Source of the DNA: Halomonas sp. HL-48
GTDB lineage: Bacteria; Pseudomonadota; Gammaproteobacteria; Pseudomonadales; Halomonadaceae
DNA length: 64,000 nt
Assembly (NCBI RefSeq): GCF_001314875.1
Contig: NZ_LJZS01000001.1
Location: 186,001 to 250,000 of the forward strand
Direction of reading: 5' to 3'
Shown: positions 1 to 64,000 of the stretch, in pieces
Numbering within the stretch: position 1 is the stretch's first letter
How the letters are laid out: the number at the start of each line of letters is the position of its first letter
Position numbers and translations under genes: made by a program
The notes under the pieces: model-generated
Seen by the model: only the letters and a program-made list of their open reading frames with translations
Database searches by the model: none
What the model was told of the DNA's origin: nothing

Positions 1-216
1 CCCCACCGAACCAAAAGGGGGAAAATCCTGAGGCACGGCGATACGGACCGTACCTCGGGACTCGATATCTTCAAGGGCATCCGCCTGGACGTCAGGGCTT
101 GTCGCGATAGCCCCTAAAGCAACTGCGGCACTGAGGCCGGTTGCTAAAATACCGGACTGCAAACGCTTAAAGCAGCCATTAAAGGCGTGGTTGAGGTGCT
201 GAGATAGCAATGTCAT
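1..216 (-). CDS. ABC transporter substrate-binding protein, family 3 (N-terminal part)
   Basis: This frame is absent from the ORF track because the gene runs off the left edge. Reading down from the ATG at 216 gives 72 residues. They begin with a basic, then hydrophobic leader (..LATGLSAAVALGAIATSPDVQADA) typical of a Sec signal peptide, followed by LEDIESRGTVRIAVPQDFPPFGSVG. The latter is the usual first strand of periplasmic family 3 (amino-acid or related solute) binding proteins. An AGGAGA ribosome site sits just upstream. It lies downstream of an RpiR regulator in the same direction, so it may be that regulator's target. The ligand cannot be told from this fragment. Confidence 0.75.
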   Translation of the reverse strand, partial: MTLLSQHLNHAFNGCFKRLQSGILATGLSAAVALGAIATSPDVQADALEDIESRGTVRIAVPQDFPPFGSVG

Positions 217-302
217 GGGACTCTCCTGGCAGGGGCACGTTTTATCAAGGATGCTTTGCATGGGCTAAGCCGAAGCGGCCGTAGCAATTCACGGAAGGCT
301 AA

Positions 303-346
303 TGAAAGCTTTGTTTCATAAAACCCTTACAAGAAACTTTCGTTTC
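303..346. promoter_or_regulatory. Two tandem GAAA-type palindromes, candidate RpiR operators
   Basis: The 311-base gap between the binding-protein gene and the RpiR gene holds TGAAAGCTTTGTTTCA (303-318) and GAAACTTTCGTTTC (333-346). Both are inverted repeats with GAAA/TTTC arms, with centres 29 bases apart. They lie about 90-130 bases upstream of the binding-protein start codon. Operators for the adjacent RpiR-family protein are an inference. Nothing else was recognised in 217-527. Confidence 0.4.
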
Positions 347-527
347 ACCAGCTCACATAAAAGCAAACACGATGCCAGAAGCGGCTAAGGTTATTTATAA
401 CAGCGCTTTAGTGAAGGTGCTGAGCAAAGATGCAGCGGCCGCCGCATCAGGAAGGGAGGGCGATGCATGGTAATGGTGCAGTTTTATTCCCTCGATAGGA
501 CGAGATGCACCATGCCACGATACACAC

Positions 528-1403
528 CTACTGAGTATTCCAATCCACACTCATGATGGACGATTCCAGCTCGCTGAGGTCGGCGTAAATATCGCTGATC
601 GCACTGATGCGCTCTCGCCCGTCCGCCAAGCGTCGATGCAGTACGCCGTTGGCGAGCAGGCAAATCAGGCTATTGGCCGTTGCGTAGCTATCAAATGCCG
701 AAAGACTTTCCAGCGGGGTTTCAAAAAACCACGCCACCTGGGAAGCAAAATTTACCGCGGTGGGGTCAGCAATCAGCGCCACCTTGGCAGGCGAGCGCCC
801 AAGCGCATTCACCAGTTCGGCAAACGCCGACGGGCGGCGTCGGAAACCAAACAACACCACCACGTCTTGCTCGCTGAGATCAACAATCTCTTCGGCTAAC
901 GACTGGTTGGGCTGCGGCACCACGCTTACCTGGCAACGCGCCTGAATCAGTTGCTGGCGGAAATGCAACGCCAAGGGGTAGCTGTTACGAAACCCGATAA
1001 CGACCAAATGACGCGCCTTATCCAAACTCTCCACCAAGGCTGAAAAGTCCTGGTGTGAAATACTATTCAGACAGCGCTGCAGGTTATCCTGCTCGCGCTG
1101 CAGGTGACGCTGAAATGGTACCCCAGCCTCGTCCTGCATGGCGTTTGCATCGATCACGAGCGGCACGCCCAGATTGCGCAGTTGGCGGGCGTGGTCTTTA
1201 ACGCTGCGGTAGCTCTCAAACCCAAGCCGCTTGAACAGCCTGCTGACTGTCGATTTAGAGACCCCGGTCAAGCGCGCCAAGTCGGCGGCGCTGTATACCG
1301 CCAGATCGTCGAAGTGGTCGAGGATAAAGCTCGCCACCCGCTGCTCCTGGGCACTGAGTGCATCAAACTGGCGGGTAATACGCTGTCCGATATGCGGCGT
1401 CAT
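528..1403 (-). CDS. MurR/RpiR family transcriptional regulator
   Basis: A 291-residue protein of the usual RpiR length. An N-terminal helix-turn-helix (about residues 37-62, including VSKSTVSRLFKRLGF) is followed by a SIS sugar-isomerase-like domain from about residue 130 (RHLVVIGFRNSYPLAL). SIS domains in this family normally bind phosphorylated sugars or similar small metabolites. The gene starts 22 bases after puuE in the same direction and may be cotranscribed with it. The gene downstream is a family 3 solute-binding protein preceded by two palindromes. A role in controlling that transporter, perhaps linked to purine nitrogen use, is an inference. The effector is unknown. Confidence 0.85.
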   Translation of the reverse strand: MTPHIGQRITRQFDALSAQEQRVASFILDHFDDLAVYSAADLARLTGVSKSTVSRLFKRLGFESYRSVKDHARQLRNLGVPLVIDANAMQDEAGVPFQRHLQREQDNLQRCLNSISHQDFSALVESLDKARHLVVIGFRNSYPLALHFRQQLIQARCQVSVVPQPNQSLAEEIVDLSEQDVVVLFGFRRRPSAFAELVNALGRSPAKVALIADPTAVNFASQVAWFFETPLESLSAFDSYATANSLICLLANGVLHRRLADGRERISAISDIYADLSELESSIMSVDWNTQ

Positions 1404-1425
1404 AGCATCCTATTCAGCTGTTGGA

Positions 1426-2346
1426 TTAGGCCGGATGATACTCGGCCCAATGGCGGGCGATGTCCACCCTGCGAGCCACCCATACGCGGTCATGGGATTC
1501 GATATGGTCGAGAAAGCGCTGCAGCGCGCGAAAACGTCCGGGACGCCCCAGCAGGCGGCAATGCATGCCCACCGAGAGCATTTTGGGGGCCTCTTCCCCT
1601 TCTGCGTAGAGGACATCAAAGGCATCCCGCAGGTAGGTAAAGAAGTGCTCCGCGGTATTAAACCCCTGGGGCGCGGCGAAGCGCATGTCGTTGCTGTCCA
1701 GCGTGTAGGGCACGATCAGGTGTTGGTGGTCGTGGCCCTGGCTATCGGTTACCTGGGCCCAGAACGGCAAGTCGTCGCCGTAATAGTCGCTATCGTAAAG
1801 GAAACCGCCCTCATCCAACACCAGCCGACGGGTATTGGGGCTGTCGCGGCCGGTGTACCAGCCCAGCGGTTTCTCGCCGTACAGCCGCTGAAAAATCTCC
1901 ATGGCTTTGTGCAGATGCTCACGCTCAACGTGCTCGGGTACTTCCTGGTAGTGAATCCAGCGATAGCCGTGGCAGGCAATTTCATGGCCCAGTTCCTTGA
2001 AGGCCATGGCGGCCTCGGGGTTGCGCTCCAGCGCCATCGCCACGCCAAACACCGTGAGTGGCAAATCGCGCTTCTCGAACTCGCGCAGAATGCGCCATAC
2101 CCCGGCGCGGGAGCCGTACTCGTAGATCGACTCCATGCTCAGATGCCGGTCGGGGAAGGCCGGCGCACCGATAATTTCCGATAAAAACTGTTCCGAGCCG
2201 GCATCGCCGTGCAGAACGCAGTTCTCAGCGCCTTCTTCATAATTCAATACAAACTGCACGGCAATTTTGGCGTTACCCGGCCAGTTGGCGTGGGGCGGTG
2301 TACGCCCGTAACCGATCAAGTCACGGGGGTAATCGCGGGGCGTCAT
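1426..2346 (-). CDS. puuE: Allantoinase PuuE (polysaccharide-deacetylase family)
   Basis: The 306-residue protein is a NodB-fold deacetylase of the PuuE type, which hydrolyses allantoin to allantoate without the metal centre of classical allantoinases. Visible signatures are IGYGRTPPHANWPG near the start, VLNYEEGAEN (about 34-42) and HEIACHGYRWIHYQE (121-135), the family's HxxxxH-type region. The ORF track starts 51 codons too early. The ATG at 2346 has AAGGAG at proper spacing and begins MTPRDYPRDLIGYG as expected. It is divergent from the racemase gene, and its promoter region carries a GTATAC palindrome shared with other purine genes. Confidence 0.9.
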   Translation of the reverse strand: MTPRDYPRDLIGYGRTPPHANWPGNAKIAVQFVLNYEEGAENCVLHGDAGSEQFLSEIIGAPAFPDRHLSMESIYEYGSRAGVWRILREFEKRDLPLTVFGVAMALERNPEAAMAFKELGHEIACHGYRWIHYQEVPEHVEREHLHKAMEIFQRLYGEKPLGWYTGRDSPNTRRLVLDEGGFLYDSDYYGDDLPFWAQVTDSQGHDHQHLIVPYTLDSNDMRFAAPQGFNTAEHFFTYLRDAFDVLYAEGEEAPKMLSVGMHCRLLGRPGRFRALQRFLDHIESHDRVWVARRVDIARHWAEYHPA

Positions 2347-2414
2347 GGGCGGCTCCTTAAGCAGATTCGGTCGTGCATAGATGCTGGTGTGGCCGCGGGC
2401 AACGCAACCACTTA

Positions 2415-2430
2415 CTTGTATACAAAATAG
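2415..2430. promoter_or_regulatory. Candidate purine-regulon operator upstream of puuE
   Basis: CTTGTATACAAAATAG contains the perfect palindrome TTGTATACAA (2416-2425). The same 16 bases recur as an exact reverse complement at 2593-2608, and the core recurs at 14879 between uraH and uraD. It lies about 70 bases upstream of the puuE start. Binding by the FCD-type GntR regulator at 12480 is inferred. Confidence 0.55.
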
Positions 2431-2592
2431 CCCGATCAAACGCCGACAGCAACGCCAGGCGCCGCTAGCCGCTTGAGAAAGCGGCATTTTCCTGGCCATG
2501 AGACCGCGCGGAGGCCCAAAAGCTGATCAATCGGTCAACTAACGACTTGAAATACGACGTAATTTCAGACTTGCGGTTGAGAAAAAACCGCC

Positions 2593-2608
2593 CTATTTTG
2601 TATACAAG
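2593..2608. promoter_or_regulatory. Candidate purine-regulon operator upstream of racemase/NCS1 genes
   Basis: CTATTTTGTATACAAG is the exact reverse complement of the 2415-2430 site, so the divergent intergenic region (2347-2662) has mirrored copies, one nearer each start codon. The core palindrome is 2598-2607, about 55 bases upstream of the racemase GTG. Nothing else in this gap was identified. Confidence 0.55.
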
Positions 2609-2662
2609 AACGAAAAAATTGTTTACTTAACGCCGGTGCCTTACCACCGAAAGGAGAACTGG

Positions 2663-3421
2663 GTGGCCCACATTCGTATCATCAATCCCAACACCACGGC
2701 CTCGATGACCGCCGCCATGTATCGTGCCGCCAAGGACTATGCCGCCATGGGTACCGAGGTCAGCGCCTGTCAGCCGGCGTCCGGCCCGGTGTCGATCGAA
2801 AGTCATTTCGATGAGGCGGTCAGCGCCGTCGGCGTTGCCCAGGAAGTCCTCAAAGGCGAACGCGAAGGTAACATCGACGCCTACGTGGTGGCCTGCTTTG
2901 GCGATCCGGGCTTGCTGGCCGCGCGCGAGCTAACCCGGGCCCCGGTGATCGGCATTGCCGAAGCCGCCTTTCATATGGCGACGCTGGTCAGCACGCGCTT
3001 TTCGATCGTCACCACCCTCGGCCGCACCGGCATCATCGCCGAACACTTACTAGAGCAGTACGGCTTTCGCCAACACTGCCGGCGCATTCGGGCGGCGGAA
3101 ATTCCGGTACTCGACCTTGAGCATCACCCGGAGGTGGCCTACCGGCGCATTGTCGAGGAATGCTGCCGCGCCCGGGACGAGGACGGCATCGGGGCGATTG
3201 TGCTGGGCTGTGGGGGCATGGCCAACCTCACCCAGGAAATCAGCCGCGAGGTAGGTCTACCGGTGATCGAGGGTGTTACAGCGGGGCTCAAGCTTGCCGA
3301 ATCACTGGTGGGGCTTGGCCTCTATACCAGCAAGCACGGCGATCTGGACTACCCCCGCGCCAAGCCGTTTACCGGTCAGTTCGCTGACTTATCGAACCTG
3401 ACGCTGCCGCTGGACGGCTAG
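2663..3421 (+). CDS. Allantoin/hydantoin racemase, Asp/Glu racemase superfamily
   Basis: About 252 residues. The start is taken as the GTG at 2663 because AAGGAGA lies just upstream and the protein then begins (M)AHIRIINPNTTASM, the standard opening of the HyuE/HpxA-type hydantoin racemase family. The track's earlier ATG would place the ribosome site inside the gene. The two cysteines expected to act as acid/base pair are seen in VACFGDPG (about C78) and VLGCGGMA (about C183). Beside an allantoinase, the likely job is to interconvert allantoin enantiomers, so both feed the stereospecific PuuE step. It is probably cotranscribed with the NCS1 permease genes downstream. Confidence 0.85.
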   Translation: MAHIRIINPNTTASMTAAMYRAAKDYAAMGTEVSACQPASGPVSIESHFDEAVSAVGVAQEVLKGEREGNIDAYVVACFGDPGLLAARELTRAPVIGIAEAAFHMATLVSTRFSIVTTLGRTGIIAEHLLEQYGFRQHCRRIRAAEIPVLDLEHHPEVAYRRIVEECCRARDEDGIGAIVLGCGGMANLTQEISREVGLPVIEGVTAGLKLAESLVGLGLYTSKHGDLDYPRAKPFTGQFADLSNLTLPLDG

Positions 3422-3543
3422 CCCAGAGAACATCACGACGCTGCCGCCCAATAATAACCACGGCATCGATACTCCACGCCAGCCGCAAGCATCCCCAACC
3501 CGATTGGGATCAATAACATCGACAATCTTGCGAGGACGACACC

Positions 3544-4914
3544 ATGCGTGCATCTCCATCAGCGCTTACGTCAGACGACGCTGCCGCTGCGCCTGCCACC
3601 GACGGCCGAAAAAGTCTCGGCAACGAAACGCTGGCGCCACAGAAAACCCGGATAATGGGGCTCCCCTCCTACTTTCTTGCCTGGTTTGGCGGCTGTGTGT
3701 CCATCGGCACCTTCGCCATGGGCTCGAGTGTGGTGGGCACACTCAACCTGATCCAGGCCACCCTGGCGATTGCCATTGGCTGCTTTGTGATCGGCATCGC
3801 CTTGGCCCTGAACGGCGCCGCTGGCTATAAATACGGCATTCCCTTCATGGTCCAGGCGCGCAGCGCCTTTGGCTTTGCGGGCACGCGGCTGCCGGGGCTG
3901 GTACGCGCGGTACCGGCGATCGTGTGGTACGGCTTTCAAAGCTGGATCGGCGCCGGTGCGCTGAACATGGTATCGGCCACGCTGTTCGGCTTTGATAACG
4001 TCGTGTTCTTCTTCATCGCCTTCCAACTGCTGCAGATCGCCCTCTCGGTGACCGGCTTTCAGGGCATCAAGTGGCTGGAGAACCTGGGTAGCGGGTTCAT
4101 TCTGCTCTCGCTGGTCTACATGTTTGTGGCCACGATCCAGCGTTACGGCGATGAGCTTTCCGCGAACCTGCTGACCATGGAGGGCTCCTGGGGCATGCCG
4201 TTCTGGGGCGCCACCATGCTGTTTCTGGGCATCTACAGCACCATGATGCTCAACGTCAGCGACTACTCGCGGGAGCATAAACCCGGCTCGGGCCCCGGCT
4301 TGCTGACCACGCTGTATGCCATGTCGATTCTGCCCTGCACGCTGTTCATGGGGCTGATTGGCTTTATGGTCTCGGAAGCCACCGGCACCGCCGACCCCAT
4401 CCAGGTGTTTGCCAATGCCGTGGATAACACCCCGCTGCTGATGACCACGCTGCTGTTCATCGCCTTTGCCCAGGTCACCACCAACGTCCTCAACAATGTC
4501 GTCCCGCCCACCTACGTCCTGATGGACGTGTTCAAGCTCAAGTTTCCGATCGCCACCGTGATCGTCGGCCTGCTGGCCTTCGCGACCTTTCCCTGGAAGC
4601 TGGTTCAGCCAGGATCCGCCGCGGGCTTGCAGCTCTTCGTGCAGACCTATTCCGCTTTCCTTGGGCCGATCTTTGCCATTCTGGTGGTCGATTATTACCT
4701 GATTCGCCGCCGCACGCTGGACCTCGACAAGCTTTACGACCCCAGCGGCCCCTATCAGGGCGTCAACGCCGCGGCCCTGATCGCCACCGCCGTGGGCATT
4801 GTGGCAGCCCTGCTGTTCTCAGCGATTTCCTGGTACGCCAGCCTGATCCCCGCTGGGCTGACCTACTTCCTGTTGATGAAGCACTGGCCCGCCTGCCAGC
4901 GCTTTACCCAGTAA
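3544..4914 (+). CDS. NCS1 family nucleobase/allantoin permease
   Basis: A 456-residue integral membrane protein with about twelve hydrophobic segments and NCS1 landmarks: YKYGIPFMVQARSAFG after the second helix, a tryptophan-rich WYGFQSWIGAGALN stretch, and VVDYYLIRRR near the C-terminus. NCS1 carriers import cytosine, uracil, allantoin, hydantoins or related rings with H+ or Na+. The gene follows the racemase by 122 bases and precedes a second NCS1 gene, so this is a purine-ring uptake operon. The exact substrate cannot be read from sequence; allantoin, urate or cytosine-like rings are all possible. Confidence 0.85.
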   Translation: MRASPSALTSDDAAAAPATDGRKSLGNETLAPQKTRIMGLPSYFLAWFGGCVSIGTFAMGSSVVGTLNLIQATLAIAIGCFVIGIALALNGAAGYKYGIPFMVQARSAFGFAGTRLPGLVRAVPAIVWYGFQSWIGAGALNMVSATLFGFDNVVFFFIAFQLLQIALSVTGFQGIKWLENLGSGFILLSLVYMFVATIQRYGDELSANLLTMEGSWGMPFWGATMLFLGIYSTMMLNVSDYSREHKPGSGPGLLTTLYAMSILPCTLFMGLIGFMVSEATGTADPIQVFANAVDNTPLLMTTLLFIAFAQVTTNVLNNVVPPTYVLMDVFKLKFPIATVIVGLLAFATFPWKLVQPGSAAGLQLFVQTYSAFLGPIFAILVVDYYLIRRRTLDLDKLYDPSGPYQGVNAAALIATAVGIVAALLFSAISWYASLIPAGLTYFLLMKHWPACQRFTQ

Positions 4915-4968
4915 CCGTTGCGCGCCGCCAGCCGCTGGCGGCCTTGCACCCCCAACAGAGTAAACGCC

Positions 4969-6441
4969 ATGAACGAGACACCTAGCCAGGACGCGTTGAC
5001 CATCGATCACATCGACCCGACGCTCTACAACGCCGACCTCGCCCCGCTGAAACCCGAAGACCGCACCTGGGGGGCGTTTGAAATCTTTAACGTGTGGTCC
5101 AACGACATCCAGAGCCTGTTTGGCTACACCCTCGCTGCCTCGCTGTTTCTGACCTATGGCCTGAACGGCTGGGCGGTCATGGCAGCGATTATCCTGGCGG
5201 GGGTGATCGTCATGTTTCTGGTCAACCTCACCGGTAAGCCAAGCGTCAAATACGGCATTCCCTTTCCGGTGATGGTGCGCGCCAGCATGGGCATTCGCGG
5301 CGCCAACCTCCCCGCCATGCTGCGCGCGATCGTGGGGATTTTCTGGTACGGCGTGCAGACCTATTTTGCATCGACCGCCGTGACGCTTCTACTCACCGCG
5401 CTGTTTGGCGACGGCAACGGGGCCACCTTGCTGGGGCTTTCCGCCATGGCCTGGGTCGCCTTCGTGGTCGTCTGGCTGTTCCAGATCGCCATCTTCTGGG
5501 CCGGCATCGAGCGCATCAAGCATTTTCTCAACTGGGCGGGGCCGCTGGTCTACCTGGTGATGATCGCCCTGATGGCGATTGTCTGGTACCAGGCGGGCAG
5601 CGAGCTGCTGCCGGCCATCGGCACGATTTTCAGCGGTGCCGAAGCCGAGGCAAACACTAATCCGGTGAACGCCTTCCTGGCCATTGTCGGCACCATGGTG
5701 GCCTACTTCGCGGCGGTGGTGATCAACTTTGGCGACTTTACCCGCTTTGTGAAAACCGAGCGCCAGATGAAACTGGGCAACCTGCTGGGGCTGCCGCTCA
5801 ACGTGGCGTTTTTCTCGTTTATCGCGCTGATTATCACCGCCGGCACCCTGGTACTGTTTGGCGAAGCGTTGACCAACCCCTCCGATATCGTCGAGCGCGT
5901 GGACGCCTTACCGCTGACCATCGTGGCCGCTTTGACCTTCTTCGCCGCCACCGTGGGCATCAACCTGGTGGCGAACTTCATACCGCCCGCCTACGACCTC
6001 GCCAACCTGTTTCCCAGCAAAATCAGCTTCAAGATGGGCGGCCTGATCACCGCCATCATCGCCTTCTTTGTCGGCGCGCTGTGGGTGTCGGTGATCAGCC
6101 AGATCGGCGTGCCGGGCTTTGTGAATGCGCTTGGCGCCATCGTCGCGCCGTTCTATGGCATCATCGTGGTCGACTACTACATGATCAAGCGCCAGCACCT
6201 GAACATGCAGGCGCTTTTCTCCGCCGAGCCCGACGCCGCTTACTACTACACCCAGGGCTGGAACACCCGAGCGCTGATGGCCTTCGCAGGCGCAGCGATA
6301 TTTTCGCTATCCACCGTCCTGGTGCCTGCGCTGGCCAGCCTTAACGGCTACGGCTGGCTGCTTGGCGCTGGCCTGGGTGGGCTCTTCTACTACGGTTTAA
6401 TGCGTCAGTTTAAGGCTGCGCCTACGTTGGCTGAGCAGTAG
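4969..6441 (+). CDS. NCS1 family nucleobase/allantoin permease (second)
   Basis: A 490-residue membrane carrier in the same family as its upstream neighbour but clearly diverged. It carries TWGAFEIFNVWSNDIQS near the N-terminus, VKYGIPFPVMVRASMGIRG, FWYGVQTYFAS and VVDYYMIKRQ. The track start at 4918 is replaced by the ATG at 4969 (MNETPSQ), because the 17 extra residues are low-complexity translation of the intergenic sequence. The ribosome site is weak. It is the last gene of the first purine block and is followed by a strong terminator. Two non-identical NCS1 carriers suggest two substrates, perhaps allantoin and urate or another base. Confidence 0.83.
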   Translation: MNETPSQDALTIDHIDPTLYNADLAPLKPEDRTWGAFEIFNVWSNDIQSLFGYTLAASLFLTYGLNGWAVMAAIILAGVIVMFLVNLTGKPSVKYGIPFPVMVRASMGIRGANLPAMLRAIVGIFWYGVQTYFASTAVTLLLTALFGDGNGATLLGLSAMAWVAFVVVWLFQIAIFWAGIERIKHFLNWAGPLVYLVMIALMAIVWYQAGSELLPAIGTIFSGAEAEANTNPVNAFLAIVGTMVAYFAAVVINFGDFTRFVKTERQMKLGNLLGLPLNVAFFSFIALIITAGTLVLFGEALTNPSDIVERVDALPLTIVAALTFFAATVGINLVANFIPPAYDLANLFPSKISFKMGGLITAIIAFFVGALWVSVISQIGVPGFVNALGAIVAPFYGIIVVDYYMIKRQHLNMQALFSAEPDAAYYYTQGWNTRALMAFAGAAIFSLSTVLVPALASLNGYGWLLGAGLGGLFYYGLMRQFKAAPTLAEQ

Positions 6442-6476
6442 ACAAGCGGGTCGACACTAGCTGATTAAAAGCGCAT

Positions 6477-6513
6477 ACAAGCGCCATCGGTTTTGCCGAT
6501 GGCGCTTGTTTTG
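6477..6513 (+). terminator. Rho-independent terminator after the NCS1 operon
   Basis: A perfect 14-base stem, ACAAGCGCCATCGG with its complement, a five-base loop and a T tract, 36 bases after the stop codon of the second permease. From here to 6737 the sequence becomes AT-rich and no gene is seen. The only notable item there is GCGTTATGC at 6701, discussed with the attC-like site. Confidence 0.85.
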
Positions 6514-6737
6514 GCGCGGGTGCCAATTTTACTTTAGAAACTTTTAGCAACCTCCCATAGCTATTTCAGGTAGCCCTCTTTTAGATATTAATGCTCAGCA
6601 AATTAAAAATTTTCTGTTTTCAGTACACTTTTCTTATTCAATCAGATATAAGGCTTGACACGCAAAGACATCGAAAACTCTTCAGCGTCGGTGCCTGGGG
6701 CGTTATGCTGAAGAAGGCCCAATACATTAAAGTGTCT

Positions 6738-7442
6738 TCAAAGTGATTCATCGGTAGCAGTAGCTTCTAGCATAGGGTTCGGTGTTTCACTTGGTAGCTC
6801 TTCTGCACGTTTTTGTGTGTTCCAAACTATATTAGTGATCTCTTTTACTCGATCAACCAATGGTTTAACGTCGGTCCCAAATTTACCAAGCACAACACCA
6901 GCATCACCAACAAGCCCCCAAAATCTGTCTAGATCAGCTGTTCTTTTGTGCAGTTCGCTTTGTAAACGTTCGAGTCGTTTCAAAAGACGATGTTTGTGGC
7001 CTTCATCTATTAAGTCACTTTTGGAAATGTAATCACGAAGTTCATTTACCAAGATTTGTATTCTATCGTAGTCACCTTGACTGAATTCGTAAGCGAAGCC
7101 AGATTTGAGCTTTTGCGTATACTTACGTTTGATATCTTCGATATTCAAGTGTGTCACTTGTATTTCTACTGCTTTAGAAACCGATTCCAAGTAACGTTGC
7201 AAGCTGTTGCAAGTGATATTTATACTAGAATTTGGCTCAGGAAGTTCTTCGACATTTAAGTCTAGGTGATAGGCTTGCATCACGTTATCAATCAATAGAC
7301 AAGTATGCCAAAGAACTTCATGTGTAGTTTCTGTATCTGTGCAATTACTGAGATGCTTGGTAGCGGCATCAATTATCTCTTTTAGCCCTTTGATAGGGCT
7401 TTCCTCAATTAACTCAAAGATACGTTCTTCAAAAAGTTCCAC
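6738..7442 (-). CDS. Orphan hypothetical protein, AT-rich gene
   Basis: I do not recognise this 234-residue protein. It is soluble, charged and mostly helical, with a probable coiled coil in the middle (SDLIDEGHKHRLLKRLERLQSELHKRTADLDRF) followed by a conserved-looking segment FWGLVGDAGVVLGKFGTDVKPLVDR and a short disordered tail. There is no signal peptide or membrane segment. The start is a GTG at 7442 with AAGGGG upstream. Base composition is far more AT-rich than the flanking metabolic genes, and the gene sits beside an attC-like site and a toxin-antitoxin pair, suggesting it arrived by transfer, possibly as an integron cassette. Confidence 0.6.
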   Translation of the reverse strand: MELFEERIFELIEESPIKGLKEIIDAATKHLSNCTDTETTHEVLWHTCLLIDNVMQAYHLDLNVEELPEPNSSINITCNSLQRYLESVSKAVEIQVTHLNIEDIKRKYTQKLKSGFAYEFSQGDYDRIQILVNELRDYISKSDLIDEGHKHRLLKRLERLQSELHKRTADLDRFWGLVGDAGVVLGKFGTDVKPLVDRVKEITNIVWNTQKRAEELPSETPNPMLEATATDESL

Positions 7443-7517
7443 GTGTTAAACCCCTTAAGATATCTTTTAATTCTATATGGGAGCATATTGGCCATGCATC
7501 AAGGAAAAAGAAAAACA

Positions 7518-7627
7518 ACCTAACAAACTGCGTAAAACAGATTCGCAACGCGTGGCATTTTTACTATTCGTTGATTTTAATGGTTAAAGTTATGTGTGGT
7601 TGCTCATCCCTTAACAGAGCGTTAGCA
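7518..7627 (+). mobile_element. attC-like integron recombination site
   Basis: This 110-base non-coding stretch lies between the orphan gene and brnA. It begins ACCTAACAAACTGCG and ends ACAGAGCGTTAGCA. The outer arms CTAAC/GTTAG pair, as do inner CTG/CAG and GCAAC/GTTGC arms, and the left inner box (CTGCGTAA) carries extra unpaired bases relative to the right (TTAACAG), as attC sites do. The left end fits the RYYYAAC core; the right end (GTTAGCA) fits GTTRRRY at six of seven positions. AACGCGTGGC also occurs in Vibrio-type attC repeats as I remember them. Its right end lies two bases from the brnA stop codon. No integrase gene is in the window. Confidence 0.6.
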
Positions 7628-7629
7628 CT

Positions 7630-7902
7630 TCAGGTTCGACGGTTGTCGTTCACATCATCCGCAAGCCAAGCCTTGATCAGTGACTGGTAGGGCATATCTC
7701 GCTTGTTAGCTTCGATTTTGATCCGATCAAGCAGGGTTTCCGGCAAGCGGAGTGAAATAGTCTTGGTTGAGGGCTTCAGCTTCGAGAAAGAAACAGATTT
7801 TGCTTGGCTCCAGTCCAAATAGTCGGAGGAATCATGGGTTTCCCAGAATTCTCGTTCTTCGGCCTCATTCTTGAACTCAGGCATCTTTTTTAGCTTGCTC
7901 AT
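7630..7902 (-). CDS. brnA: BrnA-type antitoxin (CopG/ribbon-helix-helix)
   Basis: A 90-residue protein. The first half (EFKNEAEEREFWETHDSSDYLDW) is the acidic, toxin-embracing part seen in BrnA antitoxins. The second half (KTISLRLPETLLDRIKIEANKRDMPYQSLIKAWL) is a ribbon-helix-helix DNA-binding domain. Its start overlaps the end of brnT by 26 bases, so the two are translationally coupled, with toxin first as is standard for brnTA. It probably neutralises BrnT and represses the shared promoter through the TGTATAT palindrome upstream. The stop codon abuts the attC-like site. Confidence 0.85.
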   Translation of the reverse strand: MSKLKKMPEFKNEAEEREFWETHDSSDYLDWSQAKSVSFSKLKPSTKTISLRLPETLLDRIKIEANKRDMPYQSLIKAWLADDVNDNRRT

Positions 7903-8188
7903 AAACAGCCCTCTCTTTTCGGTGCATATCGCGAGCGGAGATCACCCGAACCAGCGTACCGCCCTGCCTCAGTGTAAAGGTGATGTGGAGCAATCTCTCA
8001 TCATCTGTTTCACCAAGGGCATGAAAACGGGCCTCAGTCTGGCTGTGCTTGGGGTCTTCCAGCACCAGAAGCGGCTCATTAAAGAAAATTTCTTCCGCTT
8101 CGGATTGGTTGACGCCGTGCTTCTCTGCGTTCTTGCGAGAGTTACCAGCATCCCAATCAAATCCAGTGACATGCGCCCAATTGATCAT
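7877..8188 (-). CDS. brnT: BrnT-type ribonuclease toxin
   Basis: A 103-residue protein of the BrnT (RelE-like fold) family. Hallmarks are FDWDAGNSRKNAEKHGV near the start, EAEEIFFNEPLLVLED, RFHALGETDDERLLHITFTLR and VRVISARDMHRKERAVYE. BrnT toxins cleave RNA and block translation until bound by BrnA. All core segments are present, so the gene looks intact. With brnA it forms a self-contained module of about 560 bases with its own promoter palindrome, inside an AT-rich islet. Confidence 0.87.
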   Translation of the reverse strand: MINWAHVTGFDWDAGNSRKNAEKHGVNQSEAEEIFFNEPLLVLEDPKHSQTEARFHALGETDDERLLHITFTLRQGGTLVRVISARDMHRKERAVYEQAKKDA

Positions 8189-8191
8189 AAT

Positions 8192-8212
8192 TGTATATTA
8201 TCAGCATATACA
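8192..8212. promoter_or_regulatory. Inverted repeat TGTATAT-N7-ATATACA, candidate BrnA operator
   Basis: Perfect seven-base arms separated by seven bases lie directly upstream of the brnT start codon at 8188. Ribbon-helix-helix antitoxins normally autorepress from such repeats, so this is the likely BrnA/BrnTA operator. No other palindrome is visible in this short gap. Confidence 0.55.
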
Positions 8213-8283
8213 CATGCGTCAATAGGAGCTAACCAGTGGAAAAGCACAAAACAGGTGCCAAGGTAGACGAGCTGCCCCACCCA

Positions 8284-9771
8284 CTAGTGATTCTTCTCCA
8301 GCGCCAGATGATTATCTATTTCCTTTATCTTGTCTTCGGTGTGGTGATTGACGTAGAGCACGGTGGTCTCTTTGCCTTCACAAATTTTCTCGATAAGCGC
8401 TAGCACCAGTTGGCGGTTCATATCGTCCAGGCCGAGGCAGGGCTCGTCTAGAATCAACAGCGGCGGGTGTTTCACCATGGCGCGGGCGATGAGTAGTAGA
8501 CGCTGGTCGCCGTAAGAGAGTTTGTTAAAGGGCTGATCGGCGCGCTCTTGCATGCCCAGTAGCTCGAGCCATTGGTCGGCGATTTTTTTCTGATGATCGG
8601 TGGCTTTTGTGTACACGCCGATGCTGTCGTAAAAGCCTGAAATAATCACATTTTTGCAGCTGGTGCTGACGCGATACTCCCATTGCAGGGCGGTGGAGAC
8701 ATAGCCGATAAACTGCTTGATCTGCCAGATGCTTTCGCCGTTACCGCGCTGGAAGCCAAACACAAAAATATCGTTGGTATAGCACTGGGGATGATCCCCC
8801 GTGATCAGAGACAAAACGCAGGTTTTGCCACTACCGTTAGGGCCACTCAATTGCCAGTGCTGGCCCTGCTCTATCGTCCAATCGAGTTTATCGACAATGA
8901 CGGTATCGCCGTATTGGATCGTCGCTTGTTTGAGCTTCACTAACGGCTGGCTGGGGTCGAGGGCGGGTAATTTAGTGGCTGGATCGGCCTCAGGCAGGCT
9001 TAGGTCGGCGGTTTTCAGATGCAGCAATTGGTACAGCTCATTGAAGGCGGCTTCATCCTGACGGTCTACCGTGAATGCTAATCGCCCACTGTCTCCCCGC
9101 TTCTTATCCCCTCTCTTTTTCTCCAAGCGCTCTTTATCTAGATAAGCCACATGGGTGATAAAGTCCGGCATCTCATCAAAGCGATTTAGCACCATCACCA
9201 TGGGAACGGTGTCGATGATGGAGGCGAGATGGGCTTGCAGCATGGCGAGGGTGTCGACGTCCAAGCCATCAAACGGCTCGTCTAAAATCAGCAAATCCGG
9301 CTTGCTCGACAATGCGCGAATCAACATGACTTTGCGGGTTTCGCCGGTGGAGAGCTTACGAAAAGCGCGGTCGAGTAGCTTGGTCAGCCCGAACTTTTCG
9401 ACCAGCTCGCTTGCAAGCTCAAGGTCTCGGCACTGCTCGAAAATCATTTCACTAACGGGGGTGCCGAGTGAAATGACATCCATGATATCGGCATCGTCTT
9501 TTTTCAGCTCTTTGGCGATAAGCTCGGCTTGCGCTTCGAAAGAGACCAAACCGACATGTTTGGGCAGCCCTTGAACACTGCCCGCTTCAATTTTGCCAAC
9601 GCCCGCCAGCGCCGCCGCCAGCGCCGATTTGCCTGAGCCATTGGTGCCAGTGATGACCCAATGCTGGTGGGGCTCGATGGTCCAATCAATCTCGCTTAGG
9701 GTGAAGCGATCATCAAAACTGATCGTCGCTTTGTTTAGCTGAATACGCGCTAAGCGGTTTGAAGACTCCAT
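8284..9771 (-). CDS. modF: ModF-like ABC ATPase with two nucleotide-binding domains
   Basis: A 495-residue soluble protein with two ABC cassettes in tandem. The first has Walker A GTNGSGKSAL, signature LSTGETRKV and Walker B LLILDEPFDGLDVD. The second has GPNGSGKTCVL, LSYGDQRLLLIARA and LLILDEPCLGLDD. There is no membrane domain and no permease or binding protein beside it, which matches the ModF/PhrA type (named from the molybdate locus in E. coli; the role is poorly understood). The assignment is by architecture and length, close to E. coli ModF. An Uup/ABC-F translation factor is less likely because the linker is short and lacks the charged ABC-F insert. Confidence 0.7.
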   Translation of the reverse strand: MESSNRLARIQLNKATISFDDRFTLSEIDWTIEPHQHWVITGTNGSGKSALAAALAGVGKIEAGSVQGLPKHVGLVSFEAQAELIAKELKKDDADIMDVISLGTPVSEMIFEQCRDLELASELVEKFGLTKLLDRAFRKLSTGETRKVMLIRALSSKPDLLILDEPFDGLDVDTLAMLQAHLASIIDTVPMVMVLNRFDEMPDFITHVAYLDKERLEKKRGDKKRGDSGRLAFTVDRQDEAAFNELYQLLHLKTADLSLPEADPATKLPALDPSQPLVKLKQATIQYGDTVIVDKLDWTIEQGQHWQLSGPNGSGKTCVLSLITGDHPQCYTNDIFVFGFQRGNGESIWQIKQFIGYVSTALQWEYRVSTSCKNVIISGFYDSIGVYTKATDHQKKIADQWLELLGMQERADQPFNKLSYGDQRLLLIARAMVKHPPLLILDEPCLGLDDMNRQLVLALIEKICEGKETTVLYVNHHTEDKIKEIDNHLALEKNH

Positions 9772-9807
9772 CGATATATTCCTTACGGTGTTAAATAAAT
9801 CAGAGAC

Positions 9808-9846
9808 AAAAAAGCCGAGAATATCGTGGCGATATCTCGGCTTTTT
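9808..9846 (-). terminator. Terminator downstream of ilvC
   Basis: AAAAAGCCGAGA.ATATCG pairs with CGATAT.CTCGGCTTTTT around a three-base loop. It is symmetrical, with T tracts on both strands, and lies 35 bases after the ilvC stop on the minus strand. Confidence 0.85.
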
Positions 9847-9880
9847 AGATGACTTAGCGGCCTATCATTTAATCAGCCGA

Positions 9881-11353
9881 TTAGACGATTCTCTTCATGT
9901 CAGCCATGTGGCCGCGAAGCACTGCGCCAACGGCTTCTACCGGGTGGGCGCGCAAGGCATCGTTAACTTCGATCAAACGCGCGTTATCAACGCCGTTGTC
10001 GTCTAGATCCAGGCCTTTACCGATAACGTCGGATTTGATGCCCTTCATGAAGTCAGCCAATAGCGGCACGCACGCGTGGTTGTAGAGGTAGCAACCGTAC
10101 TCCGCAGTGTCAGAGATAGTCGCGTTCATTTCGTACAGCTTCTTACGCGCGATGGTGTTGGCGATGAGCGGCGTTTCGTGGAGCGACTCGTAGTAGGCAG
10201 ACTCGGCGATAATGCCCGCCGCCGTCATGGTTTCGAAAGCCAGCTCAACGCCCGCTTTAACCATCGCCACCATCAAGATGCCGTTATCGAAGTATTCCTG
10301 CTCGGTAATTTCTACGTCACCCGCAGGGGTTTTCTCGAAGTTGGTTTCAGCGGTTTCGGCGCGCCATTTGTGAAGGTTCGCGTCATCGTTCGCCCAGTCT
10401 TCCATCATCGTGTGCGAGAAGTGGCCGCTCATGATGTCGTCTTGGTGCTTGTTGTAGAGCGGGCGCATGATGTCTTTCAGCTCTTCAGCAAGATCAAAGG
10501 CTTTGATCTTCGCTGGGTTAGAAAGACGATCCAGCATGTTGGTCACGCCGCCATATTTCAGTGCTTCCGTGATGTTTTCCCAGCCGTACTGAATCAGCTT
10601 AGCGGCGTAGCCAGGTTCGATGCCCTCTTCGATCATTTTGTCGAAGCAGAGGAGAGAACCGGTTTGCAACATCCCGCAGAGGATCGTTTGCTCACCCATC
10701 AGATCGGACTTAACTTCCGCGATGAAAGAGGACATCAACACGCCGGCCTTGTGACCGCCAGTACCCACCGCGTAGGCTTTTGCCAGGGCAAGGCCTTCGC
10801 CTTTAGGATCGTTGGCTTCGTGAACAGCGATCAAGGTGGGAACGCCGAAACCACGCACGTATTCGGCGCGAACTTCAGAACCCGGGCACTTGGGCGCGAC
10901 CATGATGACGGTTAAGTCATCACGGATCTTCATGCCCTCTTCCACGATGTTGAAACCGTGGGAGTAAGAGAGGCAAGCGCCCTCTTTCATCAGCGGCATT
11001 ACCGCCGTTACAACAGACGAGTGCTGTTTATCGGGCGTCAGGTTCAATACAACGTCGGCCGTGGGGATCAACTCTTCGTAGGTACCGACAGTAAAACCGT
11101 TCTCGGTGGCGTTTTTCCAAGACTGCCGTTTTTGCTCAATGGCCTCAGGGCGCAGTGCGTAAGAGACATCTAAGCCGCTGTCGCGCAGGTTTAAGCCTTG
11201 GTTAAGGCCTTGGGCGCCACAACCGATAACGACCATTTTTTTGCCTTTCAGCGCGTCGACCCCATCGGCGAATTCCGAGCTGTACATGAAACGACATTTC
11301 GCCAGCTGTTCCAGCTGTTCGCGCAGAGATAAGGTATTGAAATAGTTAGCCAT
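9881..11353 (-). CDS. ilvC: Ketol-acid reductoisomerase, class II
   Basis: The 490-residue length matches the long (class II) enzyme of enterobacteria. IlvC converts acetolactate and acetohydroxybutyrate to dihydroxy acids with NADPH and Mg2+ in valine and isoleucine synthesis. The Rossmann loop [20 protein letters not shown] follows the N-terminal [15 protein letters not shown]. The duplicated C-terminal knotted domains are seen through [19 protein letters not shown] and the later [21 protein letters not shown]. The ATG at 11353 has AGGA upstream. It is divergent from ilvY, the classic arrangement in which IlvY with its inducer substrate activates ilvC. Confidence 0.97.
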
Positions 11354-11495
11354 CGTTAACGTCCTGATTGGTGATCGTACGGTCGATGTCGCTACACCGA
11401 CACGAGAAGTGTGACACGGCCGCTCGATACAGGCTTCAGCGCCATGTTAGTAAAGCCAATCTAACCAAAAACGGCCATTTCTTAAATTGATATAT

Positions 11496-11523
11496 TTGCA
11501 ACAGCATGTCCCTTTTTTTGCAA
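11496..11523. promoter_or_regulatory. Paired TTGCAA palindromes in the ilvC-ilvY intergenic region
   Basis: TTGCAA occurs at 11496-11501 and 11518-11523, 22 bases (about two helical turns) apart, close to the ilvY end of the divergent region. LysR-type activators bind spaced dyads of this kind. Assignment to IlvY is inferred from position alone. Confidence 0.35.
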
Positions 11524-11544
11524 AACTCAATTATCATGGCGTTT

Positions 11545-12423
11545 ATGAATTTTAAAATTTTAAAACAGTTCCTGGCCTTGGCAGAAACCCTGCATTTTGG
11601 TCGCGCCAGCGATGAGTGCTACGTCAGCATTTCTGCCCTGTCTCGCAACATCCGGCATTTGGAAGACGAGCTGGGCGTGTCGCTGTTTAATCGCGACAAC
11701 CGTACCGTGGCATTGACCCAGGAGGGGCAAAAGTTTCTCAAGTACGCCCGGGATGCCAGCAGCCAATGGAATCTGATTCGTCATGAATTGACGGACAATC
11801 CTGATCAATTAAGCGGTGAAATCAGCCTGTATGGCTCCGTCACCGCCAGCTACAGCTTTTTGCACGAGCTACTACGCCGCTTTCGTATTGCCTACCCGAT
11901 CATTGAAATCAAGCTGCGTACGGGGGATCCAGAGCACGCTATTGCCCACGTTCTGGATGGTAAAGAGGATCTTAGCATCGCGGCCCAGCCTGCCAACTTG
12001 CCGCGTGGCCTGGCGTTTAAATCCATTGCAACGTCGCCTTTGCTGTTTATTGCCCCGCTTGAGCAGCAGGTGCCGAATGTGCCAACGAGCACGCCAACCA
12101 CACCGCAAGAGTGGGCGAGCATCCCGATGATTCTATCGGAGAGTGGTGTCTCCAGAGCCCGTGTGGATGAGTGGTTTCGCCAGTTGGATGTCTCCCCGCG
12201 CATTTATGCACAGGTCACCGGTAATGAAGCCATTGTGAGTATGGTGAGTTTAGGCTTTGGCATTGGCGTGGTGCCCAAAATCGTCCTCGACAACAGCCCC
12301 TTGGTAGATCGCATTCGCGTGCTCGATGTAACGCCGGAATTGAAGCCCTACGATATCGGTTTGTTTACCCTAAAGAAAAACCTAAAGAACCCATTGGTCG
12401 ACGCCTTTTGGCGCTTGATGTAA
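11545..12423 (+). CDS. ilvY: LysR-type activator IlvY
   Basis: A LysR regulator of about 292 residues. The N-terminal winged helix-turn-helix (LKQFLALAETLHFGRASDECYVSISALSRNIRHLEDELG) is followed by the effector-binding domain with IlvY-like segments SGEISLYGSVTASYSF, IEIKLRTGDPEHAI and VTGNEAIVSMVSLGFGIGVVPKIVLDNSP. The start is chosen at MNFKIL, which aligns with the MDLRDL start of E. coli IlvY and leaves the TTGCAA pair outside the gene. No good ribosome site distinguishes the alternatives at 11506 and 11536. Divergent from ilvC, its expected target. Confidence 0.92.
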   Translation: MNFKILKQFLALAETLHFGRASDECYVSISALSRNIRHLEDELGVSLFNRDNRTVALTQEGQKFLKYARDASSQWNLIRHELTDNPDQLSGEISLYGSVTASYSFLHELLRRFRIAYPIIEIKLRTGDPEHAIAHVLDGKEDLSIAAQPANLPRGLAFKSIATSPLLFIAPLEQQVPNVPTSTPTTPQEWASIPMILSESGVSRARVDEWFRQLDVSPRIYAQVTGNEAIVSMVSLGFGIGVVPKIVLDNSPLVDRIRVLDVTPELKPYDIGLFTLKKNLKNPLVDAFWRLM

Positions 12424-12479
12424 GTACTATTTAATATAAATCCTAGGCGCTGTTTTTAAGCAACCCGCCACCCCCACGT

Positions 12480-13196
12480 TTACCCGCCAAATATCTGCTG
12501 CAAATCCGGCGCGCTGTCTTCTTCCTCGACCATGGAGAGCGAGGCTTCGATGGCTTTCAGGTGGCGGTTCATAAAGGCTTTGGCGCGCTCGCCGTTGCCG
12601 GCTTCAAGGTAGCCGATCAGATCGTCGTGGTCGTGGGATTCGCAGCCCAGGTGGCCGCGATGACCGTAGACGGCGAGTATCAATGAGGAGCGTGAACACA
12701 GGGTTTCCACAAAGGCCGCAAGCGTCGCGTTGCCGGACAGCTGGGCCAGGCGTACGTGAAAGTCCGCGGACAGGCGAATGGCGACGCTTTGCTGTCCGCT
12801 GCGCAGGGCCTGGCGTTCGCGCTGGGCCATGTCGCGCAGCTCTGCGGCTTCCTTTTCGCTCATGCGCCGTGCCACGTCGGGCATCAGCCCGCATTCGATC
12901 AGCTGGCGGGCGTCGAACACGTCCTTGGCTTCGTCGGCGGTGGGCCGGGTGACGCTGGCCCCGCGGCGCGGGGTCAGGGTGACCAGCTGCTCCAGCGCCA
13001 GCCGCTGCAATATCTTGCGAATGCCGGTGCGGCTGATGCTGAATACTTCGGCCAGGGCATCTTCGCGCAGCCGCGCGCCGGGCTTGAGGCGCTGCTCCAC
13101 AATCGCGTCGCTGACCGCGCGATAAATCGCCTCGTGGCGCTCATCACCCTCCGCTTTTGATGCGGATCGTTTCCCCGCCGCCTGCGCATCGCTCAT
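12480..13196 (-). CDS. GntR family regulator, FCD (FadR/VanR) subfamily, purine-catabolism candidate
   Basis: A 238-residue protein. An N-terminal winged helix (IVEQRLKPGARLREDALAEVFSISRTGIRKILQRL) precedes an all-helical FCD ligand domain, with the likely metal-site histidines in SADFHVRLAQLSGN, CESHDHDDLIGYLEAG and FMNRHLKAIE. It is the last gene of uraH-puuD-gntR (16-base gap to puuD, GAGGAGA ribosome site). The promoter of that run contains a TTGTATACAT site matching the two at puuE/racemase. It is therefore the best candidate for the local purine regulator, probably an autoregulated repressor released by a purine-pathway intermediate. The effector is unknown. Confidence 0.87.
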   Translation of the reverse strand: MSDAQAAGKRSASKAEGDERHEAIYRAVSDAIVEQRLKPGARLREDALAEVFSISRTGIRKILQRLALEQLVTLTPRRGASVTRPTADEAKDVFDARQLIECGLMPDVARRMSEKEAAELRDMAQRERQALRSGQQSVAIRLSADFHVRLAQLSGNATLAAFVETLCSRSSLILAVYGHRGHLGCESHDHDDLIGYLEAGNGERAKAFMNRHLKAIEASLSMVEEEDSAPDLQQIFGG

Positions 13197-13212
13197 TGAC
13201 TCTCCTCGTTGA

Positions 13213-14421
13213 TCATTCTTCCCAGGCCGCTATGGTAGCGCGTTCTTCGTCGGTCATCTTGGTCACGTTGCCTAACGGCATGTACCTGCTTTCAACGACC
13301 TGCTGAATGACGGCTTTGTGGGCCAGGATGTCGTCCCAGTCGTCGAACGCATAGTCTGCCGGCGGCGCAGAAAAACCGGCATGTTCCGGGTCGCTTGCGT
13401 GACATTGCACGCAGTGTTCCTCTATCAGGCCGCTTATCTGATTTTCGGGGGCGTCGCTCGTCTGATCTGAGCTGGCCGAGTCGGCGTTACGCGCATCCGG
13501 TGCTGCCACCCAAAATGCCAGCACAATGAGCGCCACCCCGGCAGCCGGATAGCCCCACTGCCACTTCCCGGCATGCATGAGCACGAAAAACTGACGGATC
13601 AATGCGCCCGCGAAGATAAACAGCGCCATCACCACCCAGGCCAATTCATGGGAATACAGGAACGAGTAGTGGTTGCTGATCATCAGCAGCACGACGGGCA
13701 GCGTGAAGTAGGTGTTGTGCACCGAGCGCTGCTTGCCGCGCTTGCCATCCAGCGGGTTGGGCGCCTCGCCGGCTTTCATGGCGTTGACCATGCGCCGCTG
13801 GCCGGGAATGATCCAGAAGAACACGTTCGCCGACATGGCGGTGGCCATCACCGCACCGGTCAGCAGGAAGGCAGCCCGTCCGCCGAACAGCTGGGTGCTC
13901 AGGTAAGCCACGACGACCATCATTACCGCCACGGCCACGCTGAGCAGGCCGTCGCGCTGCATGGTGGGGCTGATGCGCTTGCACAGCTGGTTATAGACCA
14001 CCCAGCCGCCGAACAGGAATAGCAACGCCAGCAGGTTCGCCTGCCAACCCGACAGATTGGCGGCCCACTGCCAGGGGCTATCCGGGTTTACCAGGTAAAA
14101 GTCAGGGTTGACCATGTACAGAATGACGAACAGGGCAAAGCCGGAAAGCCAGGTGGTATAGGCTTTCCAGAACGACCAGTGCAGGTCATTGGGTAGCTTG
14201 GCGGGCGCCGTGGTGTATTTCTGGTTGTGGTAGAAGCCACCGCCGTGGACGGCCCACATCTCGCCAAAGATGCCCTGCTGGCGGTCTGATTCCGCCTTGG
14301 GCGTACGCAGGCTGTTATCCAGCATGACGAAATAGATCGATTCGCCGATCCAGGCGATGGCGGCAATCACGTGCAGCCAGCGCAGCAGCAGATTAACGAC
14401 CTCTATCATATACGCTTGCAT
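13213..14421 (-). CDS. puuD: Membrane-bound urate hydroxylase PuuD with C-terminal cytochrome c
   Basis: A 402-residue protein of the PuuD family. It oxidises urate to 5-hydroxyisourate in the inner membrane and passes electrons towards the respiratory chain, instead of making H2O2 as soluble uricase does. The first ~310 residues hold about eight membrane segments, opening LLLRWLHVIAAIAWIGESIYF. The C-terminus has a c-type heme motif CVQCH (C337, C340, H341) after a linker. The ATG at 14421 has GGAGG upstream. It sits between uraH and the GntR gene in one minus-strand operon, giving the first step of the urate-to-allantoin route. Confidence 0.93.
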   Translation of the reverse strand: MQAYMIEVVNLLLRWLHVIAAIAWIGESIYFVMLDNSLRTPKAESDRQQGIFGEMWAVHGGGFYHNQKYTTAPAKLPNDLHWSFWKAYTTWLSGFALFVILYMVNPDFYLVNPDSPWQWAANLSGWQANLLALLFLFGGWVVYNQLCKRISPTMQRDGLLSVAVAVMMVVVAYLSTQLFGGRAAFLLTGAVMATAMSANVFFWIIPGQRRMVNAMKAGEAPNPLDGKRGKQRSVHNTYFTLPVVLLMISNHYSFLYSHELAWVVMALFIFAGALIRQFFVLMHAGKWQWGYPAAGVALIVLAFWVAAPDARNADSASSDQTSDAPENQISGLIEEHCVQCHASDPEHAGFSAPPADYAFDDWDDILAHKAVIQQVVESRYMPLGNVTKMTDEERATIAAWEE

Positions 14422-14436
14422 TGCCGGCCTCCGCCA

Positions 14437-14790
14437 TCAGCTACCACGGTAGGTGGAGTAGCCATAGGGCGAGAGCAGCAGCGGCACATGGTAATGCTGG
14501 TCGGCATCCGCCACACCGAAACGGATGGGGATGACGTCAAGAAAGCGCGGCTCGGCCGCCTTGACTCCACTTGCGCGCAGGTAATCGCCAGCATGAAAGC
14601 ACAGCTCATACTCGCCCGGCGTCAACGCCTCACCTTCGAGCAGCGGCGCATCGCAGCGGCCGTCCTGGTTGGTCGTCACCGTGCGCAGGTGCTGGCGTTC
14701 GCCGCCGTCAAGCCGCACAACGTCGATGGCGATGCCCTGGCCGGGGCGGCCGAGCGCGGTATCCAGCACGTGAGTAGTCAGGCGTCCCAT
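14437..14790 (-). CDS. uraH: 5-hydroxyisourate hydrolase (transthyretin-like)
   Basis: The 117-residue length and the C-terminal YRGS tetrapeptide are diagnostic of HIU hydrolase, the transthyretin-like enzyme that opens 5-hydroxyisourate to OHCU. The N-terminal [15 protein letters not shown] and the middle [13 protein letters not shown] and [27 protein letters not shown] carry the active-site histidines and arginine of the family. AAGGAG precedes the ATG. It is the first gene of uraH-puuD-gntR and is divergent from uraD, so enzymes for successive steps flank one promoter region. Confidence 0.95.
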
Positions 14791-14878
14791 GATGGCTCCT
14801 TGTTGCTGTTGTTAGGTACAGACGCGCCGCGAACTGTGTCGCGTGTCACTGGCTTTAGAGTACCGTCAGCCTGTTATA

Positions 14879-14888
14879 TTGTATACAT
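14879..14888. promoter_or_regulatory. Candidate purine-regulon operator between uraH and uraD
   Basis: TTGTATACAT lies in the 135-base divergent region, 38 bases upstream of the uraD start. It shares the nine-base core TTGTATACA with the two sites flanking the puuE/racemase promoters 12 kb away. Regulation by the GntR protein at 12480 is inferred. Confidence 0.5.
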
Positions 14889-14925
14889 TGTGCCCATTTA
14901 CCATGCAGCTTAGCCCGGAGCCACC

Positions 14926-15480
14926 ATGTCGCCACATGACGCTACGTTATGCCTAGCCCCTCGTCCAAGCACGTTATCGCTGGACGCCTTTATCGCGCAC
15001 TACGGGGATATTTACGAGCATTCGCCCTGGGTGGCCAGGGCCGCCTGGGAAAGCGGGCTAACGCCCGACCATGACCACCCCGACGCCCTGGCAGGGCTGA
15101 TGGGCCTTCAGCTTCAAAAGGCAAGCAGCGATCAGCAAATTCGCGTGATCCAGGCCCACCCGGACCTTGCCGGTAAAGCCGCGCTGGCAGGCGAGCTGAC
15201 CCAGGACTCCACTCGCGAGCAGGCCGGCGCCGGGCTTGACCAGTGCTCACCGGAGGAGTTTGCACGCTTCGAGGCATTGAACGCCGCCTACAAGGACGCC
15301 TTCGGCTTTCCCTTTGTAATCGCCGTCAAGGGCCTGGACCGCCACGCCATTTTACAGGCGTTTGCCGAGCGCCTCGAGAACGACGCAACCACGGAGCGGG
15401 AAACCGCCATTCAGCAAATCATCCGCATTGCGCGACTGCGCCTGCGCGCCCGGGCAGAGGACAGTGCGCCGTCGCGATAG
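14926..15480 (+). CDS. uraD: OHCU decarboxylase
   Basis: A 184-residue helical protein of the 2-oxo-4-hydroxy-4-carboxy-5-ureidoimidazoline decarboxylase family. It performs the last step from urate to S-allantoin. Family marks are the opening LDAFIAHYGDIYEHSPWVARAAW, the catalytic-region VIQAHPDLAGKAALAGELTQDST and GFPFVIAVKGLDRHAILQAFAERLEND. GGAG precedes the ATG. With PuuD, UraH and PuuE it completes the path urate, HIU, OHCU, allantoin, allantoate within the window. Enzymes before urate and after allantoate are not seen here. Confidence 0.95.
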   Translation: MSPHDATLCLAPRPSTLSLDAFIAHYGDIYEHSPWVARAAWESGLTPDHDHPDALAGLMGLQLQKASSDQQIRVIQAHPDLAGKAALAGELTQDSTREQAGAGLDQCSPEEFARFEALNAAYKDAFGFPFVIAVKGLDRHAILQAFAERLENDATTERETAIQQIIRIARLRLRARAEDSAPSR

Positions 15481-15507
15481 CCGCCCTTTCTGACGAATAG
15501 ATACGCA

Positions 15508-15535
15508 AAAAAAACTGCGCTCTATAAAGAGCGCA
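15508..15535 (-). terminator. Terminator downstream of the phasin gene
   Basis: CTGCGCTCT and its complement form a nine-base stem with a four-base loop. On the minus strand it is followed by a run of T (plus-strand A7), the right polarity for ending phasin transcription. It may also slow readthrough from uraD. Confidence 0.75.
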
Positions 15536-15578
15536 GCGATCTATCCAGCGGACTAACGTGAAACGTTAGCTGCCCAAC

Positions 15579-15935
15579 TTATTGCTTGGCTGATTCAACC
15601 ACTTTTTTGGTGGTGTCTTCGGCTGCTTTCTGACTTTCTTGCATGAAGCTTTGGCTAATGGCGGTAACTTTTTCACCATCACCTTTCATGCGCTCCATCA
15701 AGTCACCGGCTGTTTTTTGCTGGCTATCGATTGCCTTCTTGAAGCTGTCGGCATCTTTAACGTCGAGCCAGGTACGTGCCTGGGCAATGCTCAGGTCCGA
15801 GTAGGCACGGACAGCATCAAGCTGCGCGCTAACGATCTGGTCGTAGTAGTCCAGCGCCGTGAGCGTGTAAGAACGCATCGGCGATACAAAAATGGACTCG
15901 ACTTGCTGGCTGGTTTTTTCGGCGGCTTTGTTCAT
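15579..15935 (-). CDS. phaP: Phasin family protein
   Basis: A 118-residue, fully helical, amphipathic protein without cysteines or membrane segments. It carries phasin-family features: a Tyr/Leu-rich N-terminal helix (SPMRSYTLTALDYYDQIVSAQLDAVRAYSDLSIAQARTW) and a Lys/Glu/Ala-rich C-terminus ending DTTKKVVESAKQ. Phasins coat polyhydroxyalkanoate granules and limit their size, in keeping with the PHA-storing habit of halomonads. It stands alone, with AAGGAG before its ATG and its own terminator. No PHA synthase gene is in the window, so the granule role comes from family knowledge only. Confidence 0.85.
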   Translation of the reverse strand: MNKAAEKTSQQVESIFVSPMRSYTLTALDYYDQIVSAQLDAVRAYSDLSIAQARTWLDVKDADSFKKAIDSQQKTAGDLMERMKGDGEKVTAISQSFMQESQKAAEDTTKKVVESAKQ

Positions 15936-16060
15936 TGCGCTATCTCCTTAGGAGTATGTAATGACATAGGCGCGCCTTGAAAAGGGAACATTCGTAAGGT
16001 CGGCGCCTCTGCTACACCACACGTTAGCAGTCACTTTTGTGCAGTGCAACATGTATTTCG

Positions 16061-16759
16061 TCACTCGGCTAGATCGCGCACCGTGATGGCCTTGGCGGCG
16101 ACGCCGCCGTGTACCTCCAGCATGCGTTTAAACCACTGATCCACCTCATCATCCGGTGAGACCAGCGGCTCCAGCGATACGGTATAGGCCCACATCATGC
16201 TGCCAAATAACAGGTAGTCGGCACCGCTTGGCGCATCACCATCGATAAACAGGCTGTCTTTCAACTGCGTATAGACCGGCGCTAATGCCTGCTTGAGCAG
16301 CGCGCGACCTTGTTCGGGCTGATGAAGCGCTTCGAGCGTGCAGCCAAAGCGGGCCTCGCGGGTTTCACGAAAATAGTCGCGGTCGTCTGGGTGAATCGCC
16401 GCCAGCAAGTCCAGCGCGACAATCTTGAATAGCGCGGGCGTCACGCTGCGTTCAACGTAATGCTTGAAGAACAGCGCCCGCTGGTGGCTCGCGCCCTCGC
16501 CCAGCAGCGGCGCCTGGGGATAGCGTTCGTCCAGGTAGCGCATGATGTCAAAACTGTCGGTCACTACCTGATCGCCATCCACCAGCACTGGCACTTTATC
16601 GTGATTAGCAAAGGCCAGGGCTTCCTTGTCCAGAAACTGCCAGGGCCGCGTGGTAAATTCGAGGCCTTTGTGGGCCAGCGCCATCCGCACGCGCCAGCAG
16701 AAAGGCGAGAAACGTAGCCGCTCGTCGCGGCCGCATAAATCATAGAGCTCTCGTGACAT
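16061..16759 (-). CDS. Glutathione S-transferase family protein (LigE-like)
   Basis: About 232 residues. The N-terminal thioredoxin-like domain has RFSPFCWRVRMALAHKGLEF, the cis-proline segment KVPVLVDGDQVVTDSFDIMRYLDERYP, and then an all-helical C-terminal domain. The RFSPFCWR opening resembles the beta-etherase (LigE) branch more than classical detoxifying GSTs. The track start is a TTG; the ATG six bases later (16759) is preferred because AGAGG lies at correct spacing. It is a single gene between phasin and lactate permease, with no metabolic link visible. The substrate is unknown. Confidence 0.8.
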   Translation of the reverse strand: MSRELYDLCGRDERLRFSPFCWRVRMALAHKGLEFTTRPWQFLDKEALAFANHDKVPVLVDGDQVVTDSFDIMRYLDERYPQAPLLGEGASHQRALFFKHYVERSVTPALFKIVALDLLAAIHPDDRDYFRETREARFGCTLEALHQPEQGRALLKQALAPVYTQLKDSLFIDGDAPSGADYLLFGSMMWAYTVSLEPLVSPDDEVDQWFKRMLEVHGGVAAKAITVRDLAE

Positions 16760-16895
16760 GATCAACCTCTCTTATTCCTGAACTCAAAGAATCAGCGTCA
16801 TTTCCTCCAGGCTAACCTCTCCGTCCGCCAGGATGAAACCGTTTTACTATGCTATGCCATTAATGTTCGTTCGTGAGCGATGGCGGGAACTGTCT

Positions 16896-16989
16896 ATTAG
16901 TCTAATGGTTTTTGCTTGTCTAACGCTCTACGAAATCCAATAAAATCAAATAAAAACAGACATTTAATCTTTATCTCCAGAGTAAAGAT
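16896..16989. promoter_or_regulatory. Two inverted repeats upstream of lactate permease
   Basis: The 383-base gap 16760-17142 contains ATTAGTCTAAT (16896-16906), a perfect palindrome, and ATCTTTA-N9-TAAAGAT (16967-16989) with perfect seven-base arms and a partly symmetrical spacer. Neither has a terminator T tract. They may be operators for unknown regulators. Apart from these and the TGGTCTTACCA site at 17013 nothing else was identified in the gap. Confidence 0.3.
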
Positions 16990-17012
16990 GCGCCATTTTA
17001 TGCGCCTGTTTC

Positions 17013-17023
17013 TGGTCTTACCA
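17013..17023. promoter_or_regulatory. TGGTCTTACCA, FadR-type GntR operator upstream of lactate permease
   Basis: TGGTCTTACCA matches the TGGT-N3-ACCA pattern bound by LldR, PdhR and GlcC-type regulators. It differs by one base from TGGTCTGACCA in the glcC-glcD region at 31242. It lies 120 bases upstream of the permease start. The binding protein is not known; the GntR protein at 30403 is the nearest candidate of the right subfamily. Confidence 0.5.
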
Positions 17024-17142
17024 ATTTTCCAATAGTGGTCATCTTATCGGCGGCACCGTATCTTTCACCGTGACGCCAAAGTCGCCATGCGGCTTGTCAT
17101 CTTTGTGGAGCATACGATCAATAACAAGGGGTAGTTCCTCCC

Positions 17143-18834
17143 ATGAATGAATCAATCCTTGCACTTCTGGCTTTTATGCCGCTGCTATTGGCGGGGGTAC
17201 TGCTAGTTGGCTTTAAAATTCCGGCCAAAATTGCAATGCCTATCGTTTTTCTGACGGCGGCCATCATTGGTCTTGCCGTTTGGGAGATGTCCTTCTCGCG
17301 GATCGTGGCATCAACGATTCAGGGACTCATCCAAACAGCAGGTCTCTTGTGGATCATATTTGGTGCGATCTTGCTGCTTAATACGCTTAAGCACTCGGGT
17401 GGCATCACCGCTATTCGCAATGGCTTTTCGGGCATCAGTCCGGACCGTCGCGTCCAGGCACTCATTGTGGCGTGGCTGTTTGGCTGCTTTATCGAAGGGG
17501 CGTCCGGGTTCGGCACACCGGCTGCTGTTGCCGCACCATTAATGGTGGCGCTGGGTTTCCCAGCCTTGGCGGCAGTAGTAGTGGGCATGATGATCCAGTC
17601 CACGCCGGTATCGTTTGGTGCCGTGGGCACGCCCATCGTGGTGGGTGTGGGCAGCGGCTTAGACCGCGAAGGTATCACCTCTGCTCTGGAAGCTAACGGC
17701 TCTACCTGGGATGCGTTCTTCCAGTTAGTGTCCAGTGAAGTGGCCATCACCCACGGTATTGTGGGTATTTTGATGCCGCTGATTCTGGTCGTTGTGATGG
17801 TACGCTTCTTCGGTGCTAACCGCTCCTGGACAGAGGGGTTGTCGATTACTCCCTTCGCCATCTTTACCGGCATCTGCTTTGTCGTACCGTACATGATGGT
17901 GGGCGTTTTCCTCGGCCCGGAATTCCCGTCGATGATTGGCGCAATGGTTGGCCTGGCGATTGTGGTTCCTGCCGCGCGGAGAGGCTTCCTGCTGCCCAAG
18001 GATACTTGGGACTTCCCCGAGTCGACTTCCTGGCCTGACGAATGGATCGGCAACCTGCAGATCAAGCTTGAGGACGTCGTCGGGCAAGCGCCGATGTCGA
18101 CCCTGAAGGGCTGGATTCCCTATGTGCTGCTAGCGGTTTTCCTGGTCGCTTCACGTACCATTGAGCCGCTGAAAGCTGCGTTAAACTCTATAAGCTTTGG
18201 CTGGTCGAATATTCTCGGCGAAGAAGGTATCAGTGGCAGCATCGAGCCGCTCTACCTGCCCGGCGGTATCATCATTGCCGTGGTCGCCGTCACCTACTTC
18301 CTGCATCGGATGAGCGCACGCAATATGAGCGCCGCGGTATCGGAGTCGACCAAGACCATCTTTGGCGCAGGCTTCGTGTTGATCTTCACCGTGCCAATGG
18401 TACGCATACTGATCAACTCGGGCGTTAACGGCGCAGACCTCGCCTCAATGCCGGTAATGATGGCCCAAGCGGTTGCCAGCGGCGTGGGCGATATCTATCC
18501 CTTCTTCGCGCCGGCCGTAGGCGCTATGGGGGCCTTTATTGCGGGCTCTAACACCGTCTCGAACCTGATGCTTGCGGAGTTCCAGTTCAGCGTTGCCGAA
18601 AACCTCGGTCTGTCCACCGCCATGATGGTGGCCCTACAGGCAGTTGGCGCGGCAGCCGGTAACATGATTGCGATCCACAACGTCGTCGCCGCTTCCGCGA
18701 CGGTTGGCCTGCTGGGTCGCGAAGGGGCAACGATCCGTAAAACGATCCTGCCGACCATTTACTACTTGTTGGCAACGGGTCTGATTGGCCTGATTGCGTT
18801 TTACGTGATAGGCGTGACCGACGGGCTGATGTAG
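17143..18834 (+). CDS. lldP: L-lactate permease (LctP/LldP family)
   Basis: The 563-residue length and about fourteen hydrophobic segments fit the lactate permease family, proton-linked importers of L-lactate, D-lactate and glycolate. Landmarks are [47 protein letters not shown] and the C-terminal [22 protein letters not shown], ending in [23 protein letters not shown]. Transcribed alone, with a strong terminator after it. A GlcC/LldR-type operator lies upstream. Because the family can also move glycolate, it may supply the glcDEF oxidase as well as lactate dehydrogenases. No L-lactate dehydrogenase operon is adjacent. Confidence 0.92.
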
Positions 18835-18853
18835 CGCTGACGGTTCACTTGCC

Positions 18854-18886
18854 AAAAAAACCCCAGGTCATGGCCTGGGGTTTTTT
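18854..18886. terminator. Bidirectional terminator between lactate permease and carbonic anhydrase
   Basis: AAAAAACCCCAGG, a six-base loop, and CCTGGGGTTTTTT form a perfect 13-base stem with T tracts on both strands. It serves the convergent lldP and gamma carbonic anhydrase transcripts. Confidence 0.9.
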
Positions 18887-18898
18887 AATGGTTCCATA

Positions 18899-18937
18899 TT
18901 TTAGCTCAATGTTTTAGCTCGACGTTTTAGCGCTACC
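18899..18937. repeat. Three tandem 13-base repeats (TTTTAGCTCAATG-like)
   Basis: TTTTAGCTCAATG, TTTTAGCTCGACG and TTTTAGCGCTACC follow each other without spacing, just after the bidirectional terminator and before the carbonic anhydrase stop. The first two differ at two positions; the third keeps only the first seven bases. Probably slippage or duplication debris. Confidence 0.5.
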
Positions 18938-18955
18938 TTATGGCGGTTTCATGCC

Positions 18956-19480
18956 TTAGCCGATGCGTTTTAGCCCTTGGCTGTGCAGCTTGCCGCGCTC
19001 TACGTAGCTTTGAGCATTCTTCTTTAACCCCGCCACCACGTCCTCGGAAAGCTCTCTCACGACTCGCGCAGGCGAACCAACGATTAACGAATTGGCCGGA
19101 AACACCGCCCCTTCCTTGATAAAAGCGCCCGCCCCTACCAAGCTATTTTCGCCGATAACCGCTCCGTTCAGTACTACCGCTTGGATACCGATCAGACAGC
19201 CATCGCCAACGGTGCAGCCATGCAGCATGGCTTGGTGCCCAACCGTGACGCCTTTACCGACCTTAAGCGGAAAACCGGGGTCGGCATGAAGCACCGCGCC
19301 ATCCTGGATATTGCTCTCTTCCCCAATTTCCAAATGATCGGTATCCCCGCGCAGAACGGCCTGATACCACACGCTTGAGCGTGCTTTTAAGGTTACCTGC
19401 CCGATAACATCCGCCGTTTCTGCCACATACACATCGTCATGGATGTCGGGCTGATACTCGCCGTATTGGTATATCGCCAC
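18956..19480 (-). CDS. Gamma-type carbonic anhydrase-like protein (YrdA/PaaY family)
   Basis: A 174-residue left-handed beta-helix protein built from hexapeptide repeats (VIGQVTLKARSSVWYQAVLRGD, IGEESNIQDGAVLHAD, KVGKGVTVGHQAMLHGCTVGD). The three zinc histidines of the family are visible in VLHAD, VGHQAMLHGC. The start is a GTG with AAGGAG at good spacing. Members hydrate CO2 or act on thioesters (PaaY); the real substrate here is not known. It lies 33 bases downstream of the large dehydrogenase gene in the same direction and could be its cotranscribed partner. Confidence 0.87.
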   Translation of the reverse strand: MAIYQYGEYQPDIHDDVYVAETADVIGQVTLKARSSVWYQAVLRGDTDHLEIGEESNIQDGAVLHADPGFPLKVGKGVTVGHQAMLHGCTVGDGCLIGIQAVVLNGAVIGENSLVGAGAFIKEGAVFPANSLIVGSPARVVRELSEDVVAGLKKNAQSYVERGKLHSQGLKRIG

Positions 19481-19513
19481 GTGAATCTCCTTATTATGGG
19501 TTCGTCTCTCAGC

Positions 19514-22500
19514 TCAAGCTAGCGCTTGTTCCAGCAATCGAGCAACGTGCATCGCTTCCCGACCGCTGCCATCATGAATCTGGTGGCGACAGCTGGTGCC
19601 GTCGGCAATCAGTACCGCATTGCTATCCGCCTGACGAATCGCAGGCAGGAGCGAGAGTTCCGCCATCTTCAGCGACGCCTCATAGTGCTCGGCTTCGTAG
19701 CCGAAGCTGCCGGCCATTCCACAGCATGAAGACTCAATGGTTTCGACCTTCAGTTCCGGTATCCAGCCCAGCACTTGCTCGACGGGGCGGAGCGCATCAA
19801 AGGCTTTTTGATGACAGTGCCCATGCAGCATCGCCCGTTCATAGTTCAACGGCTTCAGTTCCAGCGGAAGTTGATCTTCGGCGCGCGCTTTAACCAGAAA
19901 CTCCTCGAACAAATAGGCGGAGTCCGACAGCGCCTTCGCCTCGTTGCCAAAGCCATACTGCAGAAATTCGTCGCGCATGCTGAGCAGACAAGAAGGCTCA
20001 AGCCCGACAATCGCCACGCCCCGCTCTACAAACGGCATCAGGTGCTCAAGCGTGCGTTTGGCTTCCGCCTTGGCTTTATCAAACTGGCCCGACGAGAGGT
20101 AGGTTCGCCCGCAGCAGAGCGGCCGCTGACCCTTGGTCACATTGAGATGCACACGGTAGCCCGCCGCTTCCAGCACCCGCTTGGCCGCTTTGGCGTTATC
20201 GCCTTCCATATAGTTATTGAAGGTATCCACAAACAGCAGCACTTCACGCTCTGAGGTAACGGTGTGGTTAGACGCCTCGGCACTGGCGAGGAAATTACCG
20301 TTAAACACCGGCAGCGAGCGCTGGGGAGCGAGTTTTAGCGCCTGCTTGATCTGTTTAGCCAGGAAGGGCACGCGCTCAACGCCGTTGACCACCGATGAAA
20401 ACTTGCTAGCCCATGGCGCGTAGCGCGGCATTTCCCCAACCATCCGGTCACGTAGCGATAAGCCTTTGACGCGGGCGCGAGCGGTGCGGGCTTCAATCTT
20501 GAACTTCGCCATATCCACGCCCGTGGGACATTCCCGCTTGCAGCCCTTACACGACACGCACAGATCCAGCGCTTCTTTGACATCGTCGCTGGCGAGCCCC
20601 GCCTCGCTCAACTGACCCGAGAGCACCAGGCGCAGCGTATTAGCCCTGCCACGTGTCAGGTGCTGCTCATCTTTCGTCACGCGGAAACTGGGGCACATGG
20701 TGCCCGCATCAAACTTGCGGCAGTGGCCGTTGTTGTTGCACATCTCCACTGCCATGGCCAAGCCGTGGGTGGCATCGCCGCCTGAGCCAGGCGGTGTTTG
20801 CTCACCGGTGAGCGGGTCGCGCTTCACGTTCCAGGCAGACCAATCAAATACCGGGGTTAGTGGAATTGTGGTGTAGCTTTTAGGAAAACGAAAATAGCGC
20901 TCGTCATCCATTTTGGGGGTATCGACGATTTTGCCTGGGTTGAACAGGTTTTCAGGGTCAAACAGCTGCTTGATTTCACGAAAGGCGTCGTTGACCGTTT
21001 CGCCAAACTGCCATGCCACCCACTCGCCACGGCAGATGCCGTCGCCATGTTCGCCGGAGTAGGCGCCTTTGTATTCACGCACTAACGCGGAGGCCAACTC
21101 GGCGATTTCACGCATTTTCGTTGCGCCATCCCGGCGCATATCAAGAATCGGCCGCACGTGCAGCGTGCCAACACCTGCGTGGGCGTACCAGGTGCCCTCC
21201 GTGCCGTAGCGGTTGAACACCTCGGTGAGCTTGTCGGTGTACTCGGCCAGGTGCTCTAGCGGCACTGCGCAGTCTTCAATAAAGGAGACCGGCTTACCGT
21301 CGCCCTTCATGCTCATCATGATATTGAGCCCGGCTTTGCGCACGTTCCACAGCGCTTTCTGCTCAGCGGCTTCGGGCATATCCACGACGCTGCCCGGTAG
21401 GCCCAGATCACCCATCAATTCATTAAGCCCGCGTAGCGCCTCAAGCTGCGTTGCATGATCCTGACCGGCAAACTCCACGAGAAGAATGGCTTCCGGCTTG
21501 CCGATTAGCGCTTTTTCAATGACCGGGCGGAATGCGGGATTCTCCAGCGACAGCTCAATCATGGTGCGGTCAACCAGCTCCACCGCCGTGGGGCCGAGCT
21601 TGACGATATGCTGGGTGAAATCCATCGCCTGATAGAAGGTCGGGAAGTTCACCACACCCAGCACCTTCTGCTCGGGCAGCGGTGACAGCCGGAGTTTGAT
21701 GCGCTGGCTTACCCCTAGCGTCCCTTCCGAACCCACCAACAGGTGGGCTAAATTAGCGCGGTTGTCAGGGTCGTAAGGCATCGGGTTCTGGCAGTCGAAC
21801 AAATCCAGGTTGTAGCCACCTACCCGACGCAGCACTTTAGGAAAATGATCACGAATTTCCGGGCCCACACGCTCGGCAATCGCCCTCACCTTTTGAGCGA
21901 GGCGCTGCTCTTGAGAGCCTTCCGCGAGGCTATCGACAAAACCAAAACTCGCCGCGCTGCCGTCAGCCAATAGCGCCTCCACGCCCAGCACGTTGTGCAC
22001 CATGTTGCCGTAGAAGATCGAACGCGAGCCGCAGGAGTTATTGCCCGCCATACCGCCGATGGTGCACTGCGCGCTGGTGGAAACATCCACCGGATACCAG
22101 AGCCCGTGGGGTTTTAGCCAAGCGTTGAGATGATCCAGCACCATGCCGGGCTCGACCACCACGGTGCGCGCCTCGGCGTCGAACTCAACGATGTCATTGA
22201 GCCAGCGAGTGGTGTCGATCACCAGCGCCTCACCGACGGTTTGGCCACACTGGCTGGTGCCTGCGCCGCGAGCCAATATCGGCACCTTGGCATCGCGGGC
22301 AATATCCAGGGCAATTTTCAGGTCCTGCTGGTGGCGGGGAATCACCACGCCCACCGGCGTCACCTGATAAATAGAAGCATCGGTGGAATAGCGCCCCCGG
22401 GTGGCTTGATCAAACAGCACCTCACCCGACATTTCTCGGGATAACCGCTCGGCGAATTCGCCGAGCGGCTTAATCTTGGCATCACGGGACGGGTGTTGGT

Positions 22501-22516
22501 TCGTCAGAGACGTCAT
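19514..22516 (-). CDS. ydiJ: FAD-linked oxidase/4Fe-4S 2-hydroxyacid dehydrogenase (YdiJ-like)
   Basis: A 1000-residue fusion of a GlcD-like flavoprotein and a GlcF-like iron-sulfur protein. The FAD-binding part (about 45-520) has ARGAGTSQCGQTVGEALVIDTTRW and LVGSEGTLGVSQRIKLRLSPLP. A ferredoxin-type CVSCKGCKRECPTGVD near residue 650 and two CCG-type segments (LCCGRTYLS; SSCCGMAGSFGYE) follow. This is the architecture of YdiJ/D-2-hydroxyglutarate dehydrogenase and of some D-lactate dehydrogenases, which oxidise D-2-hydroxyacids and pass electrons to the membrane. It is 16 bases downstream of an aminotransferase gene. The substrate (D-lactate, D-2-hydroxyglutarate or another) is undecided. Confidence 0.85.
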   Translation of the reverse strand: MTSLTNQHPSRDAKIKPLGEFAERLSREMSGEVLFDQATRGRYSTDASIYQVTPVGVVIPRHQQDLKIALDIARDAKVPILARGAGTSQCGQTVGEALVIDTTRWLNDIVEFDAEARTVVVEPGMVLDHLNAWLKPHGLWYPVDVSTSAQCTIGGMAGNNSCGSRSIFYGNMVHNVLGVEALLADGSAASFGFVDSLAEGSQEQRLAQKVRAIAERVGPEIRDHFPKVLRRVGGYNLDLFDCQNPMPYDPDNRANLAHLLVGSEGTLGVSQRIKLRLSPLPEQKVLGVVNFPTFYQAMDFTQHIVKLGPTAVELVDRTMIELSLENPAFRPVIEKALIGKPEAILLVEFAGQDHATQLEALRGLNELMGDLGLPGSVVDMPEAAEQKALWNVRKAGLNIMMSMKGDGKPVSFIEDCAVPLEHLAEYTDKLTEVFNRYGTEGTWYAHAGVGTLHVRPILDMRRDGATKMREIAELASALVREYKGAYSGEHGDGICRGEWVAWQFGETVNDAFREIKQLFDPENLFNPGKIVDTPKMDDERYFRFPKSYTTIPLTPVFDWSAWNVKRDPLTGEQTPPGSGGDATHGLAMAVEMCNNNGHCRKFDAGTMCPSFRVTKDEQHLTRGRANTLRLVLSGQLSEAGLASDDVKEALDLCVSCKGCKRECPTGVDMAKFKIEARTARARVKGLSLRDRMVGEMPRYAPWASKFSSVVNGVERVPFLAKQIKQALKLAPQRSLPVFNGNFLASAEASNHTVTSEREVLLFVDTFNNYMEGDNAKAAKRVLEAAGYRVHLNVTKGQRPLCCGRTYLSSGQFDKAKAEAKRTLEHLMPFVERGVAIVGLEPSCLLSMRDEFLQYGFGNEAKALSDSAYLFEEFLVKARAEDQLPLELKPLNYERAMLHGHCHQKAFDALRPVEQVLGWIPELKVETIESSCCGMAGSFGYEAEHYEASLKMAELSLLPAIRQADSNAVLIADGTSCRHQIHDGSGREAMHVARLLEQALA

Positions 22517-22533
22517 ATGGCTCTCCCCGTCGT

Positions 22534-23745
22534 TTAGCGCTTGCCTGCGTTAAGCGGGTTGGCGGCAAAATAGTCCAGCGCTGCCGTCACGCCGCTGCCT
22601 TTGAGGTTAACGCCCGCGAGCTTCATGCCCGCCTCACAGCCGCCCAGGGTGGCAATCAGCGTAAGGTCATTACAGTCGCCCAAATGGCCGATCCGGAACA
22701 TTTTGCCCTTGGCCTTACCCAGGCCCATGCCCAGCGATAGATCAAAGCGCTCGTAGATAATCTTGCGCACAGCGTCTGCATCGACACTTTCCGGCATTAC
22801 CACGCCGGTCAGTACTGGCGAGTAAACGGAGGGATCCAGGCACTGAATCTCAAGCCCCCAGGCTTCTACCGCCGCGCGCACGCCAGCGGCCCAGCGCTGA
22901 TGGCGAGCCAGCACTTGCTCCATGCCTTCATCCAACAGCATATCCAAGGCTTCGTTAAGGCCATAAAGCAGGTTAGTGCTCGGTGTGTAGGGCCAGTAGC
23001 CGTTTTTGTTGGCTTCTAAAATTTCGTCCCAGGCCCAGAAGCTTTTCGGCAATTTCGCCTGCTTGCTGACTTCAATCGCTTTGGGCGAGAGCGCGTTAAA
23101 GCTAATGCCCGGGGGCAGCATTAGGCCTTTCTGCGAGCCGGAGACGGTGACATCAACGCCCCACTCATCATGGCGGTAGTCGGCACTGGCTAAACCGGAA
23201 ATGGTATCGACAATCAGCAGCGCGGGGTGGCCGGCGGCGTCGATGGCTTTACGCACGGCGGCGATATCGCTGGTCACGCCGGTTGAGGTTTCGTTGTGGA
23301 CCACGCAGACGGCTTTCAGCTCGTGGCCGGTATCCTCTTTAAGCCGCGCTTCGATCATGTCGGCCTGTACACCATTGCGCCAGCCTTCATAGCCGGGCAA
23401 ACCTAAAAACTCGGGCTGCACGTCCAAACGTAGCGCCATTTTGTGCCATAGCGTGGCGAAATGGCCGGTCTCAAACATCAGCACTTTGTCACCGGGCGAC
23501 ATGGTATTGGCCAGTGCCGCTTCCCAGGCACCGGTACCGGACGCAGGGTAGATAATCACCGGGTTCTCGGTTTTGAAGATTTTTTGAATCTTGCTCAGCA
23601 ACTCAAGCCCCAGGGCACCGAACTCTGGGCCGCGGTGGTCGATCGTGGGCAGGCTCATCGCCCGTAAAATACGGTCTGGCACCGGGGACGGGCCAGGAAT
23701 TTGCAGAAAATGACGGCCGGAGGGGTGAAAGTCGAGATTTAACAT
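22534..23745 (-). CDS. Serine/alanine-glyoxylate aminotransferase family protein
   Basis: A 403-residue class V PLP aminotransferase. The start HFLQIPGPSPVPDRILRAMSLPTIDHRGPEF, the PLP-aspartate region LLIVDTISGLASADYRHDEWGVDV and the Schiff-base lysine in VSGSQKGLMLPPG match serine-glyoxylate and alanine-glyoxylate aminotransferases. The expected reaction turns glyoxylate into glycine with serine or alanine as donor. It leads a probable aminotransferase-YdiJ transcript. A TGAATTCA palindrome that recurs in the TRAP-locus promoters lies 49-62 bases upstream of its start, suggesting coregulation. It is a possible sink for glyoxylate from glycolate and purine breakdown. Confidence 0.9.
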   Translation of the reverse strand: MLNLDFHPSGRHFLQIPGPSPVPDRILRAMSLPTIDHRGPEFGALGLELLSKIQKIFKTENPVIIYPASGTGAWEAALANTMSPGDKVLMFETGHFATLWHKMALRLDVQPEFLGLPGYEGWRNGVQADMIEARLKEDTGHELKAVCVVHNETSTGVTSDIAAVRKAIDAAGHPALLIVDTISGLASADYRHDEWGVDVTVSGSQKGLMLPPGISFNALSPKAIEVSKQAKLPKSFWAWDEILEANKNGYWPYTPSTNLLYGLNEALDMLLDEGMEQVLARHQRWAAGVRAAVEAWGLEIQCLDPSVYSPVLTGVVMPESVDADAVRKIIYERFDLSLGMGLGKAKGKMFRIGHLGDCNDLTLIATLGGCEAGMKLAGVNLKGSGVTAALDYFAANPLNAGKR

Positions 23746-23793
23746 ACGGTCGCTTCCTATTGTTGTTGCGGAGCAGATGCCTCCGCAAACTGG

Positions 23794-23807
23794 ATAATGA
23801 ATTCAAT
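23794..23807. promoter_or_regulatory. ATTGAATTCATTAT palindrome upstream of the aminotransferase gene
   Basis: Read on the minus strand the site is ATTGAATTCATTAT. It matches ATTGAATTCATAAT at 29564 at 13 of 14 positions, and shares TTGAATTCA with 28885. All three are in intergenic DNA of the same locus, so they may be operators of the FCD GntR regulator at 29711. That link is inferred. Confidence 0.45.
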
Positions 23808-23823
23808 CATGTTTTTTAAAAAA

Positions 23824-25011
23824 TCACTTGATACAGCCTTCGGACCGCAGCTTTTCCAGTTGATCGGGCGAGACGCCCAGGGTATCGAGCACTTCATCGG
23901 TATGCTGACCGAGCAGCGGGGCCGGGCTGCGAATCTGCGAGGGCGTCAGCGAGAACTTGCTTGGAAAGCCGATGGTCTTCATCTTGCCGATCAACGGGTG
24001 ATCCATTTCCTGCACCATGCCCCGCGCCAGGTAATGCTCGTCCTGCATGGCCTGGGCGAAATTGTTGATCGGACCGGCCGGCACACCCGCCTTGTCGCAA
24101 AGCGCAAGCCAATGATTCATGTCCCGATCAACCATGATCGTTTCCAACACCGCCTCGAGTTCCTCGACGTGCTGGCCACGGTCGGAGTTGGTCAGGAACC
24201 GAGAGTCCGCCATCAGGTCCTCACGCGCGAGCACGTCCTGGCAGAAACGCTCCCAGGTACGCTGGTTCGCACAGCCCAGCATGATATAGCCATCTTTGGA
24301 TTTGACTGCCTGATAGGGCGCCGACACGCGATGTCGCCAGCCAGTGGGTTCGGGTAGCGTGCCTTCACCGAAGTAGGCCGCCGCCTCCCAGGCGAACCAG
24401 GGCAGGCCACACTCGGTAATGGCGATATCAATATGCTGGCCTTCACCGCTGTTGGCCTTGTGGATATAGGCCGCGAGAATCGAGTACACCGCCGTGATGC
24501 CGGCACCGATATCGTAGACGGCAATACCGGTCTTGAGCGGTCGCCGCCCCTTCTCACCGGTCATCGACATCAACCCGGTCATGCCTTGGGCGACCAGGTC
24601 GAAGCCACCGCGATGGCTATAGGGGCCGGTCTGGCCATAGCCAGAGATCGAGCAGTAGATGATCCCCGGATTGATCGCCTTGATGGTGTCGTAGTCGATC
24701 TTCAGCGACTTGGTAACGCCCGTGCGGTAGTTCTCGACGATGACATCAGCGTCTTTGGCCAGGCGATAGAATATCTCTCTGGCCCGCTCATCCTTCAGGT
24801 TGAGCGATATGCTCTTTTTGTTGCGGTTAATCTGCGAAAAGCAGGTCGACTCATCGTTGATATAAGGGCCCATCTGGCGGCTATCATCGCCGCCCTGGAC
24901 CTTCTCAACCTTGGTAACATCCGCGCCCATGTCGGCCAGCACCATCGTGCAGTAAGGCCCAGCCATGATCTGCGAGATGTCCAGCACTTTCACATTCTGT
25001 AGTGGCAGCAT
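23824..25011 (-). CDS. CaiB/BaiF family CoA-transferase (class III)
   Basis: A 395-residue protein with the class III CoA-transferase fold. It begins LPLQNVKVLDISQIMAGPYCTMVLADMGADVTKVEKV, carries FYRLAKDADVIVENYRTG, SGYGQTGPYSHRGGFDLVAQGMTGLM, and the likely catalytic aspartate in IAVYDIGAGITAVYSIL. These enzymes move CoA from a donor such as succinyl-CoA or acetyl-CoA to an organic acid. Cotranscribed with the enoyl-CoA hydratase gene 24 bases upstream and the TRAP genes beyond it, so it probably activates the acid imported by DctPQM. The acid itself cannot be named. Confidence 0.88.
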   Translation of the reverse strand: MLPLQNVKVLDISQIMAGPYCTMVLADMGADVTKVEKVQGGDDSRQMGPYINDESTCFSQINRNKKSISLNLKDERAREIFYRLAKDADVIVENYRTGVTKSLKIDYDTIKAINPGIIYCSISGYGQTGPYSHRGGFDLVAQGMTGLMSMTGEKGRRPLKTGIAVYDIGAGITAVYSILAAYIHKANSGEGQHIDIAITECGLPWFAWEAAAYFGEGTLPEPTGWRHRVSAPYQAVKSKDGYIMLGCANQRTWERFCQDVLAREDLMADSRFLTNSDRGQHVEELEAVLETIMVDRDMNHWLALCDKAGVPAGPINNFAQAMQDEHYLARGMVQEMDHPLIGKMKTIGFPSKFSLTPSQIRSPAPLLGQHTDEVLDTLGVSPDQLEKLRSEGCIK

Positions 25012-25035
25012 TGGCTGAATTCCTCTCTGGATGAC

Positions 25036-25821
25036 TTAACGCCCCGTCCATTCGAAAGACGTCTTGTTGACGAACTTGTCGACGGCTGCCTTAAAGTCAT
25101 CGCTCATGTAGCAGGTGGTCACCCAATCGTTACCCGCCTCGAGTGACGCCCGGCGCTGGGCCTGGACGCGCCCTACCAGCGCCTTGCTGGCCTGGAGCGT
25201 CAGCGGTGCACGCCGTGAGAATTCATTGGCGATCTCCGTCACGGCGGCGGCAATGGTGTCGGGCGCAAAGACCTGATTGATCAACCCCACTTGGTAGGCT
25301 TCGTCGGCAGACAACAGCTTCGCCTGCATCAGCACTTCCTTGGTGCGCGCGACCCCCACCATATCGATCAACCGCGACACGTTGGTGATCGACAGCGTGT
25401 TACCCAGGGTCTTGGCGATCGGCACACCAAATTTCAGCGACGGCGTGCAGTAGCGGAAATCGCAGGCCATGGCGAGCGCCGCGCCACCGCCAACGCAGAA
25501 CCCCTCGATCATCGCGATGGTCGGTTTGTTGAGGGTTTCAAGGCCACTTACCACCCGCTCGATGCGGCGCTCGTAATCAAGAGCATCCTCAGGCTTAGTA
25601 AAGTTGGCGAACTGGGTGATGTCGGTCCCCGCCACGAAGGCTTCGCCACCGACACCGTGCAGCACCACGGCATGTACGCTGTCGTCATCGGCCAGCTGCA
25701 CGCAGCTGGCCTCCAGAGCGTTGTACATGTCCCACGTCATGGCATTACGGCTCGCGGGCCGGTTGAAACCGAGCCAGGCGAGGTTGCCCTCCCGCCGAAA
25801 AATCAGCGTCTCGTCGGACAT
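25036..25821 (-). CDS. Enoyl-CoA hydratase/isomerase family protein
   Basis: A 261-residue crotonase-fold protein. It has the oxyanion-hole segments HAVVLHGVGGEAFVAGTDITQF and IAMIEGFCVGGGAALAMACDFRYCTPSLKFGVPIAKTLGN. The position of the first catalytic glutamate of classical hydratases is not obviously conserved (the segment reads LGNTLSITNVSRLI), so the reaction may be isomerisation, hydrolysis or another crotonase chemistry. AGGAGG precedes the ATG. It lies between the TRAP transporter and the CoA-transferase genes and probably acts on the CoA ester made by the latter. Confidence 0.85.
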   Translation of the reverse strand: MSDETLIFRREGNLAWLGFNRPASRNAMTWDMYNALEASCVQLADDDSVHAVVLHGVGGEAFVAGTDITQFANFTKPEDALDYERRIERVVSGLETLNKPTIAMIEGFCVGGGAALAMACDFRYCTPSLKFGVPIAKTLGNTLSITNVSRLIDMVGVARTKEVLMQAKLLSADEAYQVGLINQVFAPDTIAAAVTEIANEFSRRAPLTLQASKALVGRVQAQRRASLEAGNDWVTTCYMSDDFKAAVDKFVNKTSFEWTGR

Positions 25822-25850
25822 AAGCGTGTCCTCCTAAGCATCAATCGGGC

Positions 25851-27131
25851 TTACCGGTAAAATAGTTCCACCAGGCCCATGGGGAAGATCGGCACGTAGG
25901 TCACCAGCATCAGCAGCACGAACAGCAGCGCGACAAACGGCAAGTTGGCCTTGGATACATCCCAGATATCGGCCTTGGCCACCGAACAGGCGGTCATCAG
26001 CACGCTGGCCACCGGGGGCGTCTGTTGGCCGATCGCCAGGTTCAGCGTCACGATCATGCCGAAGTGGACGGGATCGATACCGACCATCATCACCAATGGC
26101 ATGACGATAGGCACCGTAAGAATGATCGCCGCCGCCGAGTGCAGAATCATGCCGATCAACAGCAGGAAGATGTTGAGCAATGCAAGCACCGCGTACTTGT
26201 TGCTGGTGAAGTCGCCGATCATCGCCGCCAGCATCTGCGGCAGTTGGGCGCGGGTCAGGAAATCCCCGAGCAGCGCCGAGCTTGCCACCAACAGCATGAC
26301 CACAGCAGTCTGAACACCGCCCTCTACCATGGCTGCACGTAGCTTCTTCCAGCGCAGCTCGCCGTAGCGGAAACTGATCAACAGCGCAGCCAATACCGCC
26401 AGCGCAGCGCCTTCGGTCGCGGTCATGAAGCCACCAAAGATGCCACCCAGAATGATCATGGGGAGCAAGAAGGCAAGGCCCGCCGCTTTAAAGGTGGACC
26501 ATACGCGGCTCAGCTTGAAGGTCTGCTCCACGGGAAAGTTGTAGCGAACCGCGAAGTACCAGGCGAGTGCCATCATCAACAGCCCGCCAACAATGCCGGG
26601 TACGATACCGGCAACGAAGAGCTGCACAACTGAGGTGTCGGCCATAGCGGCATACAGGATCATCGGGATCGACGGTGGAATGATGATGGCAAGCGATGCC
26701 GAAGACGACGTGATGGCCGCAGCAAACGGAGCGGGATACCCTTTGCGCTTCATCTCCGGAATCAGAATGGAGCCAAGCGCCGCCACATCGGCCACCGCAG
26801 ACCCGGAGATTTCGGCGAAGAATAGCGAGGTGCCGACGTTGACCATGGCCAGGCCGCCACGAATGAAGCCGAGCAGTGCAGAGGCGAAGTCGATCAGCCG
26901 CCGGGAGATGCCGCCGGTATTCATAATGGCACCAGCCAGAACGAACAACGGAATGGCGATCAGTGGGAACTTGGTCGCCCCCTCGAACAGCACTAGCGGG
27001 AAGCCGAGCAGACTGTTCGTGCCTTGCAGCACCAGCATGGCGACAATGGATATCGCCCCCAGGGCGACCGCGATAGGTATATTGATGAAGATCATGGCCA
27101 GGCCGGCCAGCAGAATCAAAGCCGTCGTCAT
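25851..27131 (-). CDS. dctM: TRAP transporter large permease (DctM)
   Basis: A 426-residue membrane protein with about twelve segments typical of DctM, the ion-coupled translocation subunit of TRAP carriers. Visible family stretches are FPLVLFEGATKFPLIAIPLFVLAGAIMNTGGISRRLIDFASALLG, SGSAVADVAALGSILIPEMKRKGYP and IIPPSIPMILYAAMADTSV. Its ATG overlaps the dctQ stop by four bases, so translation is coupled. It works with DctQ and the periplasmic DctP to import a carboxylate using a sodium gradient, which suits a halophile. The substrate is not known. Confidence 0.93.
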   Translation of the reverse strand: MTTALILLAGLAMIFINIPIAVALGAISIVAMLVLQGTNSLLGFPLVLFEGATKFPLIAIPLFVLAGAIMNTGGISRRLIDFASALLGFIRGGLAMVNVGTSLFFAEISGSAVADVAALGSILIPEMKRKGYPAPFAAAITSSSASLAIIIPPSIPMILYAAMADTSVVQLFVAGIVPGIVGGLLMMALAWYFAVRYNFPVEQTFKLSRVWSTFKAAGLAFLLPMIILGGIFGGFMTATEGAALAVLAALLISFRYGELRWKKLRAAMVEGGVQTAVVMLLVASSALLGDFLTRAQLPQMLAAMIGDFTSNKYAVLALLNIFLLLIGMILHSAAAIILTVPIVMPLVMMVGIDPVHFGMIVTLNLAIGQQTPPVASVLMTACSVAKADIWDVSKANLPFVALLFVLLMLVTYVPIFPMGLVELFYR

Positions 27132-27646
27132 TGCAATTCCTCCACAATATCCTGCTCCGAGGGCGGACTGCGCCCATCCCAGGCTTCGCGCAGGATGTCC
27201 GGCAGATTAAGCAGCTCGGCGATGACATAAAGCGCCGCACCAATAGGAATGGTGGACTGAGTAACAGCGGTGGGAATCGGCACGCTGACCATGGTAGAGC
27301 CACCGAGAACGCCGATAATGTAGACGCCATAAACAGCCAGCAGCACAAAGAAAGTAATGGTGATGACTTCACCGATCACGACCAGCGCCACGCGAACGGC
27401 CCGCGGGCGCGAATAGACGAAACCGGGAACGCTAATATGCGCACGTTTGAGGGCGGCAAGGGCGGCACCGTAGTAGGTCACCCACGCCAGCATCACGGCG
27501 GCGACCTCGTCATACCAGCCCAGGGAATTGCCGGTATAGCGGAAGCTGACACCGAGCAACACCACGACCGTCAAGGCAACCACCAGAAACATGGTGATGA
27601 CCTCGAGCAGCCACTCGAATCCGGATCGAAGTTTCAAAAGGGACAT
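27128..27646 (-). CDS. dctQ: TRAP transporter small permease (DctQ)
   Basis: About 172 residues with four membrane helices, the size and topology of DctQ. FRYTGNSLGWYDEVAAVMLAWVTYYGAALAALKRAHISV contains the family's W-E/D-V..R.H.. pattern. The ATG at 27646 (MSLLKLRSG) is chosen over the track's GTG nine bases upstream because GGAG is then eight bases away. It lies between dctP and dctM, with a four-base overlap to dctM and a gap of 86 bases to dctP. Confidence 0.9.
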   Translation of the reverse strand: MSLLKLRSGFEWLLEVITMFLVVALTVVVLLGVSFRYTGNSLGWYDEVAAVMLAWVTYYGAALAALKRAHISVPGFVYSRPRAVRVALVVIGEVITITFFVLLAVYGVYIIGVLGGSTMVSVPIPTAVTQSTIPIGAALYVIAELLNLPDILREAWDGRSPPSEQDIVEELQ

Positions 27647-27732
27647 TAAAGCCACTCCGTCGATCAGAGGAAGGACCGCCCGTCATGGGCGGTCCTTGGG
27701 TGGGTTCAGAAGGGTTCAGACTGCAGTGAGGC

Positions 27733-28719
27733 TCAGTCTTCCTCACCCAGCTCCAACACGCGGTCGACCAGGTCGCCGCCACCTTCCACTTCCTCGTCGA
27801 AGCGCTCATAGACCGGACCACTGGCATCGATAAAGGACTGCAGGTCAGGCTCGTTGACTTCCATGCCGGCCTCTTCCATCTCGCCCAGCAGTTCCTCGTC
27901 CTGCTTGGCAGCCGTCTCGTAGACAAAGTCCTGAACCTCTTGAGCGGTTTCTTCCAGAACCTCACGCACGTCTTCTGGCAAGTCCTCCCAATGGCTCTTT
28001 GAGACCACTACATAGGCTGGGGTGTAAACGTGATTGGTCATGGAGAGGTAGTCCTGCACCTCTTGGAACTTCTGGGAATGGATCTGTACTAGAGGGTTTT
28101 CCTGGCCATCCATAGTACCGGTCTGCAGCGCCGTGAAGACTTCCGAGAGCGCCATGGGTGAGGGGTTAGCGCCGTATTCCTCGAACATACGCACCCTCCA
28201 CTTGCCTTCTGGGGTGCGTAGTTTCAAACCGTCCAGGTCTTCGGGCGTCTCAATGGGCCGCTCGTTGTTGGTGATCTGGCGGAAGCCATTCTCCCAGACG
28301 GCCAGAACCTTGTACCCCTCTTCCTCCACCAGTGGGTAGAGATCGGGTTCGATGACCTCATCGATGACCCGCTTCATGTGGTCGCGGTCCTGGATCAGAT
28401 AGGGCATCTCGAACAGACCAAACTCGTCCACCACCGAGGACATCACCGTAGAGGGCAGCGTAAAGGTGAGCTGGCCGAGCTTGAGCTTCTGCATCATCGA
28501 GCTGTCACCACCCAGTTGGCTCGATCCATATGGCTCTACCTTGTAGTCGTCACCCAGTCGCTCGTTGGCCAGCTTGGCGAATTCCTTCACGGACGTATCG
28601 AACAACGAACCGGGATTGCCTACGTGCCCGAACTGCAGCTCGGTCTGAGCCATACCGAGCCCTGGCGTAAGGCTCAACGCCAGTGAGGCGGTGACGAATG
28701 CTGTCTTGATGTTTTTCAT
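27733..28719 (-). CDS. dctP: TRAP transporter substrate-binding protein (DctP)
   Basis: A 328-residue periplasmic protein. A signal peptide (MKNIKTAFVTASLALSLTPGLGMAQ) is followed by TELQFGHVGNPGSLFDTSVKEFAKLANERLGDDYKVEPYGSSQLGGD, the usual DctP opening. FRQITNNERPIETPEDLDGLKLRTPEG contains the arginine that normally salt-bridges the ligand's carboxylate, and ALQTGTMDGQENPL is the family's C-lobe motif. The C-terminus is very acidic, as is common for exported halophile proteins. It is the first gene of the TRAP-hydratase-CoA-transferase run, with a TTGAATTCAA palindrome upstream. The ligand is a carboxylate of unknown identity. Confidence 0.93.
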   Translation of the reverse strand: MKNIKTAFVTASLALSLTPGLGMAQTELQFGHVGNPGSLFDTSVKEFAKLANERLGDDYKVEPYGSSQLGGDSSMMQKLKLGQLTFTLPSTVMSSVVDEFGLFEMPYLIQDRDHMKRVIDEVIEPDLYPLVEEEGYKVLAVWENGFRQITNNERPIETPEDLDGLKLRTPEGKWRVRMFEEYGANPSPMALSEVFTALQTGTMDGQENPLVQIHSQKFQEVQDYLSMTNHVYTPAYVVVSKSHWEDLPEDVREVLEETAQEVQDFVYETAAKQDEELLGEMEEAGMEVNEPDLQSFIDASGPVYERFDEEVEGGGDLVDRVLELGEED

Positions 28720-28884
28720 TGGGTACTCCAGTGCTGGCTTGTTGTTGTTGTGCGCGTGTTGCCCAGGTCAGCGCTCCTTTGAGGTTGTTTGGGTATCGTG
28801 GCTGTCGCCTGGGAAGCGCGACGACGAACCGACTCGTCTCTCCCCTTCTGGCGAAGCGGCGAATCAAATCGTCATACACTCAAC

Positions 28885-28897
28885 TTGAATTCAAAAT
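28885..28897. promoter_or_regulatory. TTGAATTCAA palindrome upstream of dctP
   Basis: A ten-base perfect palindrome followed by AAT, about 170 bases upstream of dctP. The core TTGAATTCA recurs at 23794 and 29564 in the same locus. The 293-base gap 28720-29012 contains no gene that I can support. Confidence 0.45.
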
Positions 28898-29012
28898 GCA
28901 AAATTAGGTATTAAACTTTAGTCGACAAGCCATGAGGCGAAACAAATAATGTTTCTCCCTCAATGGATTGGCGAAATAAGCGAAATAAAATTAGCAATAA
29001 AGCAGAAAGGGA

Positions 29013-29474
29013 TTATTCGGGCTCAAGCCCCCACTTGAGCCCGGCAGCCTCGATACCTGCAATAACGACCTGCTGGTCTTCGTCTGACGACGCGCCGCTA
29101 GCGCCCATCGCCCCGATAACAAAGCTTTGCGCATCAAGCACAGGCACGCCGCCTGCAACCGCCACAAAATGGCCTTGGGAAGCCGCCGAAACGCTGGACA
29201 CAAAGGCGGGGCGCTGCGCATTGCGAGCCCCAACCACACCACTGGCAACACCAATGCCCAATGCGGTATACGCTTTACCTTGGGCCACCGGGTGGCGAAG
29301 CGGCGCGCAGCCGTCTTCGCGCTCGGCGGCCACAAGATTGCCACCCCCGTCCAGCACCACCAGCGTTAACGGCGGTATATTTAACGCTCGCGCCTTCATA
29401 ATGGCGGCATCGATCATCTGACGCGCCTGCTCCCGCGTGAGCTGCACGCTACATTTAAATACTTGACCAGCCAT
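29013..29474 (-). CDS. GlcG/HbpS family (DUF336) protein
   Basis: A 153-residue protein of the heme-binding HbpS/GlcG family. Typical segments are LTREQARQMIDAAIMKARALNIPPLTLVVLDGGGNLVAAEREDG, IGVASGVVGARNAQRPAFVSSVSAASQGHFVAVAGGVPVLD and VIGAMGASGASSDEDQQVVIAGIEA. Members accompany glycolate, glycerol or propanediol pathways, but their biochemical role is unsettled. This copy is divergent from the GntR gene at 29711 and upstream of the TRAP operon in the same direction. A second, shorter member (glcG) ends the glcDEF operon, so the window holds two paralogues. Confidence 0.88.
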   Translation of the reverse strand: MAGQVFKCSVQLTREQARQMIDAAIMKARALNIPPLTLVVLDGGGNLVAAEREDGCAPLRHPVAQGKAYTALGIGVASGVVGARNAQRPAFVSSVSAASQGHFVAVAGGVPVLDAQSFVIGAMGASGASSDEDQQVVIAGIEAAGLKWGLEPE

Positions 29475-29563
29475 ATTGTGCTCCGTTTGTGTTAAGTGAA
29501 TACTTGCTAAACTTCCGAAATAACAGAAATAGCAACTGTGTCACTTGACCACAACCAAAGAAT

Positions 29564-29577
29564 ATTGAATTCATAAT
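29564..29577. promoter_or_regulatory. ATTGAATTCATAAT site between HbpS-like gene and GntR gene
   Basis: It shares ATTGAATTCAT with the minus-strand reading of 23794-23807, and TTGAATTCA with 28885. It lies in the 236-base divergent region where an autoregulating GntR operator would be expected. Confidence 0.45.
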
Positions 29578-29710
29578 ATTTTTTATAGATCATACTCGTT
29601 AACGTACTGGCGCAACCCGAACCTCCATAGCCGCATACGGTTTCGGTAATATTGGGTAGCCAAGGGATTGGTAATGCACAATATGCGCCTTCAGGTGAAG
29701 AGAAACGAAT

Positions 29711-30391
29711 ATGACCAAGATATTGCAACGCAATCTATATCGTGAAGTGGCCGACCGTATCGGCGATCTTATTGAACACGGGGAACTCGCGCCTGGGGAG
29801 CGTATTTCAGAAAAGCAGCTGTGCGAGAAATTCGGGGTATCGCGCACGCCCTTGCGAGAAGCGCTCAAAGTGCTCGCCACCGAAGGGCTAATTGAATTAC
29901 TGCCTAACCGTGGTGCGCGAGTGGTTCGCTTAACGTTCAAAAAAGTCAAAGATACTTACGACCTGATGGCCGCCTTGGAAGGTCTTTCCGGGGAGCTGGC
30001 CTGCCAATACATCAGCGATGCAGAAATCGCTGACATTCGCAGGCTGCATGAGGAGATGCTGACGCATTACCGTAATCGAGAGCTAATGACCTATTTCGAG
30101 GTCAACCGGCAAATACACGAAAGCATTCTGGCGGCATCGCGTAACGACTTGCTTCAGGAGATGTACAGCAACTTAAGCCAGCGAGTGAAACGGGTTCGCT
30201 ATTCCAAAAAAATGACCCAAACGTTCTGGAGTCAAGCGGTGCAAGACCACGAGAACATGATGGCCGCACTTGAGAAACGCGACGGTCGGCTACTGGGGCA
30301 AATTTTACGCGACCACCTGTGCAATAAACTGGAGGTCGCGACCCTGGCCGGCGTGATCGAAGACGACCGTTTGAGCGTGGCGAATTCTTAA
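29711..30391 (+). CDS. GntR family regulator, FCD subfamily (TRAP-locus regulator candidate)
   Basis: A 226-residue protein. The winged helix (LYREVADRIGDLIEHGELAPGERISEKQLCEKFGVSRTPLREALKVLATEGLIELLPNRGARV) is followed by an FCD domain with histidines in VNRQIHESILAASRND, QDHENMMAALEKRD and LRDHLCNKLE. It is divergent from the HbpS-like gene and the TRAP operon, so it probably senses the imported acid or a CoA-pathway intermediate. The recurring TTGAATTCA palindrome is the best candidate for its operator. The next gene, another GntR regulator, converges with it 11 bases beyond its stop. Confidence 0.87.
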   Translation: MTKILQRNLYREVADRIGDLIEHGELAPGERISEKQLCEKFGVSRTPLREALKVLATEGLIELLPNRGARVVRLTFKKVKDTYDLMAALEGLSGELACQYISDAEIADIRRLHEEMLTHYRNRELMTYFEVNRQIHESILAASRNDLLQEMYSNLSQRVKRVRYSKKMTQTFWSQAVQDHENMMAALEKRDGRLLGQILRDHLCNKLEVATLAGVIEDDRLSVANS

Positions 30392-30402
30392 GGCGTTAAA
30401 CG

Positions 30403-31182
30403 CTACTGCCACTGTTCCAAGCGCATAGCTGAGCGCTCCAGGCGATGATGCTCGGCTTCCAGCTCGCGCAGCAACTCGCTAATACTGGTTAAATGCTCCA
30501 GGGCGATTCGTTTTGCCTGCTCGGCGTCTCCACTGACCACGGCATCGTGAAGCTGCACATGTTGTTGATTGATCATTTCGCGCGGGCCGGGGCGGTGATA
30601 CAAGTGCTTCATTGAGGCAAACACCGAACTTAGCAGTAAGTCGGTCAAGCTCTGCAGCGTATGAACCAATACCGGATTGTGCGAAGCCTGTGATATCGCC
30701 AGGTGAAACGCATGGTCCAGCCGCGCCAATCGCTCAACATCCAACGCCTCAGGCTGTGCGGCATAGTCGGCCATTTCCTGGTAGCGGCGAGTAATCAGCA
30801 CGCGGTCCATGGAGGTGCCGCGTTTGGCAGCCAAATACGCGGACTCACCTTCCAGTAACGAGCGGACTTCCAACAAGTCAAACAAAGTACGTGGGTGGTC
30901 GCGAAACAGGTGCATCAGCGGGCTTTGCGGGTCTACCGGCAACAGCGAGGCCACAGTAGAACCATGCCCTTGCCGGGTATCGATGATGGCTTTGCTGCGT
31001 AGGATTCTTAATCCCTCGCGCAGCGATGCACGGGAAACGCCCAAACGATCACACAAACGTCGCTCCGAGGGCAGCAACTGCCCTGGCCGAAAAACGCCTT
31101 CTAAAATCAACTCTTCCAACCTGGCGGCCACATGCTCGGGGGTGCGTCGGCCCATTGGTATTTCATCATTGCTAAATGCCAT
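30403..31182 (-). CDS. glcC: GlcC-type GntR regulator of glycolate oxidation
   Basis: A 259-residue FadR/FCD-type regulator. The DNA-binding domain reads RRTPEHVAARLEELILEGVFRPGQLLPSERRLCDRLGVSRASLREGLRILRSKAIIDTRQGHGS, with the PSER-R-LGVSR pattern of the GlcC/PdhR/LldR group. The ligand domain has histidines in DHAFHLAISQASHNPVLV and LHDAVVSGDAEQAK. AGGAGG precedes the ATG. It is divergent from glcD, exactly as in E. coli, with TGGTCTGACCA between them. It is expected to activate glcDEFG in response to glycolate or glyoxylate. An LldR or PdhR role cannot be excluded, given a near-identical site upstream of lactate permease. Confidence 0.85.
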   Translation of the reverse strand: MAFSNDEIPMGRRTPEHVAARLEELILEGVFRPGQLLPSERRLCDRLGVSRASLREGLRILRSKAIIDTRQGHGSTVASLLPVDPQSPLMHLFRDHPRTLFDLLEVRSLLEGESAYLAAKRGTSMDRVLITRRYQEMADYAAQPEALDVERLARLDHAFHLAISQASHNPVLVHTLQSLTDLLLSSVFASMKHLYHRPGPREMINQQHVQLHDAVVSGDAEQAKRIALEHLTSISELLRELEAEHHRLERSAMRLEQWQ

Positions 31183-31241
31183 GCAGCCTCCTATGGGTAG
31201 TGTTGGCTTTGCTAGCGCTTGACTGGCTATCGACTAATTAC

Positions 31242-31252
31242 TGGTCTGACCA
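31242..31252. promoter_or_regulatory. TGGTCTGACCA, GlcC-type operator in the glcC-glcD region
   Basis: TGGTC and GACCA are perfect inverted arms around a single base. This is the standard half-site pattern of FadR-subfamily GntR proteins. It lies 60 bases upstream of glcC and 120 bases upstream of glcD. Confidence 0.65.
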
Positions 31253-31371
31253 TTGCACCACAGCCTAGACAGACGCACAAAAAAAGCTCAGATTGGGCAA
31301 AATGCCTAAGCACCGTGGCTATCACTTTTTAAGTGAAAAAGGCTAAAAACTAAACCGTTAGGGGTGTCCTT

Positions 31372-32871
31372 ATGAATATCCTCTTTGATGAGCGCCTCGA
31401 CGGCGAACTGGTTCGCCGCGATAAAACCGAGGTGTTGACCGACCTGCAGCAAGCCGTGCCGTCGCTTACCTTACTTCACCGCGAAGAAGACCTGCATCCG
31501 TTTGAATGCGACGGCCTGGCGGCCTACCGCATCCTGCCCATGCTGGTGGCGCTACCCGAGACCCTTGACGAAGTGGAAGGGTTGCTCAAACGCTGTCACG
31601 CCCTCGGCGTGCCGGTTGTGACGCGCGGCGCGGGCACCGGGCTTTCCGGGGGCGCGCTGCCGCTGGAACGCGGTGTGTTGCTGGTCATGTCGCGCTTCAA
31701 TCAAATTCTCAAGGTCGACCCCGAGGCGCGCCTGGCGCGGGTGCAACCCGGCGTGCGCAATCTGGCCATTTCCGAGGCCGCCGCGCCTTTCGGGCTTTAC
31801 TACGCGCCGGACCCTTCGTCGCAGATCGCCTGTTCGATCGGCGGCAATGTGGCCGAGAATGCCGGCGGCGTACACTGTCTGAAATACGGCCTGACGGTCC
31901 ACAACGTCATGCGCGTGGACATCATGACCATCGAGGGAGAGCGCATGACGCTCGGTTCCGAGGCGCTTGATGCGCCAGGCTTCGACCTGCTTGCCCTGAT
32001 GAACGGCTCCGAAGGAATGCTCGGCGTGGTCACCGAGATCACCGTCAAGCTGCTACCCAAGCCCGAAACCGCCAAAGTCCTGATGGCAAGCTTCGACGAC
32101 GTCGAAAAAGCTGGCCGCGCGGTGGGCGATATCATCGCCGCGGGTATCATCCCGGGCGGCCTGGAAATGATGGACAAGCTGGCTATCAAAGCCGCCGAAG
32201 ATTTCGTCAAAGCCGGCTACCCGCTGGATGCCGAAGCCATTCTGCTGTGCGAGCTCGACGGGGTGGAAGCCGACGTGGACGACGACTGTGCCACCGTTCG
32301 CCGCGTGCTCACCGACGCAGGCGCCACCGACATTCAGCAGGCCCGCGACGACGCAGAACGTGCCAAATTCTGGGCCGGCCGTAAAAACGCCTTCCCGGCA
32401 GTTGGGCGGATGTCGCCGGATTATTACTGCATGGATGGCACGATCCCGCGCCGTGAGCTGCCCCGCGTGCTCAAGGGCATCGCCGCGCTTTCCGAAGAAA
32501 GCGGCTTGCTGGTGGCCAACGTGTTCCACGCCGGCGACGGCAATATGCACCCGCTGATCCTGTTCGATGCCAACAAGGAAGGCGAGCTGGCGCTGGCGGA
32601 AGACGTCGGCGGCAAGATCCTCGAGCTGTGCGTCGCCGCCGGCGGGTCGATTACCGGCGAACACGGTGTGGGGCGGGAAAAGATCAACCAGATGTGCAGC
32701 CAGTTCCAGCCCGACGAACTGACCGTTTTCCATGCCCTGAAAGCGGCGTTTGACCCGCAGCGGCTGCTCAATCCGGGCAAGAACATTCCGACGCTGGCGC
32801 GCTGCGCCGAGTTCGGTGCGATGCACGTCCATAACAACGAACTACCGCACCCTGAACTGCCGCGTTTCTAG
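31372..32871 (+). CDS. glcD: Glycolate oxidase FAD-binding subunit GlcD
   Basis: The 499-residue length equals E. coli GlcD. The FAD_binding_4 domain has PVVTRGAGTGLSGGALPLERGVLLVMSRFN and CSIGGNVAENAGGVHCLKYGLT; the C-terminal FAD-oxidase domain has FHAGDGNMHPLILFD and ITGEHGVGREKINQM, then FDPQRLLNPGKNIPT. It oxidises glycolate (and D-lactate) to glyoxylate at the inner face of the membrane, with electrons passing through GlcE and GlcF to quinone. It is the first gene of glcDEFG, 33 bases before glcE. Confidence 0.96.
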   Translation: MNILFDERLDGELVRRDKTEVLTDLQQAVPSLTLLHREEDLHPFECDGLAAYRILPMLVALPETLDEVEGLLKRCHALGVPVVTRGAGTGLSGGALPLERGVLLVMSRFNQILKVDPEARLARVQPGVRNLAISEAAAPFGLYYAPDPSSQIACSIGGNVAENAGGVHCLKYGLTVHNVMRVDIMTIEGERMTLGSEALDAPGFDLLALMNGSEGMLGVVTEITVKLLPKPETAKVLMASFDDVEKAGRAVGDIIAAGIIPGGLEMMDKLAIKAAEDFVKAGYPLDAEAILLCELDGVEADVDDDCATVRRVLTDAGATDIQQARDDAERAKFWAGRKNAFPAVGRMSPDYYCMDGTIPRRELPRVLKGIAALSEESGLLVANVFHAGDGNMHPLILFDANKEGELALAEDVGGKILELCVAAGGSITGEHGVGREKINQMCSQFQPDELTVFHALKAAFDPQRLLNPGKNIPTLARCAEFGAMHVHNNELPHPELPRF

Positions 32872-32904
32872 CGTGCCCAAGAAAGACGATCATTAGGAAA
32901 GACC

Positions 32905-34005
32905 ATGACTAACACCGTGACTCATTCGGCGGATAACGACATGGCCGAGGCGCTGTGCGAGCAGGTCCGCCAGGCCCACGCGTCCCGCACTCCGCTGCGG
33001 ATTGTCGGCGGCGATACCCGCGCCTTTTACGGTCGTCCCGTCGACGGCCAGACGCTGAGCGTTGCCGACCACGCCGGCATCGTGGATTACGACCCGGTCG
33101 AACTGGTGGTCACCGTGCGTGCCGGCACCCGGCTGAGCGACCTGGAGGCGGTGCTTGCCGACCACCATCAGATGCTCGCCTTTGAGCCGCCCGCCTTCGG
33201 TAAGGCCAGCACCATCGGCGGCGCCGTTGCCACCGGCCTTTCCGGGCCGCGCCGCCCCTGGGCGGGCGCGGCGCGTGACTTCGTGCTCGGCACGCGCATC
33301 ATCACCCAGGAAGGCAAGCTGTTGCGCTTCGGCGGCGAAGTGATGAAAAACGTCGCCGGCTATGATCTGTCGCGCATGCTGACCGGCGCCCAGGGCACGC
33401 TTGGCGTGCTGGCTGATATCTCCTTCAAGGTACTGCCGTTGCCCAGCGCCAGCCACAGCCTGCGCCTTTCCATGGGTATCGACGACGCGCTCAAGAAAGT
33501 CGCTGAACTGGGCCGCCAGCCGCTGCCCATCACCGCGGCCGCCTGGCATCAGAATACGCTTTTTATTCGCCTGGAAGGTGGCGTGAGCTCGGTGAAGGCG
33601 ACGCGCGAGCGACTGGGCGGCGACGACCTCGACGCCCAGTTCTGGACGTCCCTGCGCGACCACCAGCATGACTTTTTCACGCTTGGTGACGGGCAGTCGC
33701 TATGGCGCCTGTCACTGCCGCCCAACACGCCGCCACTGGCGCTGGATATCCCTGAAGCGGATATCTTCTACGACTGGGGCGGCAGCCAGCGCTGGGTCAA
33801 GACCTCGCTGGATGCCGACACGCTGCGCGACGCGTGCCGGGCCGCCGGTGGCCACGCCACCTGCTATACGCCCCATTCGCAAGGGGGCGCCGAGAGCCCC
33901 TTTACGCCGCTGCCAAGCGTGGTGGAAAAATACCACCGCAATTTGAAGGCAGAGCTGGATGTCCACGGCATTTTTAACCCCGGACGTCTCTATGCGGCGT
34001 TTTAA
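32905..34005 (+). CDS. glcE: Glycolate oxidase FAD-binding subunit GlcE
   Basis: A 366-residue shorter flavin-domain paralogue of GlcD, as usual for GlcE. It begins with LRIVGGDTRAFYGRPVDGQTL, continues with ITVRAGTRL-like VVTVRAGTRLSDLEAVLADHHQMLAFEPPAFGKASTIGGAVATGLSGPRRPWAGAARDFVLG, and ends VHGIFNPGRLYAAF. It is needed for glycolate oxidase activity together with GlcD and GlcF. An AGGAAAG ribosome site sits before the ATG, and the stop is 14 bases before glcF, so it is part of one operon. Confidence 0.95.
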   Translation: MTNTVTHSADNDMAEALCEQVRQAHASRTPLRIVGGDTRAFYGRPVDGQTLSVADHAGIVDYDPVELVVTVRAGTRLSDLEAVLADHHQMLAFEPPAFGKASTIGGAVATGLSGPRRPWAGAARDFVLGTRIITQEGKLLRFGGEVMKNVAGYDLSRMLTGAQGTLGVLADISFKVLPLPSASHSLRLSMGIDDALKKVAELGRQPLPITAAAWHQNTLFIRLEGGVSSVKATRERLGGDDLDAQFWTSLRDHQHDFFTLGDGQSLWRLSLPPNTPPLALDIPEADIFYDWGGSQRWVKTSLDADTLRDACRAAGGHATCYTPHSQGGAESPFTPLPSVVEKYHRNLKAELDVHGIFNPGRLYAAF

Positions 34006-34019
34006 TCAGGAGAGCTGAC

Positions 34020-35249
34020 ATGCAGACGCACTTTACCGATGCCGACCGTCAAAAGCCGCATATCCAGGAAGCCGACCGCGTCCTGCGCACCTGCGTGCAC
34101 TGTGGTTTCTGCAACGCCACCTGCCCGACCTATCAGCTACTCGGCGATGAGCGTGATGGCCCCCGGGGGCGCATCTACCTGATGAAAGAGCTGCTTGAGA
34201 GCCCTGATGACGACGATCAGGTGACCGAAGAAACGCGCCTGCACCTGGACCGCTGCCTCACCTGCCTGAACTGTGAGACCACCTGTCCGTCGGGCGTGGA
34301 GTATCACAAGCTGCTCAACATCGGTCGGGCGGAAATCGAACGCCGTGTGCCCCGCCCCGCCGCAGAACGCGCCCAGCGCTATGCGCTGCGCAAGATGGTG
34401 GTCGAGCCGCAGCGTTTCAAGGCGCTGCTGACGCTGGGCCAAACCTTCAAGCCCCTGGTGCCCGGCAAACTGCGCAACAAAATGCCCCCCGCACCGGTTG
34501 ATGCAGGCCAGCGGCCCAGCACACAGCACAGTCGCCGGGTATTGATGCTGGAAGGCTGCGTGCAGCCCGGGCTGTCACCCAACACTAACGCCGCCACCGC
34601 GCGGGTGCTGGACCGACTGGGCATCAGCGTCACGCCGGTGAGCGAGGCGGGCTGCTGCGGTGCGGTTGACTTCCACCTCAACGCCCAGAAAGACGGGCTA
34701 GACCGCGCGCGGGCCAATATCGACGCCTGGTGGCCCCACGTTGAGCAGGGCGCGGAAGCCATCGTGCAAACCGCCAGCGGCTGCGGCGCCTTCGTCAAAG
34801 AATATGGCGAAATGCTCAGGGACGACCCCGACTATGCCGACAAGGCCGCGAAAATCAGCGCCCTGGCCAAGGACATCGTCGAAGTGCTGCGCGACGAGCC
34901 GCTGGACACCCTGGACGTTCAGGCCAGCCAGCGACTGGCGTTTCACTGCCCCTGCACGCTGCAGCACGCGCAGAAGCTCAACGGCGCAGTGGAAGGCGTG
35001 CTCACCAAGCTCGGCTTTGCGCTGACCCCGGTACAGGACGCCCACCTGTGCTGCGGCTCTGCGGGCACCTATTCGATCACCCAGCCGGAGCTTGCCACCC
35101 AGCTGCGCGACAATAAACTCAACGCGCTGGAAGCCGGCAACCCGGAAATGATCGTCACCGCAAACATTGGCTGCCAGACCCACCTAGCCGGTGCCAACCG
35201 CACACCGGTTCGCCACTGGGTGGAAATCGTCGACGCTGCGCTACACTAA
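34020..35249 (+). CDS. glcF: Glycolate oxidase iron-sulfur subunit GlcF
   Basis: A 409-residue protein with two 4Fe-4S ferredoxin motifs near the N-terminus (C25, C28, C31, C35 in CVHCGFCNATCPT; C79, C82, C85, C89 in CLTCLNCETTCPSG) and two CCG domains (SEAGCCGAVDFHLN; HLCCGSAGTYSI), the normal GlcF layout. It carries electrons from the GlcDE flavins to the respiratory chain. The strong AGGAG site and short gap indicate tight coupling with glcE. A hairpin follows the stop before glcG. Confidence 0.96.
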   Translation: MQTHFTDADRQKPHIQEADRVLRTCVHCGFCNATCPTYQLLGDERDGPRGRIYLMKELLESPDDDDQVTEETRLHLDRCLTCLNCETTCPSGVEYHKLLNIGRAEIERRVPRPAAERAQRYALRKMVVEPQRFKALLTLGQTFKPLVPGKLRNKMPPAPVDAGQRPSTQHSRRVLMLEGCVQPGLSPNTNAATARVLDRLGISVTPVSEAGCCGAVDFHLNAQKDGLDRARANIDAWWPHVEQGAEAIVQTASGCGAFVKEYGEMLRDDPDYADKAAKISALAKDIVEVLRDEPLDTLDVQASQRLAFHCPCTLQHAQKLNGAVEGVLTKLGFALTPVQDAHLCCGSAGTYSITQPELATQLRDNKLNALEAGNPEMIVTANIGCQTHLAGANRTPVRHWVEIVDAALH

Positions 35250-35263
35250 GCACCGTAATCCCG

Positions 35264-35297
35264 GCCCATGTCGCCCAGGGCGGCATGGGCTTTCTTA
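35264..35297 (+). terminator. Hairpin between glcF and glcG, possible attenuator
   Basis: GCCCATG (35264) pairs with CATGGGC (35284-35290), with a CGCC/GGCG inner stem, followed by TTTCTTA. The T tract is imperfect, so it may reduce rather than stop readthrough into glcG. Confidence 0.45.
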
Positions 35298-35324
35298 CCC
35301 TAAAACCGCAAAAAGGACCCCTTG

Positions 35325-35726
35325 ATGCAAACCAAAGCGATCTTGTCCCAGGCAGACGTAATTAACGTACTCGATGCCGCCCAAAAAGAAGCCGACAGCA
35401 ACGGCTGGGCGGTGACCATCGCCGTGGCCGATGATGGCGGCCATCTACTGGCGCTGCGTCGCCTCGACGGTGCCGCCCCCTTCAGCGCCGACGTCGCCAC
35501 CCAGAAAGCACGTAGCGCCGCTATCGGCCGCAAAGAGACCCAGGTCTTTGAAGAGATGATCAACGGTGGCCGTACCGCGTTCGTTTCCGCGCCGCTTCAG
35601 GGGCTGCTCTCCGGCGGCGTACCGATCATCGTCGATGGCCATGTGGTTGGCTCGGTGGGTATTTCCGGCGTCAAACCGGACCAGGACGTTCAGGTCGCCA
35701 AAGCTGGCGTCAGCGCGATCGGCTAA
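35325..35726 (+). CDS. glcG: GlcG family (DUF336) protein
   Basis: A 133-residue DUF336 protein. VLDAAQKEADSNGWAVTIAVADDGGHLLALRRLDGAAPFSADVATQKARSAAIGRKETQVFE and LSGGVPIIVDGHVVGSVGISGVKPDQDVQVAKAG cover almost the whole fold. The track starts at a TTG; the ATG at 35325 is preferred, with AAGGA upstream. In glc operons GlcG is conserved, but its biochemical role is not established (heme or aldehyde binding have been proposed for relatives). It is the last gene of glcDEFG and is followed by a strong terminator. Confidence 0.9.
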   Translation: MQTKAILSQADVINVLDAAQKEADSNGWAVTIAVADDGGHLLALRRLDGAAPFSADVATQKARSAAIGRKETQVFEEMINGGRTAFVSAPLQGLLSGGVPIIVDGHVVGSVGISGVKPDQDVQVAKAGVSAIG

Positions 35727-35752
35727 GCGGGCAGATAAACGCCGCGCATACG

Positions 35753-35783
35753 AAAAACCCCGGATCATTGATCCGGGGTTTTG
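35753..35783. terminator. Bidirectional terminator after glcG and after the tRNA cluster
   Basis: AAAACCCCGGATC, a three-base ATT loop and GATCCGGGGTTTT form a long perfect stem. T tracts on both strands let it end glcDEFG from the left and the minus-strand tRNA operon from the right. Confidence 0.9.
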
Positions 35784-35855
35784 AATTCGTTCGGTATAAA
35801 CCGATAACTCGCAATGATGCTGATCAAGACCTAATGCGGGATAAATCATGCTAAA

Positions 35856-35932
35856 TGGCGGACCGGACGAGACTCGAACTCGCGACCTCCGGCGTGACAG
35901 GCCGGCATTCTAACCAACTGAACTACCGGTCC
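35856..35932 (-). tRNA. tRNA-Asp (GTC), copy 3 in transcription order
   Basis: The reverse complement reads GGACCGGTAGTTCAGTTGG.., with anticodon GTC in the loop of GCCGGCCTGTCACGCCGG, T-loop GTTCGAGTC and encoded CCA end; 77 bases. The sequence appears identical to the copies at 36120 and 36238. Last of five tRNA genes on the minus strand. Confidence 0.97.
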
Positions 35933-36001
35933 ACGGTATAGCACTACATCGATCAAGGGCTTGCATCGTTTCCATTTAATCGCGGCGGTTGCGCTTTCAA
36001 A

Positions 36002-36077
36002 TGGTGGGTGGTACTGGGTTCGAACCAGTGACCCCCAGCTTGTAAGGCTGGTGCTCTCCCAACTGAGCTAACCACCC
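36002..36077 (-). tRNA. tRNA-Val (TAC), copy 2
   Basis: The reverse complement reads GGGTGGTTAGCTCAGTTGGG.., with anticodon TAC in ACCAGCCTTACAAGCTGG, T-loop GGTTCGAACC and encoded CCA; 76 bases. It appears identical to the copy at 36378. Lies between two Asp genes. Confidence 0.97.
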
Positions 36078-36119
36078 ATACGGTTGGCGAACCAACACTG
36101 CTACACAGCGTGTTTATCG

Positions 36120-36196
36120 TGGCGGACCGGACGAGACTCGAACTCGCGACCTCCGGCGTGACAGGCCGGCATTCTAACCAACTGAACTACCGGTCC
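36120..36196 (-). tRNA. tRNA-Asp (GTC), copy 2
   Basis: The same 77-base cloverleaf as the other two Asp genes: anticodon GTC, CCA encoded. Separated from the preceding Asp copy by 41 bases. Confidence 0.97.
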
Positions 36197-36237
36197 ACAG
36201 GCGATAAAAGCGTGAAAACGGACACATGAAGCGACGA

Positions 36238-36314
36238 TGGCGGACCGGACGAGACTCGAACTCGCGACCTCCGGCGTGACAGGCCGGCATTCTAACCAAC
36301 TGAACTACCGGTCC
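36238..36314 (-). tRNA. tRNA-Asp (GTC), copy 1
   Basis: 77 bases with anticodon GTC, encoded CCA and seven-base acceptor stem GGACCGG/CCGGTCC. Second gene of the operon after tRNA-Val. Confidence 0.97.
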
Positions 36315-36377
36315 GCTGTATCGTGTTGCTAACGCTGTGCGTCTTCTTTACTGCGACGTTTCCAGATCATCATGCAA

Positions 36378-36453
36378 TGGTGGGTGGTACTGGGTTCGAA
36401 CCAGTGACCCCCAGCTTGTAAGGCTGGTGCTCTCCCAACTGAGCTAACCACCC
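36378..36453 (-). tRNA. tRNA-Val (TAC), copy 1
   Basis: First gene of the minus-strand Val-Asp-Asp-Val-Asp array; 76 bases, anticodon TAC, encoded CCA. A clear sigma-70 promoter lies just upstream at 36473-36500. Confidence 0.97.
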
Positions 36454-36472
36454 GCTGGTCACGTGGCGCTGC

Positions 36473-36500
36473 ATTCTACAGTAGATGCGAAGGAAGTCAA
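36473..36500 (-). promoter_or_regulatory. Sigma-70 promoter of the tRNA operon
   Basis: On the minus strand TTGACT (-35) and TAGAAT (-10) are separated by 16 bases and followed by a GC-rich stretch (GCAGCGCC) before the first tRNA-Val. The GC-rich discriminator is typical of growth-rate-controlled stable-RNA promoters. Confidence 0.7.
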
Positions 36501-36553
36501 CACGCTACGTTCAAATACTGTGGCCAAATACGCCTTCGTGTACCGGGCTCATT

Positions 36554-37309
36554 TCATGATTTAAACGCACGCTTGGCTGATGCTTCACTGCAGCTTTGAG
36601 CGCGCACGAAGGATGCCCCAAGAGCGGCGGCCTCGTCAATCAAAATCGTCTGATTGAGCCCCGATGCGCGACGCGGCTTGAAGTCGTGGTCGCCGTCGGT
36701 CAGCCACGCTATCTCGAGGCAGGCGGGCAGCGGAAACGCCGCCACCTCTTGTCGCGTGCCGAACGGGTCTCGCTCCCCCTGGAGGATCAGCGACGGCGCC
36801 TTGACGTCGGGCCAGTGCGCCAAGCGCAGCCTGTCGGGTGCTTTGGGCGGGTGAAACGGGTAGCCGGCAATCATCAGCCCGGGGCAAGGCTGCTCGCTTG
36901 CCAGCATGCTCGCCGCGCGGCCACCCATCGACTTGCCGCCGAGCCACAGCGGCTTCACCGTCAGCGGGGCCAGGCAGGCATACCAGCCCGCAAGCTCTTC
37001 CACGGTGCGGGCAATGGCCGGCGGCGGGCGGCGCTTGCCCGTTGCCTGCATCTGCTGCATATAGCCAAAATCAAAGGTGATGACCTGAAGCCCCTGGTCC
37101 GCAATTGCGGCGGCAAACTGCTGCATGAACGCCGAGCGATGCCCAGCGCCAGCGCCGTGAGCCAACAACAAGCTGCCATGCGTGGCCTTGCCGTACAGCC
37201 TGAGCGGCCCCAGCCCCTCTACCCGGAAGCAGCCATTCACCTGCTGTGCGACCCGCTCAGCCAGCGTGTGCCTATCGATGCTTACTTCCTCTGGCCAATG
37301 GTTGTCCAC
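36554..37309 (-). CDS. Alpha/beta hydrolase of the COG3571 (KANL3/Tex30-like) family
   Basis: A 251-residue alpha/beta hydrolase. An oxyanion segment LLLAHGAGAGHRSAFMQQFA, a nucleophile elbow GGKSMGGRAASML, an aspartate in LILQGERDPFGTRQEV and a histidine in LTDGDHDFKPRR give a complete catalytic triad. The start is a GTG at 37309 with GGAGAA upstream. The natural substrate of this family is unknown. It stands alone between the tRNA operon and the divergent hemN gene, with which it shares a promoter region containing an Anr/FNR box. Confidence 0.8.
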   Translation of the reverse strand: MDNHWPEEVSIDRHTLAERVAQQVNGCFRVEGLGPLRLYGKATHGSLLLAHGAGAGHRSAFMQQFAAAIADQGLQVITFDFGYMQQMQATGKRRPPPAIARTVEELAGWYACLAPLTVKPLWLGGKSMGGRAASMLASEQPCPGLMIAGYPFHPPKAPDRLRLAHWPDVKAPSLILQGERDPFGTRQEVAAFPLPACLEIAWLTDGDHDFKPRRASGLNQTILIDEAAALGASFVRAQSCSEASAKRAFKS

Positions 37310-37368
37310 GAGACAGTTCTCCGCTGAAGGTGAGTGAAAGTACCAGCGCCGGCCCGGCGCGGCTTTTC

Positions 37369-37382
37369 TTGACGTAGCTCAA
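37369..37382. promoter_or_regulatory. Anr/FNR box upstream of hemN
   Basis: TTGACGTAGCTCAA matches the FNR/Anr consensus TTGAT-N4-ATCAA in both TTGA/TCAA outer arms with correct spacing. It is 60 bases upstream of hemN, whose product works without oxygen, and the anr gene follows hemN. The fit is good, but not perfect at the inner bases. Confidence 0.7.
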
Positions 37383-37441
37383 CACGGCATTGCATGCCAA
37401 CCGCTACCCTGGCGGCAGGCCTTTAACCTGGAGCGAGCCCC

Positions 37442-38860
37442 ATGCCAACGACCCTCAATGATGCAGTGGCTGACAGCGACCTGAGCGCGGCAGCGTGGAG
37501 CGATGCCTTGCTCCAGCGTTACGCCACCAGTGGGCCCCGCTACACCTCTTATCCTACCGCCCTGTCGTTTGATGAGGCGTTTACGGCCGATGCCTTTACC
37601 GCCGCCCTTGCCCGCAGCAACGACGCTCAACGGGCGCTGTCGCTATACGTGCATATCCCGTTCTGCCGCAAGATCTGCTTCTACTGTGCCTGCAACAAGA
37701 TCGCCACCAAGAACACCGCCCTTGCCGTGCCTTACCTGGCCCGCCTCGACCGCGAAATGGCGCTGACCGCACGGCACATCGATACCCGGCGTCCGGTCAA
37801 GCAGCTGCACTGGGGCGGCGGCACGCCGACTTTCCTGACGCTTGACCAGATGAGCGAGTTGATCGACTGCCTCGACGCCCGCTTCGGTCTATCAAGCGAC
37901 CCCGAGCGCGACTACGCCATTGAAATCGATCCCCGCGAAGCGGATGTGTTAACCCTGCGCCACTTGCAGTCGCTGGGCTTTAACCGACTGAGCCTCGGCG
38001 TTCAGGACCTTGATCCCCAGGTGCAGCGCGCGATCAACCGCCACCAGCCACGAGTGCTCACCGAAACGCTGATGGACGAAGCCCAGCGACTGGGCTTTCG
38101 CTCGCTCAACCTGGACCTTATCTACGGCCTGCCGCTGCAAACGGCGGACAGTTTTGCACAGACACTTCGCCAGGTCATCGACCTGAACCCGGCGCGCCTG
38201 TCGGTGTTCAACTATGCCCACCTTCCAGAGCGTTTTCCGCCCCAGCGGCGCATTCGCCAGCAGGACCTGCCCGACGCCGACGAGAAACTGGCCATGCTGC
38301 GCGTCACCATCGACATGCTCACCGATGCCGGCTATGTGCATATCGGCATGGATCATTTTGCCCGGCCGGACGACAGCCTGACCCTTGCCCAGCAAAACGG
38401 CACCCTGCAGCGCAACTTCCAGGGTTATTCCAGCCACGCCCAGTGCGACCTGATCGGTCTGGGCGTATCGGCCATTTCGCGTCTGGAAGACAGCTACGCG
38501 CAAAACACCAGCACCCTCGCCGACTATGAAGCGGCCCTCGATCAGGGCCGGCTCGCAATCCAGCGGGGCTTGCGTCTCACTCTGGACGACCGTATCCGGC
38601 GCGATGCCATCGAGCGGCTGATGTGCGATATGCGCCTGGACCTGACCGCCCTCGGCGAGCGCTGGCAGATCGACCCTCAGGACTATTTTAAGGAAGCCCT
38701 GGCCACGCTTGTCCAGGCGCAGCAGGACGGGCTGGTCAATCTCCACCAGGATGTCATCACCGTCACCTCCGTCGGGCGCCTGCTGGTGCGCCATCTGGCC
38801 ATGGCGTTTGACGCACACTTACCGTTGCAGACGCCTCAGCGATACTCAAAGATTATTTAG
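37442..38860 (+). CDS. hemN: Oxygen-independent coproporphyrinogen III oxidase
   Basis: A 472-residue radical-SAM enzyme. The 4Fe-4S cysteines are C75, C79 and C82 in HIPFCRKICFYCACN, preceded by the HemN mark GPRYTSYPTAL, and followed by LHWGGGTPTFL and SLGVQDLDPQVQ. The C-terminal part has GMDHFARPDDSL and FQGYSSHAQCDLIGLGVSAIS, specific to true HemN rather than HemW. It makes protoporphyrinogen IX in heme synthesis under low oxygen. GGAG precedes the ATG, an Anr/FNR box lies upstream, and anr follows within 70 bases, so oxygen control is likely. Confidence 0.96.
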   Translation: MPTTLNDAVADSDLSAAAWSDALLQRYATSGPRYTSYPTALSFDEAFTADAFTAALARSNDAQRALSLYVHIPFCRKICFYCACNKIATKNTALAVPYLARLDREMALTARHIDTRRPVKQLHWGGGTPTFLTLDQMSELIDCLDARFGLSSDPERDYAIEIDPREADVLTLRHLQSLGFNRLSLGVQDLDPQVQRAINRHQPRVLTETLMDEAQRLGFRSLNLDLIYGLPLQTADSFAQTLRQVIDLNPARLSVFNYAHLPERFPPQRRIRQQDLPDADEKLAMLRVTIDMLTDAGYVHIGMDHFARPDDSLTLAQQNGTLQRNFQGYSSHAQCDLIGLGVSAISRLEDSYAQNTSTLADYEAALDQGRLAIQRGLRLTLDDRIRRDAIERLMCDMRLDLTALGERWQIDPQDYFKEALATLVQAQQDGLVNLHQDVITVTSVGRLLVRHLAMAFDAHLPLQTPQRYSKII

Positions 38861-38923
38861 CGGTTGTTAAGCATGCACGCCCGATTACATAATGGCAGGA
38901 CGCGTTCCCTGATGGAGACTTGT

Positions 38924-39667
38924 ATGCCGGAACCTTCGCGTCATCGGCGTGCCGTATTGCACGAAGCGCGCTGCCAGACCTGCAGCCTGAGCTCCCTGTG
39001 CCTGCCGCTGGCGCTGGAGCTTGAGGACATGGATCAGTTCGATGCGATCATAAGGCGGCGAACGCCGCTCAAGAAAGGTGAGCACCTGTTCCGCCAGGGA
39101 GATGCATTCACCAGCGTCTATGCGGTGCGCTCGGGCAGCCTCAAACAGGTCACCACCGAAGGCGGCGGTAACGATCAGCTGACCAATTTCTACCTGCCAA
39201 GCGAATTGGTGGGGCTGGATGCGATTGACGAACCGCACTATCCGGGTAGCGTAATTGCACTGGAAACCACGACGGTGTGCGAAATTCCTTTCGACCGGCT
39301 GGACCACCTATCGGAAAAGCTTCCGGAGTTACGCGGCCAGCTGTATCGCAGCATGAGCAAGGAGCTGCGCAACGACCGGCGCATGATGCGGCTGCTGTCG
39401 CGCAAAACCGCCGACCAGCGCCTGGCAAGCTTTCTGATCACGCTCTCCGACCGCTTCCGGCGACGGGGATACTCGCCTTACAGCTTTCGGCTGTCGATGC
39501 CCCGAGCCGACATCGGCAACTACCTGGGGCTCGCCGTGGAGACCGTCAGCCGGATTGTCAGCCGTTTTCAGTCGCAAGAGGTTGTCGCGGTTTCAGGCCG
39601 CGAGGTACAGATTCTCGATATGGCGAGGCTCAAGCAGCTCGCCGAGGAAGAAAGCCCGGACACCTAG
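38924..39667 (+). CDS. anr: Anr/FNR oxygen-responsive regulator
   Basis: A 247-residue CRP/FNR protein. The cysteines that hold the oxygen-labile 4Fe-4S cluster are all present: C17, C20 and C26 in [12 protein letters not shown], and C119 in [12 protein letters not shown]. The C-terminal helix-turn-helix is [24 protein letters not shown] with the E..SR recognition pattern. The ATG at 38924 (MPEPSRH) is chosen over the track start at 38864 because GGAG lies at good spacing and the length then fits the family. It activates anaerobic and microaerobic genes, hemN upstream probably among them. Its stop shares CTAG with the convergent ttcA stop. Confidence 0.95.
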
Positions 39668-40578
39668 CCGACGTTGAGCGCCTGAATACGCCCCTCCATC
39701 AGCGCTGCCTGCTTGGCCTCCAGCCCGGCAAAGTCGAACAGGTCGCGGTCGGCAAGCTGCGAGGGGGCGACGTTGGTTACGGCCTTGAACATGCTTTCCA
39801 GGCGGCCCGGGTGATGTTTGTCCCAATCGGCCAGCATGTCCTTGACCACCTGCCGCTGCAGATTGGGCTGCGAGCCGCACAGGTTGCAGGGAATAATCGG
39901 AAACGCCATCGCCTGGGCGTACTCGGCAATATCCGCCTCCTTGCAGTAGGCAAGCGGGCGGATGACGATATTCTTGCCGTCGTCGGAGAGCAGCTTGGGC
40001 GGCATCGACTTGAGCGTGCCACCGAAAAACATGTTCAAAAACAGCGTCTCAAGAATATCTTCCCGATGGTGGCCCAGGGCAATCTTGGTGGCGCCAATCT
40101 CTTCAGCAAACCCGTACAGCGACCCGCGGCGCAAACGCGAACACAGCGCGCAGGTGGTTTTGCCTTCCGGTGTCTTCTCTTTCACCACCGAGTAGGTATC
40201 GCGCTCCAGGATATGGTATTCCACCCCGCGTTCCTTAAGGTAGGCGGGCAACACATGTTCGGGAAAGCCCGGCTGCTTCTGATCCATGTTGACGGCGACC
40301 AGTGAAAAGTTCACCGGCGCGTTGCGCTGCAGGCTGAGCAGCATCTCAAGCATCGTATAGCTGTCCTTGCCGCCGCTTAAGCACACCATGACGCGGTCGC
40401 CCTCGTCGATCATGCGATAATCAATGATCGCGTTGCCCACTTCGCGGCGCAGCCGCTTTTGCAGCTTGTTGAACTCACACTTGTGTTTGGCCGCGTGATG
40501 CTCAGCCGACTCGGATAAGCGGGCCGCTGCGTCGCTGGTCGCCGACGCGGGGTCGAAATGATCAAGGTGATGTTGCAT
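39664..40578 (-). CDS. ttcA: tRNA 2-thiocytidine(32) synthetase TtcA
   Basis: 304 residues from the ATG at 40578 (MQHHLDHFD); the track start adds 62 residues of intergenic translation. The PP-loop SGGKDS (68-73) activates tRNA by adenylation, and the cysteine pairs C142/C145 ([12 protein letters not shown]) and C230/C233 ([14 protein letters not shown]) supply the three ligands of the catalytic 4Fe-4S cluster. It adds sulfur to cytidine 32 in a subset of tRNAs. Convergent with anr; the two genes overlap by the four bases CTAG, in which both stop codons lie. The ttcA-anr neighbourhood is common in gammaproteobacteria. Confidence 0.96.
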
Positions 40579-40655
40579 GGTATAAGCACTGCCGATAGTC
40601 AGAGAAGCAATCGGTATTCTAGCAACTCTCTGCGCCCTGGCCCAACCGCTTGCCG

Positions 40656-41297
40656 CTATGAGGCGGCGTCGACCTCCGTGCGCTTCAGGCGCAGATACAA
40701 AAGCGCGCTTGATGTGGCATCTTCCAGCGCTCGCTGAGGCGCATGGCTGGGCACCTGCCAGCAATCCAGCGCCTGGGCCAGCTCGGCCTCCTGCTCCACC
40801 TGCGGATGCAGACGGCGCAGGTGGCGCTGGTGCAGCTTGGTTACATCCACGCGGGCATTGGGCAGGCCAAACCCCAGGTGGCGTCGCAGCTGCTCCTCGA
40901 GCGGCGCAAGTCGCTGCTCCAACTGCCAGCCGATAATCGGGCGGTTGCCGATAAACTCCACCAGTGAACGCAGGCTTTCGACATTGAGGGGCATCGTCGT
41001 CTCGACGTTGTAGAGCAGCTGATGGCGGCGCTCGGCGGCGGCGCTGTCGCGAACGCCTTCACTTAACGCCGCCACCCAGGCACGACTGGTCAGGACCTGG
41101 TGCTGGCGTAGCGTCACCGCCGCCACGCTCATGACACCGTGGTGGGCAAAGCAGGTAAGCGCTACCAGTTCATTGCCCAGATAAGGCTGGAAGAGCCACG
41201 CGTAGGGGGATGCTTGATAACGGCGGCGCTCGCTTTCCCGGCGCAGCAGACCGCCAAGCCACCCGAAGGGGGCGTCCAGATAATGTCGACTGATCAC
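40656..41297 (-). CDS. DnaQ-like exonuclease-fold protein with lost catalytic residues
   Basis: A 213-residue protein that aligns by pattern with the 3'-5' exonuclease usually paired with DUF294 proteins ([44 protein letters not shown]). The ExoI motif, normally D-x-E in a VDLETTG segment, reads [18 protein letters not shown]. The ExoII aspartate after GY/GW reads QLEQRL, and the ExoIII region is [11 protein letters not shown] without the expected histidine. It is therefore probably not a nuclease. The GTG start overlaps the upstream DUF294 stop (GTGA), so the pair is translationally coupled and probably forms a complex. Confidence 0.7.
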
Positions 41298-43123
41298 GAA
41301 TACTCCAAGTGGTAGCGATGCGAAAGGCGCTGCTTGAAATCCTTGACGATATGCAGCGCCTCGCGCAGTAAATCGCGCTCTAACGAAGATAAATCCTGCA
41401 CGACGACCCGGTTGGAACGCTCCTGCTGCTCGGCGGACGCATCGTCGGAGAATGCCTGAAGCTGCTGCTTGAGCCGCAGCTCGGTAAACAGCGCCAGGGC
41501 TTCGCCGAGGTCGTCAGCAAAGCGCCGGTTGAGCCGGCCATCCTCGGCGAGGGCATCCAGCCGGTCCAGCGTTGAGGTCGCATGGATACGCCGCTCAAGC
41601 GCCATGGTGCGGACACCGTGCACGATGGGAAAAATACCGCCTTTCTTGATATCGATGCCGTGCTGGGGTTTCTTCAGCGAACCAAACAGCGTCAACGGGG
41701 TGGAAAAGCGCAGCGCAGTGCGGGCGAAATACGACAGCAGCAACTCGTCCCGGGAGCAGCGCTCGAATAGCTCCTCACGGACGCTTTCCAAAAGGCTCGG
41801 ATTGCCCGCGACACCGTGGGCGTCGAGCATGATGGCCAGTTTCATCAGGCTATCGCCGTCGCGCGCACTGGCCCAGCGGGCAATGTGGCCTTTCCACTGG
41901 CTGACCGTGGCGACCCACTCCGGGTTCGATACCATGATGTTGCCCGGACAGGGCGGGTACCCCAGCTCGATGAGGGTCTCTGTCAGGCGCTGCATGTCCT
42001 TGCCCACGTCGGGCCATTCGGCATCGTCAGCGAGAATCAGCCCATTATCCTGATCGGTCTTTAAGATCTGCTCGCCGCGACCCTCGCTGCCCATGACCAT
42101 CATGCAGCTGTGCTGATGATGCGCTGGGTCGATGGTAAACGCCCAGGCCTTACTCATAATGCGGCCATTGAGCGCCGCCAACAGGTCCATCGCAAAACGC
42201 AGCTTGACGCCCTGGGCCATCAAGGCATTGACCAGTTCCGGGGTACGGCGGCTGGCGGCGGCCAGCGCCGGTAAATCGCCGGCCTGCTCCACCTGAAGGC
42301 TGACCACATAGCTGCGACTCGAGAAATAACTCAGCACGTCGGTCAGCTCGACCACACCGACGACCTTGGCCTCGTCCATCACCACGACCCGCGTTACCTT
42401 GTGGCGGGTCATGCTGACCAGCGCCTCAAACAGGTATTGACTGGAGGTAACGGTCACCAGGGTATATTGGGCGATATCGGCAAGCGGCGTCGTGACTGGA
42501 TGTTCCGTCAGTACGATCGCGTTGAGCAGATCGGTCTTGGTCACCACCCCTGGCTGGCTTGAGGCTTCCACCAGCAGGCTGTCGGCATGGGTGTCATTCA
42601 GCGTGCGCACGGCGGTGACGATGTCGGCATCAGCGGGCAGCAACAACGGTGGGCGCATGCACTCGCTGACGCGGGCCAGCATGAAGCCTGCCATGGTCAC
42701 GCCACCCTCGGCACGCTTTTCAGTCAGCAGGCGGGCCTTGTGAGCGAGCGACTGGCGGAAGAATTGATTGAACTCGGGATACTCGTTGCACAGCGTCTTG
42801 AACAGCGCCTTGGGCATCAGATAACACAGGCATTCCTGCTCCGCCTGAAAGCGGTAGCGGCTCTTGCCGTTGAGAATACTGATCGCGCCAAACAGATCGC
42901 CCGCCGTGTAATGGCCGATGCGTGAAGCCGACGAAGGCAAGGTAGGGTCGAGCTCAGCGACCTCCCCTTTGTGAATCAGATAAACGTACTCGCCGGCTTG
43001 GCCTGTTTCGACGATAATCGCGTGACGTTCAAAGTAGGCGAGATCCATGCCGCGCCGCACATGTTCTTTCCCCTTGGCATCCAGCAACGAAAACGGGGGC
43101 TGGGAAAGGTCTACATCTACCAT
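41294..43123 (-). CDS. cNMP-binding/CBS/DUF294 putative nucleotidyltransferase
   Basis: About 609 residues. In order: a cyclic-nucleotide-binding-like beta roll (about 1-130; IVETGQAGEYVYLIHKGEVAEL), two CBS domains (about 155-285; DIAQYTLVTVTSSQYLFEALVSMTRHKVTRVVVMD), and a DUF294 nucleotidyltransferase core (MVMGSEGRGEQILKTDQDNGLIL) with C-terminal DUF294_C helices. The GS-x9..-D-x-D pattern is intact, so this half should be active. The ATG at 43123 is preferred (GAGG eight bases upstream) over the track's TTG at 43162. Homologues are usually next to acetate symporter and acs genes, as here, suggesting a signalling or protein-modifying role in acetate metabolism. Confidence 0.85.
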   Translation of the reverse strand: MVDVDLSQPPFSLLDAKGKEHVRRGMDLAYFERHAIIVETGQAGEYVYLIHKGEVAELDPTLPSSASRIGHYTAGDLFGAISILNGKSRYRFQAEQECLCYLMPKALFKTLCNEYPEFNQFFRQSLAHKARLLTEKRAEGGVTMAGFMLARVSECMRPPLLLPADADIVTAVRTLNDTHADSLLVEASSQPGVVTKTDLLNAIVLTEHPVTTPLADIAQYTLVTVTSSQYLFEALVSMTRHKVTRVVVMDEAKVVGVVELTDVLSYFSSRSYVVSLQVEQAGDLPALAAASRRTPELVNALMAQGVKLRFAMDLLAALNGRIMSKAWAFTIDPAHHQHSCMMVMGSEGRGEQILKTDQDNGLILADDAEWPDVGKDMQRLTETLIELGYPPCPGNIMVSNPEWVATVSQWKGHIARWASARDGDSLMKLAIMLDAHGVAGNPSLLESVREELFERCSRDELLLSYFARTALRFSTPLTLFGSLKKPQHGIDIKKGGIFPIVHGVRTMALERRIHATSTLDRLDALAEDGRLNRRFADDLGEALALFTELRLKQQLQAFSDDASAEQQERSNRVVVQDLSSLERDLLREALHIVKDFKQRLSHRYHLEYS

Positions 43124-43691
43124 GGGCATGACCTCGACATGATGATTAAGCGGAGTAAGCAAACCTCATTACTAACGCCACGACTCGACTACCACTTTGG
43201 TTTATTGCGCTAATGTCTAACTTACTTTATTAACTTTAGCGACCTGAAATAAGCAAAATAGGTAATCACTCTTGGGCTGATAAAAAATAATGGCAGGCCA
43301 GTTTCTGAACATAGCAAACAACGCTGCATCCCCCCCACCTAGACCATCGTCCCATGACGCTAAGAAAACCTTACCCCAGCATGCTAAAAGTCCATAAAAA
43401 GGCCCGTTTTCAACCGATTGGCTACTTTTTGCTCACCACCAAAGTTTATTGATACCAAAGTCTGGGATTTATTTTTTGCATTTATTGCCCAGTATTGTCA
43501 CTGAGTCATGCAGGGTAATCGCACGTCATTGCGCCACTCCCCATCCACCTTTTGCCGGGTGACGTGTTAACTGACAGCTGATTCATGACAAACGTAACTG
43601 AGTGGTTCCAAAAACGTGCGATTGGTCTGATGGGTCAACCGCTATTCCGAGTGAACTTTCCAACCTAAAAACACAAGTGGAGAGCAACACA
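43124..43691. other. 568-base non-coding region between DUF294 and symporter genes
   Basis: This divergent promoter region is moderately AT-rich, with no open frame that I can support, no clear palindrome and no RNA motif I recognise. ACCCCAGCAT near 43374 resembles ACCCTAGCAT upstream of acs (about 53472), a weak hint of a shared CrbR-type site. The length suggests substantial regulation of the symporter. Confidence 0.4.
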
Positions 43692-43952
43692 ATGGCAGAC
43701 GACAAATCCAATGCTGCTGAATACTGGAAAGCCAACGTCCGTACCATTATCGGATGCTTGGCGGTCTGGGCATTCGTTTCTTACGGCTGCGCTATTCTAT
43801 TCCGCCCGATACTTGCCTCTATCCCAGTCGGTGGTACCGACCTGGGCTTTTGGTTTGCTCAGCAAGGGTCAATTCTCACCTTCATCGTCTTGATCTTTTT
43901 CTACGCGTGGAAAATGAACAAGCTCGATGAAAAATTTGGCCTTGGGGAGTAA
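43692..43952 (+). CDS. Sodium:solute symporter small subunit (DUF4212)
   Basis: An 86-residue protein with two membrane helices (TIIGCLAVWAFVSYGCAILF; SILTFIVLIFFYAWKMNKLDEKFG) and the conserved FWFAQQGSI between them. The track start is 30 codons too early; the ATG at 43692 has GGAG upstream and gives the normal family length. Members are the small partner of a sodium:solute symporter encoded immediately downstream (six-base gap here), a two-part carrier for acetate or similar short acids. Confidence 0.9.
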   Translation: MADDKSNAAEYWKANVRTIIGCLAVWAFVSYGCAILFRPILASIPVGGTDLGFWFAQQGSILTFIVLIFFYAWKMNKLDEKFGLGE

Positions 43953-43958
43953 GCCGGT

Positions 43959-45740
43959 ATGAGCCAATTTGCAATCAACCTACTCTTCGTGGGTGCCTCC
44001 TTTGCCTTGTATATAGGCATCGCGATCTGGGCACGCGCGGGATCGACGAAAGACTTCTACGTCGCCGGTGGCGGTGTTCACCCGATCACCAACGGCATGG
44101 CCACTGCGGCCGACTGGATGTCAGCGGCATCGTTCATCTCGATGGCCGGCCTGCTGGCGTCGGGCGGTTACGCCAACTCCACCTTCCTGATGGGCTGGAC
44201 CGGCGGCTACGTAATTCTGGCCATGTTGCTTGCGCCTTACCTGCGCAAGTTCGGCAAGTTTACCGTGCCCGACTTCATCGGCGACCGGTTCTACAGCAAC
44301 ACGGCCCGTCTTGTGGCGGTTATCTGTCTGATCGTGGCCTCGGTGACCTACGTTATCGGTCAAATGACCGGTGCGGGCGTGGCGTTCTCGCGCTTCCTGG
44401 AAGTGCCTAACACCGCCGGCATCTGGATCGCGGCCTTTATCGTCTTCCTGTACGCCGTTTTCGGCGGCATGAAGGGCATCACCTATACCCAGGTGGCGCA
44501 GTACATCGTACTGATCATTGCCTACACCATCCCGGCGGTGTTTATCGCCATGCAGCTCACCGGCAACCCCATTCCCATGTTCGGCATGTTCAGTACGCAT
44601 ACCGAATCGGGCGTACCGTTGCTCACCAAGCTCGATGACGTAGTCAGTGCCCTGGGCTTCCAGGACTATACCGCCGACGTCGACAACAAGCTCAACATGG
44701 TGCTGTTCACCCTGTCGCTGATGGTCGGTACTGCGGGTCTGCCCCACGTTATCATTCGCTTCTTCACCGTGCCGAAAGTGGCGGATGCTCGCTGGTCAGC
44801 TGGCTGGGCGCTAGTGTTCATTGCTCTGCTGTACCTCACCGCACCGGCGGTTGGGTCCATGGCGCGCTTGAACCTCGTGACCACGGTCTATCCGGAAATG
44901 GCCGGTCAAACGGAGAACTACGCTGACGCTGCCGAAGAAGCCCTGCGCTACGAGGATCGTCCCGAGTGGTTCCGCACCTGGGAAGATACTGGCCTGTTGA
45001 CGTTTGAAGACAAGAACGACGATGGCCGCATCCAGTTCTACAACGACGGTTCAGACTTTGAAGATCGTGGTTGGGAAGGCAACGAACTGGACGTCAACAA
45101 CGACATCATGGTGTTGGCGAACCCAGAAATTGCCAACTTACCCGGCTGGGTCATTGGCTTGATTGCAGCAGGCGGTATCGCCGCGGCGCTATCCACGGCG
45201 GCGGGTCTGTTGCTTGCGATTTCGTCCGCGATCAGTCACGACTTGATCAAGACCATGATCAATCCCAAGATATCCGAGAAAGGCGAGATGTTGGCGGCGC
45301 GAATCTCCATGGCCGGGGCGATATTACTTGCCACGTATCTGGGGCTTAACCCACCCGGGTTTGCGGCGCAAACCGTTGCGCTGGCCTTCGGTATTGCCGG
45401 TGCATCGTTGTTCCCCGCACTGATGATGGGTATCTTCTCCAAGAAGATGAACAACTCAGGCGCTGTCGCAGGCATGCTCAGCGGTTTGATCTGTACCCTG
45501 CTGTACATCTTCACCTACTTGGGCTGGTTCTTCGTCCCCGGCACGAATATGCTGGCCAACGAACCTGCACAATGGATATTCGGTATTTCACCGCTGTCCT
45601 TCGGTGCGGTAGGCGCGATGATCAACTTCGCCGTGGCCTTCGCGGTCTGCAGCGTGACCAAAGCACCGCCGCAGGAGATCCAGGAACTGGTCGAAAGCGT
45701 TCGCTATCCGAAAGGTGCTGGCGTTGCCGTCGACCACTAA
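43959..45740 (+). CDS. Sodium:solute symporter, large subunit (VC_2705-type, acetate module)
   Basis: A 593-residue SLC5-fold carrier of about thirteen helices. It opens AINLLFVGASFALYIGIAIWARAGSTKDFYVAGGGVHPITNGMATAADWMSAASFISMAGLLASGGY and has the central GTAGLPHVIIRFFTVPKVADARWSAGWA. An acidic insert (residues about 320-380, DRPEWFRTWEDTGLLTFEDKNDDGRIQF) between helices distinguishes this subfamily from ActP. Probably a Na+-driven importer of acetate or another monocarboxylate, given the adjacent crbS, crbR and acs. Followed by a strong terminator. Confidence 0.9.
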   Translation: MSQFAINLLFVGASFALYIGIAIWARAGSTKDFYVAGGGVHPITNGMATAADWMSAASFISMAGLLASGGYANSTFLMGWTGGYVILAMLLAPYLRKFGKFTVPDFIGDRFYSNTARLVAVICLIVASVTYVIGQMTGAGVAFSRFLEVPNTAGIWIAAFIVFLYAVFGGMKGITYTQVAQYIVLIIAYTIPAVFIAMQLTGNPIPMFGMFSTHTESGVPLLTKLDDVVSALGFQDYTADVDNKLNMVLFTLSLMVGTAGLPHVIIRFFTVPKVADARWSAGWALVFIALLYLTAPAVGSMARLNLVTTVYPEMAGQTENYADAAEEALRYEDRPEWFRTWEDTGLLTFEDKNDDGRIQFYNDGSDFEDRGWEGNELDVNNDIMVLANPEIANLPGWVIGLIAAGGIAAALSTAAGLLLAISSAISHDLIKTMINPKISEKGEMLAARISMAGAILLATYLGLNPPGFAAQTVALAFGIAGASLFPALMMGIFSKKMNNSGAVAGMLSGLICTLLYIFTYLGWFFVPGTNMLANEPAQWIFGISPLSFGAVGAMINFAVAFAVCSVTKAPPQEIQELVESVRYPKGAGVAVDH

Positions 45741-45797
45741 GTCATAATCTTTCCCTAACCTGCTGACCCAAGTGTCACAGGCTTTGGAACCGACCCG

Positions 45798-45834
45798 CCA
45801 TCGGGCTTCCTCCGGGAGGCCCGATGGTTTTTTT
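45798..45834 (+). terminator. Terminator after the symporter operon
   Basis: CCATCGGGC and GCCCGATGG form the outer stem, with an inner CTTCC/GGGAG extension and a T7 tract. It overlaps the track's start for the next ORF, which supports the downstream start at 45848 for that gene. Confidence 0.9.
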
Positions 45835-45847
45835 AGAAGGACGTATT

Positions 45848-46363
45848 ATGATTTGGCATTTGATTGCCGCGGTGTTTGCAGGTCTGGCGGCGGCAGGGAT
45901 TGGCTTACTGCTGCGCACGCTAAGTGGCAAGCGACTCCCCAAGTGGATCGTCCCCGTGTGCGGGGGGATAGGGATGATCAGCTACCAGATTCATATGGAG
46001 TACTCCTGGTTTGAACATAAGCAGGAGCAGCTTCCCGAGACCGCTGAGGTTATTTCCAGCGAAACCAGCGAACAGGTATGGCGCCCCTGGACGTTCATAT
46101 TCCCGGTCACCACCAAGTTCAGTGTCGTCGACAGCGACAACGTTCAGTTGGGCACTAGCGGCGATGACCGCCTGGCGCAGTTCATTCTTTATCAGTTCGA
46201 GCGCCACTACACCGATGTCATCACCCATCAGCCCTATCTACTCAACTGCGACAGCCGTGAACTGGTGCCGCTTGAGCCGGAAACCCGTGAGCCGCAAGTC
46301 GATCAGATGCGCACGCTGCGTGACACCTCGCCACTGCTCAACAATGTCTGCGACGACGCATAA
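45848..46363 (+). CDS. Small membrane-anchored hypothetical protein upstream of crbS
   Basis: 171 residues from the ATG at 45848, which has AAGGA upstream. One N-terminal membrane helix (MIWHLIAAVFAGLAAAGIGLLL), a short hydrophobic stretch (WIVPVCGGIGMISYQIHMEYSWFEH), then a soluble part rich in acidic residues (FPVTTKFSVVDSDNVQLG; FILYQFERHYTDVIT). I do not recognise a family. It sits alone between the symporter terminator and the sensor kinase gene in the same direction, 96 bases before crbS, so it could belong to the acetate-sensing module. No function is claimed. Confidence 0.6.
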   Translation: MIWHLIAAVFAGLAAAGIGLLLRTLSGKRLPKWIVPVCGGIGMISYQIHMEYSWFEHKQEQLPETAEVISSETSEQVWRPWTFIFPVTTKFSVVDSDNVQLGTSGDDRLAQFILYQFERHYTDVITHQPYLLNCDSRELVPLEPETREPQVDQMRTLRDTSPLLNNVCDDA

Positions 46364-46459
46364 CTGCCTCCATTTCACGCCTGACGCCCCATCATATTTC
46401 GCCTAGAATGGTGCGCTGGATGAGCGGCCTGATAGATAGGCATAAGGCGGGAGAAGGCT

Positions 46460-49400
46460 ATGTTTCATGGCGGGCTATTAGTCGCGGTATCACTGTTGTA
46501 TATCGCGGTGCTATTCGCGATCGCCTGGTACGGTGACCGCCGTGCTCGGACGGTCGGCGCCACCCGTCGTCGCCCGCTTATCTACAGCCTCACCCTGGCT
46601 ATTTATTGCACGTCGTGGACGTTTTACGGCGCCGTAGGCCAAGCGGCAACGGCCGGCTGGTCGTTTGCCAGTATTTTCGTCGGACCGGTGCTGACCTTTT
46701 TACTGTTCTGGCCGGTATTGGCGAAAATGATTCGCGTGGCCAAACACCAGAACGTCACCTCCATCGCCGACTTTATCGCTTCGCGCTATGGCAAGACCCA
46801 GTCGCTTGCCGCCTTCGCCAGCCTGGTGGCGCTGGTCGGCACCCTGCCCTACATCGCCCTGCAGCTAAAAGCCGTTTCCACCACCTTCAGCGTTTTGACC
46901 GATGAAGGCGACATGACCCATGCGCCGCTGTTTGGCGATACCGCCTTTTATGTCGCTGTGGTCATGGCCATTTTTGCCATCCTGTTTGGTACGCGACATA
47001 CCGATGCCACCGAGCACCATGAAGGCTTGATTCACGCCGTTGCCTTCGAGTCGCTGGTCAAGCTGGTCGCGTTCGTGGTGCTCGGCGCCTTCGTTACCTG
47101 GGGAATGTTCGACGGCCTGGGTGAGCTGATGGGCTACGCCGAAACGCACCTGGAACTCCAGCGTCAGCTGGCCAGCCAGGACTTCGGCCAGAGCTTCTGG
47201 GCGCAAACCCTGCTGGCCATGCTGGCGATTCTCTGCCTGCCCCGCCAATTCCATGTGGCGGTGGTCGAGAACACCCACCACGACGACGCGACGAAAGCCC
47301 GCTGGCTGTTTCCGCTCTACCTGATCGTGATCGCGTTTTTCGTCGTGCCGCTGGCGGCCGCCGGCCTAATGCTGTTTTCCGACACCTCGGTCGAGCCGGA
47401 CACCTATGTGCTGGCGCTTTCCATGGCCTCCGGCCACGAGTGGCTGACCCTGCTGACATTCATTGGCGGGTTTTCCGCCGCGACCGGCATGGTGATCGTG
47501 GCGGCAGTCGCCGTATCGATCATGATCTCCAACGAAATCGTCATTCCCGCGCTGTTCCGCCTGCGCTGGTTCGACACCAAGGCGCGCGATTACGGCCGAC
47601 TTGTATTGCGCGCCCGCCGGCTGACCATCGTGGCCGTGCTGGCCATGGCCTACGGCTTCTACCAGATGATCGCCGAGTTTACCTCGCTGGCCTCGATTGG
47701 CATGTTGTCGTTTGCGGCGGCGGCGCAGTTTGCCCCGGCCCTGATCGGCGGCCTGTACTGGAAGCGCGGCAACCGGCTGGGGGTTATCGTCGGCATGAAC
47801 GCAGGCTTTGCTATTTGGGCCTACAGCCTGCTCATGCCCGCCATGATCAACGCCGGCGTGCTGCCTGCCGGATGGCTCGAAGGCGGGCCGCTGGGGCTTG
47901 CCTGGCTGTCTCCCACGGCGCTATTTGGTCTGAACCTGGGTGACAGCTTCACCCACGGCGTGATGCTCTCACTGGGCGTCAACCTGTTCAGCTATATCTT
48001 TGTTTCCCAGGTGACGTCCCAGCGCGTGGTCGAGCGCATTCAGGCATCGCTGTTCGTGGATAGCGTAGAAACCCGCCAGACCTCGGTCAACCGTCCGTGG
48101 ACCGGCGCTACCACGGTGGGCGACCTGAAGGTGCTGTGCGAACGTTTTCTGGGCGCCGAGCAGGTGAATCGCGCCTTTGAGGACTATGCGCGACGTTCGG
48201 GCAAACCATTGGATGACGGCACCCGTGCCTCCATCGACGTGATTCAGTTTACCGAGCGCTTTCTGGCCTCCGTACTGGGCGCTTCCTCGGCGCGTATCGT
48301 GGTCAACTCGGCCCTGCAGGGGCGCGGCATCGGGATTTCTGATGTCATCTCGATCGTCGACGAAGCCTCACAGGTGCTCGAGTTCAACCGCGCGCTGCTC
48401 CAGGCCACCATCGAGAACATCAATCAGGGCATCAGCGTCGTCGATCAGAACCTGCGCCTGGTGGTCTGGAACCAGCGATATCTGGAGCTGTTCCGTTTCC
48501 CTGATCACCTGATTCGAGTCGGCGCACCGATGGACCGTATCTTCCGCTACAACGCCCACAACGGCGAGTACGGCCCAGGCGACCCCGAAGAGCATGTCCA
48601 ACTGCTGCTCGACAACATCCGCGACGGCCAGCCGCACCGCTACGTTCGCTACCGCCAGGACGGCAGCGTGCTCGAGGTACAGGGTAACCCGATGCCGGGC
48701 GGCGGCTTTGTGTACACCTATCAGGACATTACCCAGCAAAAACGCATCGAAGAGGCGCTGATCCGCTCCGAAAACAATATCCGTATCTACACCGATAATG
48801 TGCCTGCGCTGATCGCCTACTTCGATAAAGAAGGCCGCTACTTGTTTACCAACCGCGCTTATGAACAGGCCTTTGGTATTGATCGCAACGCGGTGATCGG
48901 CAAGCGCTATGAAGACGTGCTGCCCGAGCGCCAGGCCCAGGAGCGGGCACCCTGGGTGGCACTGACGCTTAACGGCGAGCGGGTCAGCTTTGAGGTGGCC
49001 ATGCCGCTGAACGGCGCCATGCGCCACATGCTGGTGACCTATACCCCGCACTTCGGTGACAGCCAGTCGATACTCGGCTTTTTTGCCCTTTACCAGGATA
49101 TTACCGAACGCCGCCAGGCGGAGATCGCCCTCAAGGAAACCAATGAAACCCTGGAAGAGCGCGTGCGCGAACGTACCCAGGCGCTCTCCGAGGCCAATGC
49201 GGCGCTGCGTCAGGAAAACCGCGTCCGCGCCGAAGCCGAGCAGGCGCTGCGCCAGGCGAAGCAGCTGGCGGAGGATGCCAACGCCTCGAAAACACGCTTC
49301 CTGGCCGCCGCAAGTCACGATTTGCTCCAGCCGCTGAATGCCGCCCGGCTGTTCACCTCGGCGCTGATGCAAAACGTCAGCGTGCCGGATACCCAGCGCA

Positions 49401-50404
49401 CCATTGGGCATATCGACAACTCGCTGCAGGCCGCAGAAGAGCTGCTCAGCACGCTACTGGACATCTCCAAGCTCGATGCAGGCGCCCTGACACCGCGACG
49501 CAGCCACTTTGCGCTGTCCGATATCTTCCGGCCGCTGCGCGCCGAGTTCGAGGTCATGGCCGATGATCGCGGTCTCGATCTGGTGGTGGTCCCCACCCAG
49601 CAATGGGTCGACTCGGACCCGCAAATGCTGCGCCGGATCGTGCAGAATTTTCTTTCCAACGCCATTCGCTATACCCAGGAAGGACGGGTGCTGCTGGGCT
49701 GCCGACGCCAGGGCGAGCGGCTGGTGATCGAAGTCTGGGACAGCGGCCCGGGGATCCCAGACTCGAAGCTCAGCGAGATTTTCCAGGAGTTCCGGCGCCT
49801 TGATCAGGTATCGCGGCACAAGGAAAGCGAAAAGGGGCTGGGGCTTGGGCTATCGATTGCTGACCGGATGAGCCGGGTACTCGACCACCCGATCAAGGTC
49901 CGCTCCTGGGAAGGCACCGGCACCGTGTTCTCGGTCAGCGTGCCCTGCGTTGCCGCACGCGAAACCAGCCCTGAGGATCAGGAACAGGGGCCACGGCGCA
50001 GCGGCAACAAGCTGGCGGGCACCCGCATCGTTTGCATCGACAACGAGACGCTGATTCTCGAAGGCATGACCGCCATGCTCAGCGGCTGGGGATGCGAGGT
50101 GTTCACCGCCACCAGTATCGGCGGCGCCAAATCGATATTGCGCAACATGGACGGTGACCCGGACGCCATCCTGGCCGACTACCACCTGGATAACGAGGTC
50201 ACCGGCCTGATGGCCCTGGAAGCCCTTAGCGAGCGTTTGACCAGCGCCGTTCCCGGTATCGTGATTACCGCCGATCGCACCGAAGCGGTGGCCGAAGAGG
50301 TCAAGCGCGCCGGGTATCAGCTGCTGCTCAAGCCGGTGCGCCCGGCGGCACTGCGCGCGCTGCTGACGCGCACGCTGCAGGCCAGTCGGGCAGCTAGGGC
50401 CTAG
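46460..50404 (+). CDS. crbS: Hybrid sensor kinase with N-terminal sodium:solute symporter domain (CrbS)
   Basis: A 1314-residue protein. Residues 1 to about 500 are an SLC5-type transporter domain (SIADFIASRYGKTQSLAAFASLVALVGTLPYIALQLKAVS). PAS domains follow (about 650-760 and 770-890), then a coiled coil, a HisKA helix with the phosphorylated H953 (AASHDLLQPLNAARLF), an ATPase domain (NFLSNAIRYT, WDSGPGIPDSKL, KGLGLGLSIADRM) and a receiver domain with D1240 (AILADYHLDNEVTGL). CrbS-type kinases sense acetate-related states and act through CrbR on acs. Both crbR and acs are adjacent. GGAGAAGG precedes the ATG. Confidence 0.9.
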   Translation: MFHGGLLVAVSLLYIAVLFAIAWYGDRRARTVGATRRRPLIYSLTLAIYCTSWTFYGAVGQAATAGWSFASIFVGPVLTFLLFWPVLAKMIRVAKHQNVTSIADFIASRYGKTQSLAAFASLVALVGTLPYIALQLKAVSTTFSVLTDEGDMTHAPLFGDTAFYVAVVMAIFAILFGTRHTDATEHHEGLIHAVAFESLVKLVAFVVLGAFVTWGMFDGLGELMGYAETHLELQRQLASQDFGQSFWAQTLLAMLAILCLPRQFHVAVVENTHHDDATKARWLFPLYLIVIAFFVVPLAAAGLMLFSDTSVEPDTYVLALSMASGHEWLTLLTFIGGFSAATGMVIVAAVAVSIMISNEIVIPALFRLRWFDTKARDYGRLVLRARRLTIVAVLAMAYGFYQMIAEFTSLASIGMLSFAAAAQFAPALIGGLYWKRGNRLGVIVGMNAGFAIWAYSLLMPAMINAGVLPAGWLEGGPLGLAWLSPTALFGLNLGDSFTHGVMLSLGVNLFSYIFVSQVTSQRVVERIQASLFVDSVETRQTSVNRPWTGATTVGDLKVLCERFLGAEQVNRAFEDYARRSGKPLDDGTRASIDVIQFTERFLASVLGASSARIVVNSALQGRGIGISDVISIVDEASQVLEFNRALLQATIENINQGISVVDQNLRLVVWNQRYLELFRFPDHLIRVGAPMDRIFRYNAHNGEYGPGDPEEHVQLLLDNIRDGQPHRYVRYRQDGSVLEVQGNPMPGGGFVYTYQDITQQKRIEEALIRSENNIRIYTDNVPALIAYFDKEGRYLFTNRAYEQAFGIDRNAVIGKRYEDVLPERQAQERAPWVALTLNGERVSFEVAMPLNGAMRHMLVTYTPHFGDSQSILGFFALYQDITERRQAEIALKETNETLEERVRERTQALSEANAALRQENRVRAEAEQALRQAKQLAEDANASKTRFLAAASHDLLQPLNAARLFTSALMQNVSVPDTQRTIGHIDNSLQAAEELLSTLLDISKLDAGALTPRRSHFALSDIFRPLRAEFEVMADDRGLDLVVVPTQQWVDSDPQMLRRIVQNFLSNAIRYTQEGRVLLGCRRQGERLVIEVWDSGPGIPDSKLSEIFQEFRRLDQVSRHKESEKGLGLGLSIADRMSRVLDHPIKVRSWEGTGTVFSVSVPCVAARETSPEDQEQGPRRSGNKLAGTRIVCIDNETLILEGMTAMLSGWGCEVFTATSIGGAKSILRNMDGDPDAILADYHLDNEVTGLMALEALSERLTSAVPGIVITADRTEAVAEEVKRAGYQLLLKPVRPAALRALLTRTLQASRAARA

Positions 50405-50423
50405 CTGGAAGGCCGCTTGAACG

Positions 50424-50462
50424 AAACTGCCTCCGTGGCAAGACCACGGAGGCAGTTTTTCC
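50424..50462. terminator. Terminator between convergent crbS and crbR
   Basis: AAACTGCCTCCGTGG, a five-base loop and CCACGGAGGCAGTTT form a perfect 15-base stem with a T tract on the plus strand; the minus-strand T tract is shorter. Confidence 0.9.
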
Positions 50463-50520
50463 TTCTCGCTTCAAGGCGCGAAGCGCCGTGCTTCCCGCTA
50501 CCAGCGCCGGGCGACGGCCG

Positions 50521-51183
50521 TCACGACTCAACCTTCGGCGGCTCGACTTCCAGTTTTTGCGCCGCAATGACTGCCTGCGTCCGCGAGTGGACGCCAAGCT
50601 TGCGCAAAATCGCCGTGACGTGCGCCTTGATGGTCGCCTCTGACACGTTCAGCTCATAGGCGATCTGCTTGTTCAGCAACCCTTCGGTGAGCATGTTGAG
50701 CACCCGGAACTGCTGGGGCGTCAGCGAGGCAATCGCTTCGGCAAAGCGCGACTCTTCCTCGCTGGTTTCTTCCAGCACGCCCGCCAGCGCTTCGGGCAGC
50801 CACACCTCGCCCTGCAATATCTCGCCTACCGCTTCGGCGATCAGCTGCAACGAGGAGGACTTGGGAATAAAGCCCGACGCGCCATAGTCGATGGCACGAC
50901 GCACGACATAGGGCTCGTCGCTGCCGGATACCACCGCCACCGGGATATCGGGCATTTGGCCGCGCAGCTGAATTAGACCTGAAAAACCATGCGCACCCGG
51001 CATGTGCAAATCCAGCAGGATGAGGTCGGCATCCGGATGTCGATTGACCACCTCGGTGGTCGCCTCCATGGTGTCGGCTTCGACGATTTCTGCCTGCGGC
51101 GCCAGCTGGCGCAACGCCTGGGTGAGCGCTGCGCGAAACAGCGGGTGGTCGTCTGCGACGATAAACTTGTGGGCTACTGCCAT
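50521..51183 (-). CDS. crbR: LuxR/NarL-type response regulator (CrbR)
   Basis: 220 residues. The receiver domain has ADDHPLFRAAL and the phospho-acceptor D58 in LILLDLHMPGAHG. The C-terminal LuxR helix-turn-helix is LTPQQFRVLNMLTEGLLNKQIAYELNVSEATIKAHVTAILRKLGVHSR. Size and neighbours (convergent with crbS, downstream of acs) identify it as the likely CrbR that activates acetyl-CoA synthetase and the symporter when acetate must be scavenged. GGAGG precedes the ATG. Its gap from acs holds a hairpin, so it may be partly cotranscribed with acs. Confidence 0.88.
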   Translation of the reverse strand: MAVAHKFIVADDHPLFRAALTQALRQLAPQAEIVEADTMEATTEVVNRHPDADLILLDLHMPGAHGFSGLIQLRGQMPDIPVAVVSGSDEPYVVRRAIDYGASGFIPKSSSLQLIAEAVGEILQGEVWLPEALAGVLEETSEEESRFAEAIASLTPQQFRVLNMLTEGLLNKQIAYELNVSEATIKAHVTAILRKLGVHSRTQAVIAAQKLEVEPPKVES

Positions 51184-51329
51184 GGATATTCCTCCGGTTC
51201 CTCAAGCAGCGGGGTTTGCTGCTGCCGCGACGCTAGGCTCATACGGTTGAAGCATGGTACCCCATGGGCTTCGTCATGCCCAAGCATCACATGCACAATT
51301 TGTAATGGATTCTTCATCACACACAACAT

Positions 51330-51359
51330 AGCAGTGCCGGCGCGTTGGCCGGCACTGCT
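51330..51359 (-). terminator. Hairpin between acs and crbR
   Basis: AGCAGTGCCGG and CCGGCACTGCT form an 11-base stem with an eight-base loop, about 80 bases after the acs stop. No T tract follows on the minus strand, so termination is uncertain. Confidence 0.4.
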
Positions 51360-51437
51360 GTTTCGTTGCCCTGCTAACGCCAGCTGATCGGTTCAGTCTG
51401 GCCGTTACCCGCCTTGATCAGGCGGGCAAACAGTGGG

Positions 51438-53387
<1,950 letters not shown>

Positions 53388-53567
53388 GAAATTGCCTCTG
53401 TCCGTGGAAATGCACTCTCTAAAGGAATGTAGCCGATATGACGCATAACGTTACCGGCACCACATAATGTCACCCTAGCATAAACCTCTCAGAGCAGCCT
53501 TCCCTTTAGACATTGGTAGTAACATTTTTAATATAAATTACAATAACTTATACTAAAAAGCGGGGCA

Positions 53568-54128
53568 TTATCCAGCACAATAGACCAAGGTCTGAGCACA
53601 GTGACGGCAGCGGTAGCGCCGCCCTTTTACCACCAAAGCATGACGCCGCGCCGTCAACTGATGCTGCTGGCAGCCGCATTGGTATCGATAAGGGGCCGGC
53701 TGGGCACGGGCAATATCAAAGCGATGGGTGACCCGGGGCGCCAGACCAAACAGGTCGCGCATGACGGTTTTCCACTCGCGCCCGTGGGGCTTCAGACGCG
53801 GCCCGTTTTGTAGATGGAACACCAGCCAGTGGGCCATTTCATGAGGGATGACCTCGTCGAAAAACGCGCTGCGGTTTTCATTCAGCAATACCGGGTTGAA
53901 CCGCAGCCCGCCGCGGCCGAGGTGCGCCTGACCGGCGGAAGCTCCCTTGAGGTCAAACCAGATGCCTGGTCGCGGTAGCCCCGGGTGGACCTCACAGCAG
54001 CGCTGCCAGGCCAGATCGGCACGCTCGCGGGCCGCCTGATGCAGCGCTTGCGTCGACAGGGCCGCAAGCGACGCCTCGGGCCAGGGGGGGAGTGGCATGG
54101 TATTCATTAATGATAAACTGGTGGTCAT
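53568..54128 (-). CDS. SprT family zinc metalloprotease-like protein
   Basis: A 186-residue protein. The zinc-binding helix is VIPHEMAHWLVFH (HExxH-type), with a third histidine expected in LKPHGREW, followed by MRDLFGLAPRVTHRFD. The C-terminal zinc ribbon uses CGC in YQCGCQQH and CRHC near the end, with RRHALVVKGRRYRCRHC, as in SprT and eukaryotic Spartan. A role in repair of DNA-protein crosslinks is known for Spartan relatives; it is not shown for bacterial SprT. The start is uncertain among M1, M8 and M11, as no clear ribosome site is visible. Divergent from the UPF0149 gene by about 50 bases. Confidence 0.87.
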   Translation of the reverse strand: MTTSLSLMNTMPLPPWPEASLAALSTQALHQAARERADLAWQRCCEVHPGLPRPGIWFDLKGASAGQAHLGRGGLRFNPVLLNENRSAFFDEVIPHEMAHWLVFHLQNGPRLKPHGREWKTVMRDLFGLAPRVTHRFDIARAQPAPYRYQCGCQQHQLTARRHALVVKGRRYRCRHCAQTLVYCAG

Positions 54129-54176
54129 CAGGTCATTTTGACTGTTTGTTTCCGCTGCTCATTGACGAGGCTTCTT

Positions 54177-54839
54177 ATGCCAGCGCCCCCCAACACGCCC
54201 GAAGAGGCTATTCCGCCGCAGCCGCTGCTTGACGATGATCAACTCGACAGGCTGGACGATTTTCTCGACTCCGATCAGGTCGGTGAAGACGCCCTTGATC
54301 TGATCTCAGCGCATGGTTTCCTGGTGGCGCTGGCGGTCGGTCCCAGCGAGGTGCCGCCGAGTCAGTGGCTCGCCGAGCTGTTTCATGGCGAGCCCCAGTA
54401 CGCCGACGACGCCCAGCGCGACGAGATCATCCAACTGCTCACCCTGCTGCGCGATAACGCCATGGCCGTGCTGGAGCAAGGCGGCCTGCCCGAGCTTCCC
54501 TTCGAGCTGACCCTTGACGGCATGGCCGCGGAAGAAACGCCCATTGGCGACTGGTGTGCCGGCTTCATGGAAGGCGTGTTCTGCGATGAAAGCGCCTGGT
54601 TCCAGGACGACGAAGAAGCCGCCGCGACGCTGCTGCTGCCGTTCATGCTGCTCTCGGGACTGTTTGACGACGAGCCCGACATGGCCGATATGGCAGACGA
54701 CCCGGCGCGTCAGGAAAGCCTGGTGGCACAGCTACCCGAGCTGGTGCTGGATCTGTATCTACACTACCGCGTACCACCGGAAACCCCCAAGCCCAAACCG
54801 CGTAAGAAATCGCCCGCCAAAGGCAAGGCACGTCGGTAA
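54177..54839 (+). CDS. UPF0149 (YecA/YgfB) family protein
   Basis: 220 residues, very acidic. DQLDRLDDFLDSDQVGEDALDLISAHGFLVALAVGPSEVPPSQWLAELFHGEP and the PIGDWCAGFMEGVFCDESAWF stretch match the YecA/YgfB fold, whose function is not known; Pseudomonas YgfB is reported to affect gene regulation. The C-terminus is a basic tail (PKPKPRKKSPAKGKARR) without the SEC-C zinc motif found in some relatives. The ATG at 54177 has GAGG upstream and is preferred to the track start. It ends immediately against the convergent PLD gene with no base between stop codons. Confidence 0.83.
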   Translation: MPAPPNTPEEAIPPQPLLDDDQLDRLDDFLDSDQVGEDALDLISAHGFLVALAVGPSEVPPSQWLAELFHGEPQYADDAQRDEIIQLLTLLRDNAMAVLEQGGLPELPFELTLDGMAAEETPIGDWCAGFMEGVFCDESAWFQDDEEAAATLLLPFMLLSGLFDDEPDMADMADDPARQESLVAQLPELVLDLYLHYRVPPETPKPKPRKKSPAKGKARR

Positions 54840-55961
54840 CTACTTGAGGCGCATCACCGCCGCGTCCAGCAGCCCGTAAACCCATTCCCTGGCGCGCTGC
54901 GTCCAGGGCCGCGCCGCCCAGCGCGCGGCATCCACTTCATCGCTCGCGGCAAAGTGGCGTTCAAACAGCTGACGTACCTCTTCGGCCAACCCGGGGTCAT
55001 CGACTTCCTGGTTGGCTTCGAGGTTCCAGTGCAGATTCCAGTGGTCGAAGTTGCACGACCCAATACTCACCCAATCGTCGGCCAGCACAAATTTCGCGTG
55101 GATGAACGTCGGCTGAAACTCGTAGATGCGCACGCCCGCTTTGAGCATTGCCTGGTAGAACCGCTGCCCGGCATAGCGCACCCCAGGGTGGTCGTGTTTG
55201 GCGCCAGGCAGCAGCAGCCGCACGTCGACACCCCGCCTGGCCGCTCGCGTAAGCCGTCGGCGTAGCGCGAAGGTGGGCACAAAGTAAGGGGTACACAGCC
55301 AGATTCGCGTCTGCGCCGTCTCGACCCGACGATGCAGCGAATAGCGAATTGCCTGATAGCGGTAGCCGCGTGCCGACATGGTGCGCCCGCGGACGCCATC
55401 GGGGTAGCGCATGGGCTCGCGGGGCGCCGGCAGCGGCTGGCGGGATGCCTGTGCACTGTCCGCCCGGGTCAGCCGCGAACGCCACAGCCGCCTGAACAGC
55501 GTCTCCCAGTCGGCCACCACCGGACCCTCAATCCGCACGGCAATTTCATACCAGGCGTCGAGAAACTCGTCGACCGCGCCAAAGCCGCCGGTAAAGGCCA
55601 CATCGCCGTCCACCACGACGATTTTACGGTGGTCGCGGCTCAGGTTACGGGCCAGGGAATGAAACCCCAGGGGATTGAACAACCGCAGCTGAATCCCGGC
55701 CTGGCGCAGGCGATGGCGGTCGTTGCTGGAAAGCCCCATCGAGCCGAAACCGTCCAGCAGCAGGTATACGCTCACTCCGCGGCGGGCAGCCTGCATCAGC
55801 GCCTCGCTTACCCGGTCCGCCAGCGTGCCGGACGCCATCAGATAGAGCTCGACCAGCACGTAGTGCCTGGCATGATGAATCGCATCGAGCATGGCCGGTA
55901 AAAAGCGCGACGCTTCGGGTAGCAGGGTTACGCGATTACCTTCACGCCAGATCGGCGACAT
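54840..55961 (-). CDS. Phospholipase D-type cardiolipin synthase (ClsB-like)
   Basis: A 373-residue protein with two HKD motifs: HRKIVVVDGDVAFTGGFGAVDEF (first half) and HAKFVLADDWVSIGSCNFDHWNLHWNLEAN (second half). It has no clear N-terminal membrane helices, which is the ClsB/YbhO layout rather than ClsA. These enzymes join phosphatidylglycerol with another phospholipid to form cardiolipin, a lipid that rises with salt stress in halophiles. GGAG precedes the ATG. It is followed in the same direction by no other gene; upstream lies rsmJ, 25 bases away. Confidence 0.83.
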   Translation of the reverse strand: MSPIWREGNRVTLLPEASRFLPAMLDAIHHARHYVLVELYLMASGTLADRVSEALMQAARRGVSVYLLLDGFGSMGLSSNDRHRLRQAGIQLRLFNPLGFHSLARNLSRDHRKIVVVDGDVAFTGGFGAVDEFLDAWYEIAVRIEGPVVADWETLFRRLWRSRLTRADSAQASRQPLPAPREPMRYPDGVRGRTMSARGYRYQAIRYSLHRRVETAQTRIWLCTPYFVPTFALRRRLTRAARRGVDVRLLLPGAKHDHPGVRYAGQRFYQAMLKAGVRIYEFQPTFIHAKFVLADDWVSIGSCNFDHWNLHWNLEANQEVDDPGLAEEVRQLFERHFAASDEVDAARWAARPWTQRAREWVYGLLDAAVMRLK

Positions 55962-55986
55962 AAGCTCTCCGGGAGGTCATTGACCG

Positions 55987-56694
55987 TTAGCGGGCCAGGG
56001 CGCGATGCACGTACATATCGTAGCGGCTGGTCTTGCCCGTCAGAGTATGCTGAGGGGCGGGACCGGCAATCGGCGGCGCCTTGCGCGGCCGCTTGACCAC
56101 CACGCGGTGCGTGGCCACGTCCAGAGCCGCTTCCAGCAGGCGCGGCGCATCGTCGTCGTCCCCGGCCAGCTCACGAAACAGGCGCATTTCCTTTTTGACC
56201 AGCGCCGACTTCTCGCGGTGGGGAAACATGGGGTCCAGGTGGATGACCTGAGGCTCAAAGCCCGCCTGGGCGACCAGCAGCGCCAACTGCGACGCCGCAT
56301 CGCCCTCACAGAGCGTCATCCTGGCCGCGATCGCTGCGGTCTCGGGGGCCTTGGCGGCGCGCGCCAGGCCATCGCCGAGCAGCGCCGCAATGGCCGGTAC
56401 ACGCTCGATCAGCAGCACCGGCGCGCCCAAACTAGCCAGGACGAAGGCATCACGCCCCAGCCCCGCCGTAGCATCCACAATCTGGGGGCTTATGCCCTTG
56501 CTCAACCCGCAGGCCTTGGCAATCAGCTGTCCACGACCGCCACCGAACTGTCGTCGGTGGGCCGCTCGCCCGGCCACAAAGTCGACGCCGAGCGGCTTGC
56601 CGAACTGGCGCTCGTCGCCTTTCAGCACCAGTTGACCGTCGCAGTAGGCAAGCGCCAACCCGGCGGGCAGCGCGCCAACGTCGGGTAGCGTCAT
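55987..56694 (-). CDS. rsmJ: 16S rRNA (guanine-1516-N2) methyltransferase RsmJ
   Basis: A 235-residue class I SAM methyltransferase. It has [27 protein letters not shown] (SAM-binding motif I), the active-site segment [24 protein letters not shown] with the DPMFP signature of RsmJ, and [13 protein letters not shown] near the end. It modifies G1516 of 16S rRNA. Its ATG overlaps the tsaB stop by four bases, so two translation-related genes are coupled in one operon. Confidence 0.95.
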
Positions 56695-57389
56695 GCAGGC
56701 TTTTTCCAGGCCACCTGGTTGCGCAGGTACACCGGCTGCACCGCATGGGCCGCCTGCCCCAGCCCGGCATCGAAGTCGCGCGCGGTCAGCCAGGCCATTT
56801 CCTCGGCACGCGGTTCAAGGTCGGTGAGGTGCTGGGTCATGCCCGCCTGCAGCTCGGTGCTGAACTGATCCCAGAGCGTAAAACCGGAGCCCACGCCGAC
56901 CCAATCAGTTTCATCGTCGGGTAACGTCACCGCCCCAGGGGCCAGGACCGCCTCATCGCCCTGCCGGCGCAACGTGTCGTTCAGGCAGTGCCAGGTCGCC
57001 GCATAGACCTCGCCCATGCGGGCATCCAGCGCGGTGATCACATGGCGCAGGTGATAGCGCCGATGCGCCTGGAGCGCCAGCGCTTCCAGCGTGGAAATCC
57101 CCAGCAGCGGGCAATCGAGCCCGAACGCCAGGCCCTGGGCGGCGCCCGCCGCAATACGCAGTCCGGTGAAAGCGCCGGGGCCCCGGCCGTAGGCGATCGC
57201 GTCCAACTGGCCAGGCGTCAGTTGGGCGTCAGCCAGCACCTCGTCGACCATCGGCAACAGCCGCCGGGTGTGCCCACGCGGCGTCAGCTCATAGCGCGCC
57301 ATGCATTCGCTGTGATCGCCGTCCCGACGCAGCAGGGCGGCCGAGCAGGCACTGGAAGACGCGTCGAGAGCAAGAAAATAGTGCGACAT
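56691..57389 (-). CDS. tsaB: tRNA threonylcarbamoyladenosine biosynthesis protein TsaB
   Basis: 232 residues with the HSP70-actin-like fold of Tsa[20 protein letters not shown] opens the domain, then [22 protein letters not shown] and [41 protein letters not shown], which is the family signature. TsaB is the scaffold and binding partner of TsaD for N6-threonylcarbamoyl-A37 in tRNA. The ribosome site is weak. It overlaps rsmJ downstream and is 114 bases from adk upstream. Confidence 0.95.
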
Positions 57390-57503
57390 AGCGGTTCGCC
57401 ACTCGTGATAGATAAACTGGCATTATACCTTTGCCTTGCCCTGACGACGATGGCCCGCACTTGGCGGGCCATCGCATGCAGGCGCAGCACTCTCAGCGGG
57501 TAC

Positions 57504-58385
<882 letters not shown>

Positions 58386-58394
58386 CTAAAGCCC

Positions 58395-60422
58395 TTACAG
58401 CAATAACCGACGGATATCGGTCAGCACGTCCGCCAGGAACGCGGTGAAGCGTGCAGCATCCGCGCCGTTAATGGCCCGGTGGTCGTAGGAAAGCGACAGC
58501 GGCATCATCAGGCGCGGCTGGAAGCTGCTGCCATCCCACACGGGTTTCATTTGTGATTTTGAAACCCCGAGAATCGCCACTTCCGGCGCATTGACGATCG
58601 GCGTGAAGGCGGTGCCGCCAATCGAGCCGAGGCTCGAAATGGTGAAACAGCCACCGGTCATCTCGTCGCGCTTGAGCTTCTTGGTCTGCGCCTTCTTGCC
58701 AAGCTCGGCCATTTCCTTGGCAATCTCGATCAGGGATTTTTTATCCGCATCACGCACCACCGGCACCATCAAGCCATCCGGCGTATCGACGGCAATACCG
58801 ATATGGACGTAGTGCTTCCATACCAGGGTTTCACCGTCACCCTTCAGGCTGACGTTGAACTGCGGGAATTTACGCAGCGCAAACGCGCAGGCTTTGACCA
58901 TGAACGGCAGCGGCGTCAGCTTGGCGCCCTGAGCCTCGGCTTCGGCCTTCATCGATTTGCGGAAATCCTCGAGCTCGGTGATATCGGCTTCGTCGAACTG
59001 GGTCACGTGGGGCACGTTGACCCAGCTGCGATGCAGATTGGTCGCGCCCATCTTGAGCAGGCGACCCATCGGCTTCTCTTCGACCTCGCCAAACTGGCTG
59101 AAGTCGACTTCCGGAATCGGCGGAATGCCGGCGCCACCCGTGGCGGCAGGCGCGGCGCCTGGCTGTGCGGAGCCCTGGCTTGCAATCGCCTGCTTCACGT
59201 AGGACTGAACGTCTTCTTTAAGCACGCGGTCCTTCGGTCCGCTGGGCTTTACGAGCCCCAGGTCAACGCCTAATTCCCGCGCCAGCATACGTACCGCCGG
59301 CCCGGCATGCACCAGCTTGCCGTCACGCGGCTTGTGCGACGCCATCTGCGCTTCGGGGCTCGGTGTGCCGGCAGGCGAGGCCGTCGGCTTGTCGCTTGCC
59401 TGGCTGGCACTGCTCTGCGACGCTTTTTCCGACGCGGCCTTTTGGGGCGCGGCTTTTTTGCCACCACCCGCGGAGGCCACCTCGATATAGCCGATGACAT
59501 CGCCTTCAGAAACCGTGTCGCCCTCTTTGACGGTCAGCTCCAGGAGCTTGCCCTTGTAGGGGCTGGGCACGTCCATGGAGGCCTTGTCGGATTCCAGGGT
59601 GATCAGCGGGTCTTCTTCGTTGACTTCGTCCCCGGCGGCGACGCCAATCTCGATAATCGGCACGTCAGACGAGCCGGAAAGATCCGGTACGCGAATCTCT
59701 TTGCGCTCCGGTTCGCCGCTAGCGGCGTCTTCCTGATCGTCCGCTTCGGCTTCTTGCGGCTCGCTGCTGGCGTCGCTGGCGGCTTGCGCCTGCGGGGCGT
59801 CTTCGGCATCGTCGCCGCCTTCACCCGCGATTTCCATCTGGCCGATCACGTCGCCTTCGGAAACGCTGTCGCCTTCTTTGGCGGTAAAGCTGACAATTTT
59901 GCCGCTGTAGGGGCTGGGCACGTCCATGGAGGCCTTGTCAGACTCCAGCGTGATCAGCGTGTCTTCAGCCTCGACCTCATCGCCTTCGCTGACCGCGACC
60001 TCGATGATTTCGACGCCGTCGTCGCCACCCAGGTCGGGCACCGTGATATCCACGGTCCGCTTGCCGCCAGACGCTTTCTTGGCGGCGGGCTTGGAGGGTT
60101 CCGGCGGCGCCTCTTTGGCAGGTGCCTCTTTGCTTTCGCTGTCGGACGACTCGGCCTTGGCGTCACCGCCGCTATCGCCGCCGCCTTCGACTTCCAGCTC
60201 GACGATATCGTCGCCTTCCGAGACGCTATCGCCCTCTTTGACCAGCACTTTGAGAACCTTACCGCCTTTCGGGGCAGGGACGTCCATGCTGGCTTTATCG
60301 GATTCGAGCGTGATCAGGGTGTCTTCCGCTTCGATGACATCGCCTTCCGACACCGCAATCTCGATGATTTCGACATCGGTATCGCCGCCGATATCGGGAA
60401 CTTTGATGATTTCGCTACTCAA
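58395..60422 (-). CDS. aceF: Pyruvate dehydrogenase E2, dihydrolipoamide acetyltransferase
   Basis: A 675-residue E2 with three N-terminal lipoyl domains, each carrying LESDKASMDVP (first lipoyl lysine K43), joined by acidic Ala/Ser/Glu-rich linkers. An E3/E1-binding domain (GPAVRMLARELGVDLGLVKPSGPKDRVLKEDV) follows, then the catalytic core with QSY-linker and C-terminal LSYDHRAINGADAARF (catalytic histidine). It transfers acetyl groups to CoA in the pyruvate dehydrogenase complex. The start codon is TTG: AAAGGAG lies seven bases upstream and no ATG is available near the N-terminus. Cotranscribed with aceE, 57 bases upstream. Confidence 0.96.
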   Translation of the reverse strand: MSSEIIKVPDIGGDTDVEIIEIAVSEGDVIEAEDTLITLESDKASMDVPAPKGGKVLKVLVKEGDSVSEGDDIVELEVEGGGDSGGDAKAESSDSESKEAPAKEAPPEPSKPAAKKASGGKRTVDITVPDLGGDDGVEIIEVAVSEGDEVEAEDTLITLESDKASMDVPSPYSGKIVSFTAKEGDSVSEGDVIGQMEIAGEGGDDAEDAPQAQAASDASSEPQEAEADDQEDAASGEPERKEIRVPDLSGSSDVPIIEIGVAAGDEVNEEDPLITLESDKASMDVPSPYKGKLLELTVKEGDTVSEGDVIGYIEVASAGGGKKAAPQKAASEKASQSSASQASDKPTASPAGTPSPEAQMASHKPRDGKLVHAGPAVRMLARELGVDLGLVKPSGPKDRVLKEDVQSYVKQAIASQGSAQPGAAPAATGGAGIPPIPEVDFSQFGEVEEKPMGRLLKMGATNLHRSWVNVPHVTQFDEADITELEDFRKSMKAEAEAQGAKLTPLPFMVKACAFALRKFPQFNVSLKGDGETLVWKHYVHIGIAVDTPDGLMVPVVRDADKKSLIEIAKEMAELGKKAQTKKLKRDEMTGGCFTISSLGSIGGTAFTPIVNAPEVAILGVSKSQMKPVWDGSSFQPRLMMPLSLSYDHRAINGADAARFTAFLADVLTDIRRLLL
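59555..59939. repeat. Direct repeat inside aceF from lipoyl-domain duplication
   Basis: A 34-base stretch that begins TGTAGGGGCTGGGCACGTCC is identical at 59555-59588 and 59906-59939. A diverged third copy lies near 60270-60300. These encode the same part of successive lipoyl domains, so they record domain duplication with recent homogenisation. Confidence 0.85.
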
Positions 60423-60479
60423 GGTCGCGCTCCTTTAAAATCGGATCGAGCCGGCGGGCAATGCCCGCCGGGCAGCGGA

Positions 60480-63152
60480 TCAGCTGGTAAGCGGGTTCGG
60501 CTTGTTGGCATCGATGCCGTATTTCTTCAATGCTTCACCAACGTGCTTACGGTCAATGTCACCTCGGTCGGCCAGCGCACGCAGCGCCGCGACGGTCACG
60601 AAGTAACGATCCACTTCGAAGAAGTAACGCAGCTTCTCGCGGGTGTCGGAACGGCCAAAGCCGTCGGTGCCCAGCACGGTATAGTCGTTCGGCACCCAGG
60701 CGCGCACCTGATCCGCATACAGCTTCATGTAGTCGGTCGACGCGATCACCGGCCCGTCACGGCCTTCAAGGCACTTGGTGACGTGAGGCTTGTTGGCCTC
60801 GGCGTCCGGGCTCAGGAAGGCTTCACGGTCCAGCAGCAGCGCTTCACGACGCAGCTCGTTGAAGCTGGTGACGCTCCAGATATCGGCACCGATGCCCCAG
60901 TCGCTTTCCAACAACTCGGCGGCGGCTTCGACTTCGCGCAGGATCGTGCCCGACCCCAGCAGCTGCACGCGGCCTTTTTTGCCCTTGGTCTCGCGCAGCA
61001 GGTACATGCCTTTGACGATATCGTCGACCGGCACGGTTTCCAGCTCCGGGTGCTCGTAGTTCTCGTTCATGACCGTCAGATAATAGAAGCAGTTCTCCTT
61101 GTCGGTGAACATGCGCTTCAGGCCATCCTGCAGAATCACGGCCACTTCGTGGGCATACGTCGGGTCGTAGCTTCTGCAGTTGGGGATGGTCGAGGCCTGG
61201 ATCAGGCTGTGGCCATCCTGGTGCTGCAAACCTTCGCCGTTGAGCGTCGTGCGCCCGGCGGTGCCGCCGACCATAAAGCCGCGCGCCTGCAGATCGCCTG
61301 CGGCCCAGGCCAGATCGCCGATACGCTGGAAGCCGAACATCGAGTAATAGACATAGAACGGCAGCAGCGTGACGTTGTTGTTGCTGTAGGAGGTCGCCGC
61401 GGCAATCCACGCCGACATGGCGCCCGCTTCGGAAATACCCTCCTCGAGAATCTGGCCCTTCTGATCTTCACGGTAGAACATGATCTGGCCTTTATCGACC
61501 GGCTCATATTTCTGACCTTCAGAAGTGTAGATCCCCAACTGACGGAACATGCCTTCCATACCGAAGGTACGCGCCTCGTCAGGAATGATCGGCACCACTT
61601 TCTTGCCGATTTTCTTGTCCTTGACCAGCCCGTTGAGCACGCGCACAAAGGCCATGGTGGTAGACACTTCGCGGCCCTTGGAGCCGCCCATCTGGGAGGC
61701 AAAGGCCTTGTCTTCCAGGGTGGGGATTTCCAGCGACTCAAAGTCGCTGCGACGCGCCGGCAGATAACCACCCAGGCGCTCACGCTGCAGGTGCATGTAC
61801 TTCAGCTCGGGAGAATCTTCTTCCGGCATGTAGTACGGCACGTCTTTGAGCTGTTCGTCGGTGAGCGGAATGCCGAAGCGGTCGCGGAAGGTCTTTAGCG
61901 CTTCGTACTCCATGCTCTTGACCTGGTGCGCTTCGTTGGCCGCTTCGCCATCGCCGCTACCCATACCGTAGCCTTTGACGGTATGCGCCAGGATCACCGT
62001 CGGCTTGCCGTTGGAGGTGTTGACCGCTTCGTTGTAGGCCGCGTACACCTTGAACGGGTCGTGGCCACCGCGGTTGAGCTTCCAGATATCCTCATCGGAG
62101 AGGTGCTTGACCATCTCCTCGGTTTCCGGGTACTTGCCGAAGAAGTGCTCACGGGTGTAAGCGCCACCGTTGGCCTTGTAGTTCTGGTACTCGCCGTCGA
62201 CCGCTTCGTCCATGCGCTTTTGCAGGACGCCTTTCTTGTCCTTCTCGAACAGCGGATCCCAATGGCGACCCCAGACAACCTTGATGACGTTCCAGCCCGC
62301 ACCGCGGAACACGCCTTCGAACTCGTCCATCACGCGGGAGTTGCCGCGAACCGGACCGTCAAGACGCTGCAGGTTGCAGTTGATAACAAAGATCAAGTTG
62401 TCGAGGTTTTCGCGCCCGGCCAGCGAAATGGCGCCCAGGGACTCCGGCTCGTCGCACTCGCCGTCGCCCATGAAGCACCAGATCTTACGGTCATACATGT
62501 CTTTAAGCTCACGGTGATGCAGGTACTTCATCACGTGCGCCTGATAAATCGCCTGGATCGGGCCCAGCCCCATCGAGACGGTGGGGAACTGCCAGTAGTC
62601 CGGCATCAGCCATGGGTGCGGATAAGACGACAGGCCATCGCCGTCGACTTCCTGACGGAAGCGATCCATCTGCTCTTCGGTCAAACGACCTTCCAGATAG
62701 GAACGCGCGTAAATGCCCGGCGCCACGTGCCCCTGAATGTAGATCAGGTCACCTTCGAAGTCGCCCTGCGGCGCGCGGAAGAAGTGGTTGAAGCCCACAT
62801 CGTAAAGCGTTGCCGATGACATGAAGCTGGCGATGTGACCGCCCAACCCTGGCTTGGCGCGATTGTTCCGGATCACCTGCGCAATGGCGTTGTAGCGGAT
62901 CAGGGAGCGGATACGACGCTCCATGAACAGGTCGCCGGGCATCGGCGCTTCGCGGTGAACCGGAATCGTATTGCGGTGCGGGGTTGTCACCGAGAAGGGC
63001 ACCTTCATCCCGTCGCGGCGCAGGCGATCCGCCAGGCGGGTCATCAGGTAGCGGGCACGATCTTCGCCCTCACGATCCAGTACCGATTCCAGGGAATCTA
63101 TCCATTCCGTGGTTTCGACCGGATCGAGATCTTCTCTTGTCTCCAGACTCAT
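60480..63152 (-). CDS. aceE: Pyruvate dehydrogenase E1 component (homodimeric)
   Basis: 890 residues from the ATG at 63152 (MSLETREDLDPVETTEWIDSLESVLDREG), the size of E. coli-type AceE; GGAGAG precedes it. The thiamine diphosphate motif is IWCFMGDGECDEPESLGAISLAGRENLDNLIFVINCNLQRLDGPVRGN, with GHIASFMSSATLYDVGFNHFFR earlier and the flexible LVKDKKIGKKVVPIIPDEARTFGMEGMFRQLGIY later. It decarboxylates pyruvate and loads acetyl groups onto AceF. Two TGTAGTNAANCTAC palindromes lie in the 387-base upstream region, a possible carbon regulator site. No PdhR gene or its usual operator is beside it. Confidence 0.97.
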   Translation of the reverse strand: MSLETREDLDPVETTEWIDSLESVLDREGEDRARYLMTRLADRLRRDGMKVPFSVTTPHRNTIPVHREAPMPGDLFMERRIRSLIRYNAIAQVIRNNRAKPGLGGHIASFMSSATLYDVGFNHFFRAPQGDFEGDLIYIQGHVAPGIYARSYLEGRLTEEQMDRFRQEVDGDGLSSYPHPWLMPDYWQFPTVSMGLGPIQAIYQAHVMKYLHHRELKDMYDRKIWCFMGDGECDEPESLGAISLAGRENLDNLIFVINCNLQRLDGPVRGNSRVMDEFEGVFRGAGWNVIKVVWGRHWDPLFEKDKKGVLQKRMDEAVDGEYQNYKANGGAYTREHFFGKYPETEEMVKHLSDEDIWKLNRGGHDPFKVYAAYNEAVNTSNGKPTVILAHTVKGYGMGSGDGEAANEAHQVKSMEYEALKTFRDRFGIPLTDEQLKDVPYYMPEEDSPELKYMHLQRERLGGYLPARRSDFESLEIPTLEDKAFASQMGGSKGREVSTTMAFVRVLNGLVKDKKIGKKVVPIIPDEARTFGMEGMFRQLGIYTSEGQKYEPVDKGQIMFYREDQKGQILEEGISEAGAMSAWIAAATSYSNNNVTLLPFYVYYSMFGFQRIGDLAWAAGDLQARGFMVGGTAGRTTLNGEGLQHQDGHSLIQASTIPNCRSYDPTYAHEVAVILQDGLKRMFTDKENCFYYLTVMNENYEHPELETVPVDDIVKGMYLLRETKGKKGRVQLLGSGTILREVEAAAELLESDWGIGADIWSVTSFNELRREALLLDREAFLSPDAEANKPHVTKCLEGRDGPVIASTDYMKLYADQVRAWVPNDYTVLGTDGFGRSDTREKLRYFFEVDRYFVTVAALRALADRGDIDRKHVGEALKKYGIDANKPNPLTS

Positions 63153-63311
63153 AGAGGTCTCTCCGAATGACGATAAATGACGATGAGCCCCGCTAACCCT
63201 TCGGGCCTGGGGCGGCTGCGGTGATTCGCCACCACAGGCATACAAGTAGCCGACGCCGACGCGCCGTGCTGGTGGTTTTCGTTCTACATTCAACAAGCTA
63301 CGTGCCTGACG

Positions 63312-63501
63312 ATGTAGTAAAGCTACATATGGGTAGTAAATGTTAGCCTTTTGTAGAGGTGAAGATACCGCAAAGTCGCCACGCTGCCAATTCCGGCGGA
63401 AGGGAAAAAACTATCGAAAACAAACTATTGCACCGCAACATAAGCAGTTGTTAAGACGTTGAAAGACACATAAAAGTGCACGCCCATGTAGTCAAACTAC
63501 C
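63312..63501. promoter_or_regulatory. HexR-like palindromes upstream of aceE
   Basis: TGTAGTAAAGCTACA (63313-63327; arms extend to ATGTAG/CTACAT) and TGTAGTCAAACTACC (63487-63501) share the pattern TGTAGTNAANCTAC. GTAGTAAATGTTA at 63333 is a weaker copy. The form resembles the HexR consensus TGTAAT-N-ATTACA as I recall it. The 387-base gap 63153-63539 contains no gene that I can support. Confidence 0.45.
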
Positions 63502-63539
63502 GTTTCATTGCTTGCTTTCACCGTGACTTAAATCACTTT

Positions 63540-64000
63540 TCACCTCGCCAATTGCTGGTGCAAATAGGCCCAGTCAAAGGCCGGCCCGGGGTCGGTTTTG
63601 CGCAGCGGCGCCACACGGGCGTGGCTGGTAATTCGCCCAGGCGTGATTGCCGGATAGCGCGCCCTGAGCCATTTAATCGCCTCTGCCAGGTGGGCATATT
63701 GCGCTTTGGTAAAGGAGGTGGCGTCATCCCCTTCAAGCTCGATGCCCACCGTGAAGTCATTGAGCGCCTTGCGCCAGCGCAGCTGGTTCGGGTCCCACCA
63801 GCAGGAGCGCCCCGCGTGCCAGGCACGCCGATCGGTATCGACGAACTGAATACACTCACCATCGCGGCGAATCAGCATATGGGCCGACACGCGCAGGTGG
63901 GCAATGGCGGCAAAATAAGGATGCGCCTGGGGGTCCAGCCGGTTGGTAAATAGCGCTTCGATGGCAGCCCCGTGAAACTGGCCGGGCGGCAGGCTGATGG
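63540..64000 (-). CDS. ampD: 1,6-anhydro-N-acetylmuramyl-L-alanine amidase AmpD (C-terminal part)
   Basis: The reading frame continues past the track's GTG to the window edge: ISLPPGQFHGAAIEALFTNRLDPQAHPYFAAIAHLRVSAHMLIRRDG precedes the listed 116 residues. So the gene is cut by the right edge and the track start is internal. SAHMLIRRDG, WHAGRSCWWDPNQLR, FTVGIELEGDD and SHARVAPLRKTDPGPAFDW are AmpD marks, including two zinc ligands (H in HAR, D in KTDPG). It recycles cell-wall anhydro-muropeptides in the cytoplasm and so limits beta-lactamase induction where AmpR is present. No neighbour on the left is cotranscribed. Confidence 0.93.
   Translation of the reverse strand, partial: ISLPPGQFHGAAIEALFTNRLDPQAHPYFAAIAHLRVSAHMLIRRDGECIQFVDTDRRAWHAGRSCWWDPNQLRWRKALNDFTVGIELEGDDATSFTKAQYAHLAEAIKWLRARYPAITPGRITSHARVAPLRKTDPGPAFDWAYLHQQLAR

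Follow-up and report, generated by a model that had tools for sequence, protein, structure and literature searches.

Clusters of attC sites lacking an integron integrase (CALINs, as named in IntegronFinder) are reported by version 2.0 of this program with a default threshold of two attCs, though CALIN cases with a single attC can be true (PMC9024848). Three BrnT/BrnA cassettes have been described in a CALIN of Halorhodospira halochloris (PMC7923331), and parDE3 of the Vibrio cholerae superintegron is an antisense cassette (PMC11014356). BrnTA in a CALIN, antisense toxin-antitoxin cassettes and single-attC CALINs are already on record, while our literature search found no paper on this subject in which attC, integron and Halomonas come together.

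The locus analyzed here lies in a 64,000-nt stretch (the window, G000:C5:186001-250000) of the 3.5-Mb draft genome of Halomonas sp. HL-48, assembled in 34 contigs. Like a CALIN, it has an attC with cassettes, no intI nearby and a decayed intI in the genome. The difference is that the islet has only one intact attC, against the default of two, and a tool requiring two attCs would therefore by default not report the site. The intact attC has the size class and layout of the VCR-type attCs from Vibrionaceae superintegrons, but it has diverged from them in sequence, belongs to a host of another order and stands alone rather than in a long array. As in H. halochloris, a type II toxin-antitoxin system of the same family forms a cassette without intI; here, unlike there, the operon opposes its attC in direction, an arrangement that recurs in other species. 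The presumed promoter of the toxin-antitoxin operon faces against the array, as in the parDE3 cassette, with the difference that an orphan gene outside the toxin-antitoxin systems also lies in antisense, and does so in two distant hosts.

The conserved left flank of the islet is a gene of an NCS1-family permease (4918-6441, plus strand; Pfam Transp_cyt_pur 3.5e-85, TIGR00800 3.4e-78), and the conserved right flank is a gene of a modF-like molybdate ABC ATPase (8284-9771, minus strand; NF008186 2.9e-153). The permease gene ends with a terminator hairpin (6476-6511), the same in congeners G022 and G093; a sub-threshold Rfam match to the SpF25 sRNA at 6475-6560 was rejected, being this hairpin instead. 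The DNA common to most congeners has its left limit at 6509-6520 (6603-6614 in G093 and G086). The GC content of the islet is about 37-48%, compared to 52-62% in the surroundings, in agreement with the first-pass annotation, which had described an AT-rich islet. Its attC-type elements are an intact site (7518-7627), a candidate for a degraded one (6653-6708) and a stub (8227-8238).

In the intact element (plus strand), all the paired motifs quoted in the first-pass annotation are found. The outer boxes R'' (ACCTAAC, 7518-7524) and R' (GTTAGCA, 7621-7627) pair with each other, as do the inner arms CTG (7528-7530) with CAG (7615-7617) and GCAAC (7545-7549) with GTTGC (7599-7603); the segment AACGCGTGGC is located at 7547-7556, and the crossover is placed at G7621^T7622. 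R'' fits the pattern RYYYAAC fully, and R' matches the GTTRR core of GTTRRRY, with the last two letters off. Four-letter core boxes are common by chance.

The covariance model R1 was trained on eleven repeats of about 126 nt from nine congeners, found by DNA similarity and aligned without the window, with the R/L-box structure written by hand. In the training alignment, 85% of cells are paired, and in ten pairs both partners vary together (21 cells of this kind); none of 500 shuffles reached pairing and covariation counts as high, and when the partners are slid by 1-3 columns, the pairing falls to 29-45%. Exchanges are clear in the outer L arms of the family (CTG/CAG, GCG/CGC, CAA/TTG). A covariance model had been proposed earlier as a check, and R1 scores 7518-7627 at 75.2 bits, far above noise (E 2.1e-19 for the window, 1.2e-17 for the whole genome, where this is its sole match). 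The same repeat, sought in relatives as had also been proposed, is found in 40 of 82 congeners, the remaining 42 having no R1 match at E <= 0.1. Adjacent R1 sites at most 20 kb apart lie on the same strand in all 19 pairs, as in cassette arrays, and the training sites adjoin intI or its fragments in G021, G035 and G033. A model built from these congeners also recovers attCs of Aliivibrio at 40-50 bits.

By these comparisons, 7518-7627 is a genuine attC of the AT-rich, genus-wide class of about 126 nt. At 110 nt it is shorter than the class, lacking about 15 nt of the terminal region and some of the inner stem pairs, yet 19 of 24 stem pairs are retained (counting G-T on the bottom strand), which together with the family covariation speaks for complementary L''/L' arms. 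Folding of the bottom strand, the other check that had been suggested, was uninformative: unconstrained folding of either strand is no better than that of shuffles (z = +1.3 and +1.1), so this attC is unrecognisable from energy alone, and constrained DNA folding was not diagnostic. With its reduced length, its missing inner pairs and a folding on both strands no better than that of shuffles, the site probably makes a weak or dead recombination substrate. An Rfam search reached no attC family. A rule-based attC finder, useful for short GC-rich sites, gave zero matches in the window at its cut-off, and as it misses this site, the zero was not counted against the attC.

Both genes of the islet had been proposed to be captured cassettes, and relatives of each indeed sit between attCs. 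The second cassette (7622-8238, plus strand) contains brnTA, previously noted as a toxin-antitoxin pair and confirmed by Pfam: the brnA antitoxin gene (CopG/RHH; 7630-7902, minus strand; PF12441 9.3e-37) and the brnT ribonuclease toxin gene (7877-8188, minus strand; PF04365 2.2e-24). Its limits follow from a DNA search of 82 congeners. Homology starts at 7615-7624, at the crossover, in G074, G071, G015, G079, G008, G017, G097 and G020 (starts were counted in loci reaching the crossover side, eight or more) and stops at 8238 in G071 and G015, where the segment 7619-8238 lies between two complete GC-rich attCs. The BrnT protein is 99% identical to the one of G074 and 93% identical to the cassette copies of G071 and G015. 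Thus brnTA, judged by comparison of its limits, is an integron cassette, whose attC is truncated in the window. GCTAAC at 8228-8233, suggested earlier as an attC motif beyond brnTA, is the first part of the cassette's own attC; it belongs to an R''/L'' stub (AGCTAACCAGTG, 8227-8238, plus strand) rather than to an intact site, the rest being gone at the modF end, while a full attC occupies the same place in G071 and G015.

The first cassette (6703-7621, plus strand) contains the orphan gene (6738-7442, minus strand; 234 aa, with relatives at 61% and 46%) and the intact attC, the likely limits being derived from the G^TT crossovers. Its left end is less clear. The motif GCGTTATGC is present at 6700-6708, where an attC right end had been claimed, and occurs nowhere else in the 64 kb, but it does not belong to an intact attC. 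The segment 6653-6708 (plus strand) is the best match of the R2 model in the window (13.5 bits, E 0.3; E 0.014 in a 3-kb search), and it is a probable degraded short attC at best, which would close the preceding cassette. It ends with GGGGCGTTATGC, as does the attC found before the relatives of the orphan gene in Aliivibrio and Endozoicomonas; in Aliivibrio this attC ends with GCGTTATGC, as window positions 6700-6708 do. Given this match to the relatives' flanking attC ends, and with the weak R2 match, the left limit of the cassette is most likely G6702^T6703.

The orphan gene has no relative in the 82 congeners, so the first cassette has no within-genus comparison. A single-sequence search of its protein in GTDB contigs, plasmids and phages found no relative; relatives were retrieved in an alignment search with a two-sequence alignment. 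Among 392 genomes of the order, one relative was found, in Endozoicomonas sp. ISHI1 (G243; 47%), placed in the same order as the source genome, and the alignment search recovered it (46%) and added a second one, in Aliivibrio sp. 1S175 (61%). Both sit between attCs. The Aliivibrio contig has seven attCs in one direction, and the relative, lying within this array of VCR-type attCs, opposes them, whereas the other larger genes follow them; the Endozoicomonas relative is sense to its attCs. Judged by these two relatives, the orphan belongs to a cassette gene family, although in the window its cassette has a weak left limit. Relatives of the orphan protein (about 50%) were also observed on IMG/VR contigs (L180-L184); no recognisable attC was found near them, so members of the family also occur outside integrons. 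Conservation within the family is in the C-terminal half (FAYEFSQGD, DLDRFWG, GDAGVV.GKFG). The orphan protein matches no Pfam, NCBIfam or PADLOC family at a meaningful level, and its PHROGs matches are marginal. Its structure model is all-helical, with nine helices (mean pLDDT 74, pTM 0.48), and has no match in PDB below E = 1, so we propose no function.

That both genes run opposite to the attC direction, as the first-pass annotation had pointed out, is real and recurs in relatives. The brnTA operon is antisense to the attCs in G071 and G015, same as in the window, and the orphan relative is reversed in Aliivibrio. By this recurrence across genomes, the reversed gene orientation appears to be an inherited feature.

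No integrase had been noticed in view, which had led to the suggestion of a CALIN-like cluster or a remnant. Indeed, there is no intact intI in the genome and none near the islet, but a truncated intI is found on another contig (G000:C29:407-786, L072). It aligns with the upstream region and the first codons of the intact intI of G035, G024 and G001, retains 45 residues (87% identical to intact intI) and is syntenic with the intact intI of the congeners, beside a TPP-riboswitch-like leader and tenA (both named by eye). An intI above the cut-off was found in 21 of 58 relatives tested. The intI loci of the genus are either on the tenA side or at a second conserved locus, the remnant of the source genome being the tenA one. 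The islet differs from a complete integron, where functional intI and attI lie beside the cassettes: what is left of intI is a fragment, and it lies on another contig.

A comparison with relatives lacking the islet, also proposed earlier, shows that occupancy of the permease-modF interval varies. In G022 the interval is empty, with nothing but the terminator and about 30 bases between the ends of the permease and modF genes, while other cassettes are found in G008, G017, G005, G100 and G003; in these five and in G074 the interval has attCs directed to modF. Where brnTA or its remnant survives, it adjoins modF, and in G093 the interval has a brnTA remnant only. In six congeners (L139, L140, L147, L143, L141, L142), the brnTA remnant is joined to modF by the same junction (7940|8283), which points to one old deletion. 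No intI trace was seen in the interval among the congener loci examined. Across the genus (L138, L146, L140, L142, L139, L137), a variable cassette locus free of any integrase lies at the NCS1 permease/modF junction.

The islet is almost certainly a decayed integrase-less integron cassette cluster (a remnant of the CALIN/SALIN type), left behind at a secondary site of the chromosome. Its two cassettes (the antisense orphan gene with the AT-rich attC, and antisense brnTA with the truncated attC) would have been placed between the NCS1 permease and modF by an integron integrase, presumably acting through the folded bottom strand of attC recombined at G^TT. The intI gene at the other chromosomal place, next to the TPP-riboswitch-like leader and tenA, has meanwhile decayed to about 45 recognisable codons, and the cassettes would now be immobile. 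The direction of both genes, opposite to that of the attC, makes it likely that each cassette is expressed from a promoter of its own; a promoter scan yielded no more sites than shuffles, so that these promoters are presumed rather than located. The opposite reading, which takes the attC-like features for a palindrome arisen by chance and the islet for an ordinary toxin-antitoxin island from another element, would agree with the unremarkable folding energy, but it deserves practically no credence, being refuted by E = 1.2e-17 from a model that never saw the site, by the family covariation, by the common crossover limit and by the relatives lying between attCs.

The way in which the cassettes arrived is harder to decide. 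An attG is a genomic G^TT site for the insertion of a single cassette. The term is used in PMC11023631 and PMC12901181. Cassettes entering singly by IntI-catalyzed attC x attG recombination (SALIN-type), and not as an array from an integron, would account for the single intact attC, the absence of intI from the interval of any congener examined, the existence of an empty site (G022) and the different cassettes carried there by different species. On the other hand, at least three attCs follow one another here in several congeners, so the site behaves as an array, and the presence of brnTA at the same place in many species may reflect an old block with members lost; single entry has a substantial chance of being right, if one short of even. 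The arrays, all in one orientation in several species, could instead go back to a complete integron that once occupied the permease-modF site and lost intI and most cassettes. This we find improbable, given no intI trace in the congener loci examined and the location of the genus intI at other loci, with the source remnant at the tenA one.

As a decayed cassette cluster, the islet provides a natural example, with clear limits, of integron cassettes persisting after the death of the integrase, and relatives show the states in between (intact or broken intI, arrays, remnants of brnTA, the empty site). The islet also suggests that cassette genes may be reversed by inheritance rather than by accident, which bears on the expression and upkeep of cassettes far from the integron promoter. 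What might be new to a specialist is the orientation conserved between Aliivibrio and the source genome, together with the use of the permease-modF junction throughout the genus. A more speculative proposal, which we regard as rather unlikely as a whole, is that this junction is a stable docking site for repeated cassette insertion in one genus away from the integrase, and that antisense cassettes with their own promoters (brnTA, the orphan family) are kept in this orientation across orders, since, being independent of the integron promoter, they are fit for life outside the integron.

Elsewhere in the window, five tandem tRNA genes, of two types by score, lie on the minus strand at 35859-36453. 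The same genome has more clusters of short GC-rich attCs, each on one strand (C3:614-4466, C8:11174-13499, C27:110928-111886 and C30:32843-34188).
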